Assembly (NCBI GenBank): GCA_913020075.1 | Contig: CAJWAE010000005.1 | Coordinates: forward strand, 1 to 49,095 | Direction of reading: 5' to 3' | DNA: 49,095 nucleotides | Source of the DNA: an uncultured Flavobacteriaceae bacterium | Lineage (GTDB): Bacteria > Bacteroidota > Bacteroidia > Flavobacteriales > Flavobacteriaceae | Shown here: positions 1-49,095 of the stretch, in pieces | How positions within the stretch are numbered: the first letter of the stretch is position 1 | How the letters are laid out: each line of letters starts with the position of its first letter | Position numbers and translations under genes: made by a program | The notes under the pieces: generated by a model | Databases searched by the model: none | The model's input: only the letters and a program-made list of their open reading frames with translations | Told to the model about the DNA's origin: nothing

Positions 1-41
1 TTCCTAAACTTTAGATACAAGTTCGATTCTTGTCGAGGGTA
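1..41 (+). tRNA. 3' part of a tRNA (truncated by window start), possibly tRNA-Arg(CCT)
   Basis: T-arm ACAAG-TTCGATT-CTTGT at 17-33, then 7-nt acceptor strand CGAGGGT and discriminator A. The preceding TTCCTAA fits an anticodon loop with CCT if the variable loop is 4 nt. The 5' half is outside the window. Confidence 0.65.
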
Positions 42-112
42 CTAAAAAGGAAATACCCCTTAAAGTAAATCAAAGGCGCATTTATTGAGTAATAGTTTTT
101 TGAGAGTAAAAC

Positions 113-889
113 TTAACCGCCTATTAATTTTTTAATTTTTTCTTTTTCTTCTTTTGCTAATTCAGCATCGACGAGAATACGTCCACTATGTTCATCGGTG
201 ATGATTTTATTTCGTGAAGCAATTTCCATTTGAACTTGTGGTGGAATTGAGAAATAAGAACCACCAGAAGCACCTCGCTCTATTGGTACAATGGCAAGTC
301 CATTTTTTACACTTCCACGAATTCGTTTGTATGCACTAACAAGTCTTTCTTCTATTTGTTTTTCAAAATCAGTTGATTTTTTTTGAAGAATATCTTCTTC
401 TTTTTGAGTATCTTTTAAAATAGCATTTAGTTCACTCTTTTTGGCTTTAAAATGTGAATTACGCTCTTTTAATTTTTCAATTAATATATTAAGCGATTCT
501 TGCTTTTGAAGAATACGTCCCTTAAACCCTATAATTTTTTTCTCTGCTAATTGACTTTCTAGATCCTGAAATTCTTGTTCTTTTACAATTGAATTATATT
601 CTCTGTTATTTCGAACATTTTTTAATTTTTCCTCATATTTTTTCAAAAGCTCCTTAGCATTTTCTATTACTTGTTTTTGATCTGAAATTCCATTTTCGAT
701 TTCTTCAACTTCAACCTTGACCTTATCAAGTTTTATGTTTAAACCAACAATTTCATTATCTAAATCCTCAACTTCTAAAGGAAGTTCACCCCTAAGATTT
801 TGTATTTCATCGATTCGAGAGTCAATAAGTTGTAAGTCATAGAGAGCTCTAAGTTTAGTTTCGATAGATGTTTCCTTTTTTTTGGCCAT
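113..889 (-). CDS. Coiled-coil plus C4-type zinc-ribbon family protein (CT398-like hairpin), cysteine-less in the ribbon
   Basis: Long coiled-coil followed by GxxGGSYFSIPPQVQMEIASRNKIITDEHSGRILVD, which matches the C-terminal ribbon family but without the Cys pairs. Confidence 0.8.
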   Translation of the reverse strand: MAKKKETSIETKLRALYDLQLIDSRIDEIQNLRGELPLEVEDLDNEIVGLNIKLDKVKVEVEEIENGISDQKQVIENAKELLKKYEEKLKNVRNNREYNSIVKEQEFQDLESQLAEKKIIGFKGRILQKQESLNILIEKLKERNSHFKAKKSELNAILKDTQKEEDILQKKSTDFEKQIEERLVSAYKRIRGSVKNGLAIVPIERGASGGSYFSIPPQVQMEIASRNKIITDEHSGRILVDAELAKEEKEKIKKLIGG

Positions 890-891
890 AG

Positions 892-1683
892 CTAGAAGTA
901 GTTAACTGGATTTGTTTTTATATTCGACAAAATGATTGCAAAATTAGGCAATTTTTCTGTAAGATAATCATATATCAGATTTTTGGTAAATTGTTCACTT
1001 TCATAGTGCCCAATATCGACCAATAAAAAGTTATTTTCAGACTGAAAAAATTGATGGTATTTTAAATCTGAGGTGATAAAAGCATCTGCCCCTTGTTCTT
1101 TAGCATTTTCAATTGCAAAACTTCCTGAACCACCTAAAATAGCAATTTTTTTAATTTTTTTACTTGTAAGTTTACTATGTCTAATTAGATCTGTGTTTAA
1201 TTTACTCTTGACAAAATCTAAAAAGTCTATTTCCTGCATTGTCGAGGTAAGTTCGCCAATTCTTCCCATCCCTATTTTTGGTTTTTTGTGGCTACTGTCT
1301 TTAGGAATTAAAACTCGACTTTTGATTAATCCTAATTTCTTTTCCAAGGTATAATTAACTCCCGTCGGATGATTGTCTAATCTAGTATGTAATGCCAAAA
1401 CTGAAATTTTATTTTCTATTGCTTTAATCACTACCCTTTCTACATAGTTTTCACCATTAATTTTTTTTAGTCCAGAAAAAATGATAGGATGAAAGCAAAC
1501 CACAAGATTGCACTCATTTTTAATAGCTTCTTCTATAATATTCTCAGTGCAATCTAGAGAAACAATAACTCCAGAGCATTCTTCTTTGGAATCTCCTAAA
1601 AGTAGTCCTACATTGTCAAAGTCCTCCGCATAAGCTGAGGGAGCCCAATCTTCTAATAAGTCAATAAGGTTTTGAATGATCAT
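892..1683 (-). CDS. Nif3-like dinuclear metal center protein (YbgI family)
   Basis: DNVGLLLGD, HTRLDNHPTGVNYTL, GxGSFAIENAKEQGADAFITSDLKYH motifs. Internal Met (MIIQNLIDLLEDWAP) at 1683 preferred over the 1722 start in the ORF track. Confidence 0.85.
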   Translation of the reverse strand: MIIQNLIDLLEDWAPSAYAEDFDNVGLLLGDSKEECSGVIVSLDCTENIIEEAIKNECNLVVCFHPIIFSGLKKINGENYVERVVIKAIENKISVLALHTRLDNHPTGVNYTLEKKLGLIKSRVLIPKDSSHKKPKIGMGRIGELTSTMQEIDFLDFVKSKLNTDLIRHSKLTSKKIKKIAILGGSGSFAIENAKEQGADAFITSDLKYHQFFQSENNFLLVDIGHYESEQFTKNLIYDYLTEKLPNFAIILSNIKTNPVNYF

Positions 1684-1720
1684 ATTCAATTGAATTAAAA
1701 CAAATATAATATTTATCTTC

Positions 1721-2746
1721 ATGGCGATGAAAACCTTAAGAAATTTATTGCTTCCATTTTCCTTTTTATATGGTGGAGTTATTCTTTTAAGAAATTTTTT
1801 ATTTGATACGGGAATTCTTAAAAGTAATCTAATTTCAATCCCAAGTATTGGAGTAGGGAATCTCAGTTCAGGGGGAACAGGTAAAACAGTAGTGATTGAT
1901 TATTTAATTAATCTTTTAAAAAACGAGTATCATATTGGAGTTTTAAGCAGGGGGTATAAACGTAAAACTATTGGTTTAGTTCATGTTTCAAATGCCAGTA
2001 AAGTTTATGAAATTGGTGATGAACCCTTTCAACTTTTCAAAAAGCATCCAGAAATTTCAATGATTGTAGCTGAAAAAAGAAGTCTTGGAGTTCAGAATTT
2101 TATTGACTCGGACTTGGTTCCAGATATTATTTTACTTGACGATATTATGCAGCATAGATATATCAAATCTAAAATTATGATTCTTACAACCACCTATAAT
2201 TTACCTTATTTTTCAGACACTTTATTGCCTTCAGGCAATTTGCGTGAACCTATTTCAGGAAAAAAAAGAGCAAATATTATTTTGATTAATAAGTGTCCTA
2301 ATAGTTTAAGTATTGAAAAACAAAATATTTTTTTAGATCGTATTAACGCAAGCAGAAACCAGAGCGTTTTCTTTACTAGAATTAATTACGGTATTAATAT
2401 TATTAGCGAAAAGAATTCAATGTCTTTATCTTTAATAAAAGAATCTTTTTTATTGGTCACAGGGGTAGCAAATCCTGAGCCACTTAAAACCTTTTTAGCT
2501 AACAGTGGATTTAGCTTTTTACATTTGTCTTTTCCTGATCACCACATCTTTAGCAAAAGAGATTTAAATAAAATTAAAATTCAAAAAAAGAAAAAAATTA
2601 TATTAACCACCGAAAAAGATTTTACTCGATTAAATCCAATTTGGGAAGGAGAAGATCTATATTATTTGCCTATTGAAATGGAATTTATAAATCCTTCTGA
2701 TCAAGCAATTTTCGATAAGCTCATCAAAAAAGTGATGATTTCTTAA
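1721..2746 (+). CDS. lpxK: Tetraacyldisaccharide 4'-kinase
   Basis: Walker A GVGNLSSGGTGKT, SRGYKRKT, DEPFQLFKK, LLDDIMQHR, LPSGNLREP motifs of LpxK. Confidence 0.92.
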   Translation: MAMKTLRNLLLPFSFLYGGVILLRNFLFDTGILKSNLISIPSIGVGNLSSGGTGKTVVIDYLINLLKNEYHIGVLSRGYKRKTIGLVHVSNASKVYEIGDEPFQLFKKHPEISMIVAEKRSLGVQNFIDSDLVPDIILLDDIMQHRYIKSKIMILTTTYNLPYFSDTLLPSGNLREPISGKKRANIILINKCPNSLSIEKQNIFLDRINASRNQSVFFTRINYGINIISEKNSMSLSLIKESFLLVTGVANPEPLKTFLANSGFSFLHLSFPDHHIFSKRDLNKIKIQKKKKIILTTEKDFTRLNPIWEGEDLYYLPIEMEFINPSDQAIFDKLIKKVMIS

Positions 2747-3616
2747 TTAAGCAATATGTTTATGCGCTTTATAAGAAGAACGAACTAATGGACCACTTTC
2801 AACGTGTCTAAAGCCTGCATCAAGAGCAAAGGTTTCGTATTTTTTAAAAGTTTCTGGAGTAATAAAAGATTGCACAGGTAAGTGTTTTTTGCTAGGCTGA
2901 AGATATTGTCCGATAGTAACAACGTCTACTGATGCTTTTCTTAAATCACGAAGTGTTTCCAGAACTTCTTGTTCTTCTTCCCCTAAACCCAACATAATGC
3001 CTGATTTAGTTCGATTTATTCCTTGATGTTTCAAGTATTTAAGAACCTCTAAGCTAGTATCATATTTAGCTTGAACACGAACTTTTCTGGTTAATCGTCT
3101 TACCGTTTCTACATTGTGAGAAATAACCTCAGGAGCTACAGCAATAATCCGATCTATATTTCTTTTATTACCCTGAAAATCAGGTATTAAAGTTTCTAGA
3201 GTGGTATTAGGACTGATTCTTCGGATAGCATTTACAGTTTCTGCCCAAATTATAGAGCCCATGTCTTTTATGTCATCTCGATCTACAGAGGTGACTACGG
3301 CATGTTTAATTTTCATAATTTTAATAGAATTGGCAACTTTTTCAGGTTCAGTCCAATCAACTGATCCTGGACGACCTGTTTGAACACCACAAAAGCCACA
3401 AGATCGTGTACATATATTTCCTAAAATCATAAATGTTGCTGTACCCTCAGCCCAACATTCCCCCATATTTGGGCAGCTACCTGAGGTGCAAATAGTATTT
3501 AATTTATATTTTTCTACTAATCCTCTAAGTTCTGTGTATTTCTTACCAGTTGGAAGTTTTACGCGAATCCAATCTGGTTTTTTTTGATGTTTAGCTTCTT
3601 TTGCTTGTACTTCCAT
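2747..3616 (-). CDS. lipA: Lipoyl synthase (radical SAM)
   Basis: CTSGSCPNMGECW N-terminal cluster motif and CTRSCGFC radical SAM motif. Start at the internal Met (MEVQAKEAKHQKKPDW) likely. Confidence 0.95.
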   Translation of the reverse strand: MEVQAKEAKHQKKPDWIRVKLPTGKKYTELRGLVEKYKLNTICTSGSCPNMGECWAEGTATFMILGNICTRSCGFCGVQTGRPGSVDWTEPEKVANSIKIMKIKHAVVTSVDRDDIKDMGSIIWAETVNAIRRISPNTTLETLIPDFQGNKRNIDRIIAVAPEVISHNVETVRRLTRKVRVQAKYDTSLEVLKYLKHQGINRTKSGIMLGLGEEEQEVLETLRDLRKASVDVVTIGQYLQPSKKHLPVQSFITPETFKKYETFALDAGFRHVESGPLVRSSYKAHKHIA

Positions 3617-3649
3617 CGAAATAATTTTCACAAAGATACAAACTAAAGA

Positions 3650-4864
3650 TTAGAGACTCAAAATATAAAATGCAGTAAATCCTGTTAAAAAAAAGAGGCC
3701 TAGAACACTTAAAACACGAAGTGCTTTTTTGGGCTGATGGGATTCAGGCATTTCTTTACTTATTACAAGTTTATAGTTTAAAAAAGCATAAAAGGGCGCA
3801 GTTATAAAAGATAGTACTGTTGCAATTTGAACAAGTTGACCCATTTCAGATAGTAAAAATAAAAAAATACATCCAGTACCAAAAGCCAAAATAACCATCC
3901 AATGTATATAATAATTATTTTGCCTGTTAAAAAGCAATTGTACTGTTTTAGACATTGACCTGGGAGAAGCATCTAGTGTAGTGACAGTTGTGCTGAGCAT
4001 TGCAGTAAATGCAGCTATACCGATAATTCCGTAAGCTGTTTCACCTAAGTTTGAAGTAAAGAGTTGGATTAATTGTCCTGCAAAAGCTCCTCCTTGGTTT
4101 GAAAAATTAGTACCTGTATCAAACATTACTAATGCTCCAAGGCCCAGAAAACATAGCGCTAAAAAGACAGTGGTAATGTAACCCACATTAAAATCAAATA
4201 AACTTTCTTTAATTGTTGATTTTTTAGATTGAGTTTTGTTTTTTTCCAAAGTCCAAATGGAATGCCAAATTGATACATCAAGAGGAGCAGGCATCCATCC
4301 TAAAAATGCAATTAAAAAAAATAATCCAGTTTTATCAGGAAAAACCTGCACATAAGATAAAGGATGATCATTTTTGAAAAAAGCAATACACATTGCTAAA
4401 ATACAGCTAATTGCTAATACAATTATAATGACTTTAATCATTTTATCTAACCATTGATAACGCCCTAACAATAAAAATGTACTACAAATAAGTGTGATTA
4501 GTATGCTCCAAAGAACAATACTTTCTGTGATTCCAAATAATTTCGATGCCAATCCCGCAGTAACTACTGTTACTGCACTTTGAATTGTAAACATGGTAAC
4601 GAGGTTAATTAAAAAATAAGCCCATAAATACCCTTTACCTAATTTATAATACCCATCCAAAAGAGTTTTGCCTGTAGCTTGCGCATAGCGGGGACCATAT
4701 TGAAAAAAAGGATATTTGAATAAATTAACAAGAAGTAATGCCCATACCAGACCCCAGCCGAAATCAGCACCAGCTCGTGTTGACTGAACCAAGTGAGAAA
4801 CTCCAATAGCTGCTCCTGCAAAAAGAAATCCAGGACCTAATTTTGATAAATTAATTCGTTTCAC
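3650..4864 (-). CDS. NRAMP-like (Nramp/APC superfamily) membrane transporter
   Basis: GPGFLFAGAAIGVSHLVQSTRAGADFGWGL N-terminus, many TM segments and WMPAPLDVSIW TM6-like region; canonical DPGN absent. Confidence 0.75.
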   Translation of the reverse strand: MKRINLSKLGPGFLFAGAAIGVSHLVQSTRAGADFGWGLVWALLLVNLFKYPFFQYGPRYAQATGKTLLDGYYKLGKGYLWAYFLINLVTMFTIQSAVTVVTAGLASKLFGITESIVLWSILITLICSTFLLLGRYQWLDKMIKVIIIVLAISCILAMCIAFFKNDHPLSYVQVFPDKTGLFFLIAFLGWMPAPLDVSIWHSIWTLEKNKTQSKKSTIKESLFDFNVGYITTVFLALCFLGLGALVMFDTGTNFSNQGGAFAGQLIQLFTSNLGETAYGIIGIAAFTAMLSTTVTTLDASPRSMSKTVQLLFNRQNNYYIHWMVILAFGTGCIFLFLLSEMGQLVQIATVLSFITAPFYAFLNYKLVISKEMPESHQPKKALRVLSVLGLFFLTGFTAFYILSL

Positions 4865-5411
4865 GATCTAAAAGATTAGCAAGCATTTTTTTAGCTCTAA
4901 AAAGTTTTACCCTAATTGTTATAGCGGGCTCTTTCAAAATATTTTCAATTTCTTTGTATGACAAATTCTCAAAATATCTAAGTTTTATAATATTTCGATA
5001 TTCCTTTTTTAATGTTTTAATATTGGCTAAAATATGATCTAGATTTTGATTAGCTATCATTAAGTCTTCTGGAGATGGATCACAACTATATGGTTCAAAA
5101 TAATCACCTTGATCAATTTCCTTTAAGTTTTCAAATTTCTGTTTTGATTTTCTGTAGCTATCAATATGGTGGTTTTTAGCGATGGTTAATATCCAAGAAA
5201 CAAAAGGTAGTTTTTCGTTAAAACTTTCAAGACGATCAAATGCTTTTGAAAAGGACTCTATAGCTAATTCCTCTGCTACTTTTGGATTTGAAGTTCTAAG
5301 GCATAAGACCGAGTAAACCTTATCCCAATGTAAATTAAAAAGAATATTGTAAGCAGATTGGTCATTTGCTTTTGCTCTGTGAATGATATTTTTTTCGTCT
5401 TGAAATTTCAT
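4851..5411 (-). CDS. ECF-type RNA polymerase sigma factor
   Basis: Region 2 (ELAIESFSKAFDRLESF...PFVSWILTIAKNHHIDSYRK) and region 4 (NIIKLRYFENLSYKEIENILKEPAITIRVKLFRAKKML). Confidence 0.9.
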   Translation of the reverse strand: MKFQDEKNIIHRAKANDQSAYNILFNLHWDKVYSVLCLRTSNPKVAEELAIESFSKAFDRLESFNEKLPFVSWILTIAKNHHIDSYRKSKQKFENLKEIDQGDYFEPYSCDPSPEDLMIANQNLDHILANIKTLKKEYRNIIKLRYFENLSYKEIENILKEPAITIRVKLFRAKKMLANLLDRETN

Positions 5412-5428
5412 TTTTTGGATGAAATAAA

Positions 5429-5635
5429 TCAGTTATTTAAAAGAGTTTTATTTTCACAATCAGCTTCAGAAGGTCTTTTTCCACAGAGGCCACATGGTTG
5501 GTTATCCTTGTTGAGAAAAGGGCTCTGACTTGCGCAGGTCCCTGCAAACTCTCCGTCTTTTTTAGCCCATATTTTAATTGCAATTCCAGCAAAAGCAAAA
5601 AACAAGAGTATAAATGTGATAAAAAATAATTCCAT
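5429..5635 (-). CDS. Small single-TM cysteine-rich protein, NqrM-like (DUF539-like) candidate
   Basis: 68 aa; one N-terminal TM then GEFAGTCASQSPFLNKDNQPCGLCGKRPSEADC with four Cys. Confidence 0.6.
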   Translation of the reverse strand: MELFFITFILLFFAFAGIAIKIWAKKDGEFAGTCASQSPFLNKDNQPCGLCGKRPSEADCENKTLLNN

Positions 5636-5707
5636 AACTAATATTTAAAGATACAAAAATAGTGATCTTTATTGGAAAACAGAATAGTGTTAAAGTAAGA
5701 GAATGCA

Positions 5708-5756
5708 ATATTTCCTTTATGAAATATCATTTTTAAAGTTCATAAACTTTAAAAAT
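5708..5756. repeat. Two tandem AT-rich inverted repeats between DUF456 and NqrM-like genes
   Basis: ATATTTC-CTTTAT-GAAATAT (5708-5727) and ATTTTTAAAGTT-CATA-AACTTTAAAAAT (5729-5756, 12 bp perfect). Confidence 0.6.
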
Positions 5757-5775
5757 AAATTAATTCTTTTATGTT

Positions 5776-6276
5776 TTAAAATATGAGCTCTTTATATTTC
5801 CAAATAATATTGATGAAATAATAGGCAAAGATTAATCCAACTATTAGCTTAAGCAAAACACCTGTAAGAAAACCGAATAGAACTCCTAATGCAGCTTTAA
5901 AGGCTCCGGTTTTATTATCTTTATTTGAATAAATTTCTCCAAAAAAAGCACCAAAAAAAGGACCTATTATAATTCCAAAAGGGCCTAAAAAAACCAAACC
6001 TAAAATTAATCCAACTGCACTTCCGATAATACTACCTTTTCCTCCTCCAGATATTTTAGCGCCAAAAACAGATACAATATTTTCTATAAAGAAAACAAAT
6101 ATTGCTATAAATAAAGTAATCATCAAAAAGCTAGTTTCAATAAAAACAGAAGGAGCAAAATCGAGTATTAGCAGTCCTAACCAAGAGGTTAATGGTCCTG
6201 GTATTATAGGCAAAAAGCTTCCAGCAACTCCAAGTAGGATAAAAGCTCCTGCGATACAAATGAATAAAAGATCCAT
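5776..6276 (-). CDS. DUF456 family membrane protein
   Basis: GVAGSFLPIIPGPLTSWLGLLIL and glycine-rich GPFGIIIGPFFGAFFGEI typical of DUF456. Confidence 0.85.
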   Translation of the reverse strand: MDLLFICIAGAFILLGVAGSFLPIIPGPLTSWLGLLILDFAPSVFIETSFLMITLFIAIFVFFIENIVSVFGAKISGGGKGSIIGSAVGLILGLVFLGPFGIIIGPFFGAFFGEIYSNKDNKTGAFKAALGVLFGFLTGVLLKLIVGLIFAYYFINIIWKYKELIF

Positions 6277-6367
6277 ATATAAAAATATAAATTTTTAAGA
6301 CCACTCTCTTAATAGTGAAGAACAAATGAATAAAAAATTGTAATTTTAATTTCATAAAATTAAAAAA

Positions 6368-6865
6368 ATGAATTTTCATTTCAAATTGTTTCGTAACTCC
6401 ATTTTAATAGCGCTTTTATTCATTCTTTATGGTTGTCATCTTTTTCAATCCACAGATGTATCAAAAAAAGAAATAAATGCTTCATCGTCCTGGTCTGAAA
6501 AAGATCAAGTACCCACTTTCGATATTTGTGAAGGACTCGAAGGTGATGAACATCAAAGTTGTTTTGAATCGATGATTTCTAATTCTATCACCAATTATTT
6601 AGATCAATATAACATTGAATCTAACACAAATTTTGAAGAGGAAATATTAATGATTATTAAAATCGATAAAGAGGGCTTCTTTGCCCTAGAGAATCTAGAG
6701 GCAAGTAAAAAAATTAAAGATGCGATGCCTGATCTGGAAAACAGTTTAATTGATGCTATTAATCAATTGCCTCAGGCAAACCCAGCAATAAAGACCAATG
6801 TGGGTTCATATGTTGCTACTTCTTTCAAATTACCTTTAAAGATTTCTGCACAGCAAGATTACTAA
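6368..6865 (+). CDS. Putative lipoprotein with TonB-C-like (energy transducer-like) region
   Basis: Lipobox LLFILYGC; VPTFDICEGLEGDEHQSCFESMISNSITNYL resembles flavobacterial TonB-type C-terminal repeats. Confidence 0.55.
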   Translation: MNFHFKLFRNSILIALLFILYGCHLFQSTDVSKKEINASSSWSEKDQVPTFDICEGLEGDEHQSCFESMISNSITNYLDQYNIESNTNFEEEILMIIKIDKEGFFALENLEASKKIKDAMPDLENSLIDAINQLPQANPAIKTNVGSYVATSFKLPLKISAQQDY

Positions 6866-7428
6866 TGCAGGAAAATAAAATTATTCTAGGGATAGATCCA
6901 GGAACTACTATAATGGGCTTCGGATTGATTAAAACCACAAAAAATTCAATGGAATTTATTCAAATGCATGAATTACATTTGAAAAAATATGAAAATCATT
7001 TTTTAAAACTTCATTATATTTTTAAACGAACTATTGACCTCATTGAGGAGTTTCATCCAGATGAGATTGCTATTGAAGCACCCTTTTTTGGGAAAAATGT
7101 CCAATCTATGTTAAAGCTAGGAAGAGCTCAGGGTGTTGCTATGGCAGCCGGTTTGTCTAGAGAAATTGCTATTACTGAATATTCACCTAAGAAAATTAAA
7201 ATGGCTGTTACGGGAAATGGAAATGCATCTAAAGAACAGGTAGCCAAAATGCTCCAACAGCTTCTTAAAATTAAAAAACTCCCAAAAAACTTAGATGCAA
7301 CGGATGGGTTAGCTGCAGCAGTTTGTCATTACTATAACCAAGGAAGTATAGCCAAAGGAAAATCATATACTGGTTGGAGTGCTTATATAAATCAAAATCC
7401 TAAAAAGGTTAAATCACAAAAACCTTAG
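6865..7428 (+). CDS. ruvC: Crossover junction endodeoxyribonuclease RuvC
   Basis: ILGIDPGTTIMGFG, AIEAPFFGKNVQSMLKLGRAQGVAM, DATDGLAAAVCHY. Confidence 0.95.
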   Translation: MQENKIILGIDPGTTIMGFGLIKTTKNSMEFIQMHELHLKKYENHFLKLHYIFKRTIDLIEEFHPDEIAIEAPFFGKNVQSMLKLGRAQGVAMAAGLSREIAITEYSPKKIKMAVTGNGNASKEQVAKMLQQLLKIKKLPKNLDATDGLAAAVCHYYNQGSIAKGKSYTGWSAYINQNPKKVKSQKP

Positions 7429-7436
7429 TCTAGTCA

Positions 7437-8561
7437 ATGTCTAATTTATATTTTCATTTCCCTTTTTGTAAACAAGCATGTCATTATTGTAATTTCCATT
7501 TTTCAACAGCAATAAAAAGTAAAGATCTTATATGGGATGCTATGATAAAAGAGCTTCAGCTTCGATCGGATGAAGTGAAATCTCCATTAGAAAGTATTTA
7601 TTTTGGAGGTGGCTCACCTTCATTAATTTCTCCTGAAAAAATAGATTCTCTTTTAAAGAAAATTAAAAATCAGTTTTCAGTCTTAAATACAGTTGAGATT
7701 ACTTTAGAAGTTAATCCAGATGATGTCACAAAGAATTATTTAATTGAATTAAAACAGGCAGGTATTAATCGTTTAAGCCTAGGCACTCAATCTTTTTTTG
7801 ATGAAGATTTAAAGTTGATGAATCGTGCTCATAATTCAGATCAAGCTATTGAAGCTTTAGAAAATGTAACAAATCAATTTCAAAATTTCTCAATTGATTT
7901 GATTTATGGAATGCCTAATTCTAACATTACTTCATGGGAAAAAAACATACAAAGAGCCTTAAAGTTTAATCCACCCCATATTTCGGCTTATGCATTGACG
8001 GTAGAAAAAAAAACAGTTTTGTACGACCAGATAAAAAATAAGAAAATTGAGCTTATTTCAGATGAAGAAGTTAAGGAACAGTATGATCTTTTAGTATTAA
8101 AAATGAATACTTTAGGTTTTGTCAATTATGAATTTTCAAATTTTGGAAAGCCAGGTTTTTTTTCAATAAACAATCAAAATTATTGGAATGGAAAATCTTA
8201 CATAGGTATTGGGCCTTCTGCCCATAGTTATGATGGAGATGTTCTAAGGAGTTGGAATATTTCTAATAATCAACTTTATGTTAAGTCAATATCTTCAGGT
8301 GAGCTAAATTTTGAAAAAGAAAAATTGAGCTCTAAAGATCTCTACAATGAATACATTATGACAGGATTGAGGAAAATAGAAGGACTTTCTTTAAGTTACG
8401 TAAAAATAAAATTTGGGAAACCATATGCTGAATATTTGGAAGCTCAGGTTGACAAAAACCTTAAGTCTAGAAATTTTTATTGGGATGGAGATTATCTAAA
8501 AATTTCACAAAAAGCTAAATTTTTAACGGATGGTCTTGCAGCTGATCTTTTCAGGATATAG
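7437..8561 (+). CDS. hemW: HemW-like radical SAM heme chaperone (coproporphyrinogen III oxidase-like)
   Basis: YFHFPFCKQACHYCNFHF (CxxxCxxC), YFGGGSPSLIS, EVNPDDVT, GINRLSLGTQSF, IDLIYGMP. Confidence 0.92.
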   Translation: MSNLYFHFPFCKQACHYCNFHFSTAIKSKDLIWDAMIKELQLRSDEVKSPLESIYFGGGSPSLISPEKIDSLLKKIKNQFSVLNTVEITLEVNPDDVTKNYLIELKQAGINRLSLGTQSFFDEDLKLMNRAHNSDQAIEALENVTNQFQNFSIDLIYGMPNSNITSWEKNIQRALKFNPPHISAYALTVEKKTVLYDQIKNKKIELISDEEVKEQYDLLVLKMNTLGFVNYEFSNFGKPGFFSINNQNYWNGKSYIGIGPSAHSYDGDVLRSWNISNNQLYVKSISSGELNFEKEKLSSKDLYNEYIMTGLRKIEGLSLSYVKIKFGKPYAEYLEAQVDKNLKSRNFYWDGDYLKISQKAKFLTDGLAADLFRI

Positions 8562-8603
8562 GAAGGTAATAGATGTTTAGTATTTACATCAAATCTCCGT
8601 TCA

Positions 8604-9003
8604 ATGATGAAGGATATTATTCTCTTTTTACATATTATAACTGCATTGCCTTTAATTCCTATTGGGGCATATCTTCTTTTATCTAAAAAAAGAAGATTCT
8701 AAATATAGAAGTTTAGTAAAGTTATGGATGTTGCTTATGTTTATTAAGGGATTATTAATCGTCTTTCTACCATCTGTTGTTGGACCAAAATAGTTTAATC
8801 ATCTTGGACTATTAAACTTATTTACTCTATTAACGTTGTTGAGAGCTCCTTATATTATTAACTATGCTAGAAGTGGTAATATGACAAGACATAAAAGAAC
8901 GGTCAGAGTATTATACGTTGCATTAATAGCAACGTTTCTAAGTGCTTTTGTGCCTGATAGATTCTTAAGTAATCTAATATTTTCCAATAACTGGATTATT
9001 TAA
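8604..9003 (+). pseudogene. Disrupted small multi-TM membrane protein (DUF2306-like?)
   Basis: Frame from ATG 8604: MMKDIILFLHIITALPLIPIGAYLLLSKKRRF* (TAA 8700). Shifted frame continues SKYRSLVKLWMLLMFIKGLLIVFLPSVVGPK*(TAG 8791)FNHLGLLNLFTLLTLLRAPYIINYARSGNMTRHKRTVRVLYVALIATFLSAFVPDRFLSNLIFSNNWII* (9001-9003). Confidence 0.75.
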
Positions 9004-9007
9004 TTTT

Positions 9008-10402
9008 TTAGTTAAATTCAGTTGTTTTTTTCTTAAATAAACTAATATAATGTTCATAAAACCTGGGTATGGTTTCTATACCCTTAAAGAAGTTAAAAAG
9101 TCCGAAATGTTCGTTTGGTGAGTGAATAGCATCACTGTCTAGGCCAAATCCCATTAAAATTGATTTTACACCAAGTTCTTTTTCAAACATGGGTACAATG
9201 GGAATACTTCCTCCGCCTCGGCTGGGAATTGGAGCTATACCAAAAGTATCAAGATAAGCATAATGAGCAGCCTTATAACCGATCGTTTCCGTGGGAGTTA
9301 CATAAGCATAGCCCCCATGATGTTTTATTACATCTACAGTAACACCTTTTGGAGCTAGTGATTTGAAATGTTCAGTAAATAATTCACTAATTTCATTCCA
9401 TTCCTGATCAGGAACCAATCGCATAGATATTTTTGCTTGTGCTTTACTAGCAATAACTGTTTTGGCTCCTTCTCCAGTGTATCCACCCCAAATTCCATTG
9501 ACATCTAGGGTTGGTCTGATTGTTCGGCGTTCTTCATTATTATATCCCGATTCACCTCTTATATCAGTAATTCCAATTGAGGATTTAAAATCATTTAGGT
9601 CAAAAGGTGCTTTTGCCATTTCTAAACGTTCTTCTTGAGAAAGTTCTTCCACACGATCATAAAATCCAGGAATGGTAACTCTTTGATTTTCATCATGTAA
9701 TTTAGAAATCATTTCACACAATACGTTTATTGGATTAGCAACCGATCCACCATATAAACCCGAATGTAAATCTCGATTGGGTCCTGTGATAGTTACCTCC
9801 ATGTAGCTTAGGCCCCTCAATCCAGTTGAAATTGAAGGTTGTTTTTGTGAAATCATTCCAGTATCTGAAATTAGAATAATATCGCATTTTAATTTTTCTT
9901 TATTTGCTTTTACAAAATCTTCTAAATTATCACTTCCGACCTCTTCCTCGCCCTCAATCATGAACTTAATATTGCACTTCAAAGGCCCTTGACTTAACAT
10001 TACTTCCAAAGCTTTGATGTGCATAAAAACTTGTCCTTTATCATCACATGCTCCACGAGCAAATACAGCACCTTGAGGATGAAGCGAGGTGGTCTTTATA
10101 ACAGGTTCAAAGGGTGGACTTTCCCAAAGATCAATTGGGTCAGGAGGTTGAACATCATAGTGCCCATAAACTAAAACTGTTGGATAGTTTGAATCGACAA
10201 GACACTCCCCATAAACTATAGGATGTCCAGAAGTTTTTATAATTTCTGTTTGAGGACAACCTGCATTTTTAAGGGCATCTTTAACCCATTGAGCAGCAAT
10301 TTCGACATCTTTTTTATAAGCATTATCTGCGCTTACGGATGGAATTTTTAAAAAAGAGATCCATTCATCTAAAAATCGTTTTTGATCTGTTGTCAATTCC
10401 AT
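9008..10402 (-). CDS. M20 family dipeptidase/peptidase
   Basis: VLVYGHYDVQPPDPIDLWESPPFEP, ARGACDDKGQ, EGEEEVGS metal-binding motifs. Confidence 0.93.
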   Translation of the reverse strand: MELTTDQKRFLDEWISFLKIPSVSADNAYKKDVEIAAQWVKDALKNAGCPQTEIIKTSGHPIVYGECLVDSNYPTVLVYGHYDVQPPDPIDLWESPPFEPVIKTTSLHPQGAVFARGACDDKGQVFMHIKALEVMLSQGPLKCNIKFMIEGEEEVGSDNLEDFVKANKEKLKCDIILISDTGMISQKQPSISTGLRGLSYMEVTITGPNRDLHSGLYGGSVANPINVLCEMISKLHDENQRVTIPGFYDRVEELSQEERLEMAKAPFDLNDFKSSIGITDIRGESGYNNEERRTIRPTLDVNGIWGGYTGEGAKTVIASKAQAKISMRLVPDQEWNEISELFTEHFKSLAPKGVTVDVIKHHGGYAYVTPTETIGYKAAHYAYLDTFGIAPIPSRGGGSIPIVPMFEKELGVKSILMGFGLDSDAIHSPNEHFGLFNFFKGIETIPRFYEHYISLFKKKTTEFN

Positions 10403-10502
10403 ATTTATGTGTGTTCTAATTTAAATACAAAGTTAACAAATGTATTTTTTTTAGAAGAGGAAATTTTATTGGAAAACTTATTTATATTTGTCATCCTTAA
10501 AA

Positions 10503-10584
10503 GCGGGTGTGGTGAAATTGGTAGACACGCTAGATTTAGGATCTAGTGCTTTACGGCTTGGGGGTTCGAGTCCCTTCACCCGCA
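10503..10584 (+). tRNA. tRNA-Leu(TAG)
   Basis: Acceptor GCGGGTG/CACCCGC, long variable arm, anticodon stem CTAGA/TCTAG around TTTAGGA (anticodon TAG), T-loop GGTTCGAGTC; CCA not encoded. Confidence 0.96.
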
Positions 10585-10591
10585 CTAAATT

Positions 10592-10641
10592 AAAAAAACC
10601 TTTAAAAAACTTCAATAGAATTATTTTTTAAAGGTTTTTTT
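10592..10641 (+). terminator. Intrinsic terminator after tRNA-Leu
   Basis: 18-bp perfect inverted repeat AAAAAAACCTTTAAAAAA (10592-10609) / TTTTTTAAAGGTTTTTTT (10624-10641). Confidence 0.8.
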
Positions 10642-10822
10642 AAATCTTATGTAATCCGTCGCAAAAAGTTATTTTATCTCATTTTCCAAATCTATACATA
10701 GTAAAATCCGTACTGTGAAGAATTTTATTACCCTGTTTATAAGTAAGATTTACATTTCCATTTATTGCAATTTGGCCCATTTTTTCTAAATATATCTACT
10801 TTTTTTTCCTCCATTTGAAGGT

Positions 10823-12532
10823 TTATGTTTTTAATTTTTCAATGTAATTTAAAATTCTTTCCTCTAAAAGTGGAAGGGTTACTGTGCCTTTTTCCAAAAT
10901 GACTTCGTGAAAATCTCGAATATCAAAATTTTCTCCCAAAACTTTTTCAGCTTTTTTTCTTAGTTCACGAATTTTTATTTCACCAATTTTATATGCTAAA
11001 GCTTGTCCTGGCCAAGAAATATACCTGTCAACTTCAGTATTTATTTCATGTAAGGAAAGAGCCGTGTTTTTAGCCATGAACTCAACTGACTCTTCACGCG
11101 TCCATCCAAAAGAATGAATTCCAGTATCAACAACTAAACGACAAGCTCGCCACATTTCATATGTAAGTTTGCCAAAATGTTCATAGGGAGTTGAATATAT
11201 ATCCATTTCATTAGCTAGGTATTCACAATAAAGCCCCCATCCTTCTCCGTAAGCCGACAAGTATAAGTTTTTCCGAAACTGTGGAATATTTTCAGGAAGC
11301 TCGTTATTTAAAGCCCCCTGTAAGTGGTGACCTGGTACCGCTTCATGAGCTGTTAAAGAAGGGATTGAATAAAGAGGTCTACTTGGAAGATCATAGGTAT
11401 TAACCCAATAATAACCTGGGTCTGTACTTTCTTTTGAGGTTCCTATATATCTTCCGGCAGTATATTTAGGAGCGATAGAGGAGGGAACAGGTGCTACACC
11501 GTAAGGTTTTCTAGGAAGAGTTTTGAAAAAACGAGGTAATTGTTCATCTAATTTTTTGGCAATACTTCTAGCAAACATTAATAATTCTTCAGATGTTTTA
11601 GGGTAAAACTGAGGGTCTGTTCTTAAAAACTCTATAAAGTCCTGGATTGACCCTTTAAATTTGACTTCTTCTAAAATATTTACCATCTTTTTCTTAATAC
11701 GAATAACTTCCTCAATTCCAATATCATGAATTTGTTGAGGAGTCATTTTTAGAGTAGTGTAATAATCAATCCGACTTTGATAATAAGCCTCACCATTAGG
11801 TGTTTCAGACACACCAAGTTTTGTTCTAGTTTGTGGATAATAGGTTTTTTCAAAAAATATTTTTACAGCTTTAAATGACGGAACTACATTAGCCATAATC
11901 ACTTCTTTAGCTGCTTTACGTAGAGAATCTTTTTCAAAAGAGCTAATAGGGTTGGGAAGTTTTAAAAAAGGAGAATAATAAAAATTTTCTTCAGCCGTTT
12001 CAGTTATATGTTGCTCGTATGTAGATTCATATCCTTTAAAAATGACTAAGGGTTGACCCATTCCTGCATCTAATCCTTTTTTAATTAATATTGATTGTTT
12101 TTCAATATAATTAGGAATTGCCTTGAGTGTTTTCAAATATTCTAATGCTGCTTTCTTGTTAACAATGGGACGAACTTTATAAGTGAGACTAGAGTGAAAT
12201 CCTGCATCAGAAAGAATGGGGTTCCAATGGGTTTTAAATTTAAATTTAATTGCTATTTCATTTAAAGAAAAATTAAGTAAGGTGTATGAAATTTTGGCGT
12301 CCTCATTAAGTTTATTTCGATCAATTTTTTCTAAAACCGTTTTTAGAGAATCACAAAAGTGAGCATAATTTTCAAAACGAGATTCACGATAATCTCCTAG
12401 AGGAAATGTTTTTTCAGAGTCTTTTTTATAACTTTCAAAAGACTCAATAATAACATTGAGATTATCTTCCGATTGAATCGAATTACAACCAAATAAGACC
12501 ATTGATATGCTTAAAAGAGTGATTATTTTCAT
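10823..12532 (-). CDS. DUF885 family lipoprotein (putative metallopeptidase)
   Basis: LTAHEAVPGHHLQ motif, lipobox MVLFGC. Start at the internal Met MKIITLLSISMVLFGC (12532); the longer ORF would run into the upstream gene. Confidence 0.9.
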   Translation of the reverse strand: MKIITLLSISMVLFGCNSIQSEDNLNVIIESFESYKKDSEKTFPLGDYRESRFENYAHFCDSLKTVLEKIDRNKLNEDAKISYTLLNFSLNEIAIKFKFKTHWNPILSDAGFHSSLTYKVRPIVNKKAALEYLKTLKAIPNYIEKQSILIKKGLDAGMGQPLVIFKGYESTYEQHITETAEENFYYSPFLKLPNPISSFEKDSLRKAAKEVIMANVVPSFKAVKIFFEKTYYPQTRTKLGVSETPNGEAYYQSRIDYYTTLKMTPQQIHDIGIEEVIRIKKKMVNILEEVKFKGSIQDFIEFLRTDPQFYPKTSEELLMFARSIAKKLDEQLPRFFKTLPRKPYGVAPVPSSIAPKYTAGRYIGTSKESTDPGYYWVNTYDLPSRPLYSIPSLTAHEAVPGHHLQGALNNELPENIPQFRKNLYLSAYGEGWGLYCEYLANEMDIYSTPYEHFGKLTYEMWRACRLVVDTGIHSFGWTREESVEFMAKNTALSLHEINTEVDRYISWPGQALAYKIGEIKIRELRKKAEKVLGENFDIRDFHEVILEKGTVTLPLLEERILNYIEKLKT

Positions 12533-12533
12533 T

Positions 12534-14153
12534 TTATTTTGGTTTTGAATATCCCGGACCAGTAATATATTTTCCTGGGAATTGTTTTGTGTGATTTCCA
12601 TTATTGAGAACTTGTATTCCGTTAACCCATACATGCTCAACACCCTGGGCATATTGAAGTGGGTTTTCAAATGTTGCTATATCTTTCACTGTTTTAGGAT
12701 CAAAAACAACAATATCTCCATAATAATTCTGTTTAATTAGACCACGATCTTTTAATCCTAAATTATGTGCTGGTAATCCACTTAGCTTGTGAATTGCTTC
12801 TTCTAAACTTATTAGTTTTTCGTCTCGAGTATATTTTCCTAAAACCCTAATGAAGCTTCCGTAGGCTCTGGGGTGTGTTCTGAAACTTTCTTCTGGATCT
12901 GAAAAGGATCCTGCATCAGAACAAAATGACACCCAAGGAAGTTTAATTTTTTTATTAATATTTTCTTCACTCATGCTAAAGTAAATACATTGAATACGAC
13001 TATCATCTTCAAGTATTAAATCTACAATAGCTTCTTCAGGCTTTTGATTTCTCATTTTTGCAGCCTCCGCAATAGTCTTCCCTTGGTATTTCTCAGTCAT
13101 TAAAGGTGTTTTAAATCCAACCATTAAGATTCCTTCAGGAGGTTGCTGATTTAATTCTTCTTTAATTTCTTTTAGTAGGCGTCTTCGGGCTTGAGGTTCG
13201 CGCATTCGTTTCATCCATTCTTGGTGTCCTCCCTCTTGAATCCAAGTAGGAATCACCCCCGTTAAACCTGTAGAGCTAGCAGGGTAAGTGTAAATGTCAG
13301 CTGTGATTTTGAGTCCTTCTCTTTGAGCACCTTCAACCCGCTTAATAATTGTATCTAAAAGATGCCAATTAGGTCTTCTAGATGCTTTAAGGTGGTATAT
13401 TTCAGCGGCAATATTAGCTCCTTTAGCAATTTCGAAAAGTTCTTCAAGGGCTTCTAATACACGTGCGTCTTCATTGCGTATATGAGAAATATACATCCCA
13501 CCATAATCTGATGCTACCTTACTTAATGCAATTAATTCTTCTGTATTAGCATAATCTCCAGGGGCATAAATTAAAGAAGAACCAATTCCCATAGCACCCT
13601 CTAACATAGCAGACTTTACACTTTGTTGCATGTCTAACATTTCCTTATTTGTTGCTATTCTATTAGTGTATCCAATATGTTGAATTCTTACAGTTGTGGC
13701 CCCCAAGAAAGAAGCAATATTTGTTGATATTTTATTGTTTTTAAGTTTTTCCATTGCCATTCCAAAAGAGACATAGTCAGTACTGTCAGGATGACTTTTG
13801 GGACCTGCCGAGGTTCCTTCTCCAAAAACCTCTAAAGTTACTCCTTGCTTAAGGTCACTTAATGATCTTCCATCTTTTAAAAGCGAATTGTATCCCCAGC
13901 TCAACATATTAATAAACCCAGGAGAAACAACTTTATTTTTTGCGTCAATTAGGTGTTTAGCTTCAAATGACTTAGGTGGCCCTACATAGATAATTCGTTC
14001 CTCTTGGAGAGCAATAGTGCCTAAAAAAGGTTTAGTACCGCTTCCATCATAAATCAAGCCATTTTGGATAACCGTATCAATTTCAGGAATTGTGCTACAT
14101 CTAAAAATAAAAAGAAGAAAAAAAATAGGTAAGAGGAGCTTTTGGCGCAGCAT
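12534..14153 (-). CDS. N-acyl-D-amino-acid deacylase / D-aminoacylase family amidohydrolase (lipoprotein)
   Basis: NGLIYDGSGTKPFLGTIAL, VSPGFINML, SHIRNED, IYHLKASRRPNW, CSDAGSFSDP, RVLGKYTRDEKLISLEEAIHKLSGLPAHNLGL. Confidence 0.88.
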   Translation of the reverse strand: MLRQKLLLPIFFLLFIFRCSTIPEIDTVIQNGLIYDGSGTKPFLGTIALQEERIIYVGPPKSFEAKHLIDAKNKVVSPGFINMLSWGYNSLLKDGRSLSDLKQGVTLEVFGEGTSAGPKSHPDSTDYVSFGMAMEKLKNNKISTNIASFLGATTVRIQHIGYTNRIATNKEMLDMQQSVKSAMLEGAMGIGSSLIYAPGDYANTEELIALSKVASDYGGMYISHIRNEDARVLEALEELFEIAKGANIAAEIYHLKASRRPNWHLLDTIIKRVEGAQREGLKITADIYTYPASSTGLTGVIPTWIQEGGHQEWMKRMREPQARRRLLKEIKEELNQQPPEGILMVGFKTPLMTEKYQGKTIAEAAKMRNQKPEEAIVDLILEDDSRIQCIYFSMSEENINKKIKLPWVSFCSDAGSFSDPEESFRTHPRAYGSFIRVLGKYTRDEKLISLEEAIHKLSGLPAHNLGLKDRGLIKQNYYGDIVVFDPKTVKDIATFENPLQYAQGVEHVWVNGIQVLNNGNHTKQFPGKYITGPGYSKPK

Positions 14154-14199
14154 AATGTTAATTTACACTAAGATACGATTTTGATAATACCTTTTTAAA

Positions 14200-14940
14200 T
14201 TATTTACGATAGGTCTGAAATAATTTAAACTTTATGTCATCTAAGCCTTCGTCATCAAAAGGATATTCCATTTGATCTTGAATATTGTAGAGGGATATTA
14301 ATATAAATTCACTCAAAATCACAATAAAAAAAGTAATCCAGCTTGGTCCATCTAACCCTATTTTATTAATAATTGTCGGTGTATAGACAGCAGGAAAAAT
14401 ATAGATAAAAATTAAACAATATGCTTTTAAACTTACGGGTGTTCTGTGGGAGTGAATAGCAATTAAATTATCGGAACTTGCAATTGTATCTCTGAAAAAA
14501 CGCAAGGCTTTTTCTCTATTTCCGTTACCTATAAGTTCTGATTTTTTGGATAAAAAATTATAAAAATCCTCAATTTTTTCATCGTATTCCTTAGGATTTT
14601 CATCTGGAGTACTTAAATGTTTAAACAAATATTCGTTCACCAATGAGAGGTGTTTTTCAGCCTCTTTTTTGTCTTCATCTAGAATTTTAGGACTAGATTT
14701 AAAAATATTTATAACAGTTTTAATACTTGCTCTAAAACTGCTTAAATGTTCTAATGCTTTTTCTCTTCTTCTAAAAGCGCCTCTAATTGTAAAAACCAAA
14801 GGAAAAATTATTGCGATGCTTAACAATGTCAAATCAATATTATAGACTACCCTAAATTTATAAGCTACAAGGGGCATAAGTATTGAAAAGAACAAAGTGA
14901 TTAGAGTTCGATAGTTAATTATGATGAGATACCTAGACAT
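14200..14940 (-). CDS. Bestrophin-like membrane protein (divergent)
   Basis: Four predicted TMs and C-terminal IQDQMEYPFDDEGLDDIKF resembling the bestrophin DPFD-type signature. Start at MSRYLIIINYR (14940) preferred because the 5' extension overlaps a divergent promoter. Confidence 0.55.
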   Translation of the reverse strand: MSRYLIIINYRTLITLFFSILMPLVAYKFRVVYNIDLTLLSIAIIFPLVFTIRGAFRRREKALEHLSSFRASIKTVINIFKSSPKILDEDKKEAEKHLSLVNEYLFKHLSTPDENPKEYDEKIEDFYNFLSKKSELIGNGNREKALRFFRDTIASSDNLIAIHSHRTPVSLKAYCLIFIYIFPAVYTPTIINKIGLDGPSWITFFIVILSEFILISLYNIQDQMEYPFDDEGLDDIKFKLFQTYRK

Positions 14941-14954
14941 ATAAAATGTTTTAT

Positions 14955-14962
14955 TATATTTG
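14955..14962 (+). promoter_or_regulatory. TAnnTTTG -7 promoter box for the 14984 gene
   Basis: TATATTTG about 20 nt upstream of the ATG at 14984. Confidence 0.4.
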
Positions 14963-14983
14963 AACAAATCTATCAACTAAATT

Positions 14984-16006
14984 ATGAATAAGCAAAACAT
15001 TTTGATCATCATTTTGTTATTAAGTGCATTTGTACATGCGCAGAAAGACTTAAAATCAGATTTACTTTTTTCTGATCAAACTCCATTAGAAATTAAACTT
15101 GGTTATTCAAATAAGGACTTGGACCGTAAAACAGATGATTCAACATTCATACATACTTCATTGCAATATCTTCATGAAGAAAAATGGTTAGCTATAGAGG
15201 TTGATTTAAGAGCACGTGGAAATTTTAGACGTAGCACATGTTATTTTCCTCCTGTGAAAATGAAAATCAAAAAGGCCCAGTATAAAGGGACTCTTTTCGA
15301 TGGAAATAAATCTATGAAACTAGTCATGCCTTGTAAGCTAGAAAAAGCAAGTAATGATAATGTTTTACAAGAGTTTATTGCTTATAAAATTTACGAAAAA
15401 ATTTCTCCTTATCATTTTAAGACCAGAAGAGTTAATATTGATTTTAAGGAAGCTAAGGGAAAGAAAAAAGTAAAAGAATTTCAACTCACCGGGTTTTTTA
15501 TTGAAGACAATAAGCGTCTCGCACAACGTTTTGAGGCAAGACCTTTTGAGCGTTATGTTCATCCGATGGCTATGCAACATTTAACCTCTGTTCATATTGC
15601 ATTTTTTCAATATCTACTGGGGAATACGGATTTTTCTACAGCATATCAACACAATTCAAAACTCATGTATATGGATAAACAGATCATTCCTCTTCCATAT
15701 GATTTTGATATGACAGGATGGGTTAACCCAAGTTATGCAACTGTCAATGAAACACTAGGTATAAAATCTGTACAGGATAGAAAATATAGAGGTCTTAAGC
15801 GTGAGCAGAAATATTTTGATGAAGTTCGAAAACAGTTAATAGATCAAAAATCTGATATAACGAATATGGTAGCTTCTTTTGAGGCTGATTTTTCAGATCC
15901 AAAAGAATATGAAAACATGTTTACTTTCATGGAATTATTTTATGATGTATTAGAAGATGACGGTAAATTTAAAAAATCAATCGTAGATCAAGCTAGAACC
16001 AAGTAA
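14984..16006 (+). CDS. Secreted protein, possible CotH/atypical-kinase-fold
   Basis: Signal peptide; FFQYLLGNTDFSTAYQHNSKLMYMDKQIIPLPYDFDMTGWVNPSYA resembles the GN.D...N...P.DFD arrangement of CotH-like kinases. Confidence 0.5.
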   Translation: MNKQNILIIILLLSAFVHAQKDLKSDLLFSDQTPLEIKLGYSNKDLDRKTDDSTFIHTSLQYLHEEKWLAIEVDLRARGNFRRSTCYFPPVKMKIKKAQYKGTLFDGNKSMKLVMPCKLEKASNDNVLQEFIAYKIYEKISPYHFKTRRVNIDFKEAKGKKKVKEFQLTGFFIEDNKRLAQRFEARPFERYVHPMAMQHLTSVHIAFFQYLLGNTDFSTAYQHNSKLMYMDKQIIPLPYDFDMTGWVNPSYATVNETLGIKSVQDRKYRGLKREQKYFDEVRKQLIDQKSDITNMVASFEADFSDPKEYENMFTFMELFYDVLEDDGKFKKSIVDQARTK

Positions 16007-16007
16007 T

Positions 16008-17051
16008 TCAATCTAGTGATTTTAACATCATATCAAAGATAGCTGTGTTTTCATAAATACCTTTAAAAAGTTCAGAATTTGGACCGTAACTAAATACAGG
16101 AACTAAGGCAGCTGAATGGCCTTTTGTGCTGAAAGTCCCTTTGACGATTCCCCTTTTTATGCTGCCACCAGAAAGGGTTAAACCACCTGTTTCGTGATCC
16201 GCAGTAACTATAACTAGGGTATTCCCATCGGCTTTAGCAAAATCTAAAACATGCTTAATAGTAGAGTCAAATTCCTTGAATTCAGATATCACCATATCCA
16301 GATCGTTTGAATGTCCACCCCAATCGATTTGAGAACCTTCAATCATCATAAAAAAAGGTTTGTTTAAGGATTCCATTTTTTTAAGGCTTGACTTGGCAAT
16401 GTCATCTAAAGCTGGTTTTCTGCCTTCTAATTTACTGGGTGGTTCATCTTTATAAGTAAAAAAACCAATTTTACTTGAGGTACTATTTTCGATCTCTGAA
16501 AGGCTATTAACGAATTGATACTGATCCATTTCTTCTAATAAATTTCTTTTATCGTCACGCTTATTAAAATGTTTTTTCCCACCCCCAATAAAAAGATCAA
16601 CATCGTGCTCGCTTAATTGAAGAGCAATATCTTGATATTGTCTTCTAGAAGGAACATTTGCATAAAAAGATGCTGGTGTAGCGTGAACGATACTTGAAGT
16701 TGCAATAAGAGCTGAATTATACCCTCTTTGTTCGCAAATTTCTAAAATACTTTGTTGTAAGTTATTTTTTGAATCTATACCTATTACACCATTAAGTGTT
16801 TTAACTCCTGAAGCCATAGCAGTTCCACTTGCAGCAGAATCTGTGACCAATCTGTCAAAGGCATATGTTTTGGATAATCCTATGTATTCAAACGATTTAA
16901 GAGCTGTAGTATTATTATTAGCATATATGCCCGAACTGATTTGGGTAAGACCCATTCCGTCTCCAATCATAAGAATAATATTAGGAGCATTATCTTGACA
17001 GAAGTTTTGATTCAGTGATAAGACAAAAAGTAAAGTGACTAAAAAGCGCAT
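16008..17051 (-). CDS. Alkaline phosphatase (PhoA family)
   Basis: NIILMIGDGMG, VTDSAASGTAMASGVKT, IEGSQIDWGGHSND, VTADHETGGL. Confidence 0.95.
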   Translation of the reverse strand: MRFLVTLLFVLSLNQNFCQDNAPNIILMIGDGMGLTQISSGIYANNNTTALKSFEYIGLSKTYAFDRLVTDSAASGTAMASGVKTLNGVIGIDSKNNLQQSILEICEQRGYNSALIATSSIVHATPASFYANVPSRRQYQDIALQLSEHDVDLFIGGGKKHFNKRDDKRNLLEEMDQYQFVNSLSEIENSTSSKIGFFTYKDEPPSKLEGRKPALDDIAKSSLKKMESLNKPFFMMIEGSQIDWGGHSNDLDMVISEFKEFDSTIKHVLDFAKADGNTLVIVTADHETGGLTLSGGSIKRGIVKGTFSTKGHSAALVPVFSYGPNSELFKGIYENTAIFDMMLKSLD

Positions 17052-17151
17052 GAAATTTAGATAAAAATTAATATCAAATATACAATTACTATTTTCCCAA
17101 ATGACATTGATAAATTATTTTTGATATTTTTATAGCTCAGCTTCAAATGAT

Positions 17152-17159
17152 TATCTTTG
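17152..17159 (+). promoter_or_regulatory. TAnnTTTG promoter box for the glycan island
   Basis: TATCTTTG about 20 nt upstream of the start at 17179; no clean -33 element. Confidence 0.35.
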
Positions 17160-17178
17160 AGTTTTTCAAATAAAATAC

Positions 17179-18186
17179 TTGAAAACACTTACAAAAAATT
17201 CTATTGATGTTGTTATAGCTTGGGTGGACGGGGAAGATCCCATTCATCAAAAAAAACGATTAAATTTTTTAAGCAAAAGCGAGTCAGAAAATTTACCTGG
17301 CGCAGATGAAACCCGATTTCATTCTTTGAATGAAGTAAAGTATTGTGTATTATCTATTTTAAAATTTGCACCTTTTGTTCGAAATATATTTATTGTTACA
17401 GACAAACAAGTCCCTGACTTTAAAAATGCAGTTAAATCCTTTTTCCCAGAAAGATTAAAGGATATTCGAATTGTAGATCATACTGAAATTTTTGAGGGCT
17501 ACGAATCTTTTTTACCTACATTTAATAGTATATGTATAAGTAATATGCTTTGGCGAATTAAGGGTCTGTCTAGGAATTTTGTCTATTTTAATGATGATAT
17601 TTTTTTGATTCGTCCAGTTAATCCAAATGATTGGTTTAGAAATAATCGACCTGTTTTAAGAGGAAAATGGTTTTTTCCTCCATATGAACGTTTGATTTTT
17701 GATTCCATAAAACATTTTTTTCTAGGAATTATAAAAACAAAAAACAATATCGAATTACCTGCATCATTTCAAGTAAACCAATGGACAGCTGCAGCATTAC
17801 TTAGATTTAAATTTAGGTATTTTAAATCTGGACACACACCTTTAGCTATGGATAAAATTCAATTAGAAACTTTTTTTAATTCCAATCCTGAAATACTAAA
17901 AAATAATATTTCTCATCGTTTTCGTAATTATCATCAGTTTAATACAGTTTCCTTAGCTAATCATTTAGAAATAAAAAGTGGTAATACTAATTTTGCTTCA
18001 AGCCAAGCGGTATATATGCAGCCTCACAATCGTGGAAAAAATTATGTAGATAAAAAGTTTAATTTGTGTAAAGAAAATTTATCTAATCTTTTTTTATGTG
18101 TCCAAAGTTTAGATCAAGCCAATAGCAGTGATCAGAAAAAAGTCATTAATCAAATGGAGTTTATTTTAAATATTACGAATGAGTAG
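17179..18186 (+). CDS. Stealth-family (capsular polysaccharide) phosphotransferase
   Basis: IDVVIAWVDGEDP (CR1), RFHSLNEVKYCVLSILKFAPFVRNIFIVTDKQVP...RIVDHTEIF...LPTFNSICI...GLSRNFVYFNDDIFL (CR2). Begins with a TTG codon. Confidence 0.88.
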   Translation: MKTLTKNSIDVVIAWVDGEDPIHQKKRLNFLSKSESENLPGADETRFHSLNEVKYCVLSILKFAPFVRNIFIVTDKQVPDFKNAVKSFFPERLKDIRIVDHTEIFEGYESFLPTFNSICISNMLWRIKGLSRNFVYFNDDIFLIRPVNPNDWFRNNRPVLRGKWFFPPYERLIFDSIKHFFLGIIKTKNNIELPASFQVNQWTAAALLRFKFRYFKSGHTPLAMDKIQLETFFNSNPEILKNNISHRFRNYHQFNTVSLANHLEIKSGNTNFASSQAVYMQPHNRGKNYVDKKFNLCKENLSNLFLCVQSLDQANSSDQKKVINQMEFILNITNE

Positions 18187-19021
18187 TAAAGGTCAAATCG
18201 CAGTAATTTCTATGGTTCGCAATGACACTTTTTTTGCTGACAAATGGATTTCTTATTATGGTTCCCAATTTGGATATAAAAACCTGTATTTATTTGTGGA
18301 TGGTTTGGATCAGACTTTACCTCAACAAGCCAAAAAAATAAATTGTAGTCAAATACCTCACAAAAAACTAAAACGAGCTCAGGGCGATCGTTTTCGTGCG
18401 CGTATGATTTCAAGCTTTGCTAAAACTTTGTTTGAAAACCATAAAGTTGTTTTAGCGATGGATATCGATGAATTTTTGATTTTGGACCCTAAATCTGATT
18501 TTTCTTTGAGTGATTATTTATTAAAAGATTTTAAGACTGATTCCCTTTCTGCCTTGGGAGTCGATGTTGGTCAACACCCTGAATTAGAAAATAGTATTGA
18601 TTTGGATAAACCTTTTTTATCTCAACGTTCCTTTGCTCAAGTTTCGGACCGTTATACTAAACCAGTGATAGCTTTTAAGCCGATCACATGGGGCTCTGGA
18701 TTTCATAGAGTTAAGGGGAAAAACTATTTGATTGATCCTCAATTATTTCTATTTCATTTTGGACTTATTGATTTAACTACTGTTTTAGAAAAGAAAAAAA
18801 ATGAGGATGTATTTAAGTCTGGCTGGAAAGGTCATATAGACAGACGATTGCAATTATATGGTGCATTACAAAAAGAATTCCCCCAAGCAGGTGATGAGTT
18901 TTTTGAAATAGCAAGAAAAAAACTAAACACAAAAAGGAAATGGTATGCTCCAAATAAACCTGCTTCATTAAAAGGTAATACTATTATTAAAATTCCAAAG
19001 CGGTTTTATTCGTTAGTTTAA
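18179..19021 (+). CDS. Glycosyltransferase (Glyco_tranf_2_4-like)
   Basis: ISMVRNDTFFADKWISYYGSQFGYKNLYLFVDG N-terminus and VVLAMDIDEFLIL acidic motif. Confidence 0.7.
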   Translation: MSSKGQIAVISMVRNDTFFADKWISYYGSQFGYKNLYLFVDGLDQTLPQQAKKINCSQIPHKKLKRAQGDRFRARMISSFAKTLFENHKVVLAMDIDEFLILDPKSDFSLSDYLLKDFKTDSLSALGVDVGQHPELENSIDLDKPFLSQRSFAQVSDRYTKPVIAFKPITWGSGFHRVKGKNYLIDPQLFLFHFGLIDLTTVLEKKKNEDVFKSGWKGHIDRRLQLYGALQKEFPQAGDEFFEIARKKLNTKRKWYAPNKPASLKGNTIIKIPKRFYSLV

Positions 19022-19032
19022 AATACCATTCT

Positions 19033-19040
19033 TAACTTTG
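19033..19040 (+). promoter_or_regulatory. TAnnTTTG promoter box upstream of DegT aminotransferase
   Basis: TAACTTTG 21 nt upstream of the ATG at 19061. Confidence 0.35.
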
Positions 19041-19060
19041 TTATAACCCAAACATATTAG

Positions 19061-20194
19061 ATGAAAAAAATTCAAATGGTTGATCTGAAGGGGCAACTAG
19101 AATTTATTAAAAGCGAAGTAGATCAGGCAATGCAGGAGGTAATGGATGACACATCATTCGTTAATGGACCAATGGTCAAAACCTTTCAGTCTGATTTAGA
19201 AAATTATTTAGGAGTAAAACATGTCATACCTTGTGGCAATGGAACCGATGCTCTTCAAGTCGCCTTAATGAGTCTCAACTTGCAGCCAGGAGATGAAGTT
19301 ATCACTGCTGATTTCACCTTTGCAGCTACAGTTGAAGTGATTTCACTTTTAAGACTTAAGCCTGTTTTGGTAGATGTAGATTCTAAAACATTTAATATAG
19401 ATCCAGTAGCTATAGAAAAGGCTATTACTTCAAAAACTAAAGTAATAATACCTGTTCATTTATTTGGACAATGTGCTTCAATGGATACTATCTTGACTTT
19501 AGCAAAGAAGTATAATTTATTTGTTGTAGAAGATAATGCTCAAGGAATTGGAGCAACCTATACTCACTCTGATGGGAGTTGTTCAAAAACGGGGTCTTTA
19601 GGTCATATCTCTGCAACCTCTTTTTTCCCTTCAAAAAATTTAGGAGCTTTTGGAGATGGAGGTGCTATTTTTACTAATGATGATGAGCTTGCGCATAGTA
19701 TACGCGGTATCGTAAATCATGGTATGTACAAACGCTATTATCATGACGTAGTTGGGGTTAATTCAAGATTAGACTCAATTCAAGCAGCGGTATTAAAAGT
19801 TAAGTTGAAATATTTAGACTTTTATAATGAACGAAGAAAAGAGTCTGCAGTTCGTTATTCAGCTTTATTTTATAATCATCCAAACATTATAACTCCCCAT
19901 CGAGACGCAAGCTGTAATTCACATGTTTTTCATCAATATACATTGCGTATTATTGATAAGGATCGAGACGCTTTAGTTCAACATCTTAATGTAAATGAAA
20001 TTCCATGTGGAGTATATTATCCAGTACCTTTGCATGCTCAAAAGGCCTATAAAGATCCTGATGTAATTGAAGAGAATTTCAAAGTGACTAATCAATTGGT
20101 GAAAGAGGTTATTTCACTGCCTATGCATTCTGAACTTAAATTGGATCAAATTGATTTTATAGCAGAAAAACTACTAGAGTTTTTGAGTAAATAA
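19061..20194 (+). CDS. DegT/DnrJ/EryC1/StrS-family sugar aminotransferase
   Basis: CGNGTDALQVALMSLNLQPGDEVITADFTFAAT, VVEDNAQGIGA, SFFPSKNLGAFGDGGA. Confidence 0.93.
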   Translation: MKKIQMVDLKGQLEFIKSEVDQAMQEVMDDTSFVNGPMVKTFQSDLENYLGVKHVIPCGNGTDALQVALMSLNLQPGDEVITADFTFAATVEVISLLRLKPVLVDVDSKTFNIDPVAIEKAITSKTKVIIPVHLFGQCASMDTILTLAKKYNLFVVEDNAQGIGATYTHSDGSCSKTGSLGHISATSFFPSKNLGAFGDGGAIFTNDDELAHSIRGIVNHGMYKRYYHDVVGVNSRLDSIQAAVLKVKLKYLDFYNERRKESAVRYSALFYNHPNIITPHRDASCNSHVFHQYTLRIIDKDRDALVQHLNVNEIPCGVYYPVPLHAQKAYKDPDVIEENFKVTNQLVKEVISLPMHSELKLDQIDFIAEKLLEFLSK

Positions 20195-20199
20195 GAACG

Positions 20200-21081
20200 T
20201 TAAAGAGTTCCGGAGAAGATCTCTGTATTTCGATTGATTTTTTTGATCAAACCTTGAAGTACTTTTCCCGGTCCAACTTCAGTAAAGCTCGTCGCTCCGT
20301 CAGCTATCATCTTTATTATACTTTGGTTCCATCGGACAGGAGCTGTCAGTTGGTCAACTAAATTCATTTTTAAAAGATCAACATCTAAAGTTTCTTTAGA
20401 AGTAACATTCTGATAAACAGGACAGCTTGGACTTTTAAAACCGGTATTTTCAATTGCCTTTGCTAACTCTTTTTTTGCGGGTTCCATTAGGGGTGAGTGG
20501 AAGGCACCTCCAACAGGAAGGATTAGTGTTCTTTTTGCACCAGCCTCAGATAAAGCCTTACAAGCATTTTCTACCGCTTTTTGTTGTCCAGAAATAACTA
20601 TCTGACCTGGACAATTGAAATTTGCTGCAATTACAGTTCCGTGTGTAGCTTCACAAATAGATGTTACTTGAAAATCTTCTAATCCTAAAATAGCAGCCAT
20701 AGCCCCAGGGCTTTTATCGCAAGCGGCCTTCATTGCTAAAGCGCGTTTATGAACGAGAAGAAGTCCGTCTTCAAAAGCAAGAGCACCACTAGCAACCAGT
20801 GCTGAAAATTCACCTAAAGAATGGCCAGCAACCATTTTTGGACGAAATCGACTTCCCATGGTCTCACTTAAAATAGTAGAGTGTAAAAAAATCGCAGGCT
20901 GGGTTACTTGTGTTTCTTTCAAAGCTTCTGAATCATCACCAAACATAATTTCAGTGATATTGAACCCTAATATTTCATTAGCCTGATCAAAGCGCTTTTT
21001 GGCAATAGTTTGAGACTCGTAAAGATCTTTTCCCATTCCAGGAAATTGAGCTCCTTGTCCAGGAAATACAAAAGCTTTCAT
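20200..21081 (-). CDS. fabD: Malonyl CoA-ACP transacylase
   Basis: FPGQGAQFPGMG, VAGHSLGEFSALVASGAL, GGAFHSPLM, TEVGPGKVL. Confidence 0.95.
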   Translation of the reverse strand: MKAFVFPGQGAQFPGMGKDLYESQTIAKKRFDQANEILGFNITEIMFGDDSEALKETQVTQPAIFLHSTILSETMGSRFRPKMVAGHSLGEFSALVASGALAFEDGLLLVHKRALAMKAACDKSPGAMAAILGLEDFQVTSICEATHGTVIAANFNCPGQIVISGQQKAVENACKALSEAGAKRTLILPVGGAFHSPLMEPAKKELAKAIENTGFKSPSCPVYQNVTSKETLDVDLLKMNLVDQLTAPVRWNQSIIKMIADGATSFTEVGPGKVLQGLIKKINRNTEIFSGTL

Positions 21082-21086
21082 TAATA

Positions 21087-21590
21087 TTATCTTTTATATG
21101 TTAAATATGAATATTTATAAGGCTGCTCAATTGTAGATAGTTTTTTTTCTTCAAATATTAACTTCCATTCTCTTGTGTCTATTTCTGGAAAAAAAGCATC
21201 AGCTTCAAATGAATGATGAACTCGAGTGAGTTCAATTTTATTAGCCCTTTTTATGAAGAGCTTGTATATTTCACCACCACCAATAACAAAAGGCTGAGAG
21301 TCTTCGCCTGTTAGCTCAAGAGCTTCTTCAAGTGAATTAGCTACCCAAGCGTCAATTGCTTTGTAGTTTTTGTTCCTAGTTAAAATAATATTCTTACGTT
21401 TAGGTAAAGCTTTAGGCATTGACTCGAAGGTTTTTCTGCCCATTATAATTGCATGTCCTTGAGTTAAATTTTTAAACCGTTTGAGATCTTCAGAAATATG
21501 CCAGATTAGTTGATTGTCTTTACCAAGTGCATTATTTTCTGATGCTGCAGCAATCAAAGTGATTTCTTTTGAAGAATGTGATTCATTCAT
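21087..21590 (-). CDS. folA: Dihydrofolate reductase
   Basis: IAAASENNALGKDNQLIWHISEDLKRFKNLT, IMGRKTFESMPKALPKRKNIILTR, VIGGGEIY. Confidence 0.95.
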   Translation of the reverse strand: MNESHSSKEITLIAAASENNALGKDNQLIWHISEDLKRFKNLTQGHAIIMGRKTFESMPKALPKRKNIILTRNKNYKAIDAWVANSLEEALELTGEDSQPFVIGGGEIYKLFIKRANKIELTRVHHSFEADAFFPEIDTREWKLIFEEKKLSTIEQPYKYSYLTYKR

Positions 21591-21603
21591 CTATTGAAAA
21601 GAT

Positions 21604-21611
21604 TAAATTTG
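21604..21611 (+). promoter_or_regulatory. TAnnTTTG promoter box
   Basis: TAAATTTG 29 nt upstream of the ATG at 21640. Confidence 0.35.
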
Positions 21612-21639
21612 GCACAAAAATACACTTTCTTCTTGACCA

Positions 21640-22674
21640 ATGAATTTTGATTCCTTCCCTTTATTAACAAACTCTACATATCTAAATACTGCCTATGTTG
21701 GTCTTATGTCAGAAAAATTAGCTGCTTTTAGGAGGGGGCAAGATCAAGAACATGTTTCTAATGGTGGAAAATACAAGTTAAAAGCAGATGAAAATCTTGA
21801 GGAAACCCATCAGCTTTTGGGACAATTTTTCGGTTCAGATAAAAAACTAAGTTTTGTAGTGCCAAATTTTTCTTTTGGAGTTCGCCAAGCGATATCATTT
21901 CTACCAAAAAACTTAAAAATTTTGCTTTTAGAGGACGATTATCCCTCGCTTTTAGATGCTTTTAAGGAATATGATTTTGATATTCTTTTAGCAAAACAAG
22001 ATCATAATATTGAAGATGTCATTGAGTTTATGTTAGCCTCTAATAAAATTGATGTTTTAGCATTGAGTGTTGTTCAGTATACTACTGGCTTATTGATTGA
22101 TTTGAAATTTTTAAAACAACTTAAAGTTAAGTATCCTCATTTGATAATCATTGGTGACGGTACTCAGTTTTTGGGAGCTCACACTTTTGATTTTAAAAAA
22201 TCCCCCTTTGATGTCATTGCGACTAGTGGATATAAATGGCTTTTAGCAGGTTTTGGCAATGGTGTTTTAATTGTATCTGAAGAGTATTTAAAAATTTCTC
22301 AAATAGAATCAACTACTTTGTTTAATCAAATTTTCAATGGACACTTCAATATTTTGTCAACTGCAAGTTTGAATTTTGCTCTCAAGGAATTAATAAGACA
22401 AGACTTCCATAAATTAATGCATAAAAAAAAACAATTAGCTCTAATTGCTAAGCTAGAACTAACTTCATTGAATTATATATCTCCTTGGGTTTCTCAGCGT
22501 CCAAGTCATAGTAGTATTTTTAGTTTAAAAGGAGATAAGAAACTATATACTCATTTAACTAAGTATAAAATAGAATGTGTTCAAAGAGGAGAAGGAATTA
22601 GAGTTTCATTTCACTATTATAATAGTCTGAATGATTTAGCTAATTTGATAAAAGCCTTAGAGACATTTAAATAG
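21640..22674 (+). CDS. Class V aminotransferase-like PLP protein
   Basis: [10 protein letters not shown]-terminus, [41 protein letters not shown] with PLP Lys. Confidence 0.8.
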
Positions 22675-23491
22675 CAACTTTTCCTTTAATTAAGGGAAAA
22701 GGGTCGTAATCTATAAGTTCAAAATCTTTATAAGTAAAATCAAAGATGTTTTCAACATCTAGATTTAACCGCATTTCAGGAAGTGGTTTAGGAGCTCTTA
22801 ATAGCTGTTCTTTAACTTGATCTAAATGATTGGAATAAATATGAACGTCTCCGAATGTATGGATAAAATCACCAACCTTGAAACCACATACTTGCGCAAC
22901 CATTTGAGTTAATAAAGCATATGATGCAATGTTAAAAGGAACACCTAAAAAAACATCAGCACTTCTTTGATAAAGCTGACAAGAAAGTTTACCATTAGCA
23001 ACATAAAATTGAAAAAAAGCATGACAAGGGGGTAGTGCTACTTTGTTATTAGCAACATTTTCAGAGAAAGATGTGTTAGATTCTGGCAAAACACTCGGGT
23101 TCCATGCGGTAACCAACATTCTTCGACTATCTGGATTAGTTTTAAGAGTATTAATTACTTCTTGAATTTGATCAATCCCTTCGCTATTCCAATTCCTCCA
23201 TTGATGTCCATAAACAGGTCCTAGATTTCCATTTTTATCAGCCCACTCGTTCCAGATACGAATACCGTTTTCCTGAAGATAAGCGATGTTTGTTGTTCCT
23301 TTTAAAAACCACAACAATTCGTGAATTACTGACTTAACATGAATTTTTTTAGTAGTTACCAATGGAAATCCCTTAGATAAATTAAAGCGCATTTGATATC
23401 CAAAAACACTTTTTGTACCAGTACCTGTCCTGTCTTTTTTCTCAATCCCCGATGTGCTTATGTGTTGCACTAAATCTAAATATTGTTTCAC
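22667..23491 (-). CDS. thyA: Thymidylate synthase
   Basis: [60 protein letters not shown]. Confidence 0.97.
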
Positions 23492-23580
23492 TAATAGTGT
23501 TTTTTCAAAAATAGATTCATTTCAATGATTTATAAACTTTTGAATAAAAAGATTATAAAAAAAAATAAACAATTTTAATT

Positions 23581-24201
23581 TTAACTTTTACGCTTGGAAA
23601 TTTCATCGCGAATTTGAGCTGCTTTTTCATAATTCTCATTAGCTAACAAAGCACTTAGAAGATTTTTTAGTTTTGAAACAGAGAGTTTTTCTAAATCTTC
23701 TAATTTTACATTAGTTTTGGTTTTTTCAGTGACATAATCTTGAATCCAATTATCTACAGGTGATTTTTTTTCATTTGACGATACTGCTGGAGTAAAACCA
23801 GCTTTTTTTAAAATAGAATCGTAGATAAATATTGGCGCCTGATATCGGAGAGCTAAAGCTATAGCATCAGAAGTTCGTGAATCAATTATTTCTTCAATTT
23901 TATCTCTTTCACAAATCAAACTGGAATAGAATACTCCATCAACAAGTTTATGAACGATGACTTGCTTGACATTTATGTCAAAACGATCTGCCAAACTTTT
24001 AAATAAATCATGAGTTAAGGGACGGCTTGGTTTAATTTCTTGCTCTAAAGCTATAGCGATAGATTGTGCTTCGAAACCTCCAATAATAATAGGCAGTTTT
24101 CTGTTTCCCTTTTCTTCATTAAGAATTAGCGCATAAGCACCGGTCTGAGTTTCGCTATGCGAAATTCCCTTAACCGTCATTTGAATTAATTTCATATTCA
24201 C
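23581..24201 (-). CDS. Bifunctional nuclease family protein (DUF151) with UvrB/UvrC motif
   Basis: LPIIIGGFEAQSIAIALE, SRPLTHDLFKSL, SDAIALALR, and C-terminal LLANENYEKAAQIRDEISKRK. Confidence 0.9.
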   Translation of the reverse strand: MNMKLIQMTVKGISHSETQTGAYALILNEEKGNRKLPIIIGGFEAQSIAIALEQEIKPSRPLTHDLFKSLADRFDINVKQVIVHKLVDGVFYSSLICERDKIEEIIDSRTSDAIALALRYQAPIFIYDSILKKAGFTPAVSSNEKKSPVDNWIQDYVTEKTKTNVKLEDLEKLSVSKLKNLLSALLANENYEKAAQIRDEISKRKS

Positions 24202-24307
24202 TTTAAATTAATAAAAGTAACTTAATTTATTACCTAAAATAAGGTCTGTTTTCTGTTAACGTAAATTTTCCTTTATTATTGAGTTAACTTAATAGATAAT
24301 TATTGAT

Positions 24308-24315
24308 TAAATTTG
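24308..24315 (+). promoter_or_regulatory. TAnnTTTG promoter box for pdhB
   Basis: TAAATTTG; lies inside the ORF-track N-terminal extension and so supports the downstream ATG (24336). Confidence 0.45.
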
Positions 24316-24335
24316 CCTCTCAAAGAAACATCTTA

Positions 24336-25313
24336 ATGAAAACCATACAATTTAGACAAGCAATAGCTGAAGCAATGACAGAGGAGATGCGACGTGATAA
24401 ATCCATATATTTAATGGGAGAAGAGGTTGCGGAATATAATGGGGCCTATAAGGCTTCCAAAGGGATGCTCGACGAATTTGGTGCAAAACGCGTGATAGAT
24501 ACACCTATTTCTGAAGCTGGATTTTCAGGAATTGGAGTAGGGTCTACAATGACTGGAAATCGTCCGATAATTGAATACATGACCTTTAACTTTGCATTAG
24601 TAGGCATTGATCAGATTATTAATAATGCTGCAAAAATTAGACAAATGTCTGGAGGTCAATTTCCTTGTCCAATTGTTTTTAGGGGACCCACTGGATCTGC
24701 CGGTCAGCTTGCCGCTACACATTCGCAGGCTTTTGAAAGTTGGTATGCAAACTGCCCTGGTTTGAAGGTTATTGTCCCTTCAAATCCCTATGATGCAAAA
24801 GGTTTACTAAAGTCGGCAATTCGGGATGATGATCCTGTTATTTTTATGGAATCTGAACAAATGTATGGAGATAAAGGGGAGGTTCCTGAGGGAGAATATA
24901 CACTGCCAATAGGAGTTGCAGAAATTAAAAGACCTGGAAAAGACGTAACGCTGGTTTCTTTCGGTAAAATTTTAAAAGAAGCAATAATAGCTGCTGAAGA
25001 ATTATCCAAAGAAGGAATTGATTGTGAGGTTATTGATCTGAGAACCATAAGACCATTAGACTATCAAACCATATTTGAATCAGTGAAAAAGACAAATAGA
25101 CTAGTGATTCTTGAAGAATCTTGGCCTTTTGGGAATATTTCAACTGAAATAACTTATCAAGTGCAGAATGAAATTTTTGATTATTTAGACGCCCCAATAG
25201 AAAGAATAAATACAGCAGATACACCAGCTCCATATTCGCCTGTTCTCTTAAAAGAATGGTTACCAAATTCTCAAGATGTAATTAAGTCTGTGAAGCGTGT
25301 AATGTATCATTAA
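24336..25313 (+). CDS. pdhB: Pyruvate dehydrogenase E1 component beta subunit
   Basis: MKTIQFRQAIAEAMTEEMRRDKSIYLMGEEVAEYNGAYKASKGMLDEFG; TPISEAGFSGIGVG; FRGPTGSAGQLAATHSQ. Confidence 0.93.
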   Translation: MKTIQFRQAIAEAMTEEMRRDKSIYLMGEEVAEYNGAYKASKGMLDEFGAKRVIDTPISEAGFSGIGVGSTMTGNRPIIEYMTFNFALVGIDQIINNAAKIRQMSGGQFPCPIVFRGPTGSAGQLAATHSQAFESWYANCPGLKVIVPSNPYDAKGLLKSAIRDDDPVIFMESEQMYGDKGEVPEGEYTLPIGVAEIKRPGKDVTLVSFGKILKEAIIAAEELSKEGIDCEVIDLRTIRPLDYQTIFESVKKTNRLVILEESWPFGNISTEITYQVQNEIFDYLDAPIERINTADTPAPYSPVLLKEWLPNSQDVIKSVKRVMYH

Positions 25314-25419
25314 TAAATTTTCAAGAAGAATTAATCATAATTCACCAACCTTATAAATAGGTTTTGAATTCTAGTTTGTTTTACTACTTTTACGATCATT
25401 AAAAAAATTAAATTTAAAC

Positions 25420-27762
25420 ATGGAACTAATCATTAAATTTTTACCAGCCTTTGGAATTTTGGCGCTCTTATTCGTTGTTTTTAAAAATAGTTGGGTTACT
25501 AAGCAAGAAGTTGGTAACGAGAAAATGTCAAAAATCGCCAATAGTATAGCAGAAGGTGCAATGTCATTTCTAAAAGCTGAATATAAAGTGCTTTCTATTT
25601 TTGTTCTTTGCGTTGCTGTTCTTTTATACTTTAAAGGAAGTAATGAGCAAGGTTCAAATGGAATGGTAGCTATTTCTTTCGTTGTTGGTGCAATTTGCTC
25701 TGCACTAGCTGGATTTATTGGGATGCGTGTTGCTACTAAAGCAAACGTTCGTACTACACAAGCTGCAAGAGAATCTATAGGCAAAGCTCTAGAAGTAGCA
25801 TTTGCTGGGGGATCTGTTATGGGGCTTGGTGTTGTAGGCTTAGGTGTTTTAGGCTTAAGCAGTCTTTTTGCTATTTATCAAGGAATTTGGCCAGGAGCTG
25901 AAAATCTATCAATGGTCTTAAATGTGTTAACAGGATTTTCCATGGGAGCTTCTTCCATCGCTTTATTTGCAAGAGTTGGAGGAGGAATTTACACTAAAGC
26001 AGCTGATGTAGGTGCTGATTTAGTGGGAAAAGTAGAGGCTGGAATTCCAGAAGATCATCCACTAAACCCAGCAACTATAGCTGATAATGTAGGAGATAAT
26101 GTAGGAGATGTAGCTGGAATGGGAGCTGACTTATTTGAATCTTATGTAGGTTCTATTATAGGTACTATGGTATTAGGAGCTTTTATTATTACGCCCGATT
26201 TTGATGGTTTAGGAGCAGTTTATCTTCCTTTAGTTCTTGCTGCAGTCGGAATTATAATGTCGATTATAGGTACCTTTTTTGTAAAAGTTAAAGAAGGAGG
26301 AAACCCTCAAACAGCATTAAATATTGGGGAGTTTGGTTCAGCAGGATTAATGGTGATTGCATCTTATTTTATTATTAATGCTATAATTCCTGAATCGATT
26401 GAAGGCCTCCCTTTTGGTGCAATGGGAATTTTTTGGGCAACAATTGCAGGTCTTTTAGCAGGTTTAGGTGTTGGTAAAATAACTGAATATTACACAGGAA
26501 CTGGATCTAAACCTGTTAATTCAATAGTAGCTCAATCTGAAACAGGTGCTGCAACAAATATTATTGCTGGATTAGGAGTTGGAATGATGTCGACTATGAT
26601 TCCAACTATTTTAATTGCTGCAGCGATTATGGTTTCTCATCATTTTGCAGGTTTATATGGAATCGCAATTGCGGCTGTAGGAATGCTTGCAAATACTGGA
26701 ATTCAATTAGCGGTCGACGCATATGGTCCAATTTCAGATAACGCTGGAGGTATTGCTGAAATGGCAGAGCTTCCAAAAGAAGTTAGAGAGCGAACAGATG
26801 AGTTAGATGCAGTTGGTAACACTACTGCTGCCATTGGAAAAGGCTTTGCAATAGCTTCTGCTGCATTAACAGCTTTAGCATTATTTTCAGCTTTTATGAA
26901 AGTTGCAAATGTTTCAAGTATTGATGTTTCTCAACCTAAAATTATGGCAGGTTTATTAGTAGGGGGAATGCTCCCTTTCGTGTTTTCTGCCTTATCAATG
27001 AATGCAGTTGGTAGAGCAGCTATGGCTATGATTGAAGAGGTAAGAAGGCAGTTCAAAAATATTCCAGAGCTAAAAGCAGCTTTGATGGTTATGAAAAAGT
27101 ATGACGCTGATATGTCCAAGGCCACGGCAAAAGATAGAGCTATTTTTGATGCTGCTGATGGTCATGCAGATTACGAAAAATGCGTTGAAATATCAACAAA
27201 GGCTTCAATTAGAGAAATGGTATTACCAGGATTGCTAGCAATTGTTGTTCCGGTAGCTTTTGGTTTTATTGGTGGAGCTGAAATGCTCGGAGGCTTACTT
27301 GCTGGAGTAACTACTTGTGGCGTTTTAATGGCAATTTTTCAGTCCAATGCTGGCGGAGCATGGGATAATGCAAAGAAAATGATTGAAGCTGATGGTAGAA
27401 AAGGGACTGACGCCCATAAAGCCTCTGTCGTTGGAGATACTGTTGGAGATCCTTTTAAAGACACTTCAGGTCCTTCATTAAATATATTACTTAAGTTAAT
27501 GTCCGTTGTTGCTTTAGTAATTGCACCAAGTATTGCAATGAGCAGTGAAAATGTAGCTGCTTATTTAGATGTTAAATCTGAAGATGGAATTGAATTGGTT
27601 ATTCCAACAACAAATTTAGAAGAAACTATAATTATTGATGTAAAAGTAGAAAACGAACAAAAAAATTTAATTGTTGAGGTTTCACTAAGTGGAGATGAAA
27701 AAGAAATTTTTAAAAATTTAGACAAAATAACCACTTCAATTGGAGATGTTGTGGATAATTAG
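25420..27762 (+). CDS. hppA: Membrane-bound ion-translocating pyrophosphatase (K+-dependent type)
   Basis: [97 protein letters not shown]; then a ~70-aa tail. Confidence 0.95.
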
Positions 27763-27780
27763 CAAATCATTAGAATAAAA

Positions 27781-27809
27781 AAAAGCCGCTTTTAAAGCGG
27801 CTTTTTTTT
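27781..27809. terminator. Bidirectional intrinsic terminator between hppA and dNK
   Basis: AAAAGCCGCTTTTAAAGCGGCTTTTTTT, GC-rich stem flanked by A and T tracts between convergent genes. Confidence 0.92.
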
Positions 27810-28419
27810 ATGAAATACTTTTTAATTTTGGATCGATTTGACTTATAATAGAATCTAAGTCTTTTTTGTTTTCAACAAAATCTAAACTGTCAACATCAAT
27901 AATGATTAATTCTTTATCGTATTTGCTGACCCAAGCTTCATATCTTTCATTCAACCTACTTAAGTAATCAATACTTATATTGGTTTCGTACTCTCGGCCT
28001 CTTTTGTGAATTTTATTAACCAAATTAGGAATGCTACTTCTTAAATAAATCAATAAATCAGGACCTTTAATTAATGACTCCATCAATTCAAACAATTCTA
28101 AATAATTATTAAAATCACGTTGATTCATTAGACCCATTGCATTGAGGTTAGGTGCAAAAATATGAGCATCTTCATAAATAGTTCTATCCTGAATAATTGT
28201 TTTTTTCTGTTCACTAAATTTGAGTAATTGATTGAACCTACTTTTTAAAAAATATATTTGAAGATTGAACGACCAGCGTTCCATATGGGTATAAAAATCA
28301 TCTAAATATGGATTGTCTATCACATCTTCAAAATGGGGTTCCCAATTGTAATGTTTTGCTAAAAGTTCTGTTAAGCTAGTTTTGCCAGCTCCAATGTTTC
28401 CTGCAATCGCAATATGCAT
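27808..28419 (-). CDS. Deoxynucleoside kinase
   Basis: MHIAIAGNIGAGKTSLTELL P-loop, ERWSFNLQIYFLKSRF, IIQDRTIYEDAHIFA. Confidence 0.93.
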   Translation of the reverse strand: MHIAIAGNIGAGKTSLTELLAKHYNWEPHFEDVIDNPYLDDFYTHMERWSFNLQIYFLKSRFNQLLKFSEQKKTIIQDRTIYEDAHIFAPNLNAMGLMNQRDFNNYLELFELMESLIKGPDLLIYLRSSIPNLVNKIHKRGREYETNISIDYLSRLNERYEAWVSKYDKELIIIDVDSLDFVENKKDLDSIISQIDPKLKSIS

Positions 28420-28531
28420 ACTATGTTATAGTTGATTATAATTTTGCAAAGTAGCAGATTTTTTGAAAATAAAAAAGAATTGTACCATATAAAACTGACG
28501 ATAATAAATTTTTATTTTAAAAAAAAATAGT

Positions 28532-28539
28532 TACTTTTG
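28532..28539 (+). promoter_or_regulatory. TAnnTTTG promoter box for the metK operon
   Basis: TACTTTTG; predicted TSS falls at the start of the riboswitch-like element. Confidence 0.5.
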
Positions 28540-28546
28540 TGACATA

Positions 28547-28607
28547 ACGAGGAAGGATTTGACTGATTGCAAACCTCGAAAAAAAATTGCTAAAGCAGAT
28601 TTGCTTT
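28547..28607 (+). ncRNA. SAM-II (SAM_alpha)-like riboswitch upstream of metK
   Basis: ACGAGGAAGGATTTGACTGATTGCAAACCTCGAAAAAAAATTGCTAAAGCAG: P1 CGAGG/CCTCG, loop GATTTGAC..ATTGCAA, 3' GCTAAA-GCAG with pseudoknot pairs CTG/CAG and GC/GC, as in the SAM-II metX aptamer. Confidence 0.8.
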
Positions 28608-28649
28608 ATTAACACAATGTTAAGTCCTTCCTTATAAAGCAACAAATAA

Positions 28650-29906
28650 ATGTCATATTTTTTTACCTCTGAATCTGTAAGTGAAGGTCACCCAGACAAA
28701 ATTGCTGATCAAATTAGTGATGCATTATTAGATAATTTTTTAGCCTTTGATCCTGAAAGTAAAGTCGCTTGTGAAACTTTAGTAACGACTGGGCAAGTGA
28801 TTCTAGCAGGAGAAGTTAAAAGTGCAACTTACCTTGACGTACAGTCCATTGCACGGGATACTATTAATAAGATAGGCTATACTAAGGGTGCTTATCAATT
28901 TAGTGGAGATTCTTGTGGGGTGATTTCCTTAATACATGAACAGTCTCAAGATATTAATAGAGGTGTTGATCGTGAAGAAAAAGAGTCTCAAGGAGCAGGA
29001 GACCAAGGAATAATGTTCGGTTATGCTAGTAAAGAAACTGAATCTTTAATCCCTCTTGCTCTAGATCTTTCTCATAAAATTTTGATTGAAATGGCCTCAT
29101 TTCGAAGAGAAAATAAGGATATTACTTATTTACGCCCAGACGCCAAGTCTCAAGTTACTATTGAGTATGACGATAATAATCTGCCTTTGAGAATAGATAC
29201 TATAGTTGTTTCTACACAACATGATGAATTTGATAAAGATGAAAAAGTCATGTTAGCTAAAATCAAATCAGATGTAATTAATATTTTGATTCCGCGTATT
29301 ATTGAAAAATCTAATCATAAAATCCAAAAACTTTTTGGATCAGACATTATTTACCACGTAAATCCTACTGGTAAATTTGTAATAGGCGGTCCTCATGGTG
29401 ATACTGGATTGACTGGAAGAAAAATTATAGTAGATACTTATGGTGGTAAAGGTGGGCATGGAGGAGGTGCTTTTAGTGGGAAAGATCCTAGCAAAGTAGA
29501 TAGAAGTGCTGCTTATGCAGCTCGGCATATGGCAAAAAATTTAGTTGCAGCTGGAGTTGCAGATGAGCTTTTAGTTCAATTAAGTTATGCAATAGGTATA
29601 ATAGAGCCTACCTCAATTAATATAAATACTTATGGTACATCAAAGATTGATCTTACTGATTTTGAAATTGCAGAAAAAGCTTCTGATTTATTTGATATGA
29701 GACCTTACGCAATAGAACAACGTTTAAAACTCAGGAATCCCATATATCTAGAAACCGCTTCATACGGTCATATGGGGCGCCAGCCTCTTAATGTAACAAA
29801 AACGTTTGAATCCCCTTACAACGGAAAAGTATCGAAGGAAGTAGAGCTTTTCACATGGGAAAAATTAGATTATCAAGAAACCATTAAAAAAACATTTCAA
29901 TTATGA
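28650..29906 (+). CDS. metK: S-adenosylmethionine synthase
   Basis: [77 protein letters not shown]. Confidence 0.98.
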
Positions 29907-31174
29907 GTACACAATTAGCAACAAAAGCTTTACATGCAGGACATGATGCATCTGAAACACAAGGAACTCAGGCTGTTCCTATTTATCAAACTACATCCTA
30001 TGTCTTTAATGATTCTGAGCATGCAGCAAACTTATTTTCATTAGCAGAGCCAGGATATATATATACCCGTTTAAATAATCCAACTAATGATGTTTTAGAG
30101 AAACGTTTAGCAGCTTTAGAAGGAGGAGTAGCTGCAGTAGCTACTGCATCTGGAACAGCTGCAATAGCTACCACTCTTATGGTTATATTAAAATCTGGAG
30201 ATCATATAGTAGCATCAAATAGTTTATATGGAGGAACATATAATCTATTAGCCAATACACTTCCACGTTTTGGAATTACAACCACTTTTGTGGATCCTGA
30301 TGATCCTCTAGAGTTTACTAAAGCAGTAAAACAGAATACACGTGCTTTTTTTGTTGAGTCATTAGGGAATCCAAAACTTGACGTACTTGATTTAAAAGCT
30401 ATTTCTGAAACTGCAAAAAAAGCAAAAGTCCCTTTTATAGTAGACAACACTGTCGCCTCTCCAGCTTTACTCAATCCAATTGAACATGGGGCAAATATTG
30501 TTATTCACTCTTTGACTAAATACCTTACAGGTAATGGAACCTCTCTAGGAGGAATTATTATTGATGCAGGAACTTTTGATTGGAGTAATGGATTATTTCC
30601 TGAATTTACGGAACCTAACCCTAGCTATCATGGATTAAATTATCATGATGCCCTAGGAGCAATAGCATTTATTGCAAAAGTTAGAATCGAAGGACTCCGT
30701 GATTTGGGAAGTGCTCCCAGTCCTTTTAATAGTTTTCAAACGATCCAAGGGATTGAAACACTAGATATCAGAATGAAAAAACACTCTGAAAATGCATTAA
30801 AATTATCAGCTTGGCTTTCAACAAGGGAAGAAGTGTCTTGGGTTAATTATCCAGGATTAAAGACATCTAAATACAATGGTTTAGCTCAAAAATACTTATC
30901 TAAGGGACAAAGTGGAATTGTGACTTTTGGATTGAAAAAGGGATTTGAGGGTGGTAAAAAAGTAGCAGATGCCACTAAATTATTTGCTCTTTTAGCTAAT
31001 ATAGGAGATACGAAGTCTTTGATTATTCATCCAGCAAGTACCACGCATCAACAATTAAGCGAGGCTGCCCAAAAAACAGCAGGAGTAACACAAGATCTAA
31101 TTCGCTTGTCTGTTGGTCTTGAGGATATTAAAGATTTGATTTCAGATTTAGAAGTTGCTTTTGAAACATTATAA
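29903..31174 (+). CDS. metY: O-acetylhomoserine sulfhydrylase / aminocarboxypropyltransferase
   Basis: [69 protein letters not shown]; 4-nt overlap with metK. Confidence 0.93.
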
Positions 31175-31180
31175 TTTTAT

Positions 31181-32155
31181 ATGACTGGAATCCAAAAGAT
31201 TTCTGTACCTAATTTTAGGACCCATTCTGGCACTTTCTTTAATTCGATCAAACTTTATTACCAACATTTTGGTCAGGCTTTAGGAAAATCCCCTGTGGTA
31301 TTGGTAAATCACTCTTTAACGGGTGATGCCCAGGTATGCGGTCCTAATGGTTGGTGGAAAGAAATAATCGGATCCGGAAAAACAATAGATACTCAACATT
31401 ACGCTGTTTTAGCATTTAATATCCCAGGAAATGGAACCAAAGGGCAAATATTTTCTGATTTTGAGGATTTTCATGCAGGTGATATTGCTTCTCTTTTCTT
31501 AAAGGGACTTGATGTTTTGAAAATTGACAAATTGTATGCTTTAATTGGAGGATCTATCGGTGGAGGGATAGCATGGGAAATGGCCGCATTGAGTCCGAAT
31601 CTCATGCAGTACCTAATTCCAGTTGCTGCTGATTGGAAGGCAAATGATTGGATCATTGCGAATACCTTTTTGCAGAAACGAATTTTAGAGAACTCAAAGA
31701 ATCCAATTGAAGATGCTCGTATTCATGCAATGTTAACTTATCGGACTCCTGAATCTTTTAGCTCTCGTTTTGGGAGAAGTAAAAACCCAGACTTGGGAAT
31801 TTACAATATTGAAAGCTGGTTATTACATCATGCTAAAAAACTAGCCTATCGATTTGATCTGGCTTCTTATTTAATGGTAAATCATTTATTGGCATCAATC
31901 AATATTGAACGTAGTGGAAATAATGCTTTTAAAATCATTAAAAAAATAAATGCTGAGATTCATTTAATTGCTGTAAAAAGCGATTTATTTTTTATTTCTC
32001 AGGAAGATCAAAATACGTATGAAATGATAAAGCCTCATAAAGACAATATTTTTTTTCATGAACTAAAATCTATTCATGGACATGACGCTTTTTTGATTGA
32101 AAATGAAGCTGTAGCTCAAATTTTAAAACCAATTTTTAAACACCAAAAAACTTAA
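31181..32155 (+). CDS. metX: Homoserine O-acetyltransferase family alpha/beta hydrolase
   Basis: VLVNHSLTGDAQV, FNIPGNGTKG, ALIGGSIGGGIAWEMA nucleophile elbow, GHDAFL; follows metY. Confidence 0.88.
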   Translation: MTGIQKISVPNFRTHSGTFFNSIKLYYQHFGQALGKSPVVLVNHSLTGDAQVCGPNGWWKEIIGSGKTIDTQHYAVLAFNIPGNGTKGQIFSDFEDFHAGDIASLFLKGLDVLKIDKLYALIGGSIGGGIAWEMAALSPNLMQYLIPVAADWKANDWIIANTFLQKRILENSKNPIEDARIHAMLTYRTPESFSSRFGRSKNPDLGIYNIESWLLHHAKKLAYRFDLASYLMVNHLLASINIERSGNNAFKIIKKINAEIHLIAVKSDLFFISQEDQNTYEMIKPHKDNIFFHELKSIHGHDAFLIENEAVAQILKPIFKHQKT

Positions 32156-32157
32156 AT

Positions 32158-32583
32158 ATGAATGTTTCTCTAGAGCGAATTAATAAAGACTATCTTTTTG
32201 AAGTTACTAACCCAGATGGACATAGCGTTCGATTAGATAATAAATCTAAAACAATCGGTGAAGTCCAGGGGATTAGCCCTATGGAGCTATTGTTGATGGG
32301 TGTTGCAGGATGTAGTAGTATTGATATAGTTGCCATTCTTAATAAGCAAAAAATAAATCCTACCTCGTTAAAAATGGAGGTTAAGGGTCATCGTCATGAA
32401 GGAGAGACACCTTCTTTGTTTTACCAAATTGATGTAACTATATTTTTAGAAGGTGATTTCTCTGCAGAAAAGGCAATCCGTGCAGCAAAACTATCATTTG
32501 AAAAGTATTGCTCTGTTTCAAAAACCTTAGAGCCTACATCGAAAATTAATCATAAAGTTGTATTAAACGGAGAAGAAATATGA
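32158..32583 (+). CDS. OsmC family protein
   Basis: ISPMELLLMGVAGCSSIDIVAILNKQK and SFEKYCSVSKTLEPT. Confidence 0.9.
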   Translation: MNVSLERINKDYLFEVTNPDGHSVRLDNKSKTIGEVQGISPMELLLMGVAGCSSIDIVAILNKQKINPTSLKMEVKGHRHEGETPSLFYQIDVTIFLEGDFSAEKAIRAAKLSFEKYCSVSKTLEPTSKINHKVVLNGEEI

Positions 32584-32690
32584 AATCAAAACTTGAAACG
32601 AACGCTCTCAATTTTTAGAGCATTTGAAGCCTTTTATATTATTATCTTATAGCTAGTATATAATATCATGGCAGTCGAAAAACGGATGTT

Positions 32691-33584
32691 TTAATCTGTT
32701 AAGGATTTAAATAATTGCTCTAAACTTTTATTTTTTAACTGTAGTTTTAATATTTTTAATCCATTATCATGGGCAAAATCAAAAACGATTGATCTCATAT
32801 CTTTGGAGCCTTTTATGTAAATTTCGTAATCAAAATCATGCGGATTTTTAACAAAATCCACATTGGATATTCTTGATATCGCTTCGATTTCGACCCTATA
32901 GTCAAAACTCACTTCAATTATTTGATCTTGATTTTCTCGAAGTTTCTCTAGAGATTCATCCATAACGATTTTCCCTTTATTAATTATAATTACACGGTCA
33001 CACAGGGCATCTACTTCTTGGAGAATGTGTGTAGAAAGTAATACAGTATTTTCACCTCCTAAACTTCGAATCAGTTTTCGAATTTCCACCAATTGATTAG
33101 GATCTAAACCCGTCATGGGTTCGTCCAATATAATTAGTTTGGGATCATGGATAATCGCAGCGGCCAAACCTACACGTTGTTTATATCCTTTGGAAAGTGT
33201 TTGAATAGTTTTACCCTGATGATTAATTAAACCTGTTTGATTGAGAACCATTTCCATTGGTGGATCCTTAAGCTGATAAAGATCAGCTACATATTGAAGA
33301 TATTCCTTAACATACATTTCAGGATATAAAGGATTATTTTCCGTTAGATATCCTGTTTCTTTTTGAATTGACCTTAAATCTTTTTTTAAGTCTTTATCAA
33401 AAAAAGTCGCACTTCCTTCCCATTCGGTATAATAGCCAGCCAAGATTTTCATTAGGGTTGATTTTCCTGCTCCATTAGGACCCAAAAGGCCAACAATTTC
33501 ACCCTTTTTTAGGGTTAGAGAAATTCCTTTTAATGCTTGTACAGATCCAAAATTTTTATTAATATCCTTTAATATAAGGCTCAT
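32691..33584 (-). CDS. gldA: ABC transporter ATP-binding protein, GldA-like
   Basis: GLLGPNGAGKSTLMKILAGYYTEWEGSA, LSKGYKQRVGLAAAIIHDPKLIILDEPMTGLDP; GldA-type length and C-terminal region. Confidence 0.8.
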   Translation of the reverse strand: MSLILKDINKNFGSVQALKGISLTLKKGEIVGLLGPNGAGKSTLMKILAGYYTEWEGSATFFDKDLKKDLRSIQKETGYLTENNPLYPEMYVKEYLQYVADLYQLKDPPMEMVLNQTGLINHQGKTIQTLSKGYKQRVGLAAAIIHDPKLIILDEPMTGLDPNQLVEIRKLIRSLGGENTVLLSTHILQEVDALCDRVIIINKGKIVMDESLEKLRENQDQIIEVSFDYRVEIEAISRISNVDFVKNPHDFDYEIYIKGSKDMRSIVFDFAHDNGLKILKLQLKNKSLEQLFKSLTD

Positions 33585-33624
33585 TTTTTTTATTCTAAAT
33601 ATAGAATTTTCCTATTTATTTTCC

Positions 33625-34503
33625 TTACTTAATGCGTTGACTTTCTAAAACAACTGTGGTCAAAATAAGTAAACCTCCGATCAAGCTTTTCAGATTTGGA
33701 ATTTCATGAAGGAATATTACGGCTAATATCACACCAAAAATAGGTTGAACACTACTCAGAATACTTGCAGTACTGATTCTAAAATGAAAAAAACTGGTCA
33801 AAAAAAGAGTATGTCCTAGTGCAGTTGTTACTCCACCTAGAATTAGAAGATATGGGAGTTGAGAAACTATTTTTTCTTGTGGATAAATCCAAAGTACAGG
33901 TAATAGAATTAATAGGACAACACCCATTTGATAAAACATTTGAATAGATCCATTCGCCATATTGGAATTAGATTTTAAAATCAAATTTCGAAGAGCATAA
34001 ACAATAGCAGAAAATACCCCTATTATTAATCCTTGAGTTTCTGTATTTCTTATATCAAAAGCGGGGACCAACAAATAAACTCCTATTAAAATTATTAATC
34101 CAAAGATTATATGAATTGACTGTAATTTTGTTTTAACAAAAAAAGGTTCTAATAAAATAGTAAAAATAGGGTATGTAAATAGAGAAAGCATTCCAATAGT
34201 AACATTACTCCATTGTAGTGCAAAGAAATAAGTCACCCAATGTAGAGCCATAAATAATCCGCTAAGTAAAATAGCTTTACCATTGTTTTTCCAGTCAATT
34301 TTGAAGGAATATTTTTTCAACAAACAGAAAGTGCCTAGAAGAAGAATTGCAAATAAAGAACGATACCAAATCGTTAGGGGAGGACTCAACTTAATATAAC
34401 GCCCCAAGACACCTGATGTGCTTATAAACAGCATTCCTAAGTTAAGTAAGATTAAATAGTATAAGTGAGGGTTTTTGGATTTCATAGATGATAAAATAAA
34501 CAA
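33625..34503 (-). CDS. EamA/DMT family transporter
   Basis: Ten-TM pattern with two EamA repeats (IWYRSLFAILLLG...; LSSVQPIFGVILAVIFLHEIPNLKSLIGGLLI). Confidence 0.88.
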   Translation of the reverse strand: MFILSSMKSKNPHLYYLILLNLGMLFISTSGVLGRYIKLSPPLTIWYRSLFAILLLGTFCLLKKYSFKIDWKNNGKAILLSGLFMALHWVTYFFALQWSNVTIGMLSLFTYPIFTILLEPFFVKTKLQSIHIIFGLIILIGVYLLVPAFDIRNTETQGLIIGVFSAIVYALRNLILKSNSNMANGSIQMFYQMGVVLLILLPVLWIYPQEKIVSQLPYLLILGGVTTALGHTLFLTSFFHFRISTASILSSVQPIFGVILAVIFLHEIPNLKSLIGGLLILTTVVLESQRIK

Positions 34504-34715
34504 AAAAATATATGGTAATTAACTCCCATAAAATTCTTGATGTAATAGATAAATGACTAATAAAAATCTCATTACAGATGTTAATATAGAAAAATCAAGC
34601 TGATATTTATTAAGGAAAGATAATGGATTACAAAACAACTTTTACAGGGGTTTATTTTATTTTCAGAAAGAAGGTATTTACTTTTCTCAGTATTAATTTA
34701 ATTTCAAAACACTTT

Positions 34716-34740
34716 TATATTTTGGCTTAACCAAAATATA
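34716..34740. promoter_or_regulatory. 10-bp perfect inverted repeat, operator-like
   Basis: TATATTTTGG-CTTAA-CCAAAATATA, ending 10 nt upstream of the putative -33 element. Confidence 0.5.
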
Positions 34741-34750
34741 GTGCTGAAAA

Positions 34751-34781
34751 TTTGTTTTTGACAAAAGCAATAGTACTTTTG
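34751..34781 (+). promoter_or_regulatory. Bacteroidota-type promoter for the aromatic amino-acid operon
   Basis: TTTG (34751-34754), 19-nt spacer, TACTTTTG (34774-34781). Confidence 0.65.
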
Positions 34782-34798
34782 TTCTGATTTAAATAAAT

Positions 34799-34867
34799 AT
34801 GAAAACATTTAATTTCTATTTCAACAATTTTTATTACTTCTATTTAGAGATAGAAAGGACTTTGTAG
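34799..34867 (+). CDS. Phe/Tyr-rich leader peptide MKTFNFYFNNFYYFYLEIERTL
   Basis: 22 codons; 5 Phe and 4 Tyr among codons 4-15; the stop is 2 nt past the antiterminator strand. Not in the ORF track because of its size. Confidence 0.75.
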   Translation: MKTFNFYFNNFYYFYLEIERTL

Positions 34868-34900
34868 TAAAAGAAATACTATTTATAAATTTAAAGTCCT
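34856..34900 (+). promoter_or_regulatory. Antiterminator pairing
   Basis: AGGACTTT (34856-34863) is perfectly complementary to AAAGTCCT (34893-34900), the 5' strand of the terminator. Confidence 0.75.
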
Positions 34901-34923
34901 GATTTAATCGGGACTTTTTTTTT
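34893..34923 (+). terminator. Intrinsic terminator / attenuator upstream of pheA
   Basis: AAAGTCCTGAT-TTA-ATCGGGACTTT, 11-bp stem with one G-U pair and 9 consecutive T (34915-34923). Confidence 0.92.
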
Positions 34924-34930
34924 GAGATAT

Positions 34931-35764
34931 ATGCAAGAAAATAAAACAACAGCGATTCAAGGAATTCAAGGATCCTTTCATCATAAAGTAGCTCAGTCTT
35001 ATTTTGGAAATGATTTAGTGCTTTTGGAATGTAAAACCTTTGATGCTACTGTAAAAGCATTATTAAATGGTCAAGCAGATCAAGCTGTTATGGCAATAGA
35101 AAACTCTATTGCAGGCTCTATAATACCAAACTATGCATTAATTGATCAAAATGACTTGAAGATAGTTGGAGAGTATGGCTTAAGTATACATCATAATTTG
35201 ATGGGTTTGATTGGGCAATCTTTACAGGAGATCAGAGAGGTTCACTCCCATCCAATGGCGATACTCCAGTGTATGGAATTTTTTAAATCTCATCCTAAAA
35301 TTCGATTAGTGGAAGCAGAAGATACTGCAGATGAAGCTCGAAGAATTGCAGTAAATAAACTTCAAGGAATTGCTGCTATTGCCAGTAAAGAGGCTGCTGA
35401 ATTATATCAGCTATCTGTTTTAGAACATTCAATTCAAACAATTCAAAATAATATAACTCGATTTGTTATTGTTCAAAAAGAAGGGACTCCTGTTTCTGAG
35501 GCTAAAATCAATAAAGCAGCACTTAAATTTACTTTAGATCACCAAAGGGGAAGTTTGGCTGCAATCTTGAATGTGATGAGTGATTGTCAATTGAATTTGA
35601 CTAAAATCCAATCTTTGCCGGTTATAGAAACACCAGGAAAATATGCTTTTTTTGTTGACGTAACTTTTGATTCCTTTTCTCACTATGATAAGGCACGTAA
35701 ACTCATTTCAATTATGGCCTCAAAAATTAAAATATTAGGCGAGTACGCCCAGCACAACCCATGA
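34931..35764 (+). CDS. pheA: Prephenate dehydratase
   Basis: IQGIQGSFHHKVAQSYF, MAIENSIAGSI, SHPMAILQC, NNITRFVIV, then an ACT domain. ATG 34931 preferred over a TTG located in the terminator T-tract. Confidence 0.93.
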   Translation: MQENKTTAIQGIQGSFHHKVAQSYFGNDLVLLECKTFDATVKALLNGQADQAVMAIENSIAGSIIPNYALIDQNDLKIVGEYGLSIHHNLMGLIGQSLQEIREVHSHPMAILQCMEFFKSHPKIRLVEAEDTADEARRIAVNKLQGIAAIASKEAAELYQLSVLEHSIQTIQNNITRFVIVQKEGTPVSEAKINKAALKFTLDHQRGSLAAILNVMSDCQLNLTKIQSLPVIETPGKYAFFVDVTFDSFSHYDKARKLISIMASKIKILGEYAQHNP

Positions 35765-36906
35765 TAGCAACAGCTCAACGTTTAGAAAGTGTCCAGGAAT
35801 ACTATTTTTCTCGAAAATTACGAGAGGTAGCTCAAATGATTCAAGCGGGTCATCCTGTAATCAATATGGGGATCGGAAGTCCTGACTTACCACCACACCC
35901 AGAAGTCATTAAAGCTTTAGAGCAATCCATGAGAAATCCTGAAGCTAGCATGTACCAGAGTTATCAAGGGCTTCCTGAGTTGCGAACTGGTATTGCTGAT
36001 TTTTATAAAAAACACTACAAGGTCACTTTGGATGCGAACAATGAAATCCTTCCATTGATGGGTTCAAAAGAAGGAATTATGCATCTATCTATGGCTTTTT
36101 TAAATAAAGGAGATAAAGTATTGATCCCCAACCCAGGCTATCCAACTTATCAATCTGTAACCCGTCTTTTAGAGGCAGAGCCTATTTTTTATGATTTAAA
36201 AGCTGAAAATAATTGGCAACCTGATTTTAAAGCTTTAGAGGCATTAGACACAAAAAAAATCAAAATCCTTTGGTTAAATTATCCCAATATGCCTACGGGT
36301 GCTAACGTAGTGGTTGATACTTTTGATAGATTGATTTCTTGGGCAAAATCAAGAAATATTTTATTAGTCAATGACAATCCATATAGCTTTGTTTTAACAA
36401 AAACTCCACAAAGTATTTTATCTAGACCAGGAGCCAATGAGGTAGCTGTAGAGTTAAATTCTCTTAGTAAGTCTTTTAATATGGCAGGCTGGCGTGTGGG
36501 AATGATTTGTGGAAAAAAGGAAACCATCCAGTCTGTATTAAAAGTAAAAAGTAATATGGACTCTGGAATGTTTTTTGGAATTCAGCAAGGAGCCATTGAA
36601 GCCCTTAAAGCTGAATATTCATGGTTTGAGAAACTTAATTTGATTTATCAAAAAAGGAGAAATTTGATTGAAATTATAGTAACTAAATTAGGTGCCAGTT
36701 TTGATTCTAAAAGTGTGGGTATGTTTGTATGGGCGAAATTACCTGAAGGCTCTCCTGATTCTGAAACCTTCATAGATAAAATATTAAAAGAACAAAATGT
36801 ATTCATAACTCCTGGAACTATATTTGGAAGTCAAGGTGAAGGCTATATAAGGTTTTCACTTTGTTTAACTGAAGCGACTATTAAAGAAGCAATTAAACGT
36901 TTTTAA
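35761..36906 (+). CDS. Class I/II pyridoxal-phosphate aminotransferase (aromatic operon)
   Basis: GIGSPDLPPHPEVIKAL, YPTYQSV, WLNYPNMPTGA, NSLSKSFNMAGWRVG; 4-nt overlap with pheA. Confidence 0.9.
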   Translation: MIATAQRLESVQEYYFSRKLREVAQMIQAGHPVINMGIGSPDLPPHPEVIKALEQSMRNPEASMYQSYQGLPELRTGIADFYKKHYKVTLDANNEILPLMGSKEGIMHLSMAFLNKGDKVLIPNPGYPTYQSVTRLLEAEPIFYDLKAENNWQPDFKALEALDTKKIKILWLNYPNMPTGANVVVDTFDRLISWAKSRNILLVNDNPYSFVLTKTPQSILSRPGANEVAVELNSLSKSFNMAGWRVGMICGKKETIQSVLKVKSNMDSGMFFGIQQGAIEALKAEYSWFEKLNLIYQKRRNLIEIIVTKLGASFDSKSVGMFVWAKLPEGSPDSETFIDKILKEQNVFITPGTIFGSQGEGYIRFSLCLTEATIKEAIKRF

Positions 36907-36908
36907 AA

Positions 36909-37778
36909 ATGAATATAGGGATTATAGGTTTGGGTTTGATAGGAGGTTCTTTTGCTTTGGCAGCTAAAAAATATTCAATAGGTAGTATTTTATTTGGTTC
37001 TGATCAGAAAAGGGAACATTTTGACGAGGCAATGCATATGGGAATAGTCGATTATGAACTTAACCATGAAAACTATGCGGATATGGATGTCATTATCTTG
37101 GCAATACCTGTAGATACTTCCTTAGAGGTCGCTTCTTCTATATTGGATAAAATTAATGAGAATACTTTACTTATAGATGCAGGCTCTACTAAAACAGCTA
37201 TTTGTAAGCTTTTGAGGCTACATCCAAAAAGAAATCAATTTTTAGCCACTCATCCAATTGCGGGTACTGAATTTTCCGGACCCTCCGCAGCCTACGCCGA
37301 TCTTTTTTTAGATGAATCTCAAATTATATGTGAATCTCAAAAAACACGTCCTGATTTATTAGAATGGGCTGTTCAATGGTTTCGAAATATGAATATGCAA
37401 GTCAATGAAATGGATCCTGAAGCACATGATAAGCATATTGCTTATGTGTCACATCTTTCCCATATCTCATCTTTTATGTTGGGAAAAACTGTCATGGAAA
37501 AAGAAAAAGATGAACGAGCTATTTTTGATATGGCAGGTAGTGGATTCAGATCAACGGTACGTTTGGCAAAAAGTTCACCTGATATGTGGACACCTATTTT
37601 CAAGCAAAACCAAAAAAATATTACAAAGGTTCTTGGTGAATATATTACCAATTTACAAGACTTTAAAAGTCTATTGGAAAATAATAGCTATGATCACCTT
37701 TACAGTCAAATGAAAGAAATAAATGCCATTAAAACTATTTTGGCTGGAATTAAAAACAATAAGACAACTAATAAATAA
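36909..37778 (+). CDS. tyrA: Prephenate dehydrogenase
   Basis: IGIIGLGLIGGSFALAAKK Rossmann motif, DAGSTKTAI, THPIAGTEFSGPSAA, HDKHIAYVSHLSHISSF. Confidence 0.92.
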   Translation: MNIGIIGLGLIGGSFALAAKKYSIGSILFGSDQKREHFDEAMHMGIVDYELNHENYADMDVIILAIPVDTSLEVASSILDKINENTLLIDAGSTKTAICKLLRLHPKRNQFLATHPIAGTEFSGPSAAYADLFLDESQIICESQKTRPDLLEWAVQWFRNMNMQVNEMDPEAHDKHIAYVSHLSHISSFMLGKTVMEKEKDERAIFDMAGSGFRSTVRLAKSSPDMWTPIFKQNQKNITKVLGEYITNLQDFKSLLENNSYDHLYSQMKEINAIKTILAGIKNNKTTNK

Positions 37779-37782
37779 TTAA

Positions 37783-38868
37783 GTGATGGAGAATAAAAAA
37801 GAAATGCGTCAATGGCTAAATAATTTTGGATTAGATCATCCTTTAGTTATTGGAGGGCCCTGTAGTGCTGAAACTGAAGAACAGGTTCTTAAAATAGCAC
37901 ATGAATTGAAAGATACTGACGTCACTGTTTATCGGGCAGGAATATGGAAGCCCAGAACGCGTCCTGGAATGTTTGAAGGAGTTGGCGCTATTGGCTTGGC
38001 TTGGCTTAAAAAAGTAAAAGAAGAAACAGGACTTTTAACAGCTACAGAAGTCGCCAATAAAGATCACGTAAAATTAGCTATAGACAATGATGTAGATATT
38101 CTTTGGATTGGAGCTCGTTCAACAGTAAGCCCTTTTATTATGCAAGAAATTGCTGATGCTTTGAATGGTACTGAAAAAATAGTTTTAGTGAAAAATCCTG
38201 TGAATCCTGATTTAGCATTATGGCTTGGAGGTGTTGAGCGCTTGTATACAGCAAACATAAAAAACTTAGGATTAATTCATAGAGGATTCTCAACATATGA
38301 GAAAACAAAATATCGTAATATTCCTGAATGGCAAATTGCTATTGAAGTAAAAAATAAATTTCCTGATTTACCAATGATTTGTGATCCTTCGCATATTGCT
38401 GGCCGTCGTGATCTAATTCTTGATATTTCTCAAGCAGCTTTGGATCTTAATTTCGATGGACTTATGATAGAAACACATTGGGATCCTGATAATGCATGGA
38501 GTGATGCAGCACAACAAGTTACCCCAAAGCGTTTGGTAGAAATCATGAAAAATTTAAAGGTTCGAAAAGTGACAGACGATGCAGAAGCATACCAAAATGA
38601 ATTAAATACATTAAGGGCTCAAATTGATGTGATTGATCAAACGCTTCTTGACACCCTTGGTAAAAGAATGAGAGTGGCAAGTAAAATAGGAGAAATCAAA
38701 CTTTCGAACAATGTTGCTGTTCTACAAAATAAGCGTTGGAACGAAATTTTAGGGAAAATGATTTTAGAAGGTCAAGATCGTGACTTGTCAGAGGAATTTA
38801 TTCTTCGTGTTTTTAAGGCAGTCCATCAAGAGTCCATTAATAAACAAGAGAAAATACTAAATTCATAA
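37783..38868 (+). CDS. Bifunctional DAHP synthase / chorismate mutase
   Basis: VIGGPCSAETEEQVL, YRAGIWKPRTRPGMFEG, CDPSHIAGRRDLI, and C-terminal AroQ-type LRAQIDVIDQTLLDTLGKRMRVASKIGEIK. Confidence 0.94.
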   Translation: MMENKKEMRQWLNNFGLDHPLVIGGPCSAETEEQVLKIAHELKDTDVTVYRAGIWKPRTRPGMFEGVGAIGLAWLKKVKEETGLLTATEVANKDHVKLAIDNDVDILWIGARSTVSPFIMQEIADALNGTEKIVLVKNPVNPDLALWLGGVERLYTANIKNLGLIHRGFSTYEKTKYRNIPEWQIAIEVKNKFPDLPMICDPSHIAGRRDLILDISQAALDLNFDGLMIETHWDPDNAWSDAAQQVTPKRLVEIMKNLKVRKVTDDAEAYQNELNTLRAQIDVIDQTLLDTLGKRMRVASKIGEIKLSNNVAVLQNKRWNEILGKMILEGQDRDLSEEFILRVFKAVHQESINKQEKILNS

Positions 38869-38907
38869 ATATTATTTAAAGACTAAAACCAACCGACAAC
38901 AATTAAT

Positions 38908-39492
38908 ATGGACTTACTTCAATTAATGAGACAATCGCGTGAAATATTAATTCCACATTGGTTATTATCGGTTGGAACATGTTCTTTATATGCTTTAATA
39001 ATTGGTATACCCGCTGAGCAGAACACTTACGGAGAGATGTTAAGTTTTTTATTGGCTGGTCCATTACAATTAGGTTTGTGTATTTATTTTTTAAATATTA
39101 TTCACCAGCAAAACCCCTCTATTTTTAATTTACTTCAAGGGTTTAAACCTTTATTACAGGTCTTATTGGCTTATTTATTTATTACCGTAATGGTTGTTTT
39201 GGGGTTGTTATTTTTTATTGTACCTGGTGTTATTCTTTCTTTAGGACTTTCAATGACTTTTTATATTATTGCTGAGCGTCCGGAAATTTCATTTGGTGAC
39301 GCTATCCAAGAAAGTTGGAATCTAACTAACGGACATAAAACGGAACTCCTTGTCCTTCATTTACGTTTTTTACCATGGTATGTTTTGGGATTGTTATTTT
39401 TTATTGTGGGAGTTTTTGTAATAGTTCCCTGGCACTATACTTCAATTGCGTTATATTATGATTATCTAAAAAAACAATCTCGTATCATTTAA
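38908..39492 (+). CDS. Multi-TM membrane protein of unknown function
   Basis: Open frame with several hydrophobic helices and repeated LLFFIVPGV / LLFFIVGVF. Confidence 0.7.
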   Translation: MDLLQLMRQSREILIPHWLLSVGTCSLYALIIGIPAEQNTYGEMLSFLLAGPLQLGLCIYFLNIIHQQNPSIFNLLQGFKPLLQVLLAYLFITVMVVLGLLFFIVPGVILSLGLSMTFYIIAERPEISFGDAIQESWNLTNGHKTELLVLHLRFLPWYVLGLLFFIVGVFVIVPWHYTSIALYYDYLKKQSRII

Positions 39493-40673
39493 GCTAAAGA
39501 ATGGGCAATTCGCTTAACGGCCTCTTGAATATTCTCAACTGAAGCGGCGTAAGAAATCCTTATACAATTATCATTTCCAAAAGCCTCACCAGTAACTGTA
39601 GCTACGTTTGCTTCTTCAAGTAAATACAACGCGAAATCAGACGCATTATTAAGTGTTTTTCCACGAATTTTTTTTCCAAAATAGTAAGAGATGTCAGGAA
39701 AAACATAAAAAGCACCTTTTGGCTTATTTAATTTGAAGCCTGGAATTGCAGTTAGTAATTCTATAATGATCTCTCTTCTTTTTGAAAACTCATCGACCAT
39801 ATACTTGATATTGCTAACAGGTGCTTCAACTGCAGCAATTGTTGCGCGTTGTGCAATACAATTTGCTCCACTTGTGATTTGACCTTGCATTTTATTACAG
39901 GCTTTTGCAATCCATTCTGGAGCACCAATATAACCTATTCTCCATCCTGTCATTGCAAAGGCTTTAGCAACACCGTTTACTGTTATAGTTCGGTCATATA
40001 ATTCAGTTATAGATGCAATACTGAAGTGTGGGCTTCCGTAATTGATGTGTTCATATATTTCATCTGAAAGAATGAAGATATTCGGATATTTTTCCAATAC
40101 TTTTCCTATAGCACGATATTCTTCTTCCGTATAAATTGTTCCACTCGGATTATTAGGTGAATTGAACATCACCAATTTTGTTTTTGGCGTAATAGCATCC
40201 TCTAATTGTGAAGGAGTTATTTTAAAATCTGATTCAATACTAGAAGGTATTATAACAGATTTTGCTTCAGATAAAGTTACTATAGCTGAATAGCTAACCC
40301 AATAGGGAGCAGGAAGTAAAACTTCATCTCCCGGATCTAAAAGAACCATACATAAATTTGCGATGGACTGTTTTGCCCCCGTAGAGACTACAATTTGAGA
40401 GGGTTTGTAATTAAGACCATTATCCCGCTTAAATTTTGCACAAATAGCTGTCTTTAAATCAGCATAACCGTCTACGGGACTGTAGGAATTATAATTGTCT
40501 TTTATTGCTTGAATTGCTGCATTTTTTATGAACTCTGGAGTGTTAAAGTCGGGTTCTCCTAAACTCAAACCAATTATATCAATTCCTTTATTTTTTAATT
40601 CTCTTGCTTTTGCTGCCATAGCAAGTGTAGCCGAGACAGGCAAACTGTTTATTCGAGCTGAAAGTAAATCCAT
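39489..40673 (-). CDS. aspC: Aspartate aminotransferase family (class I PLP)
   Basis: GLSLGEPDFNTPEFIK, FNSPNNPSGTIY, SDEIYEHINYG, VNGVAKAFAMTGWRIGYIG. Confidence 0.93.
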   Translation of the reverse strand: MDLLSARINSLPVSATLAMAAKARELKNKGIDIIGLSLGEPDFNTPEFIKNAAIQAIKDNYNSYSPVDGYADLKTAICAKFKRDNGLNYKPSQIVVSTGAKQSIANLCMVLLDPGDEVLLPAPYWVSYSAIVTLSEAKSVIIPSSIESDFKITPSQLEDAITPKTKLVMFNSPNNPSGTIYTEEEYRAIGKVLEKYPNIFILSDEIYEHINYGSPHFSIASITELYDRTITVNGVAKAFAMTGWRIGYIGAPEWIAKACNKMQGQITSGANCIAQRATIAAVEAPVSNIKYMVDEFSKRREIIIELLTAIPGFKLNKPKGAFYVFPDISYYFGKKIRGKTLNNASDFALYLLEEANVATVTGEAFGNDNCIRISYAASVENIQEAVKRIAHSLA

Positions 40674-40681
40674 GTAAATAT

Positions 40682-41776
40682 TTAACTGGGTTGCATCCCC
40701 ATTTGTTTTAGAAATCTAAAATGTGAAAATAATGCACTACGTGTGGTTTTATACTCGTTGTATGGTAAGTTGAATTCTTCAGCTGTTTTCCTGACTATTG
40801 AACTAATTTTAGTGTAGTGTACGTGGCTAATATGGGGAAAAATATGATGTTCAATTTGGTGATTTAATCCTCCAGTAAACCAATTTACAAATCGATTTTT
40901 AGTAGAAAAATTAACTGTTGTAGCTAATTGGTGAATTGCCCAAGTATTTTTCATGGTTCCTTTAGAATCAGCAAGTGGAAATTCAGCATCTTCGCTAATG
41001 TGTGCGAGTTGAAATACAGTACTTAAAATAAGTCCAGCTGTATAGTGCATAACAACAAAACCCATTAAAACTGTCCACCAAGGTGCATTGATAAAAACCA
41101 TAGGGATCAAAATCCAGATGGACCAATAAAATATTTTTGATATTACCAACCCAATCCATTGTATGCTTGGTTTTTTACTGTTTACATATGAAAGTTTTCG
41201 TTTTGTGTATCGTTTTAGTTGTTGAACATCAGTAAAAATTGCCCAGTTTATGGTAAGAAGACCATAAAGTAAAATAGAATAATAATGTTGAAATTTATGG
41301 TGAGGCATCCATTTCGAGTGTTTAGAAAAACGAAGAATTCGTCCTGCTTCCAGATCTTCGTCATGGCCATGAATATTTGTATAAGTATGATGAAGAAGAT
41401 TATGTTGAACTTTCCAATTAAATACATTTCCAGCTAAAATGTATATACTACTTCCCATAAACTTATTTACCCAAGCTCTTTTAGAAAAAGACCCATGATT
41501 TCCATCATGCATTACATTCATTCCCACTCCAGCCATTCCAATACCCGTTAAGACACAAAGAGGTAATTTAAGCCACAGGCTAATATCAAGAGTTATAACT
41601 AAAACATATGGAGCGATCAATAGAGAAAACATAATAAATGTTTTTACCCATAATTTCCAATTCCCTGTCTTTGATACACTATTTTCTTTAAAATAATAAT
41701 TTACTCTCTGGTTTAAGGTTTTGAAAAATTGGCGTGTATCTTTTCTGGAAAAGCGAAGAGTTTGTTTAGCTTGCAT
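40682..41776 (-). CDS. Membrane fatty acid / acyl-CoA desaturase
   Basis: His boxes HDGNHGSF, HNLLHHTYTN, NHQIEHHIFPH. Confidence 0.92.
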   Translation of the reverse strand: MQAKQTLRFSRKDTRQFFKTLNQRVNYYFKENSVSKTGNWKLWVKTFIMFSLLIAPYVLVITLDISLWLKLPLCVLTGIGMAGVGMNVMHDGNHGSFSKRAWVNKFMGSSIYILAGNVFNWKVQHNLLHHTYTNIHGHDEDLEAGRILRFSKHSKWMPHHKFQHYYSILLYGLLTINWAIFTDVQQLKRYTKRKLSYVNSKKPSIQWIGLVISKIFYWSIWILIPMVFINAPWWTVLMGFVVMHYTAGLILSTVFQLAHISEDAEFPLADSKGTMKNTWAIHQLATTVNFSTKNRFVNWFTGGLNHQIEHHIFPHISHVHYTKISSIVRKTAEEFNLPYNEYKTTRSALFSHFRFLKQMGMQPS

Positions 41777-41846
41777 AAATTTATTTATGGTACAAAAATA
41801 GTCTAAAAATTAAATTAATACAAGCAACAAAAAATAAAAACTGATT

Positions 41847-42464
41847 GTGGACTTATTTCTTACTCATTTCCCTACTATTTCGGAGGAACAAAAAGCGCAT
41901 TTTATAGCTTTAACGAATCTTTATCAAGATTGGAATTCAAAAATAAATGTTATTTCAAGGAAGGATATGGATTTTTTTTTTGAACACCATGTTTTACACT
42001 CTTTAGGAATAGCAAAAATATTAAATTTCAAAAAAAGAGCTAAAGTATTAGACGTGGGAACTGGAGGTGGTTTTCCGGGTATTCCTCTTGCAATTCTTTT
42101 TCCAGAAACAGATTTTTTTTTAATTGATAGTGTTGGAAAAAAAATTAAAGTGGTTGATGAAGTAATACTCGCTTTAGGTTTAAAAAACGTGAAAGCAAAA
42201 CAATTAAGAGCAGAAGATTTTGGAGAAAAAGTTGATTTTATTGTTAGTCGAGCAGTAACTAAAATGGATATTTTTGTTCCATGGATAAAAAACAATATTA
42301 GATCTACTCACAATCACTCAATTAAAAATGGAATTCTATGTTTGAAAGGCGGTGATTTAACCCAAGAGCTTAAAAGTTTCCCTCAGGCTAAAAGATATCC
42401 ATTAAATTCAGTTTTTAATACTTCTTTTTTTGAGACCAAAGAAGTGGTTTACTTACCTCTATAG
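41847..42464 (+). CDS. rsmG: 16S rRNA (guanine527-N7)-methyltransferase
   Basis: WNSKINVISRKD, HVLHSLGIAK, VLDVGTGGGFPGIPLAILFPE, FIVSRAV. Confidence 0.95.
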   Translation: MDLFLTHFPTISEEQKAHFIALTNLYQDWNSKINVISRKDMDFFFEHHVLHSLGIAKILNFKKRAKVLDVGTGGGFPGIPLAILFPETDFFLIDSVGKKIKVVDEVILALGLKNVKAKQLRAEDFGEKVDFIVSRAVTKMDIFVPWIKNNIRSTHNHSIKNGILCLKGGDLTQELKSFPQAKRYPLNSVFNTSFFETKEVVYLPL

Positions 42465-42479
42465 TGTTTAACTACTAAT

Positions 42480-44108
42480 TTATTTCTCCAAAAAAGGATA
42501 ACGATAGTCTTTTGCAGGAACAAAGGTTTCTTTTATAAGTCGAGGAGATACCCAGCGTAATAAGTTTGCTGAAGAACCAGCTTTGTCATTTGTTCCTGAT
42601 CCTCTAGCTCCTCCAAAAGGTTGTTGACCAACAACAGCTCCAGTGGGTTTGTCGTTTATATAAAAGTTACCAGCGCTATTCTCTAAAGTTTTCATTGCTT
42701 CTTCTAATGCATATCTGTCTTGAGAATATACTGCTCCTGTTAAAGCATATTCAGATGTTTCATCAACTAGTTTTAGTGTTTCTAACCATTTTTTATCTTT
42801 ATAAATATAAAGTGTTACTATAGGTCCAAAAAGCTCTTTTTGCATGCTGAAGTACTTTGGGTCTGTCGTTAAAACTACTGTTGGTTCAATGAAGTAGCCT
42901 TTGCTCTTATCGTATTTTCCGCCTGCTATGATTTCTGCATTATTGTCTTTTTTAACCTGTTCAATTGCATTTGACAAACGATCAAAAGCTTCTTTGTGAA
43001 TAACGGCTGTTATATAGTTTTGAAAATCAGCAGGAGAACCCATTTTAATTGTTTTCAAATCAGCCTTAAGATATACTAATACTTCATCTGCGATAGATTG
43101 GGGCAAATAAACTCTAGAGGCAGCTGAACACTTTTGTCCTTGAAATTCAAAAGCACCACGAATAATACCTGTTGCCACTTCTTTAGGATTTGATGAGGGA
43201 TGTGCTATTATAAAATCTTTCCCTCCTGTTTCACCTACTATACGTGGATATGATTTATAACGATTTATATTAGCTCCAATTTTACTCCAAATATTTCTAA
43301 ATACTTCTGTTGAACCTGTATAATGTATCCCTGCAAAGTCAGGACTTTCTAAAATCGAATTGGTAATCATTTCAGGATCTCCTAAAACCATATTTATTAC
43401 TCCATCAGGTAAACCAGCTTCTCTAAATATCTTCATTAAGATATTTGCTGAAAAAACCTGATGATCACTGGGCTTCCAAATAACTGTATTACCCATCATA
43501 GCAGCACTAGCAGATAAATTTCCCGCTATGGCAGTGAAGTTGAAGGGACTTACAGCATAAACAAATCCTTCTAAAGGACGGTAGCTTAATCGATTCCAAA
43601 TACCAGGACTATTTTCGGGCTGATTTTCATAGATTTCTTGCATAAAGGAAACGTTAAACCTTAAAAAATCTATGTACTCGCATGCAGCGTCAATTTCTGC
43701 CTGATGAATTGTTTTAGATTGAGCTAACATAGTTGATGCATTAATCTGAGACCTGTATGGTCCCGCAACTAATTCTGCAGCTTTTAAAAAAATAGCAGCG
43801 CGTGATTCCCAAGGCATTTCACTCCATGCTTTTTTAGCTTCCAGTGCTGCTTTAATAGCATCTTTTATGTGACTTTGTGATGCTGTATGATAAACTCCCA
43901 ATAGGTGTTTATGGTCGTGAGGGGGGTGCATGTTAGCTGTTTTATCTGTTCTAACATCCTGATTTCCAATACGCATAGGAACATCGATTTTCTCACCATA
44001 CATTTTATTATATGTTGATAAGACGGCTTCTTTTTCTGGACTACCAGAAGTGTAAGATAATATAGGTTCATTATTAGGATAGGGAACTTGAAAAACACTA
44101 TTAGACAT
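42480..44108 (-). CDS. pruA: L-glutamate gamma-semialdehyde dehydrogenase (1-pyrroline-5-carboxylate dehydrogenase)
   Basis: SPFNFTAIAGNL, VGETGGKDFIIAHPSS, EFQGQKCSAASRVY, PFGGARGSGTNDKAGS. Confidence 0.95.
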   Translation of the reverse strand: MSNSVFQVPYPNNEPILSYTSGSPEKEAVLSTYNKMYGEKIDVPMRIGNQDVRTDKTANMHPPHDHKHLLGVYHTASQSHIKDAIKAALEAKKAWSEMPWESRAAIFLKAAELVAGPYRSQINASTMLAQSKTIHQAEIDAACEYIDFLRFNVSFMQEIYENQPENSPGIWNRLSYRPLEGFVYAVSPFNFTAIAGNLSASAAMMGNTVIWKPSDHQVFSANILMKIFREAGLPDGVINMVLGDPEMITNSILESPDFAGIHYTGSTEVFRNIWSKIGANINRYKSYPRIVGETGGKDFIIAHPSSNPKEVATGIIRGAFEFQGQKCSAASRVYLPQSIADEVLVYLKADLKTIKMGSPADFQNYITAVIHKEAFDRLSNAIEQVKKDNNAEIIAGGKYDKSKGYFIEPTVVLTTDPKYFSMQKELFGPIVTLYIYKDKKWLETLKLVDETSEYALTGAVYSQDRYALEEAMKTLENSAGNFYINDKPTGAVVGQQPFGGARGSGTNDKAGSSANLLRWVSPRLIKETFVPAKDYRYPFLEK

Positions 44109-44165
44109 AATTTTTTTCTTAAAAGTATTGAATTAAAATGAGACTATTATCTGAAATGTAAAAGC

Positions 44166-44576
44166 TTAATTTAAAGTTTGAGGAGTACAAAGTTTAAAAG
44201 AGGGCACCTTCACATTAAATTTTTGTCCCGTTGTGAAATTAATCATAACATAAGTACCTGACATAGATCCTATTGATGAAGTTAGCAGGCATCCTGAGTG
44301 ATAGATATGGGTTCCCTCTGGTTTTATCACAGGCTTTTTTCCAACAATACCATCACCACTTATATATTTATCATGATTACTGGACTCCAGTATTCTCCAA
44401 TTTCTGGTTAATACTTGTACAACATCTTTACTTTTATTTTCAATTGAGATGAAATACATAAAGGCATGGTTTAGAATTTGATCCTTAAAAAAACTACCCT
44501 CAAACTTAACCTTTACAGATATTCTAATTCCTCTTGTAATTTCTTGTACCAAAGCATTTATTCTAGTTAATCGCAA
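44166..44576 (-). CDS. apaG: ApaG domain protein
   Basis: EITRGIRISVKVKFEG, FMYFISIENKS, LTRNWRILESSN, GDGIVGKKPVIKPEGTHIYHSGCLL. Confidence 0.92.
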   Translation of the reverse strand: MRLTRINALVQEITRGIRISVKVKFEGSFFKDQILNHAFMYFISIENKSKDVVQVLTRNWRILESSNHDKYISGDGIVGKKPVIKPEGTHIYHSGCLLTSSIGSMSGTYVMINFTTGQKFNVKVPSFKLCTPQTLN

Positions 44577-44614
44577 TTATAATAAAAGTAACAAAAAATA
44601 ACAGGACAATAGAT

Positions 44615-45868
44615 TTAATTCTGCAATTCAAAAGAATTTGCAGATCCAAAACCAATAAGAGCGTCATACTGTCCTCCAATAAATCGATAGTAAGCTAAAA
44701 TTAAGTAATCGTTTTCTGTTAAAGAATGAGAACCACTTAATGCATTAATGTTTATTGAATTATTTTGCTTTACAACATATTTATAATTGTAAAATCCTTG
44801 TTTCAATATCAATATGCCCTCATAGACTTCTAAAGCAGGGTTATAATACATTTTATTTTCATCGCTAAAGTTGTAATTATTAAAACCACCATAGATAAAA
44901 ATCTCATCTTCATTTAATTTGTAATCAGCAGCTAAACTAAAATAAACATAACTATAATCTGCCTCTGAATTGGGATCTCCAGGTCTCATTATATTTCTAA
45001 TTTCAAAACCTCCGTTAATATCTGGTGAATAAGTATAATTACTGTAAAACCTTGGCACATCTATATTTAAATATGATTCATATAAATCTGCTCTGTTTAT
45101 GAAACTTATATTTGGAGTTGAAACTCGTAAATCTTTAGTGTCAAAAAATAAGTATTCATTCCCTCCCTCAAATTGAGAAGGAAATTCATATCGATATTCT
45201 AGTGTTTGTCCTTTATGATATTGAGGAGAAAGTCCTTTTATGTTTTGACCCCATTGTCTATTTTGAATGATGAGAACGTGAAGGTTTTCTTTCGGATTCC
45301 GAATTATTCCTTTATTTAAAGTGATCGTGAAATGAATCGATTGATGTGACATGAAACGATCCATATTTTGAGGTCTATATACTGCTGTTTGAATGCTAGC
45401 TAAGGGTTCGAAAATGCAGAATCTTCGTGAAAAAACCAAATGGTCTTCACTGCTGTAAATTTCTAAAATATAATTTCCAGATATTTTAAAATTAATATTT
45501 TCATTGGGAAGTTTTAGTTGGTAATGAGTATAAGATTGTAATGTGTTAAAAGATGTGTTATAATTATCAATCCTAAGATTATCATATCCTTCTATATATT
45601 CATTAGAGAACAATTGAGAAGGTGTCCAGTCATGATTATAATATTTAACACGATAATAATAATCAGCTTCATCTGCATTGAGGTCGTCAAAATCTAATAT
45701 TAACTCTTCTCCCAACTCTATTAATGGAAATGCCTCTTTCTTTTTTATTCCAGAAAATTGAACAGATTTAATATTTTCGCCAGGAGCTTTTTCAGTTACT
45801 TCTTGTGCAACTAAAAATATATGGATAAAAACACATAATAAAAAATAACTAACACCTTTTAGCCTCAT
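44615..45868 (-). CDS. DUF5103 / type IX secretion plug-domain protein
   Basis: LDFDDLNADEADYYYRVKYYNHDWTPSQLFSNEYIEGYDNLRIDNYNTSFNTLQSYTHYQL; start at MRLKGVSYFLLC signal peptide. Confidence 0.88.
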   Translation of the reverse strand: MRLKGVSYFLLCVFIHIFLVAQEVTEKAPGENIKSVQFSGIKKKEAFPLIELGEELILDFDDLNADEADYYYRVKYYNHDWTPSQLFSNEYIEGYDNLRIDNYNTSFNTLQSYTHYQLKLPNENINFKISGNYILEIYSSEDHLVFSRRFCIFEPLASIQTAVYRPQNMDRFMSHQSIHFTITLNKGIIRNPKENLHVLIIQNRQWGQNIKGLSPQYHKGQTLEYRYEFPSQFEGGNEYLFFDTKDLRVSTPNISFINRADLYESYLNIDVPRFYSNYTYSPDINGGFEIRNIMRPGDPNSEADYSYVYFSLAADYKLNEDEIFIYGGFNNYNFSDENKMYYNPALEVYEGILILKQGFYNYKYVVKQNNSININALSGSHSLTENDYLILAYYRFIGGQYDALIGFGSANSFELQN

Positions 45869-45985
45869 TAAGTGTAAATGTATAAGTTCAGTTGTTCTTG
45901 ACCAAATTAAGTGTTTATTTACAAAAACGTTAAACATCTATTTAGAATCTATATAAATAATATTTTTTCCTTAAGATTTACTTCA

Positions 45986-46013
45986 TTGAAAAGAGGGTTT
46001 ATTAGTAAATTTG
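45986..46013 (+). promoter_or_regulatory. Bacteroidota-type promoter for nqr operon
   Basis: TTG (45986-45988), 17-nt spacer, TAAATTTG (46006-46013). Confidence 0.6.
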
Positions 46014-46038
46014 AACGTTTTTAGAATTATAAAAATTA

Positions 46039-47400
46039 ATGGAAATAATAAAAGGTATTCAAACTCAAAGGGGTGCCAATCTGAACATCAAAGGAAAGGC
46101 AGATAAAATACTCGACAGCACCATTACTTCTTCTACTTACGCTCTTAATCCTGATGATTTTTTTGGAACAGTTCCTAAGTTATTGGTTAAAGAAGGGCAA
46201 TCAATCAAGAAAGGTGATCCGATTTTTTATAGTAAGAATAATCCTCGCATAAAAATAGTTTCACCCATAGCTGGAAATCTTAAGTTAATTCAAAGAGGAC
46301 CTAAAAGAAAGATTGAACAGATTCTGATCGAAACTTCTGAAAATCAAGAGTCATTCATTCATGATGTTAAAGAATGGAAAGAATTAGATCGAGAAGGAAT
46401 TAAAACACTTTTGTTAAATAGTGGAAACTGGCCTTTTATTCATCAGAGACCATATGGTATTGTTGCAATTCCAGAAGAAACTCCTAAAGCTATTTTTGTT
46501 TCTACCTTAAACACGGCTCCTTTACAAGTGGATTTTGAATTTATTTTAGAAAAAAATAAAGAAAATTTCCAAACTGGAATAAATGCTTTAAATAAGCTTG
46601 TCGATCAGCCTGTTTTTTTGGGAGTTGATAAATCTTCTTCAAATAATTTTTTTGAAAAAATAGATAATGTTCAACATTACAGTATTTCTGGACCCCATCC
46701 TTCTGGAAATTTAAGTTTACATATTCAAAAAATAAGCCCCTTGAATATGGGTGACAGAATATGGACTGTTAATTGTGAAGATGTTGCTAATATAGGTAGC
46801 TTTTTATCCTCAGGAGAATTTAATCCAAAACGTACACTAGCAATTGCCGGAAATGCGGTTAAGTCACCAAGATATTATAAATCGATGATTGGAGCAGAAT
46901 TAGGTCCCATTCTTAACGAAGCTGGAATAACAGAATCTCCTGTACGAGTAATTAACGGAGATGTTCTAAGCGGTTCATTATCAAGTATTTCAGGACATGT
47001 CGGCTATTTTAATAATTTAATTACTGTAATTCCTGAGGGAAATATATATCGCATGTTTGGCTGGTTACCTTTTAAGGACAATAAAATTTTAAGTCTCTCG
47101 AACACTTCCTTATCTCGTCTCTTTAATAAAAAAGGACACGAAGTAAATACCAATTTAAATGGTGAAGAGAGAGCATTAGTTATTACAGGAGAAATGGAGA
47201 AACTATTTCCGTTTGATGTTTTTCCGATGCAATTAATTAAGGCTTGTTTGATTGACGATATTGAGAAAATGGAAGCTTTAGGAATTTATGAGGTTGTTCC
47301 TGAAGATTTTGGATTAATTGATTATTCAAATACTTCTAAGCTGGAAGCTCAGGAAACCATTCGCCAAGGAATAGAACTAATGATTAATGAAGTAGGATAA
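46039..47400 (+). CDS. nqrA: Na+-translocating NADH:quinone reductase subunit A
   Basis: GLDLPI-like N-terminus, LVKEGQSIKKGDPIFYSKNNPRIKIVSPIAG, ISGPHPSGNLSLHIQKI, PFDVFPMQLIKACLIDDIEKMEALGIYEV. Confidence 0.95.
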   Translation: MEIIKGIQTQRGANLNIKGKADKILDSTITSSTYALNPDDFFGTVPKLLVKEGQSIKKGDPIFYSKNNPRIKIVSPIAGNLKLIQRGPKRKIEQILIETSENQESFIHDVKEWKELDREGIKTLLLNSGNWPFIHQRPYGIVAIPEETPKAIFVSTLNTAPLQVDFEFILEKNKENFQTGINALNKLVDQPVFLGVDKSSSNNFFEKIDNVQHYSISGPHPSGNLSLHIQKISPLNMGDRIWTVNCEDVANIGSFLSSGEFNPKRTLAIAGNAVKSPRYYKSMIGAELGPILNEAGITESPVRVINGDVLSGSLSSISGHVGYFNNLITVIPEGNIYRMFGWLPFKDNKILSLSNTSLSRLFNKKGHEVNTNLNGEERALVITGEMEKLFPFDVFPMQLIKACLIDDIEKMEALGIYEVVPEDFGLIDYSNTSKLEAQETIRQGIELMINEVG

Positions 47401-47410
47401 AATTAAAAGA

Positions 47411-48565
47411 ATGAACGTTTTAAGAAAAACTTTAGATAACATAAAAAAGCCTTTTGGGAAAGGTCAAAAACTAGAAAAGTTTGCCCCTGCAATCAATGCA
47501 TTTGACACTTTTTTGTTTGTACCTAATCATACAACTAAAAAAGGAGCCCATATAAGAGATGCAGTAGATTTAAAGAGAACTATGGTAACAGTTATTATAG
47601 CCTTATTACCTGCTTTAATTTATGGTATTTATAATACGGGTTATCAATATTATGTTCAAATGGGGACTTCTTATACTTTTATAGATGCATTTATACATGG
47701 TTCTTGGAAAATTATTCCAATGATAATAGTCTCCTATGTAGTAGGGCTTTCGATCGAATTTGGCTTTGCAGTTTTCCGTGGTCATGAAGTGAATGAAGGC
47801 TATTTGGTAACAGGATTATTAATTCCTATGATAATGCCCGTTGATATTCCGCTTTGGATGGTAGGATTATCTACTGCTTTTGCTGTATTGATTGCTAAAG
47901 AAGCATTTGGAGGTACTGGAATGAATATTTTAAACCCAGCCTTAACAGCTCGGGCCTTCGCTTTTTTTGCTTACCCCACCTATATGTCAGGAAATAAAGT
48001 TTGGGTTTCTGAGGCAGGTAATGTTGATGCTATTTCAGGAGAAACAATTTTAGGTTCTCTAGCAGCTGGAGGAGATGTCAACTATTCTATGATTGAAATG
48101 TTTCAAGGAGCTATTCCAGGATCTATTGCAGAAACCTCTACATTATGGATTGCAGTAGGTGCTTTAATACTTATTCTTACAGGTGTAGGTAGTTGGCGAA
48201 TCATAACAGGAGGTATTTTAGGAGCCGCAGTTATGGGCTTACTCTTTAACTTATGGGGAGCAAATGCTTTAATGAGTTTCTCATGGATAAATCACCTTGT
48301 GGTAGGAGGGTTTGCTTTTGGAATTGTGTTTATGGCTACCGATCCTGTTTCTGCTGCCCAGACAAATAAAGGAAAATGGGTATATGGAATTTTAGTTGGA
48401 ATCTTCTGTATCATGATTCGAGTATTCAATCCTGCTTATCCAGAAGGTGTGATGCTTGCCATCTTATTGATGAACGTATTTGCACCCACCATTGATCACT
48501 ATGTAATCCAAGGAAACATAAACAAACGTAAAAAAAGATGGGCTTCAACCCTTAAAACCGCTTAA
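47411..48565 (+). CDS. nqrB: Na+-translocating NADH:quinone reductase subunit B
   Basis: HIRDAVDLKRTMVTVIIALLPALIYGIYNTG, GLLIPMIMPVDIPLWMVGLSTAFAVLIAKEAFGGTGMNILNPALTARAF. Confidence 0.95.
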   Translation: MNVLRKTLDNIKKPFGKGQKLEKFAPAINAFDTFLFVPNHTTKKGAHIRDAVDLKRTMVTVIIALLPALIYGIYNTGYQYYVQMGTSYTFIDAFIHGSWKIIPMIIVSYVVGLSIEFGFAVFRGHEVNEGYLVTGLLIPMIMPVDIPLWMVGLSTAFAVLIAKEAFGGTGMNILNPALTARAFAFFAYPTYMSGNKVWVSEAGNVDAISGETILGSLAAGGDVNYSMIEMFQGAIPGSIAETSTLWIAVGALILILTGVGSWRIITGGILGAAVMGLLFNLWGANALMSFSWINHLVVGGFAFGIVFMATDPVSAAQTNKGKWVYGILVGIFCIMIRVFNPAYPEGVMLAILLMNVFAPTIDHYVIQGNINKRKKRWASTLKTA

Positions 48566-49095
48566 TGATGAATAGAGACAGCAATGCATATACTTTTCTT
48601 TTTGCGACCATTATGGTACTCGTGGTGGCGTCGACACTTGCCTTTACAGCAAGTTCGTTAAAAGACCTTCAAGCGGACAATGTCCGTAAAGAGAAAATGC
48701 AAAACATACTTTCAACCATTGGAATTCAAACCGATCGTGAGCAAGCGGAAGTTTTGTATAAAAAATACATTACAAGCACCCTAGCTTTAAATCATTTGGG
48801 AGGTGTAGACGATTCTGTAGATGCTTTTACTTTAAAGCTCAATTATGAATTAAAAAAACCAGCAAGTGAGCAACGTTTTCCGATGTATAAAGCCGAAGTA
48901 GAAAACACCAAGTTCTATATTATCCCGCTCAGAGGTTCAGGATTATGGGATGCCATCTGGGGGTATGTTGCTTTAAAAGCGGATATCAATACCATTCAAG
49001 GAGCAGTTTTTGACCACAAAGGAGAAACTGCCGGATTAGGAGCTGAAATCACTCAACAATGGTTTCAAAATAGATTTACTGATGAAAAAGTATTT
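48565..49095 (+). CDS. nqrC: Na+-translocating NADH:quinone reductase subunit C (truncated by window end)
   Basis: Open frame MMNRDSNAYTFLFATIMVLVVASTLAFTASSLKDLQADNVRKEKMQNIL...GLWDAIWGYVAL...FDHKGETAGLGAEI; immediately follows nqrB. Confidence 0.93.
   Translation, partial: MMNRDSNAYTFLFATIMVLVVASTLAFTASSLKDLQADNVRKEKMQNILSTIGIQTDREQAEVLYKKYITSTLALNHLGGVDDSVDAFTLKLNYELKKPASEQRFPMYKAEVENTKFYIIPLRGSGLWDAIWGYVALKADINTIQGAVFDHKGETAGLGAEITQQWFQNRFTDEKVF

Follow-up and report, generated by a model that had tools for sequence, protein, structure and literature searches.

A Probable Phe/Tyr Leader-Peptide Attenuator Upstream of the pheA Operon in Flavobacteriaceae and Related Bacteria

The aromatic amino acid operon of an uncultured member of the Flavobacteriaceae is very probably controlled by a ribosome-mediated attenuator, through which charged tRNA-Phe and tRNA-Tyr control the pheA–aminotransferase–tyrA–DAHPS/CM genes. 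The element lies on contig CAJWAE010000005.1 (assembly GCA_913020075.1), of which a stretch of 49,095 nucleotides, referred to here as the window, was analysed; the features described below are on its forward strand unless noted. Comparative computation supports the leader, the switch strands and their conserved pairing, the promoter motif and the conserved spacing of the element.

Organization of the Element and its Operon

A predicted Bacteroidetes-type promoter, TTTG-N19-TACTTTTG, occupies positions 34751–34781, with the TTTG box at 34751–34754 and TACTTTTG at 34774–34781, separated by 19 nt. It is followed by a leader ORF of 22 codons, MKTFNFYFNNFYYFYLEIERTL* (34799–34867), which begins at ATG 34799, ends at a TAG stop (34865–34867), and contains the control codons F4 to Y15; nine of the 12 codons at positions 4–15 specify Phe or Tyr, confirming the count made in the sequence-only reading of this DNA. 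The antiterminator 5′ strand, AGGACTTT (34856–34863), is located in the last leader codons and pairs with AAAGTCCT (34893–34900), the antiterminator-pairing part of a shared strand, AAAGTCCTGAT (34893–34903), that serves as either antiterminator 3′ strand or terminator 5′ arm. Positions 34907–34923 hold the 3′ arm of the terminator, ATCGGGACTTT, together with its U tract (T at 34915–34923). The switch strands named in this report are AGGACTTT, AAAGTCCT and GGGACTTT.

Promoter, leader, strands and terminator were all found where the sequence-only reading had placed them, with two amendments. The 11-bp terminator stem (34893–34903/34907–34917) stands, but the nine T residues assigned to its tail do not, as three of those at 34915–34923 sit in the stem and six lie behind it. 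Likewise, the elements listed were correct but incomplete, lacking two helices referred to here as P0 and P1. The left arm of P0, TTTTTATTAC (34828–34837; the protector helix, or strand “1”), pairs with its right arm, GTAGTAAAAG (34864–34873), inside which the leader stop is found. P1 is a pause-like hairpin, TTCTATT-TAGA-GATAGAA (34838–34855), comprising the last control codons and the codons that follow. The first six nucleotides of the P0 right arm (34864–34869) have an alternative partner, 34877–34882, with which they make up the antiterminator’s inner stem. Other than 34893–34917, no terminator-like site occurs in the region 34300–35300.

Four genes follow: pheA, encoding prephenate dehydratase (PDT, ACT region; 34931–35764; Pfam PF00800, 5.8e-58), where ACT PF01842 matches below the Pfam cut-off only; a class I/II aminotransferase (35761–36906; PF00155, 1.2e-61); tyrA, encoding prephenate dehydrogenase (36909–37778; PF02153 and PF20463); and a DAHP synthase fused to chorismate mutase (37783–38868; PF00793 and PF01817). 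These domains agree with the operon proposed at the outset, in which the Phe and Tyr branches are accompanied by DAHP synthase.

The promoter is a recurring feature as well. The motif TAnnTT(T/A)G is found in the 45 nt preceding the leader ATG in 86 of 100 relatives versus 4.5 expected from control windows, in keeping with the suggestion that the transcript covers the leader.

Conservation of the Leader

The leader is present family-wide. Upstream regions of pheA were taken from 90 genomes of the family, one per genus; in 89 of these regions (400 nt tested), an ATG leader with Phe or Tyr at six or more of 10 codons is followed shortly by a terminator. In the 90th region, L069, a leader with five of 10 such codons and its terminator are located 550–650 nt upstream, behind inserted repeats. 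A further 80 named and 28 same-genus loci, which partially overlap the 90, also have both features after anchor corrections; apparent absences in L069, L199, L229 and L242 were explained by insertion or by the search anchor. As a side observation, the Gelidibacter-type genomes of L069 and L199 have several hundred bases between attenuator and pheA, with the leader ~470–650 nt upstream, and the insert of L069 contains four repeat copies.

It could be supposed that the terminator serves just to end a transcript from upstream or to insulate pheA, and that the leader ORF is a product of chance. TTY and TAY codons are frequent in AT-rich DNA, a worry raised in the sequence-only reading itself, and a leader alone with at least seven of 10 Phe/Tyr codons appeared in 22 of 2000 dinucleotide shuffles of the window’s upstream region. 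However, the threshold of at least eight was reached in only two of 2000 shuffles, never with a terminator, and leader and terminator together were absent from all 450 shuffles in which the pair was sought, whereas they occur in all 90 family regions. The upstream neighbour gene (33625–34503) is on the opposite strand. Together with the conservation described here and the pairing tests below, these results make such an explanation barely credible.

The leader also carries the signature of a translated sequence. In the 12-codon cores of 118 leaders, TTY codons number 559 and TTR (Leu TTA/TTG) codons eight, while core-codon differences within the genus are biased toward the third position (180, 263 and 605 at positions 1, 2 and 3, respectively). 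Relative to the pheA genes of the same loci, leaders are enriched for Phe (23.0% versus 4.5%), Tyr (15.8% versus 3.1%) and Trp (2.5% versus 0.3%). By this sequence signature, the element includes a small, probably translated ORF in which codons for the products of its operon occur in runs. Of 118 leaders, 67 include Trp codons, though that of the window does not, and since many relatives add them, the element is better called Phe/Tyr/(Trp).

Leader composition shows a further peculiarity. In the 118 relatives, Asn accounts for 11.5% of leader residues versus 5.5% in pheA, and its codons in leader cores lean toward AAC rather than AAT (52:25 versus 128:320, p 2e-10) in a manner that P0 and P1 do not account for. 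Given this enrichment, and the recurrence of Trp and Asn near the aromatic run, some residues besides Phe and Tyr are constrained. The same facts could be read as signs of a nascent-chain arrest peptide, which would bind free Phe or Tyr and thereby stall the ribosome rather than sense tRNA charging, much as TnaC is an arrest peptide responding to Trp. Arrest peptides conserve specific residues, whereas the leader peptide is highly variable (compare MKTFNFYFNNFYYFY, MLQNTWQGFYFYFYFF and MKQICTFGLFYYFGFYY), with Phe and Tyr interchanging at each position. A nascent-chain sensor is therefore considered quite unlikely, and the charging of tRNA-Phe and tRNA-Tyr is retained as the preferred signal.

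Pairing of the Antiterminator and Terminator Strands

In nearly every species, the leader end is complementary to the terminator 5′ arm, even as its sequence changes from AGGACTTT in the window to GAGACT, GGGACT, GAGGCTTT, GAGCGGTC or GCCGGGA in relatives. Antiterminator/terminator complementarity scores 10.7 for a sequence’s own strands versus 7.3 ± 0.24 for permuted ones. An alignment of 100 sequences shows the five core pairs between antiterminator strand and terminator 5′ arm to be 94–99% intact, with alternation of A-U and G-C, and the whole helix of eight pairs to be 80% paired, as compared to 30–49% when slid. Because relatives share changes, the test was repeated with one sequence per family; over 13 families, the score was 19.4 versus 13.6 ± 0.9, with 0 of 1000 permutations. 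A within-family count on the pheA tree gave 1–12 independent strand changes per column, too few for significance, so the strand-change argument rests on the 13-family test. Complementarity of the strands beginning at 34856, 34893 and 34907, for which a covariation check had been proposed, is thus kept through sequence change, and the element has a mutually exclusive antiterminator and terminator with one shared strand.

In covariance model R1, constructed on 25 sequences, alignment at the antiterminator strand was poor, so the model’s structure covers the terminator alone. Strong covariance-model matches in the genus occur before pheA only. Weak R1 matches at L275, L276 and L277 proved to be ordinary terminators.

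Helices P0 and P1

Pairing of P0 and P1 is likewise favoured in relatives. Across 118 sequences, P1 complementarity is 14.8, versus 12.7 ± 0.18 when permuted and 12.9 ± 0.15 under synonymous resampling; with one sequence per family, the figure is 3 of 1000 permutations. For the Phe codon at core position −2, two codons short of the core end, TTC is used 70 times and TTT 17 times, though TTT is the commoner codon elsewhere. P0 complementarity in the same number of sequences is 16.8 versus 13.2 ± 0.3, with 0 of 1000 permutations using one sequence per family.

P0 forms an outer helix around P1, with the antiterminator strand bulged out. Since P0 and the antiterminator inner stem use the same stretch, P0 is the counterpart of the classical 1:2 protector. 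An upstream protector that pairs directly with the antiterminator strand was also considered and set aside as weak (10.7 versus 10.0 ± 0.15); P0, which pairs with the stretch just 3′ of that strand, is the better-supported protector. On this pairing support, a pause/protector (1:2) hairpin involving leader codons is part of the element, and the predicted helices together give the classical 1:2/2:3/3:4 logic.

Stall Geometry, Folding, and a Model of Control

The distance from the last Phe/Tyr codon of the core to the antiterminator strand is tightly conserved in relatives (mode 11 nt, SD 2.3 nt), whereas the position relative to the stop codon is not (SD 7.7 nt); a few species have their leader stop ahead of the antiterminator strand. 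Spacing that is fixed to the codon run and free at the stop is what a sensor that stalls at codons needs. The folding ensemble of the window agrees. For RNA ending at 34905, the computed probability of the antiterminator is 0.97–0.99 when no ribosome is present or when one occupies any of the Phe/Tyr codons tested; it is 0 when the ribosome sits at the stop. By comparison and computed folding, then, a stall frees the antiterminator strand and a ribosome at the stop covers it, as the geometry set out in the sequence-only reading had it.

Two explanations with other roles for the 5′ region bear on this geometry. If a riboswitch or an RNA-binding protein acted on the 5′ UTR, the ORF would be incidental. 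The UTR does contain several conserved helices, but the strong coding signature (the TTY/TTR ratio and third-position bias), spacing set by the codon run, and the lack of any Rfam family for the pheA element at gathering thresholds in the window and the loci of ten relatives make this extremely improbable. Alternatively, the leader might act mainly via translational coupling or reinitiation onto pheA, as genes of Bacteroidetes are commonly preceded by short leaders (PMC4833913). The reinitiation peak in that phylum is 11–14 bp (PMC4833913), whereas the leader stop is 63 nt upstream of the pheA ATG in the window and ~300–570 nt upstream in L027, L199 and L069, with the terminator between. The chance of coupling being the main mode of action is next to nil.

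Attenuation by a translating ribosome remains the preferred explanation, and we infer the following sequence of events. Transcription would start just upstream of the leader, which a ribosome would translate. Should tRNA-Phe or tRNA-Tyr be short, the ribosome would stall within codons 4–15, opening P0 and P1 while 34856–34863 stays free to pair with 34893–34900 ahead of synthesis of the terminator 3′ arm, allowing transcription of the operon. Conversely, with both tRNAs plentiful, a ribosome at the stop (34865) would cover 34856–34863, and the terminator (34893–34917) would form. With no ribosome, P0 and P1 would favour the terminator state.

In the complete RNA, the terminator is the more stable fold in every ribosome state, by 5.3 kcal/mol when ribosome-free and by 3.4–4.2 kcal/mol with a stalled ribosome. 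For this reason, the modelled switch would have to be kinetic, a kind of decision common to known attenuators. Low expression without leader translation, with P0 and P1 favouring the terminator state, is only suggested by the model, since bare RNA to 34905 still favours the antiterminator (0.97).

Taken as a whole, the attenuator interpretation of the sequence-only reading is supported; absence of a conserved leader ORF or of strand covariation, the outcomes that sequence comparison could have brought against it, did not occur.

Distribution and Other Leaders of the Source Genome

The element extends to several other families of the order (L101–L103, L107, L109, L110, L112 and L113). Among 26 new loci sampled from the class, the detector used found leader and terminator in 13, a leader without a recognised terminator in two, and neither in 11. 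Two more loci with the element, L261 and L262, belong to other classes in the phylum. Endosymbiont-sized genomes (f15) show no recognisable element, and the terminator is absent.

The source genome has other leaders of this kind. A Trp leader, MNQKIIYLTWWSTNT*, precedes a trpE-like Chorismate_bind gene (L264, contig C18) and is followed by a terminator, TAAGGCTTGTC-ATTC-GACAGGCCTTT, while a His leader, MIKKTSHIHHSNCFSDELY*, precedes hisG (L266, contig C33) and is followed by AAAGCCCGTTTGA-GAAA-TCAAATGGGTTTT. A single genome thus applies the same logic to Phe/Tyr, Trp and His. No comparable leader was found at the HMGL-like genes (PF00682) of this genome. Separately, a SAM-II (long loop) riboswitch was noted at 28543–28603 of the window (74.1 bits), and at ~100–420 of locus L145, trpE is preceded by a tandem pair of Trp-leader attenuators, MQKINTIWWWQSKL and MLNNKINNWWWPVLTQYAGQSCYNII, with a terminator after each.

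Relation to Known Systems

The closest classical counterpart is pheL of Proteobacteria (RF01859), which likewise has a product-rich leader ORF before pheA, alternative antiterminator and terminator, and 1:2–2:3–3:4 logic. In contrast to pheL, the present element mixes Phe and Tyr codons (often with Trp in relatives), precedes an operon with tyrA, an aminotransferase and DAHPS/CM, and has a Bacteroidetes promoter; no homology was detected. The RF01859 Phe_leader model scored 23.9 bits in the window against a cut-off of 55, on the terminator part only, and gave no match at gathering in relatives.

The arrangement had been thought little described, which is too strong. In a 2021 transcriptome map of Flavobacterium psychrophilum, the main text lists 5′ elements upstream of pheA and hisG, describes both as conserved elsewhere in Flavobacteriaceae, that of pheA in other genera, and as lacking an Rfam match, and reports “strong clues” of leader-peptide attenuation before amino acid operons (PMC9723704). 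That structured element, located before the same gene in the same family, is very likely the one described here, although the main text gives no leader sequence, strands, amino acid specificity, or spread beyond the family. The pheA element had therefore already been glimpsed, and what is added here is its strands, geometry, P0/P1, aromatic specificity and wide range. The full architecture is apparently undescribed in the literature covered; the survey by Lopatovskaya et al. (2010) lay outside the comparison, and an earlier prediction is possible.

A cis-regulatory motif of the phylum, Bacteroid-trp (RF01692; PMC2864571), also precedes this work in Rfam. Together with the trpE Trp leaders, it shares the mechanism class and phylum of the pheA element but differs in its Trp codons, gene and sequence. 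It had no match in the window or in G000, and in a search of 38 relatives none rose above the cut-off; sub-threshold matches at L145, from a related family, are Trp leaders with WWW and terminators. Elsewhere, Phe/Tyr uORFs have been reported before shikimate-pathway genes (PMC6429828), and uORFC-13-1 precedes aroF in Acholeplasma with a terminator adjacent (PMC8632094). Both resemble the present leader in being aromatic-codon uORFs, the Acholeplasma case with a terminator as well, although uORFC-13-1 is found outside Bacteroidota, in that genus and unassigned environmental sequences.

Significance

A broader proposal, for and against which we see the odds as even, is that these elements form one family of attenuators, ancient in Bacteroidia and present too in some other classes of the phylum. 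A single leader would pool codons for Phe, Tyr and, in roughly half the leaders sampled, Trp, to control a shared aromatic operon that includes DAHPS/CM. Its control codons would also supply one arm of the pause hairpin, which would place codon choice as well as codon identity under selection.

As of 2010, leader-peptide systems were described as unknown outside Proteobacteria and Actinobacteria before the Firmicutes cases of that same study (PMC2965389). Through a widespread Phe/Tyr(/Trp) attenuator, the present element would bring Bacteroidota into the range of classical leader-peptide attenuation, mostly described in those two phyla. A new Rfam family would be justified, and the strand-by-strand model of the element is explicit and open to test in flavobacteria.
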